NCBI GenBank assembly: GCA_015232825.1
Contig: JADFYY010000003.1
Location: 1 to 53,022, forward strand
From: Magnetococcales bacterium
GTDB taxonomy: Bacteria; Pseudomonadota; Magnetococcia; Magnetococcales; Magnetaquicoccaceae
DNA: 53,022 nucleotides
Reading direction: 5' to 3'
This document shows positions 1 to 53,022 of the stretch, piece by piece; the first letter of the stretch is position 1; each line of letters starts with the position of its first letter. Under the pieces are notes generated by a model that saw only the letters and a list, made by a program, of their open reading frames with translations, had not been told where the DNA came from and did no database searches. A program made the translations under genes and the position numbers.

Positions 1-839
1 TCGCTTGGTTGGCGATTATTTTTAAGAACTAGTTCCCCATCTTCAAGAGCCTTGCGTGCATCGGGGTCTTCAAAAGAGTGGGCTGGAACAGGGGAAAAAG
101 CCACGAGTATTTCCGAGGCATACATCCCTTTTTCAACCCGGGCAGGACGAAGTTTTTCCCCAAGACGAAGTTTTTTCAGAGTGATATCTAGACCCTTGAG
201 GTTTTGTTGATTCAATCCCGAAACTAATACCAGACGATCCGCCATGTAGCCCAAGGTCAGTTCCGCTAGTTCAGGATAGCCGGTTCGGCAGTCGATCAAT
301 AAATAATCAATGCCTGCTTTGCGGGGATGATTCGACAATTTATAATTGCTAAAATCTTCAATAAATTTTTGGGAAAAGGCCCACATGGCCCGTTGTTCCA
401 AGGGGGCTTGTTCACCAGGGGGAGTCTTGGCTGGGATTGGAAAGGCATCCGCTCCTTGGATGACTTGTGATTGCGGAATCGTGACGTCTCCTGCGGGCAG
501 TACCATCAAACGTCCGTTGCTTCCCCATCTTTTTTTTTCGTTTCCTTCCGGTCTAATCTCACGTAAGGATTTAGTTGGAGAAAAAAAAGTAAAAGTTCTT
601 TTTTCGTGATCTTTAGTCATATAAAATGTTGTTAATAGGTCGCTGACGCCTACTTTGTGAAATTCATTGTTTGCATCGGGTTTTTTTAGCCAAGGATGAA
701 AGCTGAGGCCGGGTGCTTGGAGGTCCATGTCTACCAACGCTACCACCTTACCACGATCCGCCCAATGCATGCCCAAATGAAGCATGAGTGCCGTGCGTCC
801 TACGCCACCTTTAAATGAATAAAATACAATAACTTTCAT
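1..839 (-). CDS. ParA/MinD-like P-loop ATPase with KGGVGR motif, partial
   Basis: The minus strand is open from an ATG at 839-837 to the window edge (about 279 codons), so the C-terminus is missing. The protein begins MKVIVFYSFKGGVGRTALML: a deviant Walker A in which the second lysine of the usual KGGVGKT is arginine while the signature lysine (K10) is kept. A DMDLQAPG motif and a DCRTGYPEL Walker-B-like motif follow, in ParA/MinD order. ParA-type ATPases switch between monomer and DNA- or membrane-bound dimer. The KGGVGR variant is seen mainly in multigene accessory systems rather than in chromosome partitioning. It lies 10 bp downstream of a winged-helix gene and, further up, a nitrilase-fold gene on the same strand, and no parB or parS is seen. 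The fold is secure; the role as motor or sensor of this module is inference. Confidence 0.88.
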   Translation of the reverse strand, partial: MKVIVFYSFKGGVGRTALMLHLGMHWADRGKVVALVDMDLQAPGLSFHPWLKKPDANNEFHKVGVSDLLTTFYMTKDHEKRTFTFFSPTKSLREIRPEGNEKKRWGSNGRLMVLPAGDVTIPQSQVIQGADAFPIPAKTPPGEQAPLEQRAMWAFSQKFIEDFSNYKLSNHPRKAGIDYLLIDCRTGYPELAELTLGYMADRLVLVSGLNQQNLKGLDITLKKLRLGEKLRPARVEKGMYASEILVAFSPVPAHSFEDPDARKALEDGELVLKNNRQPS

Positions 840-849
840 CTGCTTTCTC

Positions 850-1596
850 TCAAAAGACTACAGAACAAGCATTGAATTGCGGCTGTTTCCAAGTATAAAG
901 TTTTTGTTTGTTGTAGTTTTCCTGATGTTCTGGTTTCCAGGATTGCAATAACACTTGAATCTGTTGTTCGAGATGAATGATCTTCTGTTCCAATTCGGCC
1001 CTGGTTGGTTTGGCCAATGTATCAACCCTTTCCAGCATCTCATAAGCCCTATGGCCGATGCTGACGAATTTTTCTTTATTAATCCTGCGACGCACCACCA
1101 GTTCCCAACTTTCCAGCAAGGTCAGTGTGCGGGAGAGGCTGGCTTCTTCAATATTGAGGTGATTCATCAATTGTTTTTGCGGCACCGCTTTTTTATACTG
1201 AAGCCATTCCAGGATTTCTCGTACATGGCGGCGGTTTTTGATGGATGCGGGAATCACTGATTTCATTACCGCCAGTCGATCTTCCAGAATGTCGCTGAAG
1301 GCCAACCAGCGCGCGGCATAAGGTTTGTCGAGGGTGTTGAGACTCTTTTCCCATCGGTGGTAATCCACATTGAGTATGTGCTGATTTAATTCTCTGAGTT
1401 CCTCGATTGTGGCGTGATTCCCTAGTAGATGAGCCAAGCGCACGCGATACGTATAATCCAGATTGCTGGCGTCTTGTTCGTCCCACTCGGATAGAGCATC
1501 CAAGGCGGTACGAATTATTGCCAAGGCGTCAGGAGATTGCGCCAACCATGTGGGGTCAGCGTATCGGAGTATAAAGGGCGTGGAGGTGTCATTCAT
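850..1596 (-). CDS. Winged-helix (MarR-like) transcription regulator
   Basis: This 248-residue protein has an unassigned helical N-terminal half (about residues 1-125), a winged helix-turn-helix at about 130-190 and a short coiled tail. The winged helix contains QKQLMNHLNIEEASLSRTL (a recognition-helix pattern) followed by a basic wing, VVRRRINKEK. The layout resembles MarR or similar dual-use regulators, with the N-terminal half as a possible ligand or partner domain. The ATG at 1596 lacks a good ribosome site, but a promoter-like TTGCTT-N17-TATAGA ends about 9 bp before it, so a leaderless or very short leader is possible. A perfect 17-bp palindrome lies just upstream of the -35 and suggests autoregulation. 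It is followed after 10 bp by the ParA-like ATPase gene. The target genes are not known. Confidence 0.75.
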   Translation of the reverse strand: MNDTSTPFILRYADPTWLAQSPDALAIIRTALDALSEWDEQDASNLDYTYRVRLAHLLGNHATIEELRELNQHILNVDYHRWEKSLNTLDKPYAARWLAFSDILEDRLAVMKSVIPASIKNRRHVREILEWLQYKKAVPQKQLMNHLNIEEASLSRTLTLLESWELVVRRRINKEKFVSIGHRAYEMLERVDTLAKPTRAELEQKIIHLEQQIQVLLQSWKPEHQENYNKQKLYTWKQPQFNACSVVF

Positions 1597-1604
1597 GGAA
1601 TTTA

Positions 1605-1633
1605 TCTATAGCCCGTTTAAGGTTGGAAAGCAA
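1605..1633 (-). promoter_or_regulatory. Candidate sigma-70 promoter of the winged-helix/ATPase genes
   Basis: On the minus strand, TTGCTT (1633-1628) and TATAGA (1610-1605) are separated by 17 bp. Predicted transcription would start only a few bases before the ATG at 1596. Confidence 0.4.
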
Positions 1634-1637
1634 AGAA

Positions 1638-1654
1638 CAATTGTCAGACAATTG
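1638..1654. promoter_or_regulatory. Perfect 17-bp palindromic operator candidate
   Basis: The sequence CAATTGTC-A-GACAATTG is a perfect inverted repeat with 8-bp arms. It sits 4 bp upstream of the -35 hexamer of the winged-helix gene, inside the 74-bp gap behind the nitrilase-fold gene. The size and symmetry suit a dimeric MarR-type regulator, so binding by the adjacent gene product is the simplest reading. Confidence 0.5.
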
Positions 1655-1670
1655 ATTTATCGACCTGTGG

Positions 1671-3053
1671 CTAGGGTAGCTGAAGCAGTTTTAGGCGTCC
1701 TTCAGAAGAGTTCGTGACCTCTTGCGCTCCAGCTTTGCCATCGGGTAAAGGAAAGGCAAAACCGTGCATGAGGTATCTCTCTGAGCAATTGGCTGTTTCA
1801 CAGTCTGTTTCCGTGCAGTCGTTTTTATTGCAGCTTCCCTTTTCTGGATAAGGTTGTTTTGGCCATTGATTGGCTACCAGTACTCTGGCCCCGCAACTAT
1901 TGTACAGGAATTGAGCCTGTCTTAAATGAGCAGTCATTCCTCCGCGAGGACTCATGGATGGAACCAACACTAAATCTGGGGCCACTGTTTTCCATAGGCG
2001 AGGATCGCTGTCGTCATCCTCTTCGCAGAAATCTCTGCATATGGCTAAGGAAATCACACCAATGGGTGTAATCCATAAGGTCACGGTGTTTCCGATAGAG
2101 ATCACTTCGTGGCAGCTTTTTTTATCTTCACTGCCAAAAGGGTTAAATTTATCGTGTGTAAATATTTGCCTGCCTTCTCCGTTGAGTAGACGTGTTCGAT
2201 TGAACGGTAATTCGTCTGGGAGTTCTTTATTCCATTCGTGAAAACTTCCTGGCACAACGATAAGGAAATTGAATTCTTTGTTTTTTAGATGCAAGCGTAT
2301 CTCTTCTTGCAGTGTGGGGCATACCGCCAGTTCGGGCAGAATGACGACTTGGGCCTGGGCTGTTTGGGCATCATTTAGGGATTTTTGAATGCTTTTGCGT
2401 CGTAAGCACGGGTTTTCTAGATTTTTGCATGTGCATTTTTGATCGTTGAATTCTGGCCAATGTGGATTGATATTATCTGGAAATGTTCCAAACCAGACTC
2501 GCAAGGAGTTGTTTTTCAAACGCATTCTTACGTCATCATCATCTCGTGCTATAATTATTTTAACCTTGAAGTCAGATTGATCGTTGTTTGGTGCGGATTT
2601 GTCGGGATTGAATATCTTGGGAACAATCAAATGATTGTTCAACCAGTTGTGCAAATGCATCGATTGTTCCGTATGTGTTCTGGTTCCTAATGCCACGGGT
2701 CTTTTGACAAGAAACCAATCACGATTGTTCACCTGAATTTGAATGGGTTGCGTTGAACCGCGTTCTCCAATGTTAACAAGAGCCTGATCTAATGCAGAAA
2801 GTAACATTAAAGGTGTACTTTCTGCTTCGGGTGGAATTTTTTGTTCGCTCCTGATGCGCTCAGTCAAATCATTGCGCTTTGTTTCCCATTGTTCTTTATT
2901 GGTGGTTCTTTTCACGTCTTCTCTTCTGAAAAAGGGTTGATCATTTTTAAAATTGACGAATATTTCCGTTAATCTTTTTCTGAGTGCTTTAATGTCAGCG
3001 TATTCGCCCATAAGGATAATCCAGTTTTGTTGTTGATCATTATAAAAAATCAT
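1671..3053 (-). CDS. Nitrilase-fold amidohydrolase with novel N-terminal region
   Basis: This 460-residue protein carries a carbon-nitrogen hydrolase domain from about residue 184. The catalytic triad is visible: E241 (VILPELAV), K302 (THDKFNPF) and C339 (AICRDF). These enzymes hydrolyse or condense amide or nitrile bonds through the cysteine. About 180 residues in front are not recognised. There is also a cysteine-rich insert near the C-terminus, with four cysteines at spacing C-x4-C-x4-C-x4-C (residues 408-423), and another C-T-C...C group at 207-216; either could bind metal. Typical nitrilases are 260-330 residues, so this is long. An ATG at 3011 (MGEYADIK) is an alternative start. It leads the minus-strand module with the winged-helix and ParA-like genes. 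The substrate is unknown; an effector role in a conflict or signalling system is inference. Confidence 0.8.
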   Translation of the reverse strand: MIFYNDQQQNWIILMGEYADIKALRKRLTEIFVNFKNDQPFFRREDVKRTTNKEQWETKRNDLTERIRSEQKIPPEAESTPLMLLSALDQALVNIGERGSTQPIQIQVNNRDWFLVKRPVALGTRTHTEQSMHLHNWLNNHLIVPKIFNPDKSAPNNDQSDFKVKIIIARDDDDVRMRLKNNSLRVWFGTFPDNINPHWPEFNDQKCTCKNLENPCLRRKSIQKSLNDAQTAQAQVVILPELAVCPTLQEEIRLHLKNKEFNFLIVVPGSFHEWNKELPDELPFNRTRLLNGEGRQIFTHDKFNPFGSEDKKSCHEVISIGNTVTLWITPIGVISLAICRDFCEEDDDSDPRLWKTVAPDLVLVPSMSPRGGMTAHLRQAQFLYNSCGARVLVANQWPKQPYPEKGSCNKNDCTETDCETANCSERYLMHGFAFPLPDGKAGAQEVTNSSEGRLKLLQLP

Positions 3054-3146
3054 GTATCTTATTATTTGTATCTTGTCAAGAAAAAATCCATATTAAGTGG
3101 TCGCTCACGCTTTACTGATATGGCCATCGACTTGGTGAAAAAAAAC

Positions 3147-3175
3147 TCGTCAACCTTACAGTAATGGCGTATACT
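3147..3175 (+). promoter_or_regulatory. Candidate promoter of lpxD
   Basis: TCGTCA (3147-3152) and TATACT (3170-3175) are separated by 17 bp and lie about 70 bp upstream of the lpxD start. The -10 is good; the -35 matches consensus at four of six positions. Confidence 0.4.
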
Positions 3176-3244
3176 TGAGATTCAAACGCTGTCAGTGGCC
3201 TTGTTTTGTTGGATAACTTTGTATGCCAAGAGAACCATAAACTC

Positions 3245-4204
3245 ATGAAACTTAACGATTTGGCCAAGCACCTTTCGTTGGAGGTGCGGGGGGGGGATCC
3301 AGAAATCACCGGGGTCTCTCCTTTGGAAAATGCCGAGGCTGGGGATCTCTCCTTTGTGATTTCCCGTAAATGGTTGGCAATGGCCCCCAAGGCCTCAGCC
3401 TTGTTGGTGCCGCCCGATTTGGTGGACGAAGCTCGCGCAGAACGGGATGTGCCGGTGCTGATCAGCCAAGCCCCAGCCTTGGATGCCGGTCGGGCAGCTC
3501 TGCTGCTTGGCGGACGGGTGCTGGAGGTGATCGGGATTCACCCTTCCGCAGTCATTGATCCCACCGCACGTCTGAGCGAGGGGGTCACGGTCGGTCCTTT
3601 GGCGGTGATCGGTCCAGAGGTCGTGATTGGTCCCAATACCAAGATTTTCTCAGGTGCAGTCATCCATGCCCGTTGCGTGATCGGATCACACTGCGTGATC
3701 CACTCCAATGCCGTGATCGGCGGGGATGGGTTCGGGTTTGAATTCATAGACGGCGCACATCGGCGAATCCCTCATCTGGGTATTGTCCGCATCGAAGACG
3801 ATGTCGAGGTCGGCTCTGGAACCACCATTGATCGCGCCCGCTTTGGTGAGACCTTTATCGGTTCGGGAACGAGAATCGATAATCTGGTCCAAATCGCTCA
3901 TAATGTTCATATCGGTCGGTTTTGTGTGATCGTGAGTCAGGTCGGTATCGCTGGATCTTGCCGGATCGAAGATGGTGCGGTGTTGGCCGGGCAGGCTGGC
4001 CTAGTGCCGCATGTAACGGTGGGGCGCGGGGCGCGGGTTGCGGCCTCGACCGGAGTGGCCGTGGATGTGCCCGGTGGGGCAACGTGGTCTGGTTGGTGGG
4101 GTGGGCCACATCGGGAAAATCTCGCTCAGATCAATGCCGTGCGTAAGTTGCCGGAATTTATGAAAACGGTTCGAGCCTTTATGAAAAGTCGGGAGTCCTT
4201 ATGA
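3245..4204 (+). CDS. lpxD: UDP-3-O-acylglucosamine N-acyltransferase LpxD
   Basis: LpxD transfers an acyl chain from acyl carrier protein to UDP-3-O-acyl-glucosamine in the cytoplasmic steps of lipid A synthesis. The 319-residue product shows the small uridine-binding N-terminal domain (EITGVSPLENAEAGDLSF) and then a long run of hexapeptide repeats forming the left-handed beta helix. The catalytic histidine is in VQIAHNVHIG at about residue 219 (His239 in E. coli). A GGDGFGFE loop is also typical. The start at 3245 was chosen because MKLNDLAKHL matches the family N-terminus; an in-frame start at 3206 would add 13 unlikely residues. The usual lpxA, fabZ and lpxB neighbours are absent. The stop overlaps the next gene start (ATGA), so the two are translationally coupled. 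Confidence 0.96.
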   Translation: MKLNDLAKHLSLEVRGGDPEITGVSPLENAEAGDLSFVISRKWLAMAPKASALLVPPDLVDEARAERDVPVLISQAPALDAGRAALLLGGRVLEVIGIHPSAVIDPTARLSEGVTVGPLAVIGPEVVIGPNTKIFSGAVIHARCVIGSHCVIHSNAVIGGDGFGFEFIDGAHRRIPHLGIVRIEDDVEVGSGTTIDRARFGETFIGSGTRIDNLVQIAHNVHIGRFCVIVSQVGIAGSCRIEDGAVLAGQAGLVPHVTVGRGARVAASTGVAVDVPGGATWSGWWGGPHRENLAQINAVRKLPEFMKTVRAFMKSRESL

Positions 4205-5262
4205 TGGGTGTTGAAGAGAATGTGCGCAAAACTTACTCCGAAGGCGCGGCGCGGGTGGTCGAATCCCTCTGTTGCCCGGTTACTTATGATCAGTCGTTGC
4301 TGAAATGTCTGCCGCAGGAGATCATCGAGCGTGATTATGGGTGTGGGGATCCCTCCCGTTATGTTCGGCCTGGGGATGTGGTGTTGGATCTGGGGTCAGG
4401 GGGTGGGAAAATCTGTTATATGGCCGCTCAACTCGTCGGTCCCGGTGGTCGGGTGATCGGCGTGGATATGAATGACGATATGCTCGCCTTAGCCCGCAAG
4501 CATCAGCCGGAAATGGCCCGCATCTTAGGAGAGGATCGGGTGCAGTTCTTTAAAGGGCGTATCCAGGATCTGGCCAGAAATCAAGAAGATGTTGAGGCTA
4601 AACTGGCCGCTTATGCGGTCATGGACACCTCTTGCGTCGCGGCGTTCGATGAATGGGAGCGTCAACAATGCGCGGCCCACCCGATGATCCCAGATGAAAG
4701 TGTGGATTTGGTGATTTCTAACTGCGTCCTCAACTTGGTGGACGATGATGACAAGGGACAACTGGTCTCCGAAATCTATCGGGTGTTGAAACCCGGTGGG
4801 CGTGTGGCCATTTCGGATATTGTGGCCGATGCGCCAATCCCCGATCACTTGAAGGCCGATCCTGAATTGTGGAGCGGTTGTATCTCTGGGGCCTTTCAGG
4901 AGGCGGAGTTTATCAAAGCCTTTCGTGACGTTGGATTGGAAGGGGTTGCCTTTGATAAATGGGAGTCAACTCCTTGGCGGGTCGTGGAGGGGGTTTCGTT
5001 TCGCTCTGTGACGTTGACGGCTGTGAAACGTGTGGCGGTTCGTCCGTCGCAAGGGGAGTGTGTTGTCTTGTATCGTGGGCCGTTTGCGGTGGTGGAAGAT
5101 GAAGCCGGTGGACGCTATCCAGTGGGAGAACGGGTTGTGGTCTCTCAAGAGGTGTTTGATCGCTTGAGCCGGGAACCGTTCGCAGATTTCTTTGTCCATC
5201 TGACCCCTGACCCCGTCAAAGCCAATGCGTCGTGCGGGTGTGGACCCCGTGGGTGTTGTTGA
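4201..5262 (+). CDS. ArsM-like SAM-dependent arsenite methyltransferase
   Basis: This 353-residue class I methyltransferase has the SAM-binding DLGSGGG loop at 63-69. It carries three cysteines where arsenite methyltransferases bind arsenic: C48 (DYGCGDPS), C175 (VISNCVLNL) and C227 (WSGCISGAF). There is an extra CC pair at 24-25, and the C-terminus is very cysteine-rich (CGCGPRGCC). ArsM methylates As(III) stepwise, either for detoxification or as the entry to arsenosugars. The downstream partner is a DUF2064 glycosyltransferase of the type found in arsenosugar clusters, overlapping by 38 bp, which supports that role. The ArsS radical-SAM enzyme is not in the window. An adjacent ATG at 4204 is an equally possible start. 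General methyltransferase identity is certain; arsenic as substrate is well supported but inferred. Confidence 0.85.
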   Translation: MMGVEENVRKTYSEGAARVVESLCCPVTYDQSLLKCLPQEIIERDYGCGDPSRYVRPGDVVLDLGSGGGKICYMAAQLVGPGGRVIGVDMNDDMLALARKHQPEMARILGEDRVQFFKGRIQDLARNQEDVEAKLAAYAVMDTSCVAAFDEWERQQCAAHPMIPDESVDLVISNCVLNLVDDDDKGQLVSEIYRVLKPGGRVAISDIVADAPIPDHLKADPELWSGCISGAFQEAEFIKAFRDVGLEGVAFDKWESTPWRVVEGVSFRSVTLTAVKRVAVRPSQGECVVLYRGPFAVVEDEAGGRYPVGERVVVSQEVFDRLSREPFADFFVHLTPDPVKANASCGCGPRGCC

Positions 5263-5908
5263 ACCAAAAGCCAACTGCTCCATCAATGTGTTAGGCCGGG
5301 CTCCGCTGCCCGGCTTCTCCAAAACCCGTTTGATTCCCGCTTTGGGTGCCGAAGGGGCCGCACATGCCCATGTCGAACTTTTGACGCATGTCGCGGGCGT
5401 GGCCCGTTCGTGGAGTTCTGAGCTAGGCTCTCGTCGATTGTTTCGACTCTGGGGAACTCCAGATCTCTCATCCTCTCTGTTTCAATCCTTGGCTGAAGCA
5501 ACTCAACAACGTCTGCAACCCACCGGAGACCTGGGGGCGCGTCTGGACTGGATCGCCAGGGCTGGTTTGGCCGAAGCGCGAGCAGTCTTGTTATTGGGTG
5601 GTGATGCCGTTTCTGTGGACCGGAAAACCCTAGATCACGCCGAAGCCGTTCTGCTGGATCATCCGGCAGTACTCATCCCAGCAGACGATGGCGGTTATGT
5701 TTTGCTGGGTCTTAACACCTATGCCCCTGAACTCTTTTGTGACATCCCTTGGGGAAGTGATCAAGTGGCCGAGGCTACGCGCACCGTGTTGCGCTTTCTG
5801 CAATGGTCTTGGAAGGAGATTCCTGGACATTGGGATGTGGATTCACCAGAGGATTGGGAACGTTTTCATCTGCAAAAGAGTCGTTGGCCCGATAATTGCT
5901 TTGTGTAG
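5225..5908 (+). CDS. Arsenosugar-type glycosyltransferase (DUF2064/TIGR04282)
   Basis: This GT-A fold nucleotide-sugar transferase is related to the DUF2064 family. Visible motifs are GRAPLPGFSKTRLIPALG at the N-terminus (the basic nucleotide-binding loop), LLLGGDAVSV, and IPADDGGYVLLGL followed by DIPWGSDQV. At about 227 residues it has normal family length. In bacteria this family often sits beside ArsM and the radical-SAM protein ArsS and is proposed to act in arsenosugar synthesis. Here it directly follows and overlaps the ArsM-like gene. The start is uncertain: ATG 5225 overlaps the previous gene by 38 bp, and in-frame GTG codons at 5240 and 5249 would still leave the conserved core intact. 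Confidence 0.85.
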   Translation: MRRAGVDPVGVVEPKANCSINVLGRAPLPGFSKTRLIPALGAEGAAHAHVELLTHVAGVARSWSSELGSRRLFRLWGTPDLSSSLFQSLAEATQQRLQPTGDLGARLDWIARAGLAEARAVLLLGGDAVSVDRKTLDHAEAVLLDHPAVLIPADDGGYVLLGLNTYAPELFCDIPWGSDQVAEATRTVLRFLQWSWKEIPGHWDVDSPEDWERFHLQKSRWPDNCFV

Positions 5909-6010
5909 AGTCATGGTCGGATATGAGGTTGACTGGACAGTCAGAATCGGGTTGGTAGCTACGAGAATGAATCTCCAGAAAATGAAAAGATGATTGTTTG
6001 GTCATCCTCA

Positions 6011-6026
6011 TGTCAAACTTTTGACA
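6011..6026. promoter_or_regulatory. Palindrome upstream of the recombinase remnant
   Basis: TGTCAAA-CT-TTTGACA is a perfect inverted repeat with 7-bp arms, 46 bp before the recombinase ATG. Its right arm contains TTGACA, a consensus -35, but no good -10 follows at 16-18 bp. It may be an operator or a binding site; nothing else is recognised in the 5909-6071 gap. Confidence 0.3.
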
Positions 6027-6071
6027 CGTTTATTACGTCTTGCGTTATCGGAATGCATAGGAGTCTGGCTG

Positions 6072-6929
6072 ATGGGCGATTTTCCCCAAACAATACAAGA
6101 AAAAAATCAACTCGATCCGCAAGTTAAGGCATTTGCTCAGGCACCAGCCTTGACAGATGCCACGCGAGCGGCCTACTGGGGTGATCTGCGTCGTTTTATG
6201 GACTGGGGAGGGGCCATTCCGGCTCCTGAAAAGATGGTGGCAAGCTATCTTGTGGAGCATGCCAATAGCCATAAGTTTGCTACGCTGGCCCGTTGGCGGG
6301 TCTCGTTGGGCAAGGCCCATTCGGCCCAGGGGTTGGTTGATCCTACCAAAACGGAACTGGTCAACACGGTCCTCAAGGGAATCAAGCAGAAACATGGTCG
6401 GGAACAACGTCGTGTGGCCCCGTTGACTTCACTACAGACGACGGCTGTGGTTAATGTCATGGGGGATAGACTCAAGGATCTTCGCGACAAGGCTTTGATC
6501 TTGGTTGGTTTTTCTGGTGGTCTGCGCCGTTCTGAGTTGACTGGCCTTCTGGTGGAAAATCTGCGCGAGCGGACCGGTGGCATGGAATTGTCTTTGAATA
6601 CCGGCAGGTTGATCATGATTCCCAACGGTCCTGATCTCATTTGTCCGGTCGCTGCCATGAAGAGTTGGTTGAGTGCTTCCGGGATTGAAAAAGGCGCGGT
6701 GTTCCAGGGAATCAATCGTCATGGTCGTCTCTCTGGGCAACCCTTGACTGGTCACGGGGTGGCTTTGGTTATCAAGGAACGGGTGAAGGCTGTGGGTCTG
6801 GATCCTTCCCGTTACAGCGGTTGCAGTCCCCGCGTTGGTGGTATCCTAGAAGGGGCGCAGGATGAGGCTGGGGAGTTGTCAACTGGCCATCAAATGCCGC
6901 TCTCCAAGGCAGCATCCTCTCATCAATAG
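6072..6929 (+). pseudogene. Tyrosine recombinase/integrase with decayed catalytic C-terminus
   Basis: Residues 1-110 match a SAM-like core-binding domain (ATRAAYWGDLRRFMDWGG). The middle matches the catalytic domain, with the first catalytic arginine in GFSGGLRRSELTGL. After that the domain fails. The expected HSLR box reads CSPR, so the histidine is lost. The TGHR box is TGHQ, and the protein stops about 15 residues later with no nucleophilic tyrosine. The 285-residue product is therefore unlikely to recombine DNA. ATG 6072 was chosen over an upstream ATG because the upstream residues do not look like the family. The 3' end overlaps a convergent gene by 7 bp, which suggests truncation by a rearrangement. 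The alternative is a very divergent accessory recombinase. Confidence 0.7.
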
Positions 6930-7345
6930 AGTATCTTGTGGTTGTTGGCCCGTGAGGGAAGTATGAGAATGCCTTGATGATCCAATGTTCGGGCAACATC
7001 AAGCATCACCTTACGGGCCGACTCCACCTTGTGGTTTGGATGAACGGTCATGATCAGGTTTGAACGGAGATCTTCTCCCGCTTGCTGGGAAAGATTCTGA
7101 CAGCATCGCGTCACCATTGCCATGCTCGCCCCTTGCAAGGCAATGATCAGAATCTCTGTGGGGAGTTCTCGCAATAGGGCCTGAAGGCCTCGGTCATCCA
7201 AACGGTACAGATCCTCAAACAGCACCATTTTATCCCGCACCGCTCTGGCTAGCTCGCTTTGATGTTTATTTAAATGGGCTAGAAGGCGATCTGCGGTTCT
7301 GCGTTCCAGTCTTGACAGGATTTGGGCAACCATTTCAGTACTCAT
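6923..7345 (-). CDS. Stand-alone FliG C-terminal-domain-like protein
   Basis: The protein is 140 residues, against about 330 for full FliG. It matches the FliG C-terminal region: TADRLLAHLNKHQSELARAV, MVLFEDLYRLDDRGLQALL, a PTEILIIALQGAS helix resembling the torque helix region, and LSQQAGEDLRSNL. FliG sits in the flagellar switch, where its C-domain contacts the MotA stator. The N-terminal FliF- and FliM-binding domains are absent here. The start at 7345 follows an AAGGAG ribosome site; the longer open frame upstream has no such signal and is not FliG-like. It diverges from the AmpG-like gene and no flagellar genes adjoin it. It could modify the rotor or be a remnant; the intact frame and good ribosome site favour function. 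Confidence 0.72.
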   Translation of the reverse strand: MSTEMVAQILSRLERRTADRLLAHLNKHQSELARAVRDKMVLFEDLYRLDDRGLQALLRELPTEILIIALQGASMAMVTRCCQNLSQQAGEDLRSNLIMTVHPNHKVESARKVMLDVARTLDHQGILILPSRANNHKILY

Positions 7346-7447
7346 GGCACTCCTTTGTCTGTTTTTCCTTGTTTGGCATTTCCCCCTGGCAGCATAATCT
7401 TGTTTTTTTATTCTTGACGGTCGTTTGCTCAACTTCAAGGAGTTGTC

Positions 7448-8779
7448 ATGGGACTTTTGCAATGGCGTTTGCAGCACTCCCTTGCTGTTTACCTGGAACC
7501 ACGGGTCTTGGTGATTTTGCTGTTGGGCTTTTCCAGCGGACTCCCTCTGGCTTTGACCCTGGGTACGCTTTCATTATGGCTGGCCGAAGTGGGCGTGAGC
7601 AAGACCTCCATTGCCTTGTTCGCGCTTGCGGGTATGCCCTATACCTTCAAGTTTCTCTGGTCCCCGTTGGTGGACCGGATGCCCGTTCCCTTTTTGACCC
7701 GTTATCTGGGTCAGAGGCGAGGGTGGGGGGTGTTTACACAATTCTTTTTGATGGTGTGCATCATCGGTTTGGGAGGGAGCAACCCGGTAAGCGATCCATT
7801 CTATACGGCCATGTTTGCCTTTTTTGTGGCGTTTTGGTCTGCTACACAAGATATTGTGATCGATGCCTACCGGGTGGAAAGCTTAGAGGAGCGACAATAC
7901 GGGACCGGGGCGGCCATGAGCGTGTTGGGCTATCGTTTGGGAATGCTGGTCTCTGGGGCGGGTACGTTGTATCTGGCCACCTTTTGGGGTTGGTTTATTG
8001 CCTATGCCATTATGGCCTCTTTAATGGGAGTCGGTATGCTGGTCATGCTGATGAATCCAGAACCCAAAAGAGCCGTTGATCCCGATCTCTTGGAGCAGGA
8101 AGTTGCCTTGCGTACTCGGTTGTTGGAGCAATCTGGGCAGGTCGGGTGGAGAGGACGGGTGGTGGATTGGGTTTCGGGAGCTGTGGTCGCCCCTTTTGTC
8201 GAGTTCATGGGACGGCAAGGTTGGCAGATGACTTTGCTGTTTATCTTATTGTATAAATTTGGCGATGCCTTGGCTGGATCCATGAGCGGCCCGTTTTATA
8301 TCGAAATGGGATTCAGCAAGATCGAAATCGCCAATGTCACGAAGCTGTTTGGGTTGGTGGCGGTTTTGCTCGGTGGCATTATTGGCGGAGTTTTGACAGA
8401 ACGTCTTGGAATCATGAAGAGTCTGTTGTATTGCGGGATATTGCAAATGGTTTCCAATCTCATGTTCGTTCTGCTTGCTCAAGTTGGACACTCCATGGAG
8501 ATGTTGATCGTGACCATTGCTTTGGAAAACATTGCCAGTGGCATGGGAACGTCGGCCTTTGTCGCGTATCTTTCCAAATTGTGCAATGTGGCTTATACAG
8601 CCACGCAATACGCGCTGCTTTCCTCGTTTATGGCCTTTGGGCGCAACTTGATGGTTTCGTCTGGGGGGTGGTTGGCGGATCAGATGTCGTGGTCTACATT
8701 CTTTTTGGTCACGACCCTGGCGGCACTTCCTGGATTGTTTTTTTTGTTGTTTATGTCAAAGCGGTTTCATGCATCATGA
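7448..8779 (+). CDS. AmpG-family major facilitator permease
   Basis: This 443-residue membrane protein of about 12 segments belongs to the AmpG branch of the major facilitator superfamily. The N-terminal stretch GFSSGLPLALTLGTLSLWL and the PYTFKFLWSPLVDRM loop are characteristic, as is SATQDIVIDAYRVE. AmpG imports anhydro-muropeptides from the periplasm for cell-wall recycling and, in some species, beta-lactamase induction. An AAGGAG ribosome site lies 6 bp before the ATG. It stands alone between divergent and convergent neighbours, with no ampD or nagZ nearby. The family is certain; the substrate is inferred from it. Confidence 0.9.
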   Translation: MGLLQWRLQHSLAVYLEPRVLVILLLGFSSGLPLALTLGTLSLWLAEVGVSKTSIALFALAGMPYTFKFLWSPLVDRMPVPFLTRYLGQRRGWGVFTQFFLMVCIIGLGGSNPVSDPFYTAMFAFFVAFWSATQDIVIDAYRVESLEERQYGTGAAMSVLGYRLGMLVSGAGTLYLATFWGWFIAYAIMASLMGVGMLVMLMNPEPKRAVDPDLLEQEVALRTRLLEQSGQVGWRGRVVDWVSGAVVAPFVEFMGRQGWQMTLLFILLYKFGDALAGSMSGPFYIEMGFSKIEIANVTKLFGLVAVLLGGIIGGVLTERLGIMKSLLYCGILQMVSNLMFVLLAQVGHSMEMLIVTIALENIASGMGTSAFVAYLSKLCNVAYTATQYALLSSFMAFGRNLMVSSGGWLADQMSWSTFFLVTTLAALPGLFFLLFMSKRFHAS

Positions 8780-8793
8780 GCGAATTGACTCTT

Positions 8794-9174
8794 TTAATCG
8801 TCTGCTTTTCTGGTCAAAGTGCCGGTTTCTGACAGGTCGTAAGTGATGACGGGTGGGTTGGCTGGCACAACCACGGCGTATCCATTGGTTTGTCCGGTGG
8901 AGACGGTTGTGGTCTCTTGTGTGATGGTGATTTGCGGCATCCCGGTCCAGAATTGTAAACCCTCTGGCGTGGGGATATAGTGGAACATTCCTGGATTGTG
9001 GTTGGTGTTCCAACTGTAGGTGATGTTAAACGCAGCAGGGGGGTCGGGTTTGATGGGGACGGGTTGCGTATAAGAGGTGGAATCACCGTGGGCGTTTTGT
9101 CCCATTCCGAGGCTGCATAGCAGTAAGAGGATCTTAAATACGGATTTGTGATCTTTTGAGACAGGGTGCGACAT
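8794..9174 (-). CDS. Small secreted protein of unknown function
   Basis: This 126-residue protein has a basic N-terminus and a hydrophobic stretch (FKILLLLCSLGMG) ending near AHG, consistent with a signal peptide. The mature part of about 95 residues is rich in Thr, Pro and Tyr, with no recognised domain. The start at 9174 gives a sensible signal sequence preceded by GGAG; a longer frame upstream would bury it. Its 5' end faces the glycosyltransferase gene on the same strand, about 100 bp downstream of it, and a signal-independent role cannot be excluded. No function is assigned. Confidence 0.5.
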   Translation of the reverse strand: MSHPVSKDHKSVFKILLLLCSLGMGQNAHGDSTSYTQPVPIKPDPPAAFNITYSWNTNHNPGMFHYIPTPEGLQFWTGMPQITITQETTTVSTGQTNGYAVVVPANPPVITYDLSETGTLTRKADD

Positions 9175-9278
9175 GAACGGTCTCCAGCTAAACAGAAATG
9201 AAAGAATTTCAATCTTTTTATAATAATCGATTGGATGGTTGAAAGTCACGGTCGAAAAATATTCATGGAGATTCATGG

Positions 9279-10559
9279 TCACGATTTTTGCAAGGTGACT
9301 TCATCAAACAGTGTGGCCAATCGCTTGGCTTGCAGACGGCGCGAGTAGCCGGAGACGACCTCTTTGTTGGGGAGTTGCGGTTGACCTGAACGGATCTGTT
9401 GCAAGAAGGCCATGAATGCCGTCATGATGGCCGTTTCATCTCCTAAGGGAGCGATGGTGTAGAGACCGGCCTCTTTCAAGATATGTGCGGAATCGCCCTG
9501 CTCTCCTGTTAAGGCGAATATGGGGCGGAAGGTGCGTAAATATTCAAACAGTTTGGCAGGAATGAGATGGTTGAACCCCTCACCCTGAAATAGAAGCAGA
9601 CCATCCACTTGATACATCTCCTGGATGGCTTGTTGGTAAGGTAGGGGGGGGGCTGTGGTGACGATGTCGGACAGGTCGCGTTTTGTGATCATGGCGTTGA
9701 TCATGGGATCATGCCCGGTGGCGCGTAAAATAATGCGCAGTGGGATTCCATCTGGAAGGGGTTCCCCAGGTGCGCTGATAGCCCCCTGAGCGCGTAATTG
9801 GACCAGTGTATTGAGAAATGGTGCGGGATTACGTTCATCCATCCCGGTATAAAGAGTACCACTGTGAACTAGGGTCAGGGTTTCTTGCGAAGCTTTTGTC
9901 TCTTTGTACAAGCTTTCAAAACGACGAAAGCTCTTTTCGTCGAAGCCGTTGGGCAAAAGGGACCATTTTTCTTGGGGCATTTCTGGATAACGCGCGGCCA
10001 GAAATCTTTGAAGACCTGGGGTGCTGACCACAATGCGGGTGGATCGCAGAATGGTCTTGCGTTCGATTTTTTGAAAGGTTTCTTTTAAAGCTGGGTCATG
10101 GGGATGCTGTCCGCTGACCAAGGGGTCGCGCAAGTCGGCAATCCACGGTAGACCGGTAAGACGATGCAGCACCGCACCAATCTGTAGGGCTGTGGGGATG
10201 GGATAGGTGGTCCAGAGTATCTGTGGACGGTAACGGAGAATCAGATATAATCCCATAGGAACTGCCCCCAGATACCAACTCGCCCAACGGTCCGGCCATG
10301 CAGTCAAACGGGAATACCGTCCTTTGATGGCCAGATGTCGAGCGGCGTTTAGGGCAAAGGCCCGTTTTACGAGGATGTCTGGGGGGATATCTTCCAGAAG
10401 TTTGGCATCGGTTTTGTCATACACCCGTGGATGGGCCGTCAGTAGGATGGGTTCCCAACCAAATTCTGGCAGATCGCTGGAGAAACTTAAAGCACGATGT
10501 GTCCCGCTCGCCAGTGCTGGTGGGTAATGGAAGGCAATCATTAAGACTCGTTTGTACAC
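9279..10559 (-). CDS. GT4-like family glycosyltransferase
   Basis: This 426-residue GT-B fold protein starts MLIAFHYPP-like (VLMIAFHYPPALASGTHRA), typical of glycosyltransferase family 4 N-terminal domains. GLPWIADLRDPLV, LLPNGFDEK and a late FNHLIPAKLFEYLRTFRPIF segment follow, the last corresponding to the nucleotide-sugar site. It probably adds a sugar to a surface glycan; donor and acceptor are unknown. The start is GTG at 10559, with an ATG six codons inside as an alternative. It diverges from the cytochrome gene and is not in an obvious polysaccharide cluster. Confidence 0.85.
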   Translation of the reverse strand: MYKRVLMIAFHYPPALASGTHRALSFSSDLPEFGWEPILLTAHPRVYDKTDAKLLEDIPPDILVKRAFALNAARHLAIKGRYSRLTAWPDRWASWYLGAVPMGLYLILRYRPQILWTTYPIPTALQIGAVLHRLTGLPWIADLRDPLVSGQHPHDPALKETFQKIERKTILRSTRIVVSTPGLQRFLAARYPEMPQEKWSLLPNGFDEKSFRRFESLYKETKASQETLTLVHSGTLYTGMDERNPAPFLNTLVQLRAQGAISAPGEPLPDGIPLRIILRATGHDPMINAMITKRDLSDIVTTAPPLPYQQAIQEMYQVDGLLLFQGEGFNHLIPAKLFEYLRTFRPIFALTGEQGDSAHILKEAGLYTIAPLGDETAIMTAFMAFLQQIRSGQPQLPNKEVVSGYSRRLQAKRLATLFDEVTLQKS

Positions 10560-10718
10560 TTTTTTTAGTTCTCTTGGTCGCTTTGGAGTGTGTTGGTCAA
10601 TTTGTCAGATTTTTGCGAGTACCGCCCAATTATACGGCGTAAAACTCCAATTGGTATGGGAAATCGTCTCGGTATTGTCTCTTCGCTGTAATTTCTTTAA
10701 CCTTATGGAAAATGACAC

Positions 10719-11348
10719 ATGAAAACATCGAATGGCTTGTTTGCAGGATTGATTGGCACCTTTATGATTGCCTTGGGGGCCACTATTGGGGATGCGGCTG
10801 AGGAGAAGGCCAAAAGCAAAGCTAGGCCAGCACAGGAATATCTTCATTTTGGCAACATGGGAGGGTTGTTGCCAGACCTTGGTTCGGATGATCTCAAGGA
10901 TGCCCAATCCCCAGGGGCCCAGGGGGTACTCAAGTATTGCGGGCAGTGTCACAACGTACCCGGTCCTGGCCTGCATACCCGCGAGGAGTGGAATCAGATC
11001 TTCTGGCGTATGATTTGGCGTATGCAGGTGATGCGGGGGCAGTTTGAAAAATTTTTGGTACCCAATTATGAAGAGAGCCACACCATGTTCTCTTACCTTA
11101 CTGCCAATGCCATACAGGCCGTCACTGCAGGTGATGTCCCCCAAGTGGAGGGGGCCAAGGAGTTCTTGAAAATCTGTATACAATGCCATCGTCTGCCATC
11201 TCCCATCCAGCATGAAGCAAAAGATTGGCGTGAGGTGGTCTTGCGCATGAAAACCCATATGAAAAGCATGAGCAGGGTTTCTCCGACACCAGAAGAGACC
11301 GATAGGATTGTATCCTATCTGAAATCTCAGAGTGTTATCAAACCATAA
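10719..11348 (+). CDS. Periplasmic dihaem cytochrome c
   Basis: The 209-residue product has a signal peptide (about residues 1-26, ending near GDAAE) and two CxxCH haem-binding motifs, CGQCH at 74-78 and CIQCH at 153-157. The two halves are similar, each with a CH motif followed by a helix and a Trp-rich segment (WNQIFWRMIWRM versus WREVVLRMKTHM), so it arose by internal duplication. Candidate distal methionines are present in both. It should carry electrons in the periplasm; the redox partner is not evident. It is transcribed alone and converges on the chemoreceptor gene with a 5-bp gap. Confidence 0.9.
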   Translation: MKTSNGLFAGLIGTFMIALGATIGDAAEEKAKSKARPAQEYLHFGNMGGLLPDLGSDDLKDAQSPGAQGVLKYCGQCHNVPGPGLHTREEWNQIFWRMIWRMQVMRGQFEKFLVPNYEESHTMFSYLTANAIQAVTAGDVPQVEGAKEFLKICIQCHRLPSPIQHEAKDWREVVLRMKTHMKSMSRVSPTPEETDRIVSYLKSQSVIKP

Positions 11349-11353
11349 TTGTT

Positions 11354-14188
11354 TCAGTGTACCCCTTTGTTCTTGAAAAATGATGTATAATTCATGTCTG
11401 TTTTCATGATGTGATGGATGAGCCAAGCTTTGGCTAGGGTCAAGAGGTCCATGGGGGCGGCAAAGTCTCCGGCCTCGAACTCTTTCATCACCTTGGTGAC
11501 GTCGGTTAGCAATTGAACGTGCTTTTCTTTGTGTGACCGGGCATCAGGATAGCCATGTTGGTCAAAGAGTTTTTCTTCACGGGCAAAATGGAACTGGGTG
11601 TAGCTCGCCAGTTCGTTGATGACTTTGGCCACTTCCTCTTTGCCAGCGCACTCTTTGAGCAATTTGTGGATCCGGTTGACCATGACCACGAGTTTTTTAT
11701 GGTCGTCATCAATGTCTTGCATACCCGTCATCAGGGAGTCACGCCAAGGGAAGAATTCAACATCTTCGGTCTGCTCTTTGCCGTTTTCCAAATAGATGGC
11801 ATCCAACAGGGTGAAGAGTTTTCTGGTTGTGCCAAGGTACTCAATGATTTTTTGGTTGGCTTGCATTTGCCCTTCTGGGGTATGGAGCCCGATAAGTTTC
11901 ACGGTTTCTACTGTAATCACGCACAATTGAGCATGAATGGCCGCCATCTCCTGGAAGTGTTTGGTTTTCCCGTATGATGTATTGGATGTTTCCTTGATCC
12001 ACTGGTAAAGTGGCGAGGATTCGGGTTTGCATTGATCCGGTGTCAGCTTGATACGGCCTGGGATGGCCTGTTCCATGTGGCTGTGCCACTGAAGGAAGAA
12101 TCCCTTGGCCGCGCGCATGTCGAAAAGCGGCGTGCCGAGTTCGGCTTCGGCCTGGGCTGCGTACAAGGCCCCGCATAAATCTTGTAGTACCTCTCCCATG
12201 CGACTGAATTGGATGGCGGAGCCACGGGTCATGCCCACAATGGAGGAGGCTTCTTGCATTTTTTCCTGTACGGCGTTGGAGGCTCCCATGGTGGTCTGCG
12301 TGGAGAGTAAAATGTCGTTGGAGAGAGCTTGGGCTGTGTGAGTTTTGCTCACCATGGTTTCTGAGGCCATGGCCACCATTGAGGCGGAACGGGCAACCTC
12401 GCCAGTGCCAGCGGCGGCTTCTTGGGCTGCTCGTGCCACTTCTTGAGCGGCTGACCCCAACTCTAGGGCATTGCGCGTGACCTCTTCGGCGGCTTTGGCC
12501 ACATCATCCATGGAGTTGGAGATGGTATTCATCGCCGCAGATTGCATTTCCACCGACTGGGTGATCTCCCGATTGGCATCGTTGATTCGATCAATGCTTT
12601 TGGCCACACTGGTATTGGCATCGCTGGCTTCGTTGGTGTTGCCCTGAATGCGATTGATTTTTTCTGAAATCATGCGAGTGGCATCCGAGGTTTGCCGGGC
12701 CAGTTCCTTGACCTCATTGGCCACGACCGCGAATCCCTTGCCTGCGTCTCCAGCTCCAGCCGCTTCAATAGAGGCGTTTAAGGCCAGCATGTTGGTTTGT
12801 TCGGCAATGTTATTGATAATATCCACCACATCACCGATCTCTTGGGCGGATACCGATAAACGCGCCATCACCTCGCGAACTCCCAGGGCGTTGGTATGTG
12901 CGGTTTCTGACTCGGCACTGGCACTTTGACAGCGATGGTTGATCTCTTCTAAAGCGGAGGTAATCTCATCAATGGAGGCGGCAACGCTCTTGACGGATTG
13001 ATCCACACGGCCCAAACTATGGTTGACACCGTCGATATTGGAGGTGATTTGTTCTGCGGCGGCGGCCATGGTGGCAATATTGGCACTGGCCTCTTCCGCC
13101 CCAGCGGCAATGGTGACAATGTTATTGGACACCTCTTCGGCAGATTGGGCAATGGCATTGATACTTTCCGTGGAGTGATCAATGGCCAGGGTGATGGAAT
13201 GGACTTCTTGAGTTAGGGTGTTGTTCTTTTCCGATACGTTTGACACGATTGCTTGAGAACGTTCTGCATCGTCGCCAACCTGATCGCGAATTTTAACCAG
13301 TTCGGTGACGCAGGCGGTAATGCCTCCCGCATGTAAATTAATGATGCGCATGCTCCTTTCCAGACGATCCGCCAAACGGTTGACTGCCTGGGCTATGCCG
13401 GTGGTGTTGTTGTTTTTGCTTTGAATGCGGATCATCATGTCTCCATCGGCCAGACGGCGTACAACCGATTCAACCTGATGAATGCTGCCGCCAACTTGGT
13501 GAAGAATGGTCCGGGCGATAATAAAAGCGAGTGCCAGTAGAAGGAGGGCTTCAATGAGCAACTCTTCGAGCAGTATGATGAGGTCATGTCGGAAAGCTTT
13601 GTCAATGTCATCGATGTAAAGCCCTGAACCGATGACCCAGCCCCATGGCTTGAAGTGCATGACGTAGGAGATTTTAGGAACATGCAGGTCTGTTGGATCT
13701 TTTTTTCGATCCCAAATATAGTCCACAAAACCGGAACCCTGTTTTTTGGCAACTTCCACAAAGGCTACGAAGAGTTTTTTTCCGTTTGGGTCTTTGAATT
13801 CAGAGACATCGGTGCCGTCCATCTCTGGTTTGAGTGGATGCATGACGATTTTTGGCGTCATGTCGTTGATCCAGAAATAGTCGTTTTCCCCAAAGCGTAT
13901 ATTTTTCACCACCGCTTTGGCCGCTTCCTGGGCTTGGGCAGCAGTGAGTTCGTTGGCGACTTGTTTCTCGTGAAAATGTGCGAGAATATGATGCGCAGAT
14001 TCCACCAGATGACGGGTTTTGAGTTTCCGATCTTCAAACATGCCTGCTTGTTTGTCTAGAAGGGTGATCATTCCTGTGGCGCAGATACCCAAAATTGCCA
14101 ATAGCAGAATTAAGCCAATCCGGCTTTGCAGGCTTAGTTTGCCAATCCATAGGGATAAGGAGAGTTTGTTGCGTAAAGAAGTGTTCAT
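11354..14188 (-). CDS. Methyl-accepting chemotaxis protein with Cache, CZB-like and hemerythrin domains
   Basis: This 945-residue chemoreceptor has, in order: a transmembrane helix ([18 protein letters not shown]), a periplasmic single Cache domain ([32 protein letters not shown]), a second membrane segment, HAMP, and a long coiled coil with the conserved signalling tip ([20 protein letters not shown]). A CZB-like segment ([10 protein letters not shown]...[10 protein letters not shown]) follows, and then a C-terminal bacteriohemerythrin with the di-iron histidine pattern: [24 protein letters not shown] and HHIMKTD. Hemerythrins bind O2, so this receptor probably combines a small-molecule cue outside with an oxygen or zinc/redox cue inside. 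The start at 14188 (MNTSLRNK) is preferred; the longer frame has no ribosome site. No che genes adjoin it. Confidence 0.95.
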
Positions 14189-14289
14189 TTTTCGCCTTGG
14201 ATGGTTTGAAGTGCCTTGTTCATCACAGAATGATTCAATGTTAAAAGTATACCCTTTTATGATAGGGGATCGGAAGGGTATTTGGCAAG

Positions 14290-16158
14290 ATGATGGAATT
14301 TGATGATGTGAGCCAGTTAGGAGAATCCGATGCCGCATTGACCGTGTTGCGGCGGGTCTTTGGGTTTGGTTCTTTTCGTGGCGACCAAGCGGCTGTTATT
14401 GATCATGTGCTGCAAGGCGGAGATGCCATGGTACTCATGCCGACCGGCGGAGGAAAGTCGCTTTGTTTTCAGATTCCGGCCTTGCTGCGTCCAGGTTTGG
14501 GCGTGGTGATCTCTCCTTTGATTGCCTTGATGCGGGATCAGGTGATCGCTTTGCGCCAGTTGGGGGTCGCGGCGGCGGCTTTGCATTCCAATTTGGCACC
14601 AGGTGAAGCCGGTGAGGTGATTCGTCAGGTCGATGAAGGGGTGCTGAATCTATTATATGTCTCGCCAGAACGTCTGTTGACCGCGCATACCTTGGAATGG
14701 TTGATGCGCAAGCCCGTCTCTTTGTTAGCGGTGGACGAGGCCCACTGCGTTTCGCAGTGGGGTCATGATTTTCGTATGGAATATTTGGGGTTGGGGGTTC
14801 TCAAGGACCACTTTCCCGGCGTTCCCCGTTTGGCTTTGACCGCGACGGCGGATCCGCCTACCCGCATGGAGATTATCAAACAACTGCGATTGGGGAATGC
14901 GCGGGTTTTTGTGGGTGGATTCGACCGGCCCAACATTCGCTATCGGATCACCATCAAGGATCAGCCCCATGAGCAGCTGTTGGCTTTCTTGCGTGCGGAA
15001 CATGTGGGGGATGCAGGCATCGTCTATCGTTTGAGTCGTAAAAGTGTCGAAGAGAGTGCCGCGTGGCTGGTAAAACGGGGAATCAAGGCGTTGCCTTATC
15101 ATGCTGGACTAGATGGCAATCTGCGTCAATTGCATCAGGATCGCTTTTTAAAAGAGGAAGGGATTGTGATTGTCGCCACCATTGCCTTTGGCATGGGAAT
15201 CGACAAGCCCGATGTTCGTTTTGTGGCCCATTTGGATCTGCCCAAAAGCATTGAGGCCTATTATCAAGAGACCGGTCGCGCGGGACGGGACGGTCTGCCT
15301 GCCAATGCCTTTTTGACCTATGGCATGGAAGATGTTGTCATTTTACGTCGTTTTATTGAAAATTCACCGGCTGAAGATGCGTTTCGGCGTGTCGAACATC
15401 ATAAGCTCGAACTTTTGTTGGGTTTGTGTGAGAGTGTCTCTTGTCGGCGTGCTGTTTTGTTACGTCATTTGGGGGAGACGTATGATCCCCCTTGTGACAA
15501 CTGCGACACTTGTTTGGAACCGGTTCCGACTTGGGATGGCACGGATGCCGCTCGCAAGGCCCTTTCTTGTATTTTTCGGACCGGAGAAAATTTTGGTGTG
15601 CTTTATTTGGTGGATGTCTTGCGTGGTCAGGAGACGGATCGGGTTAAAAATAATAATCATCACAAACTCAATGTCTTTGGTATGGGTCGTGAGATGAGTG
15701 TGGTGCAATGGCGTTCTGTTTTTCGGCAACTGGTGGCAATGGGCCTAGCGAATGTGGATGTGACCGGTTTTGGCGGATTGAGATTGGCGGAAAAATGTCG
15801 TCCTGTATTGCGAGGCGAGATGTCGGTACGGTTTCGCGTGGATCCTCTGGTGGTTCCGGCTGAGCGCAAGGAGCGTAAATCCCAAGCGATTGCCCCCTTC
15901 ACCTCTGCGACCGATTTGGCCCTATGGGAAGTGTTGAAATCCACACGGCGGTATTTGGCTCAGGAACAGCAGGTGCCCCCATATGTTATTTTTGGCGACG
16001 CCACACTGCGGGAAATGGTGGAGTCTCGACCGGCCAACCTCAAGGAGATGGAACGCATTTATGGGGTAGGATCCCGCAAGCTGGAACGCTATGGGGAAAT
16101 ATTCTTGCGGGTGTTGCAGACGGGTAAGCCGTTTGCGGGTTTCGACGCTCCTATCTGA
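14290..16158 (+). CDS. recQ: ATP-dependent DNA helicase RecQ
   Basis: RecQ unwinds DNA 3' to 5' in recombination and fork repair. The 622-residue protein has the helicase core with Walker A (PTGGGKSL), the DEAH-like [14 protein letters not shown] box and the [10 protein letters not shown] motif. The zinc cysteines lie in [15 protein letters not shown] and CDNCDTC, a winged-helix RQC region follows, and an HRDC domain is at the C-terminus ([30 protein letters not shown]). The length is normal. Two consecutive ATG codons (14290, 14293) are both possible starts. It is transcribed divergently from the chemoreceptor. Confidence 0.96.
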
Positions 16159-16166
16159 TTGATCGC

Positions 16167-16880
16167 TCATTGAAAGACTTTCTGCAATGAGTCGGCTTTG
16201 AAGATTTTGCGGGCCCATGCGTTGATGTCCTCAAGCGTGGCTGATATCACCTGTTTGTGGATGGTTTCTGGAATCAGGCCAAAGCGTTCTTGAAGTTGAT
16301 CAAGCAGCAATTCGGCCTTGCCTCTCTGTTCACCTTCCTGCAACCATGTATGTTTGTGCTGTTCAATAATTTCACGTGCAAAAATTGACATCATTTTAGT
16401 AGCCTCCTGTGGACAAACCTGGACGAGGATGCCTTGCACGACATTCTGGTCCAGGTGTTGAAAGGTTGTAAAAATATAGGTCATGATCTGAATCAGAAGT
16501 TCTGGTGCCTCCATCAAGGCAGAGATGATGGCAGGCATCAGGGTCCATTTTGGGTTTTCCTGTTCATATTGCTCCATGAAACGGTTGCATCCCAGGAAAA
16601 GTTGCCAACCGACTTTGCGATCTGGATAGCTTTTATGTTCAACTAATGTATAAAAGAAAAGATTTCTACCACTTAGAGTCTTTGATCGGAATAGCATATC
16701 AGAATAGTAGGGCTGCAACTCCTGGCTGACAAACGATCCAGGCACCGGTTCGGGGTCGTCTGGGGTAAGCAAAACGATGATTTCCTTGGGCAGATATTCA
16801 CGCAACAGGACCCCGGCGGTTTCTGGATGGGAAACCAGAGCTTTGAACAGTCGATCATGGGGGTGGGATAGCTCCTTCAT
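16167..16880 (-). CDS. Rpn-family recombination-promoting nuclease/putative transposase
   Basis: This 237-residue protein has the PD-(D/E)XK-like core of the Rpn/YhgA family: HDRLFKALVSHPE, a catalytic Asp in YYSDMLFR and an E-x-K pattern in FYTLVEHKSYPDRK. Rpn proteins cut DNA and promote RecA-independent recombination; they are commonly multicopy in some proteobacteria. It converges on recQ with an 8-bp gap. A 20-bp stretch from its 3' end recurs 763 bp away on the other side of the gene, which points to past duplication. The activity is from the family; the cellular role is unknown. Confidence 0.85.
   Translation of the reverse strand: MKELSHPHDRLFKALVSHPETAGVLLREYLPKEIIVLLTPDDPEPVPGSFVSQELQPYYSDMLFRSKTLSGRNLFFYTLVEHKSYPDRKVGWQLFLGCNRFMEQYEQENPKWTLMPAIISALMEAPELLIQIMTYIFTTFQHLDQNVVQGILVQVCPQEATKMMSIFAREIIEQHKHTWLQEGEQRGKAELLLDQLQERFGLIPETIHKQVISATLEDINAWARKIFKADSLQKVFQ
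16183..16202. repeat. 20-bp direct repeat, copy 1 (inside the Rpn gene 3' end)
   Basis: TGCAATGAGTCGGCTTTGAA here is identical to 16946-16965. The two copies flank nearly the whole Rpn-family gene in the same orientation. Confidence 0.8.
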
Positions 16881-16929
16881 TCGTTTATTTCTCTTGACTT
16901 GCTAGAGATGGCTTGGCCTTGTGAGTTCG

Positions 16930-16968
16930 TCAATGGAAGGGTGTTTGCAATGAGTCGGCTTTGAACAT
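16930..16968 (-). pseudogene. C-terminal remnant of a second Rpn-family gene
   Basis: On the minus strand this 39-bp stretch reads MFKADSLQTPFH then a stop, close to the intact neighbour's ending FKADSLQKVFQ-stop, and it includes the 20-bp identical repeat. It is best explained as the scar of a tandem Rpn copy. The rest of the 16881-17145 gap holds only a GC-rich CCTTGCGGGGGC patch and the ribosome site of the next gene. Confidence 0.5.
16946..16965. repeat. 20-bp direct repeat, copy 2
   Basis: Identical to 16183-16202; it lies within the Rpn C-terminal remnant upstream of the intact Rpn gene. Confidence 0.8.
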
Positions 16969-17145
16969 GATGCCCCTTGCGGGGGCAAAAAGTCAATACT
17001 CGTTTTTTTACTCGACGTTGGTCACTTGGGTCAGTTGACTTGATGGGGTACTTCATCTTTTGTGGCTGGGCTGAATCGGATATTTTTGCGTTTTAGTTGA
17101 TGGCAAGATCTCCGCATTCATTTATTTTTTAAGGAGCCCCCGCAC

Positions 17146-18333
17146 ATGGCCAAGGTCAAGGCAAACAAGAGTATCACTCCCCTTTTGTTTCGGGAGGTCG
17201 CGACTGCCGGGGATGGGCGTGACATCACCCGCAATTATGGCGGCTTGATGAACGCGCTCATGCCTCAGGATTCGGTTTTGCAAGGCAAGGGCGGGGATTA
17301 TGCCCTGTATGAGGAGGTGTTGCGGGATGATCAGGTTGCCTCCACCTTTCAGCAACGGCGCATGGCCGTCACCTCAGCCGAGTGGGGCGTGCGTGCCGGG
17401 GGCGATGACCAGGAGAGTCGATTGGCAGCGGGTTTTATCAAGGAGATGCTGGATCACGTTGGTTGGGATTCTGTGACAGACAAGATGCTCTATGGGGTGT
17501 TTTATGGTTATTCGGTGGCCGAATGTCTGTGGGGGCGGGAGGGGGTGCGCGTGACTTTGGAGGCAATCAAGGTACGCAAGCAGCGACGTTTTGTGTTTGA
17601 TAATCTGGGCAAACCGATGCTGTTGACGCCAGAGAATCCACAGGGTGAGCCTTTGCCACCACAAAAATTCTGGCATTTCCACGTCGGGAGTGACAACGAT
17701 GATGAACCCTATGGATTGGGTTTGGCCCATTGGCTCTATTGGCCGGTTTTCTTCAAGCGCAATGGCATGAAGCTCTGGTTGATCTTTATGGACAAATTCG
17801 GGATGCCAACGGCCATGGGGAGTTACCCAGTCAATGCCACGGAGGAGGAAAAGCGGCGGTTATTGTCGGCCTTGCGGGCCATTCAGACCGATTCAGGGAT
17901 TATTGTTCCCGAAGGCATGAAGGTGGAGTTGATCGAGTCGGCCCGTGGTGGACAGGTGAGTTATGAGACCTTTTTAGACCGCATGAATGCCGCCATTGCC
18001 AAGGTGACCCTCTCTCAGACCCTGACAACGGATGCCGCTGGGGGGCAGTACAAGGGCGATGTTCACCGGTTGGTGCGCAATGAGGTCGTCAAGGGGGATG
18101 CGGATTTGGTCTGTGACAGCTTCAATCGGAACGTGGTCAGTTGGTTGATGAAATGGAACTTCCCCACGGCGCAACCGCCCAAGGTCTGGCGTCGGGTTTC
18201 AGAGGATAAAGATCTGCGTCCCTTGGCCGAACGGGATCAGATTCTTTTTGGCATGGGGTTGCGTCCTTCAACCGAATATATCCGGGCGACTTATGGGGAG
18301 GGGTGGAGTGATTCGAATGGGGTAGAGTCATAA
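17146..18333 (+). CDS. Orphan Mu-like phage portal protein (DUF935)
   Basis: The 395-residue protein matches the DUF935 family of Mu gp29-type portal proteins: ALYEEVLRDDQVASTFQQRR near the N-terminus, a central KFWHFHVGSDNDDEPYGLGL, KLWLIFMDKFGMP, and QTLTTDAAGGQYKGDVH. Mu gp29 is about 512 residues, so roughly the last quarter is missing here. It has a strong AAGGAG ribosome site and an intact frame, but no terminase, capsid or tail genes adjoin it. Its last codons overlap the convergent DUF4276 gene by 6 bp. It is either the last piece of a Mu-like prophage or a retained single gene; the function outside a phage is unknown. Confidence 0.85.
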   Translation: MAKVKANKSITPLLFREVATAGDGRDITRNYGGLMNALMPQDSVLQGKGGDYALYEEVLRDDQVASTFQQRRMAVTSAEWGVRAGGDDQESRLAAGFIKEMLDHVGWDSVTDKMLYGVFYGYSVAECLWGREGVRVTLEAIKVRKQRRFVFDNLGKPMLLTPENPQGEPLPPQKFWHFHVGSDNDDEPYGLGLAHWLYWPVFFKRNGMKLWLIFMDKFGMPTAMGSYPVNATEEEKRRLLSALRAIQTDSGIIVPEGMKVELIESARGGQVSYETFLDRMNAAIAKVTLSQTLTTDAAGGQYKGDVHRLVRNEVVKGDADLVCDSFNRNVVSWLMKWNFPTAQPPKVWRRVSEDKDLRPLAERDQILFGMGLRPSTEYIRATYGEGWSDSNGVES

Positions 18334-19002
18334 GGATAGGTTTTTGAGGTTGTTTATCCATGCTCTAAAATGGGCGCATTCGGCTTCCATGACGCTTATG
18401 GTGATTCGTTCCGCCGCTAGTGGACCATGACGGGTTTTTCGGTATTTTGGAATTAGGGTTTCTTCTAGGCGTTTGGATGGTTTCGTGGCATAATTGCCAT
18501 TGATGTGTTCCGGGCTGTCAAAAGAGTGTCTGATTTCATCCAATTTTTTTTGTGAAGCATGCCACTCATACTCGGTTTCGCAGAGTGCATGCACATCTGA
18601 AAAAAGTAGCCCTTCAAACTCGAACGGCTGGATATGAGGAATAAAGCGTTCTGGTTGGCAGCCTGTTTCATGAGTGATGACCTCATGCAAGGCCTCTTCA
18701 AGACAAGAAACACGCTCATAAAGGGTTGCTTTGCGTAAAGCATCGGCATAGGCCGGGAAGTCGGTATCCAGTGCGGCAAGATCTAAAAATGTGCTTAATA
18801 CTGGAGAAGAGGACATTTTTAGGGTGTTTTTGGCGTTGAATTTAAGCCGGTCGAAATGAATGGCTCCACCTTTGGCGGTCTGTGATGTATTCATCAAGCG
18901 TGGTTCGAGATAAACGCCTAAGGGATAGAGCGTGGGCGCGACAACCCGTTTGATGAACTGCTCTTCGGTTTGTCCTTCGGCCAGAACCACGACTCTGACC
19001 AT
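18328..19002 (-). CDS. DUF4276 TOPRIM-like protein, partner of the AAA ATPase
   Basis: The 224-residue protein begins MVRVVVLAEGQTEEQFI, the acidic beta-strand/helix of TOPRIM-like DUF4276 proteins (a glutamate in EGQTE). The later IQPFEFEGLLFSD segment, with conserved acids, is also typical. The start at 19002 directly follows the stop of the ATPase gene, so they form a two-gene unit. In OLD and GajA nucleases an AAA ATPase and a TOPRIM domain are fused; this pair looks like the split form. Nuclease action in phage or plasmid defence is plausible but not shown. Confidence 0.8.
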   Translation of the reverse strand: MVRVVVLAEGQTEEQFIKRVVAPTLYPLGVYLEPRLMNTSQTAKGGAIHFDRLKFNAKNTLKMSSSPVLSTFLDLAALDTDFPAYADALRKATLYERVSCLEEALHEVITHETGCQPERFIPHIQPFEFEGLLFSDVHALCETEYEWHASQKKLDEIRHSFDSPEHINGNYATKPSKRLEETLIPKYRKTRHGPLAAERITISVMEAECAHFRAWINNLKNLSL

Positions 19003-19003
19003 G

Positions 19004-20080
19004 TTATGGTCTCCCGCCAAGAATATTGCGTTTCCAGAGTTCCCCCAATGCGTACTGTTCCAGCCAGTCGGCAAGCTCTTCACGATCAAATCGTCGGAAA
19101 GTGGAGGCTCCATCCTCTAAGTCCACAACAATGATGTCTTCAGGATCGAGTTCATTGACCAGTTCCACCGATTGAGTGGAGACGATCAATTGACGCTGTT
19201 CTGATACCTGTTTGAAGATCTCTGCCAACACCGAAATGGCGTAGGGATGCAATCCCAATTCAGGCTCGTCAATCAGGATGGTAAATGGCAATAACGTTAT
19301 GGGTTGGAGAAGAAGGGTTGCAAGGCAGATGAAACGGAGTGTGCCGTCTGAGAGGATATGAGCCTTTAATGGTGTATCTGGTTTTCCCTTTTGGGTCCAC
19401 TCCAACTCAATGGTTTCCGGGTTTCCTGGACGGTGGACAAAATCGCCAAAAAAGGGAGCTACCAGTCGAATGGTTGAAACGATTCGTTGGTAATCGTTTT
19501 GGTGTTTTTGGTTTAACATCCTTAGATAAGCGGCAAGATTGGCTGCATCCACTTTCAGGCGCAGGGTGTCGTTGACCGGGTGGCATTGTTTAACCTTGGC
19601 GGTTTCGCTGGTGTCGTGAAAATGATAGATCCACCATTTGCTGACGGATAACCTAACATAATCTGAGAAATGATCTTTAGCATCCTTTAATTTTGACTCG
19701 GAATGACCGGATCCAAGTTGTTTTGAAAAATTACCAAAATCCCCTTTAAATCCACTTGCTTCTTTTTGAAATATTAACCTATTATCATATGTTGGCACCA
19801 AATCGAATTCGTAACTGTTATTTCTAAAATGAAACTCGGCATGTAAACATTCAGAAATTTTTCGTCCATAATGAAGGAGAGAATCAGGGCCTCCTTGCTT
19901 TTGCACGAAAATTTGAAGCTGTTGTTCGTATATCTCATTAAGCAGTCGAAACAGGCTGATAAAGTTGCTTTTCCCTGCACCGTTGGCTCCGATCAGGATG
20001 TTCAAGGCCTTCATTGGAAAGTCTTGCAACACTCGGATCGATTTGAAACCTTTGATGGAAAGGGAGTCAACGCTAGACAT
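19004..20080 (-). CDS. AAA-family (OLD/SMC-like) ATPase of a split ATPase-TOPRIM pair
   Basis: The 358-residue protein has Walker A GANGAGKSN near residues 32-40 in the ABC-like context IKGFKSIRVLQDFPMKALNILI. A signature-like SDGTLRF segment, Walker B ILIDEPELGLHPYA and a switch QLIVSTQSVEL follow. This is the AAA_21 layout seen in OLD nucleases and RecF-like proteins, lacking a long coiled-coil arm. It is immediately followed by the DUF4276 gene, its predicted catalytic partner. The pair sits among an Rpn nuclease and a phage gene, consistent with an accessory defence patch. The ATPase identity is firm; the role is inferred. Confidence 0.88.
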   Translation of the reverse strand: MSSVDSLSIKGFKSIRVLQDFPMKALNILIGANGAGKSNFISLFRLLNEIYEQQLQIFVQKQGGPDSLLHYGRKISECLHAEFHFRNNSYEFDLVPTYDNRLIFQKEASGFKGDFGNFSKQLGSGHSESKLKDAKDHFSDYVRLSVSKWWIYHFHDTSETAKVKQCHPVNDTLRLKVDAANLAAYLRMLNQKHQNDYQRIVSTIRLVAPFFGDFVHRPGNPETIELEWTQKGKPDTPLKAHILSDGTLRFICLATLLLQPITLLPFTILIDEPELGLHPYAISVLAEIFKQVSEQRQLIVSTQSVELVNELDPEDIIVVDLEDGASTFRRFDREELADWLEQYALGELWKRNILGGRP

Positions 20081-20178
20081 GGTATGTTGACTCCCTTTAG
20101 GTTGCTCTGCGGATTTTATTGCTCTGGCACCATGCTTTCATTGTTTTTTTCATGGAGCGTCTCTCGTCACCTAAATTT

Positions 20179-20349
20179 TTACAAATGTTTAACTATTGTA
20201 ATCATTATCCCAGTTGCAGTGATGAAGATGAGAAATAATGACCTGAACATGAATTGATCGATGCGCAGTGTCAAAATTTCAAGCTGTCTTTCGATCTGTT
20301 CAAATCGTTTTTCATAAAATTGGTCGATATCGGTCTGTGCCAATGCCAT
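20179..20349 (-). CDS. 56-residue coiled-coil membrane protein
   Basis: This short frame starts MALAQTDIDQFYEKRFEQIE. It continues as a heptad-like amphipathic helix (QLEILTLRIDQ) and ends in one hydrophobic helix (SLFLIFITATGIMITIV). It begins 5 bp after the stop of the mini-chemoreceptor gene on the same strand, with a GGGGTGA ribosome-site candidate, so the two are probably co-expressed. The architecture resembles the DUF1640-like protein at 31779, but sequence similarity is not obvious. It could anchor the soluble signalling protein at the membrane; that is speculation. Confidence 0.5.
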   Translation of the reverse strand: MALAQTDIDQFYEKRFEQIERQLEILTLRIDQFMFRSLFLIFITATGIMITIVKHL

Positions 20350-20354
20350 GGAAA

Positions 20355-20828
20355 TCACCCCATGCCGCTAGAGTCGTGGGTTACTTGGATGATGTCGTCG
20401 TTGGCGCGACGAATTTTGTCGATGCTTTCGGTGATCTCACGGGCTGTGTCTGAGGCACTGGCGGTATTTTTGAGGATTTCGGCCATTTTTTTGGAAATCA
20501 GGTTGGTGGCCTCAGCGGTTTGACGGGCTAGATCCTTGACTTCGTTGGCCACCACAGCAAATCCTTTGCCCGCTTCGCCCGCTCCTGCTGCTTCGATGGC
20601 AGCGTTGAGGGCAAGCATGTTGGTTTGACCGGCGATGTTTTTGATCATTTTGACTGCCTGTCCGATCTCTTGAGCAGAAATGGCTAATTTTTCAATTACT
20701 TGAGCGTTATTTCGACTGAATTCATCCGCCCGTCTCAACTCGTCCGTGGCCTCTTGAACCTTTTCGTAAAGTTCTTCCACGAGCAGTTGGGCTTCGTCCA
20801 GTGAATGCAAGTTCGGTATTTTGTTCAT
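20355..20828 (-). CDS. Miniature soluble chemoreceptor signalling-domain protein
   Basis: The 157-residue protein consists almost only of the chemoreceptor coiled-coil hairpin, with the conserved tip [40 protein letters not shown]. That tip binds CheA and CheW. There is no membrane segment, ligand domain or HAMP, and the hairpin arms are only about 50-60 residues each, far shorter than in full receptors. The tip resembles that of the large receptor at 11354-14188, so it could be a truncated paralogue. The intact frame and the tightly linked small membrane-protein gene suggest it is used, perhaps as an adaptor or decoy in receptor arrays. Confidence 0.8.
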
Positions 20829-20931
20829 GTTTTCTGTATCCCTGGTCAGTCAAAATCTGGAGTGGAGGCTTTTTGTGTGCTTAAAAAGAATACCCTGTAA
20901 CAAGACGTTTTGAAATGGTTTTTTTTAATAC

Positions 20932-21975
20932 TTATCGCCATCCCGATATTTCTTGCTCAATGAGACCGGTCAAGGCATCGAGCCAAACGTTTGTATCGTT
21001 GAGACAGGGTGCATAGATGAATTGTTTGCCACCAGCCTGGAGAAAATTTTCCTTTCCCTGATGTGCAATTTCTTCCAGGGTTTCCAAGCAGTCGGCACTG
21101 AAACCAGGGCAGACAACGACGAGGTTTTGTTTGCCTTGGCCGGGTAACTGCTTGAGCATACCATCGGTATTGGGTTTAAGCCAAGGTTCCCGACCAAAAC
21201 GGGATTGAAAACTCATTTGCCAGCGCGTATCGGGTAGAGCCAACTCTTTGACCAGAAGTCGAGTTGTTTCGATACATTGGTCTTGATAGGGATCCCCTTC
21301 GGTCACAAAACGGGTGGGAAGGCCGTGAAAGGAAAAGAGCCAATCCATGGGTTTATCTGGATCTGCGACCGTGCGGATGGTGGCAGCCAGAGCGGAAATA
21401 TAGCTCGGAGCATTGAAAAAAGGGGCGGCAAAGCGTAATGTGGGCAGAAAACGACTGCTTGCAAAGGTCTGATAGACCGCATCAAAAATTGAAGCTGTGG
21501 CCGCTGAAGAGTATTGCGGAAAAAGTGGAAAAATCAGAATCCGTTGGATTCCCGCTGCAGTCATGGTATGAAGGGCATTGGCAATGTTGGGTTGACCGTA
21601 ACGCATGGCAAGATGAACCTCAACATCTTTTCCTAAACGTTGGCGTACTCCGTCGGTGGTGGCCAATGAGTAGTGGAGCAGGGGAGAGCGACCATCGGAT
21701 CGCCAGATTGTTTGATATAACGCGGCGGAACGACGGGAACGGGTCGGCAGAATGACCCCGTGCAGCAATGGGAGCCAGAACCAGCGCGGAAGATCCACCA
21801 CCCGTTTATCGGAGAGGAATTCCCGCAGAAAACGTCGTACTGCGATTGGTTCTGGGGCGTCTGGTGTACCCAATTGGGTGAGTAACACGCCGATGGTTGG
21901 TGATGGCAAGAGCTTTGTATCCTTAATATGAAACGATATTGGTTTGAGAATAGCATGGTCTGTGATGTTTGTCAT
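20932..21975 (-). CDS. hemH: Ferrochelatase
   Basis: Ferrochelatase inserts Fe2+ into protoporphyrin IX, the last step of protohaem synthesis. The 347-residue protein shows GVLLTQLGTPDAP, the active-site histidine in LFSFHGLP and the catalytic glutamate region CPGFSADCLETLEEI. The ATG at 21975 lies only 11 bp from the divergent dsrN start. An in-frame TTG at 21909, preceded by AAGGA, would leave room for promoters and still keep the family core, so the true start may be there. Haem is needed by the neighbouring cytochromes (dsrJ), but a regulatory link is only inferred from position. Confidence 0.93.
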   Translation of the reverse strand: MTNITDHAILKPISFHIKDTKLLPSPTIGVLLTQLGTPDAPEPIAVRRFLREFLSDKRVVDLPRWFWLPLLHGVILPTRSRRSAALYQTIWRSDGRSPLLHYSLATTDGVRQRLGKDVEVHLAMRYGQPNIANALHTMTAAGIQRILIFPLFPQYSSAATASIFDAVYQTFASSRFLPTLRFAAPFFNAPSYISALAATIRTVADPDKPMDWLFSFHGLPTRFVTEGDPYQDQCIETTRLLVKELALPDTRWQMSFQSRFGREPWLKPNTDGMLKQLPGQGKQNLVVVCPGFSADCLETLEEIAHQGKENFLQAGGKQFIYAPCLNDTNVWLDALTGLIEQEISGWR

Positions 21976-21986
21976 CGGGTGGGCAG

Positions 21987-23366
21987 ATGATTCCGCGCAT
22001 CTTAATCTCAGCGACTCGCAAGAGTTCTGGCAAGACGACGCTCACCATTGGATTGGTCGCGGCCTTGGTCGCCCGTGGCCTGGATGTGCGGACTTTCAAG
22101 AAAGGGCCGGACTTTATTGATCCCATGTGGCTTGCCAAGGCTGGTGGCGGGGTATGCCGCAATTTGGACTTTTTTATTATGGGGCGACAGACCATCCGCG
22201 AGAATTTCGCCCGTTTTGCCCAAGGTGGCACGTTGGCTCTCATCGAAGGCAATCATGGCCTGTTTGACGGTCAGGATCCAGAGGGGAAGGATTGCAGTGC
22301 GGCCTTGGCGGAACTGTTGCAGGCTCCGGTTCTCTTGGTGGTGGATTGCCAGGGGGCGTCACGGGGAGTCGCTGCCTTGGTGAATGGTCATCTCGCTTTT
22401 CCCGGTGGCGAGCGGATCGGGGGGGTGGTGTTGAACAACGTGGCCTCGTCTCGGCATGAACAACGTCTTCGGGCCGCTGTGGAACGGTATTGTTCCGTGC
22501 CAATCTTGGGCATGATCCCCCGTTCGGCACGGATGAATATCGAAGAACGCCACCTAGGTTTGCAACCCGTGGTCGAAGAGGCGGCCTTGCTGGAGCGTAT
22601 CCAGGTGATTGGAGAGGTGGTCAGTCGTCATGTGGATCTGGAACGGATTCTGGAAATGGCTCGTTGCGCACCTCCTTGGGTTGTGGATCGGTCATCGACC
22701 GGGTTGACAACACCTAGGGTGCAACCGGAACCCATCCGGGTGGCCATGGCCATGGATCCGTCAATCCATTTCTATTATCCTGACAATCTGGAAGCCCTCC
22801 AGGCGGTGGGCGTGGAGTTGATTCCGTTTTCTTTGTTGACCTCTTCTTCGCTACCCGAAGCCGATGGTTTGTATATTGGTGGCGGCTTTCCAGAGGTGTT
22901 CATGGAGGCCTTGGCTGCCAATCGTGGATTGCTCGATCAGATCCGCAAGGCTGCAGATGAGGGGATGCCCATCTATGCCGAATGTGGCGGTCTCATGGTG
23001 CTGGCCGAGCGGATTCAATGGGGAGAGCGTTCGGCCAATATGGTGGGGGCCTTGCCTATTGAGCTGAATATGGAGAAAAAACCAGTCGGGTATGGCTACA
23101 TGCAAGTTCAAGGGAGTGGGGCATTGCCTTGGCCTGGAGAGGGGGTTTTAGTGGCCTGTCACGAGTTTCATCACTCACGAGTCGTGCGTATGGGTGAAGG
23201 GGTTCGTTATGCCTTTTTGGTCAAACGCGGATTCGGTGTGGATGGAGAATACGATGGCCTCTTGTATCAGAACATCCTGGCCTGTTATGCTCATTTCCAT
23301 GCCCAGGGAGCCCCAGGATGGGCCGATTTCCTCGCTGAATTTTGGCGTGCAAAAAAGCGAAAATAA
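21987..23366 (+). CDS. dsrN: DsrN: cobyrinate a,c-diamide synthase-like sirohaem amidase
   Basis: The 459-residue protein is of the CobB/CbiA type: an N-terminal ATP-binding domain (ISATRKSSGKTTLT, KKGPDFIDPMW) and a C-terminal glutamine amidotransferase domain (LYIGGGFPEVF, AECGGLMVL with the nucleophile near C333). CobB amidates the corrin ring. The related DsrN of sulfur oxidisers amidates sirohaem for dissimilatory sulfite reductase. Placement 99 bp upstream of dsrEFH and the absence of any other cobalamin gene favour DsrN over CobB. The start at 21987 (MIPRILISATRK) was preferred over an in-frame codon at 21969. In Allochromatium dsrN follows dsrP; here it leads the cluster. Confidence 0.82.
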   Translation: MIPRILISATRKSSGKTTLTIGLVAALVARGLDVRTFKKGPDFIDPMWLAKAGGGVCRNLDFFIMGRQTIRENFARFAQGGTLALIEGNHGLFDGQDPEGKDCSAALAELLQAPVLLVVDCQGASRGVAALVNGHLAFPGGERIGGVVLNNVASSRHEQRLRAAVERYCSVPILGMIPRSARMNIEERHLGLQPVVEEAALLERIQVIGEVVSRHVDLERILEMARCAPPWVVDRSSTGLTTPRVQPEPIRVAMAMDPSIHFYYPDNLEALQAVGVELIPFSLLTSSSLPEADGLYIGGGFPEVFMEALAANRGLLDQIRKAADEGMPIYAECGGLMVLAERIQWGERSANMVGALPIELNMEKKPVGYGYMQVQGSGALPWPGEGVLVACHEFHHSRVVRMGEGVRYAFLVKRGFGVDGEYDGLLYQNILACYAHFHAQGAPGWADFLAEFWRAKKRK

Positions 23367-23370
23367 TCTG

Positions 23371-23398
23371 TTCCAATATTATTAAATTGTGATATACT
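23371..23398 (+). promoter_or_regulatory. Candidate promoter before dsrE
   Basis: TATACT (23393-23398) is preceded after 16 bp by TTCCAA, a weak -35. It lies in the AT-rich gap between dsrN and dsrE and could give dsrEFHJOP its own transcript; a GAGAGAGAG tract precedes the dsrE ATG. Confidence 0.4.
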
Positions 23399-23465
23399 AA
23401 TATGTGTTTGAATTATCGTTACCAAACAATCACGCGGCAACAAACGAGAGAGAGAGACCGGAACC

Positions 23466-23822
23466 ATGAAACTTGCGGTATGTATCTACGAAGGGCCCTA
23501 TAATCATGAGGCCTCAGACAGTGCCTATCATTTCATTCAGGCGGCTGTGCAAAAGGGCCATGAGATCAAGGGAATTTTTTTCTATCATGACGGCGTCTAC
23601 AACGTCACCAAACTGATGGAGCCACCCCAGGATGATCGGCATATCGCCAATCGTTGGGCGGAACTCGGAGCCACAGGGATCGATATCGTCGTGTGCATCG
23701 CCGCCGCCAAACGGCGCGGGATTGTGGACGAGGTGTTGGTGCCCAATGTGCGAATCTCAGGACTTGGGCAACTGACCATGATGGCCATCGAAGCCGACCG
23801 GCTCGTGGTTTTCGGCGACTAA
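23466..23822 (+). CDS. dsrE: Sulfurtransferase subunit DsrE
   Basis: DsrE (118 residues) is the active-site subunit of the DsrE2F2H2 complex, which relays persulfide sulfur in the cytoplasm to the sulfur carrier DsrC. The conserved cysteine is C77 in VVCIAAAKRRG, matching the DsrE/TusD active site (Cys78 in Allochromatium). The N-terminal MKLAVCIYEGPYN strand and YHDGVYNV loop are family features. E. coli TusD is the close relative in tRNA thiolation, but the adjacent dsrJOP genes mark this as the sulfur-oxidation type. It is followed after 16 bp by dsrF with a GAGGAGAG ribosome site. Confidence 0.93.
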   Translation: MKLAVCIYEGPYNHEASDSAYHFIQAAVQKGHEIKGIFFYHDGVYNVTKLMEPPQDDRHIANRWAELGATGIDIVVCIAAAKRRGIVDEVLVPNVRISGLGQLTMMAIEADRLVVFGD

Positions 23823-23838
23823 TTGAGGAGAGCGAGCA

Positions 23839-24240
23839 ATGGCCGAAGATGTTAAAAAAATTATGTTTACTGTCCGCAAGCCTCCTCATGGTTCGATTTA
23901 TGTCTATGAAGGGCTGGAAGTCAAATTGATCATGGCCGCCTACGATGCCGATATCTCGGTGGTCTTTATCGACGATGGCGTGTTTGCCGTCAAGAAGGGA
24001 CAAGATACCAAGGCTTTGGGAATCAAAGGCTTTGCGGCTACCTATGGCGTTTTGGTCGATTATGAAATCACCAAGGTCTATGTGGATCGGCAATCCATGG
24101 AATCACGGGGCATGTCCGAGGAGGACTTGCTGGTGATCGGCGAAGATGAAGATACCGAAGAGCCCATTACACCCCAAGTGGTGGATAGCGACGAAATCGC
24201 GGCCATGATGGCCGAACAGCACAATATTCTTGCTTTCTAA
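23839..24240 (+). CDS. dsrF: Sulfurtransferase complex subunit DsrF
   Basis: DsrF/TusC-type subunit of 133 residues: KIMFTVRKPPHGSIYVYEGL, SVVFIDDGVFAVKKGQD and the C-terminal EEDLLVIGED segment. It contains no cysteine at all, so it can only be structural in the hexamer with DsrE and DsrH. It carries an acidic tail of about 30 residues that exceeds the usual 115-120 residue family length. It lies between dsrE and dsrH with short gaps and its own ribosome site (GAGGAGAG). Confidence 0.92.
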   Translation: MAEDVKKIMFTVRKPPHGSIYVYEGLEVKLIMAAYDADISVVFIDDGVFAVKKGQDTKALGIKGFAATYGVLVDYEITKVYVDRQSMESRGMSEEDLLVIGEDEDTEEPITPQVVDSDEIAAMMAEQHNILAF

Positions 24241-24276
24241 GCGTTTGCAAAAATCATCTCTGAGGAGACTGCGGTC

Positions 24277-24570
24277 ATGCTGCATACCGTGAATAAATCC
24301 CCCTTCCAGAATACTAGCCTGGAAAGTTGTATCCGTTTCACCCTTCCTGGTGACATTATTTTGTTGCTTGAAGACGGCGTCTTCGCGGCACAAGTCGGCA
24401 CCAGCAAGAGCGATTTGTTGGAATCTGCCATGAAAAAAAATGAAGTCTATGCCTTGGAGGCCGATTTGAAAGCAAGGGCATTGACGAATTTGGTTCCTGG
24501 AGTCAAAATCACTGATTATGCCGGTTTTGTGGATTTGGTGGAAAAACATTCCACACATGCGTGGCTGTAA
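24277..24570 (+). CDS. dsrH: Sulfurtransferase complex subunit DsrH
   Basis: DsrH/TusB subunit of 97 residues. It starts MLHTVNKSPF, carries C18 in SLESCIRFT (equivalent to Cys20 of Allochromatium DsrH) and the LLEDGVFAA loop. With DsrE and DsrF it forms the heterohexamer that passes sulfur to DsrC. A GAGGAG ribosome site precedes the ATG. In described clusters dsrC, dsrM, dsrK and dsrL come next; here dsrJ follows after 22 bp. Confidence 0.92.
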   Translation: MLHTVNKSPFQNTSLESCIRFTLPGDIILLLEDGVFAAQVGTSKSDLLESAMKKNEVYALEADLKARALTNLVPGVKITDYAGFVDLVEKHSTHAWL

Positions 24571-24592
24571 TGTTGATGGAGGAAGAGCGTCC

Positions 24593-24943
24593 GTGAAGTC
24601 TCCTATATCCTTGGCAGGACGATTGTTGCGACTGTCCTTTCTGATCGTTACTCTGTTTGCGGTTTGGACGGTTCTCCCGTATTCTGGTTGGGCCGACCCA
24701 CCGCAACCTGAAAAAGCGGTTCGTGGTCCGTGTGTCCGAAATCCAGAGTGGATGCGACGGAACCATATGGACTTTTTAAAACACAAGCGGGAGGAGACCG
24801 TGAGAAAAGGAATTTCTGTCAAGTCAGAATCTTTTCTCGCGTGTGCCAATTGCCATCAGAGTCGTGAACGGTTTTGCGACCGTTGCCACGCATATGTATC
24901 GGTGGCACCCAACTGTTTTGAATGTCATCAATATCCCAAATGA
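24593..24943 (+). CDS. dsrJ: Triheme cytochrome c DsrJ
   Basis: DsrJ is the periplasmic triheme subunit of the DsrMKJOP transmembrane complex. The 116-residue product has one N-terminal membrane anchor/signal helix and three haem motifs: CANCH (84-88), CDRCH (95-99) and CFECH (108-112). It also has the conserved C47 in RGPCVRNPEWMRRNHM, the unusual His/Cys haem ligand region of DsrJ. The start is GTG at 24593 behind GGAGGAAGAG; the upstream in-frame ATG overlaps dsrH and lacks such a site. The following Tat-exported ferredoxin gene begins 21 bp on. Confidence 0.92.
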   Translation: MKSPISLAGRLLRLSFLIVTLFAVWTVLPYSGWADPPQPEKAVRGPCVRNPEWMRRNHMDFLKHKREETVRKGISVKSESFLACANCHQSRERFCDRCHAYVSVAPNCFECHQYPK

Positions 24944-24964
24944 CCCCTTTCGGAAACTTCAGCC

Positions 24965-25714
24965 ATGAACATGGATAGAAGATCGGTTTTGGGCCTGGGA
25001 GGGGCAATCGCCGCTGGAGTGGCACTGGCACCAGGTCTGCATTTGATTGCTGCGCCAGCTCCCTCCTCGGAAGCAGCCTCCCCAGACTCCCCCCCGGCCA
25101 AACGATGGGCCATGCTCATCGATACCACCCGGTGTGCGGAGAATTGCACAGCCTGCACCACGGCGTGTCGGGCGGAAAATAATGTTCCTTTGTTTGGTGA
25201 TCCTGATCGGGATATCCACTGGATTCGCAAGGTGGAACTTAGGGATCAGAAACATCGTCAACCGCCGGTGAGTCTCCCGGTGTTGTGCAACCACTGCGAA
25301 AATCCGCCGTGCGTTCATGTTTGCCCGACCGAGGCCTCGTTCATACGGCACGATGGCTTGGTGCTGGTGGATAAGCATCGCTGTATCGGGTGTCGTTACT
25401 GCATGATCGCCTGTCCCTACAAGGCGAGGTCTTTGGTGTTTCACAAAACCCGTCTGCCAGAGGGGGGCAATCCAAAGGTGCCTATCCGTGCGGTCGGCGT
25501 GGTGGAGAAATGTACCTTCTGCGCTCATCGGCTTGATGACGGTCAGAAACCGGCCTGTGTGGAGGCTTGTGCCAAGGCCGATAAAAATGCCATGATTTTT
25601 GGGGATATCAATGACCCCAACTCGGAGATCTCGCAACGTCTCCTCAAGGAAAAAACTCAGACCATCCGCGCAGACCTGGGACTCAAACCCCAAGTCTATT
25701 ACAAGGGAATATAG
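24965..25714 (+). CDS. dsrO: Periplasmic iron-sulfur protein DsrO
   Basis: DsrO is the periplasmic ferredoxin-like subunit of DsrMKJOP. The 249-residue protein starts with a twin-arginine signal (DRRSVLGLGG then a hydrophobic stretch). It has four cysteine clusters for [4Fe-4S] centres: CAENCTACTTAC, CNHCENPPCVHVC, CIGCRYCMIAC, and CTFCAHR with CVEAC. The layout matches the HmeA/DsrO branch of the molybdopterin-oxidoreductase ferredoxin subunits. It should pass electrons between DsrJ and the membrane subunit DsrP, whose gene follows after 6 bp. Confidence 0.93.
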   Translation: MNMDRRSVLGLGGAIAAGVALAPGLHLIAAPAPSSEAASPDSPPAKRWAMLIDTTRCAENCTACTTACRAENNVPLFGDPDRDIHWIRKVELRDQKHRQPPVSLPVLCNHCENPPCVHVCPTEASFIRHDGLVLVDKHRCIGCRYCMIACPYKARSLVFHKTRLPEGGNPKVPIRAVGVVEKCTFCAHRLDDGQKPACVEACAKADKNAMIFGDINDPNSEISQRLLKEKTQTIRADLGLKPQVYYKGI

Positions 25715-25720
25715 GAGGGA

Positions 25721-26920
25721 ATGATGCTTGATGAGTATTCCGTCATTGAAGGCCGTTCCCAGGGGTTTTTAAAACTCCTCGCTGGACTGGGTGTGTTGAT
25801 CCTGATGGGTGCCGGGGCCTTTTTTTATGTGGAACATCACGGCCATGCCGTGACCGGCATGAACAATCAGGTGGTGTGGGGGTTGCCACACATTTTCGCC
25901 ATTTCTCTGCTGGTGATGGCCTCTGGCGCGTTGAACATGGGTTCCATGTCCACGGTGTTTGCCGTCAAGCAGTTCGAGCAGTTCGGGCGTTTTTCGGCCT
26001 TTTTGGCCATTGCCCTGCTCATTGGTGGTCTGACCGTGTTGATGCTGGATCTGGGGCGGCCTGACAACATGCTGCTGCCCATGGTCCATATGAACTTTAC
26101 CTCCATGTTCACTTGGAACGTCTTTTTGTATACCGGATTTATGACCTTGTGTCTGATCTATCTCTGGGCCATGTTTGAACACAGTGTGTACAAAAAAACC
26201 GTGGGAACCGCTGCCTTTGCTTGGCGGTTGGTCCTGACAACGGGTACGGGTTCCATTTTTGGGGTGATCCAGGGGCGTGAGGTCTTTGGGTCCGCCATTA
26301 CCGCCCCTACCTTTGTGGCGATTTCACTGACATCGGGGACCGCTATCAGCATTTTGTTGCTGGTTTATACCTTCCGCATGACGGGTCGGGAGCTGGATCA
26401 ACGGTTGGTCTTTGGAATGCGCAATGCGATGATCTTTTTCTTGACGCTCGTCGCTTATCTGTTTGTTGTCGAGAAAGTCACCCGTTTTTATGATCCGGCC
26501 TCCTTTGCGGTGGAGAGTTGGATTTTGACGGGTTCTTGGGCATGGCTCTACTGGTGTGGTGTGTGGGGGATGGGTGTGATCATTCCCATGCTGTTGCTGT
26601 TTAACCACTCTTGGGGCAATCGCGTTGGTGGCGTGCTGCTGGCGTCCGGTTTCGTGATCGTGGGGGCATTCTGTTTTGTGGCCCACACCTTGTTGGCTGG
26701 TCAATCTTATCCGTTTGATCTTTTCCCTGGTTACATCATTTCCAGCCAGTTTCAAGATGGTGTGGTCGGGAGCTATACCGCTACGTTGCCTGAATTGTTT
26801 CTCGGTTTGGGTGGGGTGGGGGTTTCTGGATTGATTTATCTTCTGGGTATCCGTTTTTTCCGTATGCTGCCGAATCGGGGCGTGGTGCCCAAGGGATGGG
26901 ATGTCCCCTGGAATCCTTGA
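25721..26920 (+). CDS. dsrP: Membrane quinone-interacting subunit DsrP (NrfD family)
   Basis: DsrP is the NrfD-like integral membrane subunit of DsrMKJOP and exchanges electrons with quinones. The 399-residue protein has about ten hydrophobic helices, among them FLKLLAGLGVLILMGAGAFF, HIFAISLLVMASG and a LDLGRPDNML loop typical of NrfD proteins. Two adjacent ATG codons follow an AGGAGGGA ribosome site. It is the last gene of the run and is followed by a strong intrinsic terminator. dsrMK, the other half of the complex, is not in the window. Confidence 0.92.
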   Translation: MMLDEYSVIEGRSQGFLKLLAGLGVLILMGAGAFFYVEHHGHAVTGMNNQVVWGLPHIFAISLLVMASGALNMGSMSTVFAVKQFEQFGRFSAFLAIALLIGGLTVLMLDLGRPDNMLLPMVHMNFTSMFTWNVFLYTGFMTLCLIYLWAMFEHSVYKKTVGTAAFAWRLVLTTGTGSIFGVIQGREVFGSAITAPTFVAISLTSGTAISILLLVYTFRMTGRELDQRLVFGMRNAMIFFLTLVAYLFVVEKVTRFYDPASFAVESWILTGSWAWLYWCGVWGMGVIIPMLLLFNHSWGNRVGGVLLASGFVIVGAFCFVAHTLLAGQSYPFDLFPGYIISSQFQDGVVGSYTATLPELFLGLGGVGVSGLIYLLGIRFFRMLPNRGVVPKGWDVPWNP

Positions 26921-26935
26921 TCGCTGTTTTCTTCA

Positions 26936-26969
26936 CCCCCACTTCTATCTGTGAAGTGGGGGTTTTTTT
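26936..26969 (+). terminator. Intrinsic terminator after dsrP
   Basis: A perfect 10-bp stem CCCCCACTTC/GAAGTGGGGG with a 7-nt loop is followed by seven T residues. It closes the dsr operon 15 bp after dsrP and separates it from gspC. Confidence 0.93.
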
Positions 26970-26984
26970 GTTGGAGATGAGAGC

Positions 26985-27866
26985 GTGAGCGTCTTGTCGC
27001 CCTCCTCAAAAAAACTTCGCTTAAGGTTTGAAGTTCGACCTGGAGTGATGGTCGCCGCTTTACTGAATCTTTTTTTGTTGTCAGCCATCGGGTATGATCT
27101 TATCCGTATCTATCATTTTGAAAATGGTACAGATCGTGCAATCAAGCCAGAATCTACTGCAGTGGCGGCTGTGCCCCCTGTTGCGCAGGAGAAAACCGCT
27201 GGATGGGTTGGTTGGCTTCCATTCGGTAACGTGCAGGTTGCCAAAGGGCCAGCACCGCCACCGCCGATTGTTTTGGAGGATGCGCCCGATACCCAATTGA
27301 ATGTGACCTTGACCGGAATTCTTTCAATTGGGGATGGTCCTTCTTGGGTGGTGGTGCAGAGCGGGACAGACGGTGAAAAAGTTTTAGGCCTAGGGGACCG
27401 GATTGCTGGGGATGCCAAAATTGTTTCCGTGCGTCCAGATCGGATTATTTTGGAGAAAAACGGTCGATTCGAGACCTTGCGCATGCCAAAAACCTTGTTG
27501 CCCTTGGATGTGGGGATCTCTGGAGCCAAGGAGAAAGGTTTGACTGTTGCCCAACAGCTTTTGCAACAGTTGCGAGAGCAGTTTTTAGTGCAACCGGATG
27601 AGGTGTTTAAGAAATTTTTAGTGACCCCAGTGGTGAAGGAAGGGGTGTTTGGCGGCTATGCCATTCAGCCGGGCAGCGAGTCGGGTCTGTTGGAAAAATT
27701 GGGTATGCAGCCCGGTGATGTGATCACGATGGTCAATGGTGTGGCACTCAACACGCCACTGAAGGGCATGGAAGCCTTGGGGAGTTTGGGACAAAGTCAA
27801 TCGTTGCAATTGAGCCTGTTGCGGAATGGCAAGGTGGTGACGATTCATCACGCTATTCGGCCTTGA
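26985..27866 (+). CDS. gspC: Type II secretion protein GspC
   Basis: GspC links the inner-membrane platform of type II secretion to the secretin. The 293-residue protein has a single N-terminal membrane helix (VMVAALLNLFLLSAIGYDL), a proline-rich linker, the HR domain (LNVTLTGILSIGDGPSWVVVQ) and a C-terminal PDZ domain (GYAIQPGSESGLLEKLGMQPGDVITMVNG). The start is GTG at 26985 behind GGAGATGAGAGC. gspD starts 3 bp after its stop, so the two are co-transcribed. Confidence 0.92.
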   Translation: MSVLSPSSKKLRLRFEVRPGVMVAALLNLFLLSAIGYDLIRIYHFENGTDRAIKPESTAVAAVPPVAQEKTAGWVGWLPFGNVQVAKGPAPPPPIVLEDAPDTQLNVTLTGILSIGDGPSWVVVQSGTDGEKVLGLGDRIAGDAKIVSVRPDRIILEKNGRFETLRMPKTLLPLDVGISGAKEKGLTVAQQLLQQLREQFLVQPDEVFKKFLVTPVVKEGVFGGYAIQPGSESGLLEKLGMQPGDVITMVNGVALNTPLKGMEALGSLGQSQSLQLSLLRNGKVVTIHHAIRP

Positions 27867-27869
27867 TTT

Positions 27870-29987
27870 TTGGGGGATGCCATTAATACGTTGCTTTCAT
27901 TGATTTCGCGTTTGCTCTTTGTGGTGCTGGTTCTGGTTCAGCCTGTGTATGGGGCTGATCTGACCCTGAATCTCAAAGGCGCGGATTTGACCACCCTCAT
28001 TGAAACCGTGGCGCAAGCGACGGGGCATAATTTTATCCTGGATCCGCAGATCAAAGGCAAGGTTACGGTCATCTCTGCCAAGCCCATGACCGAAAAAGAG
28101 CTGTACAAGATGTTTCTCGCCATTCTCGAAGTGTATGGTTATATTGCCGTACCCACCGAAGGCGGGGTGATCAAGATCATTCCATCCACCGAAATTAAAT
28201 ACAGCGGCGCGGTCAAGGGGAACGAACCCTCGGATGGCAGCGAGGCGGTGACGCGGGTTTTTAAACTAAAACACGTCAACGCCGCTCGTTTGATGGGGGC
28301 CTTGCGTCCCATGGCCAGTCCCAAGGCCCATATGGCCTCTTATGATGATGGCAACATGCTGATTGTGTCGGATCATGCCGATGTGACGGAACGGCTCGCC
28401 CAGATCGTCCAACGGGTGGATGTGCATGATGAAGGCGAAGTGGAGGTGATCACCTTGGAAAATGCGGCGGCCTCCGAGGTGGCGCGGGTGATCAACTCTT
28501 TGGAGCAAGGACAGGTTCCGGCTGGTCAACCTCCTGGACAACCCGTCAAACCACCGGCGGTGGCCGATGATCGCACCAACTCCATCATGCTTGGCGGTGA
28601 CAAGTCCACCCGCTTGCGCTTGAGGACCATCATCACCCATCTGGATACCCCGGTGGAGATCTCTGGGAATACCCGCGTGGTCAGTCTGCGTTATGCCAGT
28701 GCCAAAAAGATGGTCGATGTCTTGGGTTCCATGGGACAGGATTATTTGAAAAATGCCCAAAAGGACAAAAAGCCGGAAGTTGGCATTGTCAATGTGCAGG
28801 CTTATGAGGGAACCAATGCTTTGGTGATCACCGCCCCGCCTGCCTTGTTGAAATCCATGCAAGATGTCATTCGGCGGTTGGATGTGCGTCAGGCTCAGGT
28901 GCAGGTAGAGGCCATCATTGTGGAGGTGTCCGTCAAGAAGGCGGCAGAACTGGGGATGCAATGGGGGGTTTTGGGTGGCAAGGGGGAGAACCGTGGGGTG
29001 GTCAGTGGCACCAATTTTCCCAATGCCAACCCCAGCCTGATCTCTCTTGGGGGAGCGTTGGCTAGGGGCGTGACCGATACGGCGGCGGCTAGTTTGATGA
29101 CCAGTGCGTCTGGTTTGATTCTGGCTGGGACCAATGGGGATAATTTCGCCGCTCTGTTGAGGGCATTGAATAGCGATCACTCCAACAATGTGCTTTCAAC
29201 CCCTACCGTTGTCACTCTGGACAATGAAGAGGCGGAAATCCTGGTGGGATCCAAAATTTCTGTGAGTACGGGTCAGACCAATACCATACAGGGTGGCAAT
29301 CCCTTCACCACTTTCAGCCGGGAGAACGTGGGCTTGACGCTGAAGGTCAAACCGCAGATTAGTGAAGGGGATGTGGTGCGCATGGAGATTATGCAAGAGG
29401 TTTCCAATGCAAACGAGCAACCAGACCATTTTGGCAACAGAGATACCAATAACCGCACCATCAAGACTTCGGTTCTGGTGGACGACCAGCAGATTTTGGC
29501 ATTGGGGGGATTGATCACCAATGACCGCGAACAAAGCAATCAGCAAGTACCCATTTTGGGTGATTTGCCGCTGATCGGTGCCTTGTTCCGGGCGGAGAGT
29601 GCCAGTGGCGAAAAGAGAAACTTGATGGTGTTTTTGCGTCCCACGATCTTGCGTACCAAAGAAGATGGGATTTTGTTGACGCATGAAAAATATAAATGGA
29701 TTCGTGAGCAGCAGTTGTCGGCTCCCAAGGGGCGTGGTCCAGTGGTTTTGGAAGGAGAGACCCCTCTGTTACCAGAGATTGGCGAGTTTTTGCATCTGGA
29801 TCGGAAGCGGGTGCTTGCGCGGCCCACTGAGGTTCGTGGTGAGACTCTGGATCAACACCCGGTTGCCAACGCAAAGAAACCGGTAAAATCCCCGATCTTG
29901 CGGCAATTAAAGAACAGCTCTTCTTTCAAGATCTCTTCTCTGAACACCTCCCTTTTTGATGGGACAAAAGCGGCTTATGGCCACTGA
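27870..29987 (+). CDS. gspD: Type II secretion secretin GspD
   Basis: GspD forms the outer-membrane channel of type II secretion. The 705-residue protein has a signal peptide ending near VYGA, an N0 domain (LTLNLKGADLTTLIETVAQATGHNFILDP), N1-N3 domains, and the secretin core with VEAIIVEVSVKKAAELGMQWG, NVLSTPTVVTLDNEEAEILVG and LLVFLRPTIL-like LMVFLRPTILRTK. There is no ATG that gives a signal peptide. The frame opens with TTG at 27870, 3 bp after gspC, without a good ribosome site. TTG 27891 and ATT 27882 (5 bp after GGGGGA) are alternatives, so the exact start is unsure. Confidence 0.92.
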   Translation: MGDAINTLLSLISRLLFVVLVLVQPVYGADLTLNLKGADLTTLIETVAQATGHNFILDPQIKGKVTVISAKPMTEKELYKMFLAILEVYGYIAVPTEGGVIKIIPSTEIKYSGAVKGNEPSDGSEAVTRVFKLKHVNAARLMGALRPMASPKAHMASYDDGNMLIVSDHADVTERLAQIVQRVDVHDEGEVEVITLENAAASEVARVINSLEQGQVPAGQPPGQPVKPPAVADDRTNSIMLGGDKSTRLRLRTIITHLDTPVEISGNTRVVSLRYASAKKMVDVLGSMGQDYLKNAQKDKKPEVGIVNVQAYEGTNALVITAPPALLKSMQDVIRRLDVRQAQVQVEAIIVEVSVKKAAELGMQWGVLGGKGENRGVVSGTNFPNANPSLISLGGALARGVTDTAAASLMTSASGLILAGTNGDNFAALLRALNSDHSNNVLSTPTVVTLDNEEAEILVGSKISVSTGQTNTIQGGNPFTTFSRENVGLTLKVKPQISEGDVVRMEIMQEVSNANEQPDHFGNRDTNNRTIKTSVLVDDQQILALGGLITNDREQSNQQVPILGDLPLIGALFRAESASGEKRNLMVFLRPTILRTKEDGILLTHEKYKWIREQQLSAPKGRGPVVLEGETPLLPEIGEFLHLDRKRVLARPTEVRGETLDQHPVANAKKPVKSPILRQLKNSSSFKISSLNTSLFDGTKAAYGH

Positions 29988-31491
29988 GGTCTATTCCGCA
30001 GGGAGCAAGGCCCCGGCGTTATCCTTCTCATTTGCCAAGCGTCACGGTGCCTTGGTGGGGGGAATGGAGGAGGGGGGTGTTCTGCGTATTTTTCATCGGC
30101 CTGATATGCAATTATCGGTTTTATTGGAACTTAAGCGTCGATTTCGGCGCGGTTTGCGTTTGACCGAACTGGCCCCTGCTCCTTTTGAAGAGATGTTGCG
30201 GCGTACTTTTGAAGCCGGTTCATCTCAAGCCATGGAGGAGATGGAGTCCCTGGATGAGGATTTGAACCTGGAACAGGCCGCCGAGCAGATCGGTGAACCG
30301 CGTGATCTGGCCGAGAGCGCGGATGATGCCCCGATCATTCGTTTAATCAATGCCTTGGTTACGGAAGCGGTCAAGAAGGGGGCATCGGACATTCATTTAG
30401 AGCCTTATGAGTCTTGTTTATCGGTACGGTTTCGGGTGGATGGGGTGTTGCGCAAGGTGCTGGAACCCCGGCGAGCGTTGGCTCCATTGATCGCCTCGCG
30501 GGTTAAGGTGATGGCGCGTCTGGACATTGCCGAGAAACGGCTGCCTCAGGATGGACGTATTTCCTTGCGTATTGCTGGACGTCCAGTGGATGTGCGGGTC
30601 TCCACGCTGCCCACGGGTCACGGGGAACGGGTGGTGATGCGTCTGTTAGACAAGCAGGCTGGGCGTTTGGGACTAGAAGAGTTGGATATGGTGCCGACCA
30701 TGCGTGACAGCCTGGATCGGTTGATTCATCGCCCCAACGGGATCATTTTAGTGACGGGTCCAACGGGTTCTGGCAAGACCACGACGCTTTATGCCGTGTT
30801 GCGACGGTTGAACGAAACCAGTCGTAACATTATGACCGTGGAAGATCCCATTGAATACGAACTGGAGGGGATTGGTCAGACCCACGTTAACACAAAAGTG
30901 GATTTGACCTTTGCGCGCGGTTTACGGGCCATTTTGCGGCAGGATCCTGATATTGTGATGGTTGGGGAGATTCGCGACGTGGAGACGGCGCGCATTGCGG
31001 TACAGGCGAGTTTGACGGGTCATCTGGTGTTGTCCACGTTGCATACCAACAGTGCCATTGGTGCGGTGGCGCGGCTTAAGGATATGGGGGTGGAGCCGTA
31101 TTTGCTCTCTTCCAGTCTGGCGGCGGTGGTGGCGCAACGGTTGGTACGGCTTTTGTGTGAGGCGTGCAAGGTTCCGAGTGCGATTTCTCCCAAGGATTGG
31201 GCGGATTTGGCACTCAATGGCGGTCCTTGGTCCGAGCAACCGGAGGTTCTGTATCGACCCAATGGGTGTGAGGCTTGTTTGGGAAGCGGTTTTGCTGGAC
31301 GGGGTGGCATTTATGAACTGGTGCCGATAGACGACACGCTGAAAGGTTTGATCCATGACAGCGCGGGAGAGCGGGAACTGACCGCCCATGCTCGTACCTT
31401 TACCACGGGGTTGCGTGACGACGGTTTGCGTCTCTTGCATACCGGACGCACCACCTTGGAGGAAATCTTGCGCGTGACGCGGGATGATTGA
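29959..31491 (+). CDS. gspE: Type II secretion ATPase GspE
   Basis: GspE is the cytoplasmic hexameric ATPase that powers pseudopilus assembly in type II secretion. The 510-residue protein has an N-terminal GspE domain, Walker A GPTGSGKTTTLYA, an Asp box (EDPIEYELEGIGQTHVN), Walker B RQDPDIVMVGEIRD, a His box (LVLSTLHTNSAIGAVARL) and the zinc-binding pair of cysteine groups (LLCEACK, CEACLGSG). It overlaps the gspD 3' end by 29 bp. ATG 29977 (MATEVYS) is an alternative start. gspF to gspM are not downstream, so the secretion genes are split in this genome. Confidence 0.95.
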   Translation: MGQKRLMATEVYSAGSKAPALSFSFAKRHGALVGGMEEGGVLRIFHRPDMQLSVLLELKRRFRRGLRLTELAPAPFEEMLRRTFEAGSSQAMEEMESLDEDLNLEQAAEQIGEPRDLAESADDAPIIRLINALVTEAVKKGASDIHLEPYESCLSVRFRVDGVLRKVLEPRRALAPLIASRVKVMARLDIAEKRLPQDGRISLRIAGRPVDVRVSTLPTGHGERVVMRLLDKQAGRLGLEELDMVPTMRDSLDRLIHRPNGIILVTGPTGSGKTTTLYAVLRRLNETSRNIMTVEDPIEYELEGIGQTHVNTKVDLTFARGLRAILRQDPDIVMVGEIRDVETARIAVQASLTGHLVLSTLHTNSAIGAVARLKDMGVEPYLLSSSLAAVVAQRLVRLLCEACKVPSAISPKDWADLALNGGPWSEQPEVLYRPNGCEACLGSGFAGRGGIYELVPIDDTLKGLIHDSAGERELTAHARTFTTGLRDDGLRLLHTGRTTLEEILRVTRDD

Positions 31492-31513
31492 TTCGGGTTT
31501 ATGGGAAAAGCTC

Positions 31514-31605
31514 ATGACTCGCTTGATTCAACACATCATTGAGCCAGAGTATCTTTTTTTGGCATGGCAAACCCCGAATGGAACTCTTTATGGTCGAACC
31601 AAGCG
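31514..31605 (+). pseudogene. Truncated duplicate of the 32220 gene, 5' end only
   Basis: The first 87 bp match the start of the gene at 32220 with four mismatches (MTRLIQHIIEP...YGRT in both). The similarity ends exactly where the inverted-repeat element at 31606-31707 begins, and beyond the element no clear homology returns. The frame runs on into the element and stops at 31675. It sits 22 bp after gspE. It is the broken copy of a local duplication. Confidence 0.75.
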
Positions 31606-31707
31606 GGGTACCACCCATTTAACTGTGGTCGGTCCAGAAAATTGCGCACAGCCTCGCATGAAACTTTTTTTTTAGCGACGCGACCACGGTTAAGTGTGGT
31701 GGTACCC
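31606..31707. mobile_element. 102-bp MITE-like inverted-repeat element
   Basis: The ends are imperfect inverted repeats of 26-27 bp: 31606-31631 starts GGGTACCACC and ends GTGGTCG, and 31681-31707 starts CGACCACGG and ends GGTGGTACCC. The arms pair at all but a few positions, and about 50 bp lie between, with no coding capacity. It interrupts a duplicated gene. There is no convincing target-site duplication. It may be a non-autonomous transposon remnant or a structured intergenic repeat. Confidence 0.6.
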
Positions 31708-31778
31708 GGAAGTGCTTCACGATGTTGCGATTTTGTGGTAACCTCTAGATGTTATCAGTTTTGATTGGAGAGTTTGCC

Positions 31779-32042
31779 ATGAGCCATGCTATTGCCTTTG
31801 ATACTCTTTCCAGCATGAAACGTCTGAAGGAATCCGGTTTCACCGAAGAGCAGGCGGAAACACAGACCCGCATTATTGCCGAACTGGTTGATGATCGTCT
31901 GGCCACCAAACAAGATATAAAAGATTTGGCGACCAAAGAGGATATTGCCAGATTGGAGAGCGAAATCAGGCTCATCAAATGGATGCTCGCTCTCGTTGTC
32001 ACCGCCACAGTACTGCCTGCCTTGAAAACCCTGCTCGGATAA
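31779..32042 (+). CDS. DUF1640-like coiled-coil membrane protein
   Basis: The 87-residue protein resembles bacterial members of the DUF1640/CCDC90 family. It has FDTLSSMKRLKESGFTEEQAE at the N-terminus, a charged coiled coil (TKQDIKDLATKEDIARLE, repeating the ATK/LATKED unit) and one C-terminal membrane helix (WMLALVVTATVLPAL). The start at 31779 follows GGAG; an in-frame start at 31749 is unlikely. These small proteins are common and multicopy in alphaproteobacteria-like genomes, with no established function. Confidence 0.75.
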   Translation: MSHAIAFDTLSSMKRLKESGFTEEQAETQTRIIAELVDDRLATKQDIKDLATKEDIARLESEIRLIKWMLALVVTATVLPALKTLLG

Positions 32043-32071
32043 CCAATATCCTGAATTGAGGCAAAATTTCA

Positions 32072-32209
32072 GTGAATGCCTTGAGTTGTTGGATGAAAAT
32101 GTTACAATATTTTATCATACCTGATCATTTATCACCTGAACGCCTTCAATTCATCGAATCTCTTCTTCGTTTTCGCAAGGAACGGTTGCATTCAGTTATT
32201 AATAGGTAG
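32072..32209 (+). CDS. Possible 38-45 residue microprotein
   Basis: An open frame ending with TAG at 32207-32209 reads LQYFIIPDHLSPERLQFIES, then an amphipathic basic helix (LLRFRKERLHSVI). GTG at 32072 lies about 10 bp behind GAGG and gives 45 residues; ATG at 32093 gives 38. It stops 10 bp before the next gene, as an operon partner would. There is no family match, and a chance frame is possible. Confidence 0.3.
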   Translation: MNALSCWMKMLQYFIIPDHLSPERLQFIESLLRFRKERLHSVINR

Positions 32210-32219
32210 GGATTGAGTT

Positions 32220-32936
32220 ATGACTCGCTTGATTCAACACATCATTGAGCCAAAGAATCTTTTTTTGGCATGGCAGACCCCGAATGGAAGTCTTTATGGT
32301 CGAACCCGGCGGAAGGTGGCGGAAATTGTGCGTACTGAAAATGGCACGGTTGTATTACGCTATTTGAAAGGGACAGAAGATTTTAAAATCGCTCAAGACG
32401 CCGGTTTTATGGGCTACCCGGCTTTTTCTCTGGAGCAGGATCGACACGAATTCGGTATTTTGGAAACCTTCATGCAACGTCTTCCCCCAAAGAAAAGGCG
32501 GGATTATGACGACTTCCTGCGTTTTTGGCGGATTGATCCCGCCATTGCGATCAGTTCCATGGCACTGTTGGGTTATGTGGGTGCGCAATTGCCTGGAGAT
32601 GGCTTTTTTCTGGTTCACCCGTTTGATAATGCGCAACCCCCATTTGAAATTTTGGAGGAAGTTGTCGGATTTCGTCATAGCCAGGATGCCCAGGAAATCC
32701 TGCTAACGCTACAAGTGGGACAAGAGATTTATCTGCGAGCAGATCCTAACGATGCCTTGGCGATTCGAATTGAATTGCCTGATAACCGCCATATCGGCTT
32801 TATCAACACGTTACAAGCTCCCGTTTTTCATCGTTGGTTGGTGAATCCTGGGATTCGTGGATTCATCGACCGTGTCAATGGCTCACCCTCTCGTCCACTG
32901 GTGTACGTATTTTTAGAAGTCGGGGCGAGGTTATGA
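32220..32936 (+). CDS. Protein with possible C-terminal HIRAN-like domain
   Basis: The N-terminal 160 residues of this 238-residue protein are not recognised. The C-terminal part, GQEIYLRADPNDALAIRIEL followed by NRHIGFINTLQAP and a Trp-containing end, follows the HIRAN pattern: a basic R-x-P/N-x-D-x-x-A-I strand, then IGYL. HIRAN domains bind single-stranded or damaged DNA ends. A truncated copy of its 5' end lies 700 bp upstream. The ATG has a GGGATTGAG ribosome-site candidate. The HIRAN assignment is by eye and the function is unknown. Confidence 0.6.
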   Translation: MTRLIQHIIEPKNLFLAWQTPNGSLYGRTRRKVAEIVRTENGTVVLRYLKGTEDFKIAQDAGFMGYPAFSLEQDRHEFGILETFMQRLPPKKRRDYDDFLRFWRIDPAIAISSMALLGYVGAQLPGDGFFLVHPFDNAQPPFEILEEVVGFRHSQDAQEILLTLQVGQEIYLRADPNDALAIRIELPDNRHIGFINTLQAPVFHRWLVNPGIRGFIDRVNGSPSRPLVYVFLEVGARL

Positions 32937-33060
32937 AGGTATTGGCGGTGACGTGATATGTCTGAATCAATTCGTATAACGCGCTTTATCTTGAAAATTG
33001 AATCTTTGCGCATGATTGTTTCTGAATGAGCAAAAATGTTGATTAAGGAGCAATAACGCA

Positions 33061-34149
33061 ATGATCCCTATTAAAATCAATTTTATTCATTGGGTGTCTT
33101 GGAGAATTTTATCCCGTTTCTCCATTCTTGCGATTATTGCGATATGCTTTTTATTTTTTATATCAATGCCAAGCCGTTCTTTTGATCAAAAAAGTCCAGT
33201 TCTCACCAAAGAGGAACAAGAGCTTCGGGTTCCATTGGAACAGCATATCAAAATGCTTGCGGAGACGATTGGTGAGAGGAATTTGTGGCATGAAAATTCT
33301 CTTCGTCTCTCTGTCAATTATATTAAATCCATATTTGAAAGTTATGGTTATTTTCCTGTCGAGAAATCCTTTACATTAAATAAAGAATCTATAATTTTAC
33401 GACTGGAAAATCTGGATGCTCCTGAAGAGTTTATTCAAGCGAATATGGTGAAATTGCCTGAAAAAATGGTCGTCTCGAATATTGAAGCCGAATTGCCCGG
33501 TCTGGTAAAAGATGAGATTGTCATTGTCGGGGCCCATTATGATTCTGTGTTTGGAAGCCCTGGAGCCAATGATAATGCCTCTGGGGTGGCTGCGATTTTA
33601 GAGTTGGCCAGGATACTCAAGAATAATCCACAACGACGAACCGTGCGTTTTGTCGCTTTTGTCAATGAGGAACCACCGTTTTTTGATGATGAGTCAATGG
33701 GCAGTCGGGTGTATGCCCTGGAGGTCGCCAAGAAAAAAGAGAAGATCGTCTCTATGTATTCATTGGAAACCATCGGTTGGTACTCAGATGAGCCAAAAAG
33801 TCAAAAATATCCCATACCTTTGTTAAACCCGTTTTACCCAAGTAAGGGTAATTTTTTGGGGTTTGTGGGCAATTTTTCATCATGGTCGTTGTTGCGTCAG
33901 AGTGTGGGCTCTTTTCGACGTCACACCCCTTTCCCTTCCGAGGGGTTGGCGGCTCCTGAGTGGGTTGAAGGGATCAATTGGTCAGATCATGCCTCTTTCT
34001 GGAACGAAGGAATCCCAGCCATTATGGTAACGGATACCGCTTATTTTCGTTATCCATTCTATCATAAAAAAGAGGATACCCCAGATCGGATCGATTTCTC
34101 TGCCTTGGCCCGCGTTGTGTTTGGCTTATCGAAAGTTTTGGCAGATTGA
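33061..34149 (+). CDS. M28-family metallopeptidase, membrane-anchored
   Basis: The 362-residue protein has one N-terminal hydrophobic helix (FSILAIIAICFLFFISM), so it is probably periplasmic and anchored or exported. The two-zinc peptidase motifs are present: H159 and D161 in GAHYDS, D171 in GANDNASG, E203/E204 in VNEEPP, a later SLETIG and a terminal histidine in YHKKEDTPD. M28 enzymes are aminopeptidases or carboxypeptidases; the substrate is unknown. An AAGGAG ribosome site lies 11 bp before the ATG. It has no clear operon partner. Confidence 0.9.
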   Translation: MIPIKINFIHWVSWRILSRFSILAIIAICFLFFISMPSRSFDQKSPVLTKEEQELRVPLEQHIKMLAETIGERNLWHENSLRLSVNYIKSIFESYGYFPVEKSFTLNKESIILRLENLDAPEEFIQANMVKLPEKMVVSNIEAELPGLVKDEIVIVGAHYDSVFGSPGANDNASGVAAILELARILKNNPQRRTVRFVAFVNEEPPFFDDESMGSRVYALEVAKKKEKIVSMYSLETIGWYSDEPKSQKYPIPLLNPFYPSKGNFLGFVGNFSSWSLLRQSVGSFRRHTPFPSEGLAAPEWVEGINWSDHASFWNEGIPAIMVTDTAYFRYPFYHKKEDTPDRIDFSALARVVFGLSKVLAD

Positions 34150-34157
34150 GATGTTGC

Positions 34158-34191
34158 TGTGTGATTTGCCACACTGTGTGTGTGATCTGCC
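34158..34191. promoter_or_regulatory. Two direct 13-bp repeats, likely regulator sites, upstream of the TonB locus
   Basis: TGTGTGATTTGCC (34158-34170) and TGTGTGATCTGCC (34179-34191) are in the same orientation with starts 21 bp apart, two helical turns. The first also contains TGTG-N6-CACA symmetry. They lie 25 bp upstream of a consensus TATAAT. A 12-bp match to the first recurs at 42596-42607. Confidence 0.5.
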
Positions 34192-34210
34192 GCAAAATAG
34201 ATGTGCGCAA

Positions 34211-34224
34211 GATATTATAATATC
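34211..34224. promoter_or_regulatory. Palindrome containing a consensus -10 box
   Basis: GATATTATAATATC is a perfect 14-bp palindrome that contains TATAAT (34216-34221), about 88 bp before the receptor ATG. No good -35 is present 16-18 bp upstream, so activation from the adjacent repeats or repression by a Fur-like protein is possible. Confidence 0.45.
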
Positions 34225-34308
34225 CATTAATTCAACTAATTGATCATTGGCGCAACTCTTGAGTATCTTCCTTTGGATTATCAACATTTTTCTCAAGGAT
34301 CATTGCTC

Positions 34309-36456
34309 ATGTCTCGAACCGTTGCGAGTCGTATTGGCAGACCTGTCTTTTTGATTCTGGCTGGCATTTTGAGTGTGGCCCACGCCAGGGCTGGAGAGGC
34401 GGAATTTTTGCCTGAAGTCACCGTGACCGGGACGCGGGAAGGTCAACCTGTTTCCGAAACAGCGGCCACCGTGGATGTGATCAAGGAGCAGACCATCCGT
34501 GAACAGCATCCGACCCATCCCGCCGAAATTTTGGGGAAGGTTCCAGGCGTCTGGATCAACAAGGCCGGTGGCGAGGGGCATATGACCATGATCCGTCAAC
34601 CATTGACCACGAGTCCAGTTTATCTCTACTTGGAAGACGGCATCGCAACCCGTTCCACCGGTTTTTTTAATCACAACGCCCTCTATGAAGTCAATCTGCC
34701 CATGTCTGGCGGACTTGAGGTCAATAAAGGACCGGGAAGTGCCCTGTATGGTTCGGATGCCATTGGTGGCGTGGTGAATGTTCTCACTCGTCAGCCACCG
34801 GACAAACTGGCCTTTGAAGGGAGTGGGGAGGTGGGTTCCTTTGGCTGGAAACGGCTCATGCTGACCGGGGGAGACCGCTTTGGTGACAATGGGGTGCGGG
34901 GTGACTTGAATGTGACCCATACCGATGGCTGGATCGAAAAAACCGCATTCGACCGTCAGAGCGCGACCTTGCGTTGGGATCGGGCCATTGGCGATAAGTC
35001 GTTTTTGAAGACCACAGCAACCTTTTCCAACATTGATCAAGAAGGGTCTGGCTCCTCGAATATCACCAAAGACGATTTACAAAACAATCCTCGACGCAAC
35101 TATTCACCGATCACCTTTCGCAAGGTGCAGGCGTTTCGATTGGTATCGGCCTATGAACGGGAAGATGAAAATCAACTGGTGAGCGTGACCCCCTATTTTC
35201 GTCGGGATTCCATGGAGATTATGCCCAGTTGGTCTATGGGCTATGATCAAACCCTTTATAACACCTTCAATGACTCCTATGGTTTGATGCTGAAATATCG
35301 GTGGGATTTTCCCTTCTGGCGCACACGCGCCATTGTCGGTCTGGATGTGGATAACAGTCCGGGTGGCCGGGAGGAGAATAGTATTGTGACCACGGTGGCT
35401 GCAGGCACCGCAGGGGACTCCAAGGTCTATGACAGCTATGTCCAGGGGACACGGATCTATGATTATGATGTGACCTATCGTGGAATCTCTCCTTATGTTC
35501 ATGGGGAGTTTTCTCCCATCGAACGGTTGCGGATTTCTGCTGGATTGCGTCAGGATTTTATCCGTTATGCCTATGACAACAAGATGCCAGCCACGGCCAC
35601 GACCGTGGCCACCACGATTGGAACTAAGGTCTATGGCCATGCAGAGGATGGGACCATCGATTATGCCCATTTGAGTCCAAAGCTGGGGGCAACCTATGCC
35701 ATCACCGACACGTTGAGCGGCTTTGTTTCTTATAATCATGCTTTCCGCGCACCTTCGGAAGGTCAGTTGTTCCGTCCTTCTGCCAGTACCACGAGTGCCA
35801 AGGCGCAGATTACCGCTCAGGCAGCGTTGGATCTCAAGCCGGTCAAGGTGGACAGCTATGAAGTGGGGGTGCGCGATAAAAATGGCAAGGGGATCGATTA
35901 TGAACTCTCCCTCTATCATATGACAAAAAGCGATGATATCGTTGGCTTTCTCGATCCAACGGACGGGGTGCGTAAATCTTTAAACGCCGGGCAAACAACC
36001 CACAAGGGCATTGAGGTCGGTGTGGGTTTCGCGCTGGCCGATGATTGGCGTCTGAATAGTGCATTCTCTTATGCCAAGCATACTTATGATCAGTGGATGG
36101 TCTCGACTACGACCGATTATAATGGCAAAGAGATGGAAATCGCGCCACGTATCGTTGGAAGCTCCAACATCCGCTACGCGCCAGATCAAGGGCAAAATGG
36201 TCAAGCCAATCTGGAATGGGTGACTTTGGGGAGTTATTGGCTGGATCCAGCCAATACGAAAAAATACAGTGGCCATGACCTGTTCAATGTGCGTGGAAGC
36301 TATCCGCTGCAAAAAAATCTTGACCTGTTTGGCAGTGTCACCAACCTGTTCGATAAACGGTATGCGGAAACCGGATCCCTCAGTTTCGCCGGAAATGAAC
36401 TCTATGCCCCTGGTATGCCACGCATGGTCTTCATGGGGGTCGAAGTCAAATGGTGA
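34309..36456 (+). CDS. TonB-dependent outer-membrane receptor
   Basis: The 715-residue protein has a signal peptide (ending near ARAGE), a TonB box-like LPEVTVTGT, a plug domain (PAEILGKVPGVWINKAGG, KGPGSALYGSDAIGGVVNVLT) and a beta barrel ending FMGVEVKW with the terminal aromatic residue. It imports a scarce ligand using energy from TonB. The ligand is not identifiable from sequence; the downstream redox proteins suggest a metal or metal chelate. ATG 34309 has AAGGAT upstream and gives a proper signal peptide; the frame from 34240 does not. The stop overlaps the next gene. Confidence 0.94.
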   Translation: MSRTVASRIGRPVFLILAGILSVAHARAGEAEFLPEVTVTGTREGQPVSETAATVDVIKEQTIREQHPTHPAEILGKVPGVWINKAGGEGHMTMIRQPLTTSPVYLYLEDGIATRSTGFFNHNALYEVNLPMSGGLEVNKGPGSALYGSDAIGGVVNVLTRQPPDKLAFEGSGEVGSFGWKRLMLTGGDRFGDNGVRGDLNVTHTDGWIEKTAFDRQSATLRWDRAIGDKSFLKTTATFSNIDQEGSGSSNITKDDLQNNPRRNYSPITFRKVQAFRLVSAYEREDENQLVSVTPYFRRDSMEIMPSWSMGYDQTLYNTFNDSYGLMLKYRWDFPFWRTRAIVGLDVDNSPGGREENSIVTTVAAGTAGDSKVYDSYVQGTRIYDYDVTYRGISPYVHGEFSPIERLRISAGLRQDFIRYAYDNKMPATATTVATTIGTKVYGHAEDGTIDYAHLSPKLGATYAITDTLSGFVSYNHAFRAPSEGQLFRPSASTTSAKAQITAQAALDLKPVKVDSYEVGVRDKNGKGIDYELSLYHMTKSDDIVGFLDPTDGVRKSLNAGQTTHKGIEVGVGFALADDWRLNSAFSYAKHTYDQWMVSTTTDYNGKEMEIAPRIVGSSNIRYAPDQGQNGQANLEWVTLGSYWLDPANTKKYSGHDLFNVRGSYPLQKNLDLFGSVTNLFDKRYAETGSLSFAGNELYAPGMPRMVFMGVEVKW

Positions 36457-37235
36457 TGCGGGGAATTGGGTTGCTCATCTTTTTGGGTTTATTCTGGATT
36501 GTGGAGGCCAAGGCATCCGAGTGGACCCCTTATCCTCTGATACGCAAGGAGAGCAAGGGGCGTGATCAGGTGAGAATTCAGGTGAAAGAGTCTTCCGTTA
36601 CGGAGTTGGCCATCTATCCACCCGATCCATCCACCTCGGTGATGCGCATGCCGATGAGTGCGGACGGGGCGACGATTAAGGTCAATCAAGGTGGGGGAAA
36701 TTATCACTGGATTGCCGTGCAAACCGACTCTCCCCGTGAAACTTTCACCTTGGCAACGGTTCACTATTTTTCAGTACCGGGGGTGTCGCCTGCCGCTATG
36801 CTGGCCGCTCCCAAATCCCGATTAGAGATCATCCCGCAACCCCTGCCACGGGAATTTGCCACTTATCGCGCTGGGGAGAGGTGGTCTTTTCAACTTCGCT
36901 TTGATCAGCGTGTTGTGCCAGATCAGCTTGTGATCCTGTTTACCCCTGGTCAACCTGAGCAAAGATTGTTTACTGATGGGAAAGGAATTCTCAAGGTGGT
37001 TTTTCCTCCCTTTGGTGAACAAAAAAGTGCTAAAAAAGATCGTCGTCCAGTGCAGCCTTTCCAGCTTGTGGTAGAGCGGGTTGAAGGAGTGAAGAAATTC
37101 ACGACGGTTTTTCAACATGAATACGGTCCTGCTCCCCTAGTCGGTCGTGATCCAGTGATGGGTTGGCTGGTGGCTTGTTTGGGCATGGGGGCTGGGTTCC
37201 TTTTGTGGCGCAAACCCAGGGGGGGTGCCGTATGA
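36450..37235 (+). CDS. Periplasmic protein with C-terminal membrane anchor, uptake-locus partner
   Basis: The 261-residue product has a signal peptide (IGLLIFLGLFWIVEAKASE), a beta-rich periplasmic body and a final membrane helix (GWLVACLGMGAGFLLW) followed by basic residues. The body is loosely like DUF4198-type proteins that accompany TonB receptors for metals; this is a weak resemblance. The start overlaps the receptor stop and its stop overlaps the next start (ATGA), so the genes are tightly coupled. It may pass the ligand from the receptor to an inner-membrane protein. Confidence 0.7.
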   Translation: MVMRGIGLLIFLGLFWIVEAKASEWTPYPLIRKESKGRDQVRIQVKESSVTELAIYPPDPSTSVMRMPMSADGATIKVNQGGGNYHWIAVQTDSPRETFTLATVHYFSVPGVSPAAMLAAPKSRLEIIPQPLPREFATYRAGERWSFQLRFDQRVVPDQLVILFTPGQPEQRLFTDGKGILKVVFPPFGEQKSAKKDRRPVQPFQLVVERVEGVKKFTTVFQHEYGPAPLVGRDPVMGWLVACLGMGAGFLLWRKPRGGAV

Positions 37236-38284
37236 AAATGGGCTTTGTCTCTGGTTGGTCTCTGGCGCGTACCCGTTTTTTGGTACAGATGGTGATGTTC
37301 GTGGTGACGGTTTATGGTGGCGTGGTCATCGGTCCCTATGCCGCCGATAAAATCTCGACGGCCTTGCCAGCCCTTTCGTGTGTGTATGATCAAAAAAATG
37401 GGGCCTATTGTGCCTTGCGGCCCTTTCAGCATCAGACCAGCCATCAGGTTGGAGCGACATTGGCCAAAACCGGTTCTGTGGATTGGAATGTGCTAAAACC
37501 GTTGTTCATGACCTTGTTGGCGTTTCTGGCCTTTTTTGTGGTGCTGAACAAGGCTTTTTGTGGATGGGTCTGCCCTCTTGGGGCCACTCAGGAGTTTTTG
37601 TATGCCATTGGCCGACGGTTGCGTCTGGTCAGTCGCGGTTTGCCGGGTGGATGGCTGAATCGAGTGCGAGCGGTCAAGTGGCTCGTGTTGCTGCTGTTTG
37701 TGTTTGTTTTGCCTTTGGCCGCTGGCTTGGGTTGGCTCCCCCATGCCGCTGGAGAGGCTTGGTGTCGGGTCTGTCCCTCACGTCTGTTGACTACGTTGTT
37801 GACGGGTGATGGAGAGCAGATGGCCTTGGCCATGGGGGATGCTGGTGATATCGTTTTGGGAGTAATCGGAAACTTTTTGTTTGGTTTTGTTGTGATTGCG
37901 GCTTTTGTGGTGCGGCAACCGTTTTGTCGCATTTGTCCGATGTTGGCCCTGCAGGCGATTTTCAAGCGGATCGCCCCATTGCGCCTCACCAAGAATCTCC
38001 ATCCCAATTGTGGCCGCTGTCACTCCTGCCATGCGGCTTGTCCCATGGAGATCCCGGAAGTCGCCTCAAGGGAGGTTGCCACGGTATTCCATGACGATTG
38101 CACCTTGTGTGGTCGCTGCATGGAGTTTTGTCCACAGCAATCAGTATTGCAACTGCGTTGCGGTCCCTTTACCCTGTATCACTCTCGACCAGAGACTTTT
38201 CGCGCTCGCAGTCGCGAGGAGTTGGCGGATGGATCCTTGCGTCAGGTGACGTTAACCAATCGCAACAAAACGACTGGATCATGA
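37232..38284 (+). CDS. Membrane polyferredoxin (NapH/NosR/CcoG-like)
   Basis: The 350-residue protein has about five membrane helices and cysteine motifs CGWVCPLGATQEF, WCRVCPSRLL, FCRICPMLALQ, then two [4Fe-4S] ferredoxin motifs CGRCHSCHAACPMEIPE and CTLCGRCMEFCPQQSV. Such proteins pass electrons from the quinone pool or cytoplasm to the periplasm. In an uptake locus this could reduce an imported metal ion; that is inference. The start at 37232 makes a 4-bp overlap with the previous gene, and its own stop overlaps the next start. Confidence 0.88.
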   Translation: MKMGFVSGWSLARTRFLVQMVMFVVTVYGGVVIGPYAADKISTALPALSCVYDQKNGAYCALRPFQHQTSHQVGATLAKTGSVDWNVLKPLFMTLLAFLAFFVVLNKAFCGWVCPLGATQEFLYAIGRRLRLVSRGLPGGWLNRVRAVKWLVLLLFVFVLPLAAGLGWLPHAAGEAWCRVCPSRLLTTLLTGDGEQMALAMGDAGDIVLGVIGNFLFGFVVIAAFVVRQPFCRICPMLALQAIFKRIAPLRLTKNLHPNCGRCHSCHAACPMEIPEVASREVATVFHDDCTLCGRCMEFCPQQSVLQLRCGPFTLYHSRPETFRARSREELADGSLRQVTLTNRNKTTGS

Positions 38285-38910
38285 TCGAAATAGACGGTTT
38301 CGCGCTTGCAGCCACGGCTGTGCTTGGATTGACCATGGGACTGACGGCCTGTTCGGCCTTTTGTTTGCCCTATTTTGGCTCTTGGGTGTTGGGAGGAGAT
38401 GGAACCCGCTCCTGGAACGATGCCGGATGGTTTTTTTTGGGACGGGTGATCGCTTATGCCCTGTTGGGTGGGATGGCGGCGGCTCTGGGTCATGTGGTGT
38501 TACTTTCCGACTCTCCTTCCCTTGGTCGATTGGTTTTATCTGGGGTCAGTTTGCTGGCTGGTTTGTTTTTGCTGTTTTTTTCGTCTTCTCCTGGCACTTG
38601 TCATGGAGCTAAGTTCACCCATTGGCCGCCTTTGTTGCTTGGCATGGCTGTCAGCTTGGTTCCGTGTCCGCCGTTGGGTGCGTTGTTGGTCGCCTGTGCC
38701 TTGAGTGGTGAAATTGTCATGGGTCTGTTGCATGGGATGATATTTGGTTTGACCACCTCTCTGACTCCGGTTTTGTTGGCCTCTCTGTTGCTCGGCCATG
38801 CGGGTCGTGAGTTGCGGGGAATGTTTCCTGGTCTTGCCCCTTGGTTGCGGCGTGGGGCCGGGGTGGTATTGGTCATTTTGGCCGCACGACCTTTCTATCC
38901 GGTGTCATAG
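38281..38910 (+). CDS. DsbD/TauE-SafE-like membrane protein
   Basis: The 209-residue protein has six to seven hydrophobic helices, with cysteine-bearing motifs typical of the DsbD transmembrane family: GLTACSAFCLPYFGSW and VSLVPCPPLGALLVAC. DsbD-like proteins carry reducing equivalents across the membrane; TauE/SafE members export small anions. Given its overlap with the polyferredoxin gene, a redox role is more likely. The start at 38281 overlaps that stop by 4 bp. The tonB gene follows after 4 bp. Confidence 0.8.
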   Translation: MIEIDGFALAATAVLGLTMGLTACSAFCLPYFGSWVLGGDGTRSWNDAGWFFLGRVIAYALLGGMAAALGHVVLLSDSPSLGRLVLSGVSLLAGLFLLFFSSSPGTCHGAKFTHWPPLLLGMAVSLVPCPPLGALLVACALSGEIVMGLLHGMIFGLTTSLTPVLLASLLLGHAGRELRGMFPGLAPWLRRGAGVVLVILAARPFYPVS

Positions 38911-38914
38911 CGGT

Positions 38915-39580
38915 ATGGGCAAGGTGTGGTGGGCATTGAGCTTTTCCTTGGGGTTTCATCTGTTGTTGGGTGTTGGGTTGTTGTACTGGAAATCTCCTGG
39001 CGTGATCCATTCTCCCCGGCCTGAAGTGCGTTTTGAATTGGCGACCATTCCCGTGGTTCAAGAACCGCCCCCTAGGGTCGTCGAGCCTCCCGTTGAATTG
39101 CCAAAACCGGTGCCGCCGGTGCCTGTGAAGGATCCAGTGGTCAAAAAGTCGGTTCCCGTGCAAAAACAACCGCCCAAGGTGCGCAAGGTCGAAACGCCAC
39201 GTCCACTTCCGGTGGCGGCTGCCGCGCCTGTTGTTGCGGCGGCAATTCCTGCGGCCAAGAGCGAACCCATAACAGCCCTTCCTGTTGAGGTCTATCGTCC
39301 TCCAGATGTGCGAGCGGCTTATGCGGCCAATCCCAAGCCGGTCTATCCCCATTCCGCTCGACGCATGGGACGGGAGGGAGAGGTATTGTTGACGGTCGAG
39401 GTGACGGCAGAGGGTGGGGTGGCCCGTGTGACGATTCAGACCGGTTCTGGGGTTGACTCCCTGGATCAGGCGGCTTTGGAGGCTGTGGCCCGTTGGCGAT
39501 TTGTACCTGCGCAACGCAATGGTCGGAATGTCGCGGCCACGGTGACGGTTCCGATTCGGTTTCAATTGCAGAAGGAGTGA
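38915..39580 (+). CDS. tonB: Energy transducer TonB
   Basis: The 221-residue TonB protein has an N-terminal membrane anchor (ALSFSLGFHLLLGVGLLYW) and a long Pro/Val/Lys-rich spacer (VQEPPPRVVEPPVELPKP). The C-terminal TonB domain carries PVYPHSARRMGREGEVLL and LDQAALEAVARWRFVPA. It couples the ExbB/ExbD proton channel to the receptor encoded at the start of this locus. The start at 38915 was chosen because it gives a proper membrane anchor. It is dedicated to the locus by position. Confidence 0.92.
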   Translation: MGKVWWALSFSLGFHLLLGVGLLYWKSPGVIHSPRPEVRFELATIPVVQEPPPRVVEPPVELPKPVPPVPVKDPVVKKSVPVQKQPPKVRKVETPRPLPVAAAAPVVAAAIPAAKSEPITALPVEVYRPPDVRAAYAANPKPVYPHSARRMGREGEVLLTVEVTAEGGVARVTIQTGSGVDSLDQAALEAVARWRFVPAQRNGRNVAATVTVPIRFQLQKE

Positions 39581-39590
39581 GGAGAGGATT

Positions 39591-40163
39591 ATGGCTTGGT
39601 GGTTGAATGCGGATTGGGTGATCCGGGCGATTTTTATGATCTTGATTGCGTTATCGGTGATCGGTTGGACGATTATTGTTTACAAATTTGGACAATTGAA
39701 TCGTTTGTTGGGTCGTGAGAGACGGTTGCGGATCACTTTGGAGCAGGGGGGGAAGGTGCAGGCTGCCACAGCTTTGCTTGGCGGGATTGTGGCCATGAAT
39801 CCAGGGGTTTCTCATCAGGAGGCGCGAGTGGGACAGGCGGTACGGGAAAAGCGGGTTGATCTGGAGAGTGGATTAACCTTTTTGGCCTCCATTGGCGTTT
39901 CGACCCCGTTTATTGGTCTTTTGGGTACGGTATGGGGGATCATGCATGCATTGGCGGGATTGGGACAAAACGCCGCGCTCTCATTGGACTTGGTGGCCGG
40001 TCCAGTGGCTGAGGCTCTGGTGGCAACAGCCGTGGGATTGTTTGCCGCCATTCCTGCGGCAGTAGGTTATAATATGCTGATTCGTCGTTTGCGTCGTCTG
40101 ATGACCTTGGCTGAAGGCAACTTGTTGCGTTTGTTGGCTTATGATGAGGAGAGAAACCCATGA
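39591..40163 (+). CDS. exbB: ExbB/TolQ-family proton channel protein
   Basis: The 190-residue protein has an N-terminal membrane helix (FMILIALSVIGWTIIVYKF) and the conserved ExbB core: GLTFLASIGVSTPFIGLLGTVWGIMHAL and PVAEALVATAVGLFAAIPAAVGYN. It is shorter than E. coli ExbB (244). With ExbD it forms the proton-driven motor for TonB. It lies between tonB and exbD, overlapping exbD by 4 bp; the ribosome site GGAGAGG is close to the ATG. Confidence 0.93.
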   Translation: MAWWLNADWVIRAIFMILIALSVIGWTIIVYKFGQLNRLLGRERRLRITLEQGGKVQAATALLGGIVAMNPGVSHQEARVGQAVREKRVDLESGLTFLASIGVSTPFIGLLGTVWGIMHALAGLGQNAALSLDLVAGPVAEALVATAVGLFAAIPAAVGYNMLIRRLRRLMTLAEGNLLRLLAYDEERNP

Positions 40164-40570
40164 GTACCGGCCTGTTTGATGCGGATGGGGAGGATCGTCC
40201 TTTGGCCGAAATCAACGTGACTCCCCTGGTGGATGTGATGCTGGTGTTGCTGGTGATTTTTATTATTCTGGCCCCGGCCATGGCCAATTCGTTGAAGGTC
40301 AGTCTGCCTAGGGCTACCGGGGAGAGTGTTTTGCCCTCTTCTCCTTTGACCGTTGTTCTCCGCGCAGATGGCTCCACCTGGATTGGGGAGGAGCCTTTGG
40401 AGTCCACAGTTTTGGCCGAACGTCTGCGAACCGCTGCCCTGCGAGACCCGGATATCTTGTTGCGTATCGATGGGGATGGGGCGGTCCCGTATCAAAACGT
40501 TGCCCAGTTGCTCTCAATGGCACAAGGTCATGGCATTCATAAGATCGCCTTTACGACGAAGGCCCCGTAG
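40160..40570 (+). CDS. exbD: ExbD/TolR-family protein
   Basis: The 136-residue protein has EINVTPLVDVMLVLLVIFII, with the essential membrane aspartate (PLVDVML), and a periplasmic C-terminal domain (ILLRIDGDGAVPYQNVAQLL). With ExbB it channels protons to energise TonB. It is the last gene of the uptake operon and converges on motB with a 15-bp gap; no terminator hairpin is evident between them. Confidence 0.93.
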   Translation: MSTGLFDADGEDRPLAEINVTPLVDVMLVLLVIFIILAPAMANSLKVSLPRATGESVLPSSPLTVVLRADGSTWIGEEPLESTVLAERLRTAALRDPDILLRIDGDGAVPYQNVAQLLSMAQGHGIHKIAFTTKAP

Positions 40571-40585
40571 GATGTGATTAGCAAG

Positions 40586-41401
40586 TCAGCGTGCCAAGTT
40601 GGGTTCAATGGGTTTTGGGTTTGTCAGTAAACTGGGAATGGTTGACGTCGGCTTAATATCCCCTTTCCCGGCTTTTGGTTTCTCATGCATTTCAGGGGGT
40701 TCTGATGGGGATCGATAGGGTTCTCTTGAGATCATGATTTCAATACGATTATTCTCTTTGCGACCTTCTTTGGAGGCATTGCTGACCTTGGGCGCGTATT
40801 GGCCCATGGCCCGTACCTGCAATTTTCTGGGATCAATGTTCCCTTCGGTTGCAAAAAAGTTCACGACAGCGGAAGCTGCAAAGGCGGAATACTCCCAGTT
40901 GTTTTCATAGTTGCCTGAAGGTTTGTCGCTTCCGGTGTGTCCCATAACTCGAATATAATTTGGTTGTTCTTTGATTAAAGAAGCAATTTGCGATAACATT
41001 AATTTTGCTTCGGGGCGAATTTTATGACTGCCTGGGGACAAGAGCAGGTCAAAGTCTAGGTGAATCAGAAATCCCTCCTCCTGGGAGATGACCTCGGCTT
41101 CACCAGAGTCGATGCTGTTTTCTAAAACCACTTGCAATTTTTGCATGAGGTGGACCAAGATAATTTCATGTTGATATTCGGTAGCGATGAAATCTTCGCT
41201 GGCGGGCAGCGAAATGAGCTGTTGTATTTTCTGTACCCCGAACGCCTCGCGCAGGGAGCCAGCCATATCCTTAAATTTGACTATGTCGGTTGTAGACATG
41301 GAGATCAGTAGGATAAAAAAGGTCAGCAGCAGGGACATCAAATCCCCAAAGGTCAACAACCAAGCAGGAGCCCCTTTTTTGCACGGCGGACAGTCAGCCA
41401 T
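40586..41401 (-). CDS. motB: Flagellar stator protein MotB/PomB
   Basis: MotB anchors the flagellar stator to peptidoglycan. The 271-residue protein has an N-terminal WLLTFGDLMSLLLTFFILLISM helix with the ion-binding aspartate at about residue 20. It then has an OmpA-like peptidoglycan-binding domain (IRVMGHTGSDKP, RKLQVRAMGQY, NNRIEIMISR). The sequence after the helix (DIVKFKDMAGSLREAFGVQ) resembles Na+-driven PomB rather than H+ MotB. The start at 41401 follows AGGGGATC. It is transcribed after motA with a 45-bp gap. The Na+ preference is inferred. Confidence 0.93.
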   Translation of the reverse strand: MADCPPCKKGAPAWLLTFGDLMSLLLTFFILLISMSTTDIVKFKDMAGSLREAFGVQKIQQLISLPASEDFIATEYQHEIILVHLMQKLQVVLENSIDSGEAEVISQEEGFLIHLDFDLLLSPGSHKIRPEAKLMLSQIASLIKEQPNYIRVMGHTGSDKPSGNYENNWEYSAFAASAVVNFFATEGNIDPRKLQVRAMGQYAPKVSNASKEGRKENNRIEIMISREPYRSPSEPPEMHEKPKAGKGDIKPTSTIPSLLTNPKPIEPNLAR

Positions 41402-41446
41402 GAATGATCCCCTATAGCACAAAGATGATTAGGAGTATAGAGATGC

Positions 41447-42199
41447 TCAATCAAAATTACGCTGTATCGGCGGAACAGCAGCCTTCAGCGAAAGTTTTAG
41501 CATGTTGGGATTGATCCCTTTCTGGATTCCTACAATCGCATCGATAACCATTTTGCGAATGAGTTGTTCCTTTTGGCTGTAAGATTTAAGCTTAGCGGCA
41601 ATAGGAAGGGCGACCATGTTGGCCAGGAAGGCCCCGTAAAAAGTGGTAATCAGTGCCACGGCCATGGACGGTCCAATCTTGGACGGATCATTCATATCCG
41701 CAAGCATTTGCACCAGACCGATTAGGGTTCCGATCATACCAAAGGCTGGGGCCGTATCACCAATGCCCTCGTAAACAGCAATCCAATTGCTGTGACGCTC
41801 AGCAAGACAATCCAATTCTTTGTTGAGGGTCTCTTCTAGAAAATCTGGGGTCGCGCCATCCACACATAAATTGATGGCCAATTGCAAAAAACCGTCGTCA
41901 ACCTTGACCTTTTCCATAGCAAGGATTCCATCCTTGCGTGCTAGATTGGCCAGATTGGTCAGTTGTGTAACATAATCCTCTGGATTTTTGGGTTCAACCA
42001 GAATGGCCTTCATGAAGACCCCAACCGAACCAAATACCTCCTGCAAGGTGTGTTTGACAAATAAGACACAGATCGTACCGCCAAAAACAATAATAACGCT
42101 TGGCACGTCAACGAACAGTATAAACTTACCGCCCATTAGAATCGCCCATGTAATTAGGGAGAAACCAGCCACCAAACCGAAAATAGTTGCAATATCCAT
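41447..42199 (-). CDS. motA: Flagellar stator protein MotA/PomA
   Basis: The 250-residue protein forms the ion channel of the stator with MotB. It has four membrane segments, beginning MDIATIFGLVAGFSLITWAI. The conserved cytoplasmic region and the PAFGMIGTLIGLVQML and VALITTFYGAFLANMVALP segments line the channel. The length and the FVDVPSVIIVFGGT segment match PomA (Na+ type, 253 residues). No other flagellar genes adjoin it, so this is a separate stator locus. A small gene ends about 5 bp upstream. Confidence 0.94.
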   Translation of the reverse strand: MDIATIFGLVAGFSLITWAILMGGKFILFVDVPSVIIVFGGTICVLFVKHTLQEVFGSVGVFMKAILVEPKNPEDYVTQLTNLANLARKDGILAMEKVKVDDGFLQLAINLCVDGATPDFLEETLNKELDCLAERHSNWIAVYEGIGDTAPAFGMIGTLIGLVQMLADMNDPSKIGPSMAVALITTFYGAFLANMVALPIAAKLKSYSQKEQLIRKMVIDAIVGIQKGINPNMLKLSLKAAVPPIQRNFD

Positions 42200-42203
42200 A
42201 AAT

Positions 42204-42480
42204 TTAGTAACCGTAAAAGAGACTCTTTAATGCGTGTAAGTCGCAATCAGTAAGTAAACCTTTTAAATCTAAAATGCCTATTATGGTAGAATGATTCCTT
42301 TTTTTCTGGTTCGTGGCGCATAAAAAAGATATATTTATTTTGAATGAATATGAATTGCCCTCTCTCCAATTCATTTCTAGTGTATATTTTAAGGTGATTT
42401 TGAATGAGGTGTTCAGGAATAGAATCAAGATCTATCGTTTGCCCATCTAAATGTACCACCAAGCCAGTTTTCGGATTCAT
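42204..42480 (-). CDS. Small protein upstream of motA, possibly frameshifted
   Basis: The frame from ATG 42480 reads MNPKTGLVVHLDGQTIDLDS and continues to EPEKK, then stops after 77 residues at 42247. At a run of seven A residues (minus strand, near 42298-42304) a one-base shift would continue as RNHSTIIGILDLKGLL...LFYGY. That version ends at 42204, 4 bp before motA and in the position expected for a coupled gene. Either the short product is real, or a natural or sequencing frameshift hides a protein of about 91 residues. There is no family match; small flagellar regulators such as FlbD occupy this place elsewhere, but the sequence does not fit well. Confidence 0.4.
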
Positions 42481-42595
42481 AGTTGGAAACCATTTAATTT
42501 TTTAAAATTTTGTCGATCCTGCGTAGTATAAAATTTTATTTTAAGCGATCACGATTTGGATAGTCAAGATTTTTTATGACTGTGACGGATGTTTG

Positions 42596-42626
42596 TGTGT
42601 GATTTGCGCATGATTTATTCTATACT
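42596..42626 (+). promoter_or_regulatory. Candidate activator-type promoter of the TauE/SafE-like gene
   Basis: TATACT (42621-42626) has no proper -35. Instead TGTGTGATTTGC (42596-42607) covers that region and matches the first 12 bases of the repeat upstream of the TonB receptor (34158). The start of the downstream gene is about 92 bp on. The rest of 42481-42718 is AT-rich with no gene seen. Confidence 0.4.
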
Positions 42627-42718
42627 GATAAAATTCTTAAACAAGGCGGTTCAAGCGAGACCGATTAGGGGTGGATTGGTCATTTCTTTCATGTTTTTTT
42701 TTGATGATTGATCTTTAG

Positions 42719-43459
42719 GTGGATAATTTTTCTCTACTGATTCCTCTGTTGCTGGCATTGTCCAGTCTATTGCACTGTCTAGGTATGTGTGGCGGCATCG
42801 TGGGTGCGATGACCTTTCATATCTCGTCTGGAATGCAAGAGCCAAGGCGCAAGACTTGGCCTTTTCTGCTGGCGGCCAATCTTGGTCGCTTGGTCAGTTA
42901 TGCCGTGGCCGGGGGCTTGGTCGCGATGTTTGGGCGAACCCTGTTTTCTTCGCTCTCGCCTAATTATGGACACACCTTGTTGCAGGGGTTTGCTGGATTG
43001 ATTCTGATTGGCAATGGATTGTTCCTGATTGGACGTTTTCCAGAGATGCACCTCATCGAAAAATTGGGAAGCCATCTCTGGCGCGTCCTGGAACCCATGG
43101 CCAGACACTTCATGACGCCTCGAACCGTGTGGCAGGCCTTTTTGTTCGGTGTGGTGTGGGGCTGGTTTCCCTGTTCATTGGTCTATGGCGCGTTATTGTG
43201 GAGCAGTGCCTCTTGCTCTGGGCTTTCTGGGGCGGTGGTGATGCTTTTGTTTGGCGTGGGGACAGTGCCGGTCATGCTGTCAGCGGGTTGGGTGGCCGGA
43301 TATCTGGTGCGATTTGGAGGACTCTCCCGGTTTGGACGGGTAACCGCCATGCTTTTGCTTGGAATTGGTATTTTAAACTTGATATTATTGGGCTGGAATG
43401 TGCATAATCCGCACATGCATTCAATCACCAACATCGTCAATTGTTTGATACCACCATGA
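42719..43459 (+). CDS. Sulfite exporter TauE/SafE-like (DsbD_2) membrane protein
   Basis: The 246-residue protein has about six membrane helices and the motifs [13 protein letters not shown] and [15 protein letters not shown], each with a cysteine in a helix, typical of the UreH-like/DsbD_2 group. Members act in copper or redox handling near cytochrome oxidase genes, or as anion exporters. The start is GTG at 42719; the ribosome site is weak. The stop overlaps the start of a sigma-54 activator (ATGA), so the two are coupled. The function is uncertain. Confidence 0.8.
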
Positions 43460-44439
43460 ACCACGCAAGACAACTTGAAATGATGGGTACCTCACCGGCA
43501 TTTGTTGCGGTGCAACGAGCCTCTCGACTGGTGGCGGTCACGGATGCCACGGTATTGATCCAGGGGGAATCGGGTGTTGGCAAGGAGTTGCTGGCCCACT
43601 CCATTCATCAGGCCAGTCGGCGCGTCAAGGGACCGTTTGTGCCAGTCAATTGCGCGGCCTTGTCCGAATCCTTGGTGGAAAGCGAACTCTTCGGTCATGC
43701 CAAGGGGGCGTTTACCGGGGCCTTGGCCGAGCGAGTTGGTCGCATTGCCGCCGCCCATGGCGGGACGCTCTTTTTGGATGAGGTTGGCGATATGCCGCTC
43801 TCCATTCAGGCAAAAATGTTGCGTTTTCTGGAAAATGGCGAGTGCCAACCCCTGGGACAGGAACAACCCAAGCGTGTGGATGTCCGGGTAATCGCGGCTA
43901 CCAATCGGGATTTGTCGGCCATGACGGCCACTGGACGGTTTCGTCAGGATCTTTATTATCGATTGCAGGTCGTCCCTCTGGTTCTTCCGCCCTTGCGGGA
44001 GCGTGGTCCTGACGTGGAAATGCTGGCCAATGCCTTTTTGCGTCATTTTTCGCAGTTGCACACCGTACCGGTTCCGGTTTTCTCTCGTTTGGCTTTGGAT
44101 CTGTTGCGGGGGTACTCCTGGCCTGGCAATATTCGAGAATTGCGCAACCTGTGCGAACGCGGGGTGATTTTTCACGCTGGACAAGAACTCGATGAAGCGT
44201 TTCTACAAGGACAACTGGCGATTCAGGCAACTCCCGCCTCCATTGGGGCGTCCGTATTGGCAGGATTCGCCGCATCTCTCGCTCTGCCCAATGATGGACT
44301 TAGTCTGGATGGTGTGGAACGGGACATGATCGTTGCCGCTTTGGCCAAAACTCAAGGCAATCGTACCCATGCGGCCAAATTATTGGATGTCAGTCGCGAT
44401 ACCCTGCTCTACCGCATGAAAAAACATGCGTTACGTTGA
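43456..44439 (+). CDS. Sigma-54 activator without a sensor domain
   Basis: The 327-residue protein contains only the AAA+ activator domain and a Fis-type helix-turn-helix. Motifs: Walker A GESGVGKE, the sigma-54 contact loop GAFTGA, Walker [21 protein letters not shown]-like [24 protein letters not shown], and a C-terminal [20 protein letters not shown]. There is no receiver or PAS/GAF input domain, as in PspF, so control must come from a partner or from expression. The start at 43456 overlaps the TauE-like stop by 4 bp, which makes that membrane protein a candidate partner. Its targets are unknown. Confidence 0.9.
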
Positions 44440-46047
44440 ACCATTCCAAAGCGCGAAAGAGTCCAATGTATTGAGTGGGCTTTCTCCGTCGATCACCTTG
44501 GATAACGCCTTTAAAAAGGACTGTTCTGGATGAACATTAATCTGTGAATGGTTGCAATGACAGAATAAATCCGCTCCTTTGACCCGTACCCCCTCCCGCA
44601 GATATCTTTTGATTGAGCCTAGAGCCTGATCAAATCGGTTAGCATCATGGATTAAGGCATAATACCACAATTTCAAGTGAAGGGCCTTATTCGATGGGTG
44701 GTTGATTATGGCCTTGTCCAACAGGGCGAGTCCCTCTTGGTTGCGTCCTTGACAGAGCAAAAATTGCACAAAACGACTTAAACGGTTAGCACTATTGGGG
44801 TCCACCTGCAAAGAACGCTGATAGAGTTTTTCGGCTGCGGCATGATTGTGGCGGAAATTGTTCATGAACAAGGCAAAATTGCCTAAATTATTGGAATTAT
44901 TGGGAGAGGCTTGTATCGCACGTTGATACAGTGCTTCCGCAGCATCAAAATCGCGTCGTATATTTTTCATGAACAAGGCAAAATTACCCAAATGGCCAGC
45001 ATGGTTGGGGTCGGCCTGTAACGCGCGTTGAAAAAGTGTTTCGGCGGTATCGTAATCTTGTCGTACATTTTTCATGAATAGGGCAAAATTCCCTAAACAG
45101 TTGGCATCCGAGTCACTGGACTCCACCGCTCGACGATAGAGATTTTCTGCTAAGTTGTCATCGGAGCGGGTGTGGTGCAAGAAAAAGGCATAATTGCCTA
45201 AAATGGAGGTATCACGGTTATCCAACAGCAAGGCACGGCGGAAATAGTCTGCTGCTTGTAAAGTGTTTTTTCGAACTTCGTGCAAAAATAAGGCGTAATT
45301 GCTTAAATAGAGGGCATGATCAGGGGAGACCTCTAGGGCTCGACGATACAATGATTCGGTCTGGTCATGATCTTCATGAACTTCATGCATGAATATGGCA
45401 AAGTTAACCAGATTTTTGCTATGCCGGGGGGCTGCGGCTAAGGCTTCCCGGTAGAGTGTTTCAGCACTCGCGTGATCCTGACGGATCTCCTGCATGAATA
45501 AGGCAAAATCGCCTAATATCTCCGCATTGTTTGGGTCGCTGGCAATCGCCTGTCGGTATAGGTTTTCTGTGACGTCATAATCCTTGATAATCTTTTCGGC
45601 AACAAAACATTTTGCTTGAAGTTCTTTGGTTTCGGTAATTTTATCAGGGGTTAGATTGGGAACCCAATGGAACTGGTCAGAGGAGAGAACTGGTCCCAGT
45701 TTTTCGATCAGTGTGGAGAGGCCTTGATGAAATGGTACACTGTTGGCCTCTGTTGAAGCGGTAGGATCCTCGTCGCAAGGATGAAACATCAGGGTCGATA
45801 TGTCGTGAACTTGAGGTTCCCATGACTCCAATTCTTGGAGATTTGCCGGAATGCCCCTTCCTGCAATATGCACATTATAATGATGAGTCTGCAAGAAAAC
45901 CCAGTGCCGCCAATCATCCGCTTCTTCCAGTTTGGCCTCTGTTCCGCGTCCAAGGGTCAAAAAAGAGGCGAGGGATGCCAGATTTTTCAGGAAGTTTTTG
46001 GGTTTGCCAGAGGACGACAATTTTTCAGGTTGAAGAGTGACGCTCAT
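44431..46047 (-). CDS. Tetratricopeptide-repeat protein with eight regular repeats
   Basis: The 538-residue protein has about 160 unassigned N-terminal residues. Roughly eight 34-35-residue TPR units follow, with unusually uniform cores such as [10 protein letters not shown] and AETLYRRAL, and then a C-terminal domain with a CHCNHSQ segment. TPR arrays bind peptides or proteins. No signal peptide is seen, so it is probably cytoplasmic. The near-identical repeats imply recent expansion. It overlaps the convergent sigma-54 activator by 9 bp, and lies 131 bp downstream of recJ. Confidence 0.85.
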
Positions 46048-46178
46048 GAATTACAAACCTTTCAAAAAATCGAATGGCTGACATTTAAAAGAAAGGCAAA
46101 TCGTATAGCAATTGACAAAATCTTGTCCAGTATTTAGAAAAATTGGTGTATTTTTTTTGATCTTGATCTGTTCTGGAG

Positions 46179-47930
46179 TTACCCTTGGGCAGGGCGAGCA
46201 TCCTTGATGATGAACTGGATTTTTTCGCGATTGTTGTAGCGATTGATAGAGAGAGTTCCTGCCACATCCAGACGACCGGTCGTTTGCACCATTTCAGTTC
46301 CCAATACTCCAGGGAAAACGCCAAAGGCGATGGCATCCATCACGGCTTCCCATGGATCGGCCAGCATGCATTTTAAGTGGCGATCTTTGAGTATTCGTGC
46401 ATCCATGAGACGCACGTTTTTGAGAATCCAAACCGGTTCGGGATTGCCCCGGCCAAAGGGTTGTAGTCGTTCTATGCGTCCAGCCAATTCCAGGTTTACC
46501 AGCGAGATCTCCAAAGTTCCATCCACAGGCAAGAGAGGCTGAAACATTTCTGGCGAGTTTTGCTCCCGGACCGCACGATCAAAGGCTGAGGTAAAGGCTG
46601 CAAGACTCCCCGGCTTCAAGGTCATGCCTGCTGCAGCGCGATGACCACCGAACGCCAGTAAATATTCTTCGCAAACCGTCACCGCCGCCAGTAGATCCAA
46701 ACCGGGTATGGAGCGGGCCGAACCTTTGCCACCCCCAGCCTCATCCATTCCTAAAACCACCACAGGCCGATGGTATCGTTCTGCCAGTCGGGAGGCGACA
46801 ATGCCTACCACCCCTGGATGCCATCCTTGCGCCGCGATCACCATGCCCAATGGTTGGTCCACCTGTCTCATGGAATCAATCTGTTGGATTGCCTCCTGGG
46901 TGATTTTCTTTTCAATGGCTTGCCGTTCCTGATTATAGGCCTCTAGAATGGCGGCAATCTCTCCAGCGCGCTCTGGATCGTTGGTAATGAGCAATTCCGC
47001 TCCCAAAGAACCTTGTCCGAGACGACCTCCGGCATTGATTCGAGGGGCAATCTGAAATCCAACCTGACCGGCATTCATTCCTCCCCGCAATCCAGCCACT
47101 TCCATCAAAGCGCAAAGACCAGCCTTGACTGGAGAGGCGGCCACACGTAAACCGGTTGAGGTCAAAGGGCGGTTCATCCCTGTCAGACTGGCCACATCGG
47201 CAATGGTTCCGATGGCCACCAGATCCAGCAGTGATTTGAGATCCGGTTCCTGACATCGGGCGGGAAACCAGTGCCTCTGACGCAAGGCCCGATTGATGGC
47301 CATGACCAGATAAAACGCCACACCCACTCCCGCCAACTCTTTGTGGATAAAGCTCTCGTCGTATCGATTGGGATTGATCACGGCCACTGCTTGCGGCAAC
47401 TGTTCTCGTCCCTGATGATGATCCGTGACAATGACATCCAAGCCAATATCGCTGGCAACCTGCAACGCCTCAAATGCGGTGATGCCACAATCCACGGTAA
47501 TCACCAATCGCACCCCTTCATTGGCCAGGGTTTGCATGGCCTTGGCATTGGGTCCATACCCTTCTGTCAACCGGTCGGGAATGTAGATCCTGGGAGGATT
47601 TCCTAATGCACCCAAATACCGATATAAAAGGGCGGACGAGGTCACGCCGTCCACATCATAATCCCCAAAAATTGCACACGACTCACCACTCTCTAGTGCC
47701 AGGACCAAACGATCCACGGCTTTGTCCATATCCTTCATTTCTAAAGGGTCGGTTAGGTGGCTCAATAAGGGACGTAAATAATGCTCCACTTGCTGCGGGG
47801 TTTCGAGTTGACGATGGGCCAGGATGCCAGAAAAGAGTTCCTGTAATCCAGAGGCCTTGGCCAATTGGCGATGGGAGTCCAATGGTTCCGCACGCAAACG
47901 CCATACCTTGCCGCCAAATGAAAGCGTCAT
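46179..47930 (-). CDS. recJ: Single-stranded-DNA-specific exonuclease RecJ
   Basis: RecJ is a Mn2+-dependent 5'-3' exonuclease used in recombination and mismatch repair. The 583-residue protein shows DHH-family motifs: FGDYDVDGVTSSALL, ITVDCGI, VTDHHQ, the DHHA1 motif FGGHRAAAGM, and the OB-like C-terminal domain (LQPFGRGNPEPVW). The start at 47930 overlaps the stop of the ApgM-like gene (ATGA). The position after hom matches the hom-x-recJ order of many proteobacteria. Confidence 0.96.
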   Translation of the reverse strand: MTLSFGGKVWRLRAEPLDSHRQLAKASGLQELFSGILAHRQLETPQQVEHYLRPLLSHLTDPLEMKDMDKAVDRLVLALESGESCAIFGDYDVDGVTSSALLYRYLGALGNPPRIYIPDRLTEGYGPNAKAMQTLANEGVRLVITVDCGITAFEALQVASDIGLDVIVTDHHQGREQLPQAVAVINPNRYDESFIHKELAGVGVAFYLVMAINRALRQRHWFPARCQEPDLKSLLDLVAIGTIADVASLTGMNRPLTSTGLRVAASPVKAGLCALMEVAGLRGGMNAGQVGFQIAPRINAGGRLGQGSLGAELLITNDPERAGEIAAILEAYNQERQAIEKKITQEAIQQIDSMRQVDQPLGMVIAAQGWHPGVVGIVASRLAERYHRPVVVLGMDEAGGGKGSARSIPGLDLLAAVTVCEEYLLAFGGHRAAAGMTLKPGSLAAFTSAFDRAVREQNSPEMFQPLLPVDGTLEISLVNLELAGRIERLQPFGRGNPEPVWILKNVRLMDARILKDRHLKCMLADPWEAVMDAIAFGVFPGVLGTEMVQTTGRLDVAGTLSINRYNNREKIQFIIKDARPAQG

Positions 47931-49030
47931 GTCAACCCTCCAGAATCCAAAGTTAACCATTTCTCTTTTAGGGCAAGCGGGTCCATTGGCTGGCCCATAC
48001 CCATGGAATGACGCATCCAAAACCATTTTTTAGCAGTGAGACCTCTGCCCTGGGCAAAGATCCAGGAGCAAGGTTTGTCACCAATTATCAACAAACGTCC
48101 AGGATGGGTTGCCAACTCTGCGGCCAGTGGGGCGAGCAAATTTTTGTCTAGGCTTGCGAGCCATGGCAATCGCTCTGCTGTGCGTGGCGCGTCCAACATC
48201 ATTAATCCGGGTATCGGGTCTGCGTTTCGTACCTTGGAAAGCCATTGTTCAAATTCATTCGCGTTATTTTCACTAGGGGACATCACGTTGGCAGAAAAAC
48301 CAGCGGTACTCGCCAATCCAGCGCGTGCGGCATTCGTACTCCAGTTCATCCCTTTGGTGACCATCCGCGAGGCTTGCCAATCAACACCACGCCCGATTCC
48401 CCAAATCCAAGGGGTGTTGAGGGGAGGAATTTTCGCATCCAATCGTTTCCGGTTTACGATATGACGGGCGAGAGCCATCTGACCATGGGTTATCAGAGCG
48501 AGAATTGCCAGGGCATTGGCCCCTTTGGGTTGATGATCCACAAAAGAGGTATCATCCAGGTGATCTAACGGTGTAACGGTCACTTCCAGGGGATGGGACG
48601 TAGAGATCAACTGTGGCCTGTTATTGGGTGTGGCATGCAAGGTCCAGCCTGCATCTTCCAAAACCTCCATCAAGCCATCTGTCAAAAGGGCGCGTTCCGC
48701 AGGCGAAAGGGCAACGCGATCTGGCAGGATAAAGATCAAACGATCCCTGAGCTGTTTTAAATGGGCAAAATCCAAGCAGGCCCATGTCCTTTCAGGATCA
48801 GGATTCAGTCCACTCCCCACAGCGGATAGGTAGCCTGAAAAGTTCAGGATATCGGGGTGGTTCGGGGCGAGCATTTGTTGCAACACCCCGCCGACCCCCA
48901 TCAACGGCTGAATCGATCCTGTCTCGCCCACAGCGGCCAATCGCGCCAGAGTCGGACAGGTGATCTCCAGAGGGGGATCACCGGGGGCCATCAGACCATC
49001 TATGGCAATCAGGAGTGAGGAACAGGTCAA
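47927..49030 (-). CDS. ApgM-like (alkaline phosphatase superfamily) protein, probably inactive
   Basis: The 367-residue protein resembles the ApgM family of cofactor-independent phosphoglycerate mutases and proposed homoserine kinases: LLIAIDGLMAPGDPPLEI at the N-terminus, PTLARLAAVGETG, and PWIWGIGRGVDW in the middle. The expected metal-binding motifs are altered: the usual AGH-type box reads APRTAERLP, and the DHSTP-type box reads GDKPCSW. The GSD-type nucleophile loop is also not found. It probably cannot catalyse the family reaction. It lies between hom and recJ, where other proteobacteria carry thrC or glpX, so a homoserine-linked role was considered. Confidence 0.65.
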   Translation of the reverse strand: MTCSSLLIAIDGLMAPGDPPLEITCPTLARLAAVGETGSIQPLMGVGGVLQQMLAPNHPDILNFSGYLSAVGSGLNPDPERTWACLDFAHLKQLRDRLIFILPDRVALSPAERALLTDGLMEVLEDAGWTLHATPNNRPQLISTSHPLEVTVTPLDHLDDTSFVDHQPKGANALAILALITHGQMALARHIVNRKRLDAKIPPLNTPWIWGIGRGVDWQASRMVTKGMNWSTNAARAGLASTAGFSANVMSPSENNANEFEQWLSKVRNADPIPGLMMLDAPRTAERLPWLASLDKNLLAPLAAELATHPGRLLIIGDKPCSWIFAQGRGLTAKKWFWMRHSMGMGQPMDPLALKEKWLTLDSGGLT

Positions 49031-49035
49031 AACCG

Positions 49036-50346
49036 TTAAGCCAATTGAGCTTCAATGCGAATCATGTAGGGTGGCTCCAGCACGGAATCCAATCGTTCGA
49101 TTTCGTCCATGGCCACACCGATGCGCGCTTCCGTGGTTTCGTGCGTCACCATGACCAAAGGCACGGCATCCACATGCGATTGTCCCTTTTGGTGAATGGC
49201 ACTGAGGGAAATCGAGTATTTAGTCAAAATCGAGGTGATTTCAGCCAACACACCAGGTCGGTCGATCACGGCCAGTCGTAGATAAAAACTCCCTTGCCGT
49301 TGCGAGGCGTTCTGGATTGGCAGATTGCACAGATGATGCACCGGAACCGATAGGGAAGGAACACGTTTTCTGGAGCCAACTCGCAAGTCGCGAGCAAGAT
49401 CGATCAAGTCGGCCACCACAGCACTGGCCGTAGGACGTTCGCCAGCACCGCGACCATGAAACATGGTGGTTCCAGCAAAATCCCCATGGACAAAAACGGC
49501 ATTGAAAACCCCCTCAACCGCCGCAACCATAGAACGGTCTGGCACCATGACCGGTCGAACCGAGAGTTCTAGCAGTCCGTCTTGCAAACGGGCTAGGGCC
49601 AAAAGCTTGATCCGATACCCCATTTCGCTGGCCCAAGCAATGTCCACCGAGGAGACTTGACGGATACCCTCTTTGTTGATGCGAGAAAAATCCAGATGGG
49701 TGCCAAAGGCTATGGCAGAGAGAATGGCCAATTTATGGGCCGCATCAATGCCATCGATGTCGAAAGAGGGGTCGGCCTCGGCAAACCCTTTCTCTTGAGC
49801 ATCGGCTAGAACATGCTGAAAGGGAAGCCCTTTTTCTCGCATTTCAGTAAGGATATAATTGCAAGTCCCATTGAGAATGCCATAGATGAGGTCAATGCGA
49901 TTGCCAGCCAGACTTTCCCTGAGGGCTTTGATCACTGGAACGGCCCCGGCCACGGCGGCCTCAAAGTTCAATTGCACCCCACGAGAGTGGGCCATGGCAA
50001 ACAGTTCGGTTCCGAATTCGGCGATCAGGGCCTTGTTGGCGGTGATCACATGTTTGCCGTTCTCCATCGAACGACTGACCAGATCACGGGTCGGTATGAT
50101 CCCACCGATCAACTCCACCACCACATCCAGATCTTTAGCTTCCACGACCCGGTTCACGTTTCCGGTTACCTCTACCCCTCCCAGCGAGAGCCCACGGTCC
50201 TTTTCCGGGTTGCGGGTGGCAATGCGGACCAGACGTAATGGCATGCCAGCCCGATGGGAGAGTAATTCCTGATGGGTCAACAGGAGATCCGCCACGCCAC
50301 GGCCAACGGTTCCAAAGCCCAACATTCCAATGCGTAATGCGTCCAA
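49036..50346 (-). CDS. hom: Homoserine dehydrogenase
   Basis: Homoserine dehydrogenase reduces aspartate semialdehyde to homoserine for threonine and methionine. The 436-residue protein has the NAD(P)-binding GFGTVGRGVADLL, the catalytic domain (GTCNYILTEM, EADPSFDIDGIDAAHKLAIL) and a C-terminal ACT domain (YLRLAVIDRPGVLAEIT) for feedback control by threonine. The ribosome site AGGAG precedes the ATG. The aminotransferase gene lies 20 bp upstream on the same strand. Confidence 0.96.
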   Translation of the reverse strand: MDALRIGMLGFGTVGRGVADLLLTHQELLSHRAGMPLRLVRIATRNPEKDRGLSLGGVEVTGNVNRVVEAKDLDVVVELIGGIIPTRDLVSRSMENGKHVITANKALIAEFGTELFAMAHSRGVQLNFEAAVAGAVPVIKALRESLAGNRIDLIYGILNGTCNYILTEMREKGLPFQHVLADAQEKGFAEADPSFDIDGIDAAHKLAILSAIAFGTHLDFSRINKEGIRQVSSVDIAWASEMGYRIKLLALARLQDGLLELSVRPVMVPDRSMVAAVEGVFNAVFVHGDFAGTTMFHGRGAGERPTASAVVADLIDLARDLRVGSRKRVPSLSVPVHHLCNLPIQNASQRQGSFYLRLAVIDRPGVLAEITSILTKYSISLSAIHQKGQSHVDAVPLVMVTHETTEARIGVAMDEIERLDSVLEPPYMIRIEAQLA

Positions 50347-50366
50347 ATTATTCTCCTGTTTGCGAA

Positions 50367-51557
50367 TTATGAAGCAATATCACCGCCAAGGTTCATGAAT
50401 CGGCGGATTCCACGGATAGCTTGACGAGTTCGATGTTCGTTTTCGATCAAGGCGAGTCGGACATAATCTTCGCCATACTGTCCAAAACCGATCCCAGGAC
50501 TGACAGCCACCTTGGCCTCCCGGAGCAGCAGTTTGCAGAATTCCAATGATCCCAAGGATCGGAACTCTTCAGGAATTTGTGCCCAAACGAACATGGAAGC
50601 CTTGGGTTTGTCCACATGCCATCCTGCCCGGTTTAACCCATCCACCAGCAGGTCGCGACGGTGCTGATAAAGATCACAGGCCTCTTTGACGCACTCTTGA
50701 GGACCATTTAAGGCAACCGCAGCGGCAATCTGGATGGGTTGAAACATGCCATAATCCAGATAAGATTTGATGCGGGCTAGGGCATAAACCAGACGCGGAC
50801 ATCCCACGCCATATCCAACGCGCCAGCCCGGCATGTTGTAGGTTTTGGAGAGGGAGTGAAACTCGATACAGCGATCTTTGGCTCCTGGAACCTGTAACAT
50901 GCTGGGTGCCCGATAGTCGTCAAAGCAGATGTCCGCATAGGCGACATCTGAAATGACAAACAGGTCGTGTTCCTTGGCAAACTCGTTGATCCTGACATAA
51001 AAATCCAAGTCAACCACCCGTGCGGTCGGATTGGATGGAAAATTGATCAACAGCGTTTTCGGCTTTGGCCAAGTCGTGCGAATGGCATGATTGAGTTCGT
51101 CAAAAAAATCCGAGGTGTGGACCAAGGGGACATGACGGATGTCGGCCCCGGCTAGGACAAAGCTGTAGACATGAATCGGATAGGTTGGGTTGGGAACCAG
51201 GACGGTATCACCGGGATTGGTCATGGCCAATGCCAGATGAGAGAGGCCTTCTTTGGAACCGATGGTGACGATGGCCTCGCTATTCGGATCCAGTTCCACT
51301 TGAAAGCGTCGTTGATAATAGGCGCAGATGGCTTTTCTTAAGCCAGGAATTCCTTTGGAGAGGGAATAGCGATGGTTGCGGCCATCTTGAGCCGCTTCGC
51401 ACAACCGGTCTACGATATGCTTAGGGGTCGGCTGGTCGGGATTTCCCATGCCGAAGTCGATGATATCTTCACCTTTTTGTCGTGCGGCGTACTTGAGATC
51501 ATTGACAACGGCAAAGACGTAAGGGGGAAGTCGTTTGATGCGTTGAAATTCTTCCAT
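50367..51557 (-). CDS. alaC: PLP-dependent alanine/LL-DAP-type aminotransferase (AlaC-like)
   Basis: This 396-residue class I aminotransferase has [38 protein letters not shown], and the PLP lysine in [19 protein letters not shown]. It is closest by eye to AlaC/YfdZ, glutamate-pyruvate aminotransferases also annotated as LL-diaminopimelate aminotransferase. It commonly precedes hom, as here. ATG 51557 was chosen; the longer frame starts with TTG. It is divergent from gap. Confidence 0.88.
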
Positions 51558-51794
51558 GATTGGGTATCGCTGCAAGGGTGGTTTATAAAAAAAAGCACTC
51601 TGTTATGGAAATAAAGAACGGTGTCAGAATACCCTATCGTTGTGATCGGTAAAAGTGAAAATCGTTGCCTTGTTTGGTCACTCTTTGTGGGAGGTGACTT
51701 GAAAAGATGGGGCTGTACTGGCAAAATGGGATATTTTTACGGCATGGGTGAATGCTGCAGCAATAAACATCTTTGGAAACGGACAGTAACAATC

Positions 51795-52796
51795 ATGGCA
51801 ATTCGTATTGGTATCAATGGTTTCGGTCGCATTGGCAGAAGCATCTTTCGAGCTTTGAAGGCGGATCCATTATTCGGGGATCTGGAGATCGTGGCTGTCA
51901 ACGATCCGGCTGTCCCAGAAATTTTGGCTCACTTGCTTCAATACGACTCATTCATGGGGCCATGGAAATATCCGGTAGAAATGTCTGGTGCCAGCATGAT
52001 TGTGGATGGCGGTCAGACCGCTTTTTTTTCTGAGCCGGAACCCAGGAATATTCCCTGGCACCGTCACGAGGTGGATTACGTCATAGAATCCTCTGGTCGC
52101 TTCGCCAGTCTGGATGCGGCCAGTGGTCATTTGCAAGGGGGTGCTAGGCGAGTGGTAATCTCCGCTCCAGCCAAAGGAGAGGTTAAGACGTTTGTCATGG
52201 GGGTCAACGAGGATGACTATGATCCTTTAGTAGACCGGGTAGTTTCAGGGGCGTCCTGTACCACCAACTGCATGGCTCCGGTGGTGCGGATTATTTTGGA
52301 TCATTTTGGTGTTCGGCGTGGATTGCTCACCACCATTCACTCTTACACCAGCGATCAAAAACTGATCGATGCCCCGCACAATGATTTGCGTCGAGCCCGC
52401 ACCGCTGGCACTTCCATCATTCCCACCACCACTGGGGCGGCGGCGGCGATTGGTTTGATCATTCCAGAATTGGTGGGACGTTTTGATGGCATGTCCGTGC
52501 GTGTTCCTGTGGCCAATGTCTCTTTGGTGGATTTGGTCATGGAAGTGGAGCGTCCCTGCACCACAGATTCCATCAATCAGGTTTTGCGTGAGTCTGTGAA
52601 CCGGTATATGGGATTTACTATGGAACCCCTTGTTTCATCTGATTTTCGCGAAGATGCGCGTTCCTCCATTGTGGATGGATTGTCCACCCGTGTTATTGAA
52701 TCCACGGTCAAGGTGATGAGTTGGTATAACAACGAATGGGCCTATGCCAATCGGGTGTTGGATATGATCCGGTATATGGATTCTGTGGAAATTTAG
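51795..52796 (+). CDS. gap: Glyceraldehyde-3-phosphate dehydrogenase
   Basis: The 333-residue protein has the NAD-binding GINGFGRIGRSIFRAL, the catalytic cysteine C155 in SGASCTTNCMAP, the HSYTSDQKLIDAPHNDLRRAR segment and the C-terminal WYNNEWAYANRV. It catalyses the phosphorylating oxidation of glyceraldehyde-3-phosphate in glycolysis and carbon fixation. The start at 51795 (MAIRIGIN) matches the family; the longer frame does not. It stands alone, with no pgk or tkt neighbour. Confidence 0.96.
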   Translation: MAIRIGINGFGRIGRSIFRALKADPLFGDLEIVAVNDPAVPEILAHLLQYDSFMGPWKYPVEMSGASMIVDGGQTAFFSEPEPRNIPWHRHEVDYVIESSGRFASLDAASGHLQGGARRVVISAPAKGEVKTFVMGVNEDDYDPLVDRVVSGASCTTNCMAPVVRIILDHFGVRRGLLTTIHSYTSDQKLIDAPHNDLRRARTAGTSIIPTTTGAAAAIGLIIPELVGRFDGMSVRVPVANVSLVDLVMEVERPCTTDSINQVLRESVNRYMGFTMEPLVSSDFREDARSSIVDGLSTRVIESTVKVMSWYNNEWAYANRVLDMIRYMDSVEI

Positions 52797-52916
52797 GGTT
52801 TGGAAATAGCGTCAGTGATCAGGAACAATATTACATATTTTTATTGTTCATTTTAATGGGATGTTTAAAACAAATATTTCAAAAAGATATTGTTTCGTTT
52901 AATACAATCAGTTAAT

Positions 52917-52946
52917 CTTAGCAATCACTTTAACCTAATTGCTAAG
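52917..52946. promoter_or_regulatory. Inverted repeat at the ribosome site of the last gene
   Basis: CTTAGCAAT (52917-52925) and ATTGCTAAG (52938-52946) form a perfect 9-bp stem with a 12-nt loop, ending just before the AGGGGAA ribosome site. It could act as an operator or an RNA hairpin that controls translation. The 52797-52916 stretch is AT-rich with no gene seen. Confidence 0.45.
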
Positions 52947-52956
52947 AGGGGAAATT

Positions 52957-53022
52957 ATGCTGAATATTAAGGTTATGCCATCTCGTAAGGAATATGTTCC
53001 TGGCCAAATGATTGTTCATTTT
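52957..53022 (+). CDS. Unidentified gene, first 22 codons only
   Basis: An ATG at 52957, preceded by GAGGGGAA, opens a frame (MLNIKVMPSRKEYVPGQMIV) that runs off the window end. Too little is present to identify it. Confidence 0.5.
   Translation, partial: MLNIKVMPSRKEYVPGQMIVHF

Follow-up and report, generated by a model that had tools for sequence, protein, structure and literature searches.

Does a protein that is little more than the signalling tip of a chemoreceptor form a working unit with the small membrane protein encoded beside it, or does it act elsewhere in the chemotaxis machinery? The question is raised by two short frames in the window, by which we mean the whole stretch of 53,022 nucleotides analysed here, taken from a Magnetococcales draft genome of 270 contigs that is 77% complete. 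The original prediction, made from the DNA letters, described a 157-residue protein (hereafter the mini-receptor) and, 5 bp later, a tiny coiled-coil and membrane protein, and proposed that the two form a two-gene signalling unit that could either build a split receptor or plug into existing arrays. Both frames were confirmed on the sequence (Table 1), with 5 bases separating the stop codon of the mini-receptor from the ATG of the 56-aa frame on the same strand; an alternative GTG at 20358 would give a protein of 59 aa and an overlap with the mini-receptor stop.

Table 1. Positions of the features discussed, in the window and at other loci
Feature	Sequence	Position	Strand	Remarks
Mini-receptor, 157 aa	window	20355..20828	-	ATG start; PF00015, predicted hairpin
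56-aa protein (small-protein family)	window	20179..20349	-	ATG at 20349; short coiled coil and one C-terminal membrane segment; adjoins mini-receptor
Ferrochelatase gene hemH (PF00762)	window	20932..21975	-	directly upstream of mini-receptor, 103 bases away
994-aa receptor	window	11354..14338	-	matches to Cache, MCP signalling and C-terminal hemerythrin domains; candidate oxygen receptor
Mu-type phage portal gene	window	17146-18333	+	PF06074; PHROG portal
AAA ATPase and DUF4276 pair	window	18328-20080	-	adjoins the small gene
Small-protein family member	G003			189 aa; adjoins mini-receptor
Small-protein family member	G010			182 aa; adjoins mini-receptor
Small-protein family member	G004			95 aa, membrane end missing; adjoins mini-receptor
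Small-protein family member	G005			62 aa; adjoins mini-receptor
Second stand-alone hairpin	G024, L179	4989-5483	-	164 aa
CheX with ribbon-helix-helix domain	G022, L206	2486-3094	-	C-terminal fusion
Rossmann-plus-tip protein	own genome, L181	3460-4137	+	225 aa

The 157-aa protein matched the signalling family PF00015 (MCPsignal) at 102.7 bits against a cut-off of 34.6, over residues 24-149 including the hairpin tip, and no further domain above cut-off, neither a sensor nor a HAMP domain, was found in it. A hydrophobicity scan found no hydrophobic or membrane segment in any of 25 mini-receptors (the window's protein and its relatives described below). The AlphaFold model, for which the 25-row family alignment served as input, is an antiparallel helical hairpin (helices 10-82 and 84-155; mean pLDDT 91.3) with its tip at about residues 61-110 and glutamate 85 at the hairpin end, and all 16 Foldseek matches of this model at E <= 0.001 were chemoreceptor chains or models containing one. 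The model superposed on the soluble Thermotoga maritima receptor 3g67_B/3g6b_B, which we take to be Tm14, with an rmsd of 1.5 A over 146 columns (TMq 0.87), and residues 51-123 were identical at 37 of 73 positions, and at 26 of 34 around the tip, to the receptor fragment in 4JPB, presumably a receptor-CheA-CheW complex. The protein is a free-standing chemoreceptor signalling hairpin and little more than a tip of the CheA/CheW type, as the original prediction had proposed. It does not qualify as a complete methyl-accepting chemotaxis protein, which has a sensor and usually membrane segments and a HAMP domain; it does share the trait of the Tm14 kind, namely a soluble hairpin without a ligand-binding domain.

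The mini-receptor is conserved far beyond the window. Its gene occurs in 25 of the 48 sampled Magnetococcales genomes and in 8 of 14 families, comprising 10 of the 11 genomes in the window's genus and 15 genomes in seven further families. These 25 proteins, all from short frames, scored 250-291 bits compared with at most 185 bits for full-length receptors, and a draw of 398 genomes across the phylum gave no mini-receptor match outside Magnetococcales at E <= 1e-50. Among 79 contig loci, the 61 that were not already known mini-receptor loci (L118-L178, two of which ran past the 5' contig end) held no complete frame shorter than 320 aa. A tree of 55 rows was built from the 25 mini-receptors, a copy from G024 and 29 longer frames (chosen for a recognisable tip motif with 140 or more residues around it, other loci being dropped); in it, the 26 stand-alone hairpins formed one clade (support 100/100) that contains no full-length receptor. 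The G024 copy, which scored 167 bits and adjoins a full-length receptor gene, has an unsure position inside this clade because its branch is long. Two candidate origins were tried and rejected: hemerythrin receptors did not group with the mini-receptors in the tree, which speaks against an origin by partial duplication of the adjoining one, and the listed plasmid matches (15 of 36) were 44-57% identical and ordinary receptors where annotated, which speaks against plasmid cargo (one record of the plasmid tally falls in the 60-80% identity band, outside separate inspection).

Within the genus, omega of the mini-receptor gene was 0.023-0.042 (nine comparisons, leaving out L068, L069 and L071, where starts are set differently), and the alignment of all 25 sequences showed no internal gap across residues 4-151. 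Mean column entropy was 0.00-0.19 bits at residues 61-110 versus 0.41-1.43 bits at 11-60, and such a conservation maximum is what one would expect of a tip that serves as the interaction site. The protein does look like a receptor minus its ends, as a truncated, decaying copy without function would, but its occurrence in 25 of 48 genomes as a single clade, the low omega and the gap-free alignment leave that explanation with almost no likelihood, and a pseudogene or relic is refuted by the selection test together with this distribution. The mini-receptor is an old, conserved stand-alone gene under order-wide purifying selection. It is missing from the other 23 genomes, including all 7 of the sister genus, and some of these genomes are nearly complete and carry hemH, the gene directly upstream of it in the window. 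When hemH was searched for in 26 genomes (these 23 and 3 with a mini-receptor), it was found in 21; the 5 genomes that gave nothing all belong to those without a mini-receptor, and assembly gaps may account for four of them, which are 57-78% complete, the fifth (G013) being 96% complete. G027, assembled as one contig, gave no mini-receptor match at E <= 1e-48. Absence across several lines implies that the mini-receptor was lost or never gained there, and its absence from 23 of 48 genomes, some of them nearly complete, indicates that chemotaxis as such does not depend on it in the order.

In Pfam, NCBIfam and PHROG, nothing matched the 56-aa protein above cut-off. It has one hydrophobic segment (19-residue mean of 1.82, from residue 33) and shares 50-55% identity with the C-terminal end of longer proteins. 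In the long forms the heptad KRFEQVD recurs in runs, and the same hydrophobic segment closes the chain; in the 62- and 56-aa forms, the repeat region is mostly or entirely lost. The window's protein is a shortened member of this family of 180-190 aa coiled-coil and membrane proteins. The identity to longer proteins makes its frame a likely coding sequence, and a pN/pS of 0.34-0.51 for the gene against other members (a gapped codon comparison) suggests that it is translated. By tblastn, the family adjoins the mini-receptor at 5 of 25 loci, which all belong to the window's genus, and no relative of the 56-aa protein was detected in the other 20 mini-receptor loci. A search of 61 genomes with the 56-aa protein returned 13 matches in 8 genomes, 10 of them not adjoining a mini-receptor, and the neighbours at the loci read were hybrid kinase, yaaA-like, miaA-like, NUDIX-like and channel-like genes (names given by eye). 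The family thus lies mostly away from mini-receptors and beside unrelated genes, which makes the small protein an optional neighbour drawn from a dispersed family.

These results bear directly on the proposed split receptor, in which the small membrane protein would anchor the soluble hairpin, as CetA and CetB act together in aerotaxis. The shared strand, the 5-bp spacing and the membrane segment would all suit such an arrangement, and bipartite chemoreceptors are known in magnetotactic bacteria: CetBA2 of M. gryphiswaldense is described, in the available part of PMC12442639, as a two-protein aerotaxis receptor encoded by two adjacent genes. By that same partial account, the CetA/CetB complex resembles the window pair in gene adjacency in a magnetotactic bacterium, but it senses via FAD on one protein, whereas no sensor partner of the mini-receptor was seen; there is no FAD redox partner next door, the neighbours being hemH and the coiled-coil/membrane frame. 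The five family members that do adjoin a mini-receptor also differ greatly in length (189, 182, 95, 62 and 56 aa), one of them has no membrane segment, and the small gene of the window is less constrained than the mini-receptor gene. With most of the family found elsewhere, we consider a split receptor quite improbable, and the idea of a two-gene signalling unit did not hold up. The original prediction had named a small frame that is not conserved or not translated as grounds for abandoning it; this largely applies to the pair, which was recovered in one genus only, but not to the frame itself, which looks translated.

The surroundings of the mini-receptor are better preserved in other respects (tblastn counts over the 25 loci, some of which end early, L057 at 1.7 kb and L068 at 0.8 kb beyond the mini-receptor start). 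In 18 of 25 loci the gene directly upstream, in the same orientation, is hemH; 14 loci have a Cache-MCP-hemerythrin receptor downstream, again on the mini-receptor's strand; and in 6 a gene for a CheX phosphatase follows directly downstream. These six CheX cases all fall in families f4 and f5 and make up one clade. L070 has no hemH, hemerythrin receptor or CheX neighbour, and its mini-receptor lies near a divergent Rossmann-plus-tip gene. Both receptors and CheX occur in several copies (the window's own draft genome has 22 hairpin matches, and the genomes carry 0-7 CheX copies each), so any single adjacency is weak evidence. The CheX neighbours would nevertheless fit a repurposed fragment that has left CheA signalling and binds another partner, serving as a scaffold or for titration of CheX or a transcription regulator, in the way that Tls acts on FlhDC. 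In line with this, a gene for CheX fused to a ribbon-helix-helix domain is convergent to hemH in G022, a genome without a mini-receptor, and Tls itself is a precedent for a truncated receptor with a non-chemotactic action, as far as the accessible text of PMC12623472 goes. The CheX adjacency is confined to one clade, however, and the most conserved stretch of the mini-receptor is the tip that contacts CheA and CheW in other receptors, with no new surface; repurposing of this kind is in our view unlikely but still deserves some weight.

Some further features of these loci are recorded here in their own right. The ribbon-helix-helix domain of the G022 fusion scored 27.3 bits (cut-off 20.5), and the CheX adjoining the mini-receptor of L071 has a weaker, sub-threshold match to such a domain; a DNA-binding end on such a phosphatase would be out of the ordinary. 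The Rossmann-plus-tip protein of the window's own genome combines an NAD-binding-like front (a weak Pfam match) with a very short receptor tip, and its 217-aa relative in L070, encoded divergently to the mini-receptor, has a Rossmann match above cut-off. The lone portal gene occurs in 11 of 25 mini-receptor loci, with no other phage genes among the neighbouring frames scanned around it, and within the genus it is conserved at 76-84%, better than hemH at 62-68%, which suggests domestication. The AAA ATPase/DUF4276 pair matches components A and B of the candidate defence system HEC-01 (485.7 and 231.4 bits) and did not cluster with any frame of the other 24 loci.

Which array might the mini-receptor enter? 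In its own genome, 19 of 22 tip matches fit the tip pattern and 3 do not, and the residue at the position that we take to be the trimer-contact arginine (R388 in Tsr numbering) is G in 8 (the mini-receptor and 7 full-length receptors), R in 10 and K in 1. The Cache/hemerythrin receptor of the window (L183) also has a 'G' tip, and the tip type shared by the mini-receptor and the 'G' receptors is [16 protein letters not shown][ED][18 protein letters not shown]. Membership of this 'G' pool predicts the CheA/CheW set that the mini-receptor would join. A methylation motif was missing from all 25 mini-receptors, but of the 3 full-length receptors of the 'G' type inspected, 2 lack it as well; all 8 inspected full-length receptors of the 'R' type have it at -81, counted from the tip glutamate, and often also at +67 and +94. 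On the same scale the window's mini-receptor spans -84 to +72, and an argument about adaptation drawn from the missing motif is a weak one. By length, helices of 73 and 72 residues correspond to an estimated 20-21 heptads, and 24H, defined by 24 heptads in the signalling domain, is the shortest heptad class listed in the part of the MiST 3.0 paper available (PMC6943060). The arms, short as they are, have fixed lengths, as might be expected of a structural array part that fills, links or caps arrays with little effect on kinase output, and soluble receptor fragments together with CheA and CheW give two-layer arrays under crowding, according to the accessible portion of PMC3964821. Two-layer pairing through such short arms would not be obvious, and we regard a purely structural part as improbable.

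We hypothesize that the mini-receptor works as a soluble receptor dimer without a sensor, which joins CheA/CheW arrays of one class and there sets the baseline or the gain, a reading to which we assign a probability of roughly 45%. It builds on the fold, the tip type, the lack of a sensor or membrane segment, the selection on the gene and the presence of chemotaxis genes as neighbours in two separate contexts. Mechanistically, two copies would associate as a short four-helix bundle whose tip would insert into the CheA/CheW lattice used by receptors of the same tip type, a pool that would include the neighbouring Cache/hemerythrin receptor; the mini-receptor may also join receptor trimers. As it has no input domain, it could not report a stimulus of its own, and its copy number would set the stimulus-blind share of the array and, in this way, basal kinase activity, gain or packing. 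The 56-aa membrane protein is not a required part. Dimerisation, binding to CheW and CheA and an effect on kinase output are all predictions here. Of the two options first put forward for the hairpin, plugging into existing arrays is thus the one that we retain, as its best available putative function. A more specific version, in which an input-free accessory 'blank' dilutes one receptor class and sets gain or an oxygen set-point together with the adjoining hemerythrin receptor, is possible but rather doubtful.

Several known proteins resemble the mini-receptor in part. Its fold is matched by YfmS (modelled 286-residue chain 9a72_A), which is not known to have a sensor domain and, like the mini-receptor, is soluble, but which is much longer. 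The available text of PMC7542364 describes YfmS as a soluble chemoreceptor of Bacillus subtilis, and that of PMC12871147 describes Tm14 of T. maritima as cytoplasmic, with no ligand-binding domain and no canonical methylation sites. The structure of Tm14 has the same hairpin fold as the mini-receptor but differs in its length (212-213 residues in the solved chain versus 157), in sequence (28% identity) and in coming from another phylum. Tls of E. coli phylogroup B2 is, by the accessible part of its report (PMC12623472), a natural truncated receptor that represses motility via FlhDC sequestration; it too is a receptor reduced to part of the signalling domain, but it arose by truncation of trg within one species, has a short new N-terminus and acts on FlhDC rather than CheA. 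Unlike Tls, the mini-receptor forms one clade across 8 families. A literature search by titles, largely without subscription papers, found no description of a stand-alone tip in Magnetococcales, and we regard the mini-receptor as a new, shorter form, specific to the order, of a known type of receptor, the soluble one without a sensor, with Tm14, YfmS and Tls as earlier examples.

The usual account of receptor arrays relies on full receptors, with gain set by methylation. A tip-only receptor that is strongly conserved across an order would offer a natural test of whether arrays are tuned by adding stimulus-blind units, and structural studies gain from it a natural signalling hairpin of near-minimal size. 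The Magnetococcales, the group to which the host belongs, live by oxygen and magnetic navigation, so the idea of a subunit that sets gain or bias and is linked to an oxygen-type receptor is directly testable.
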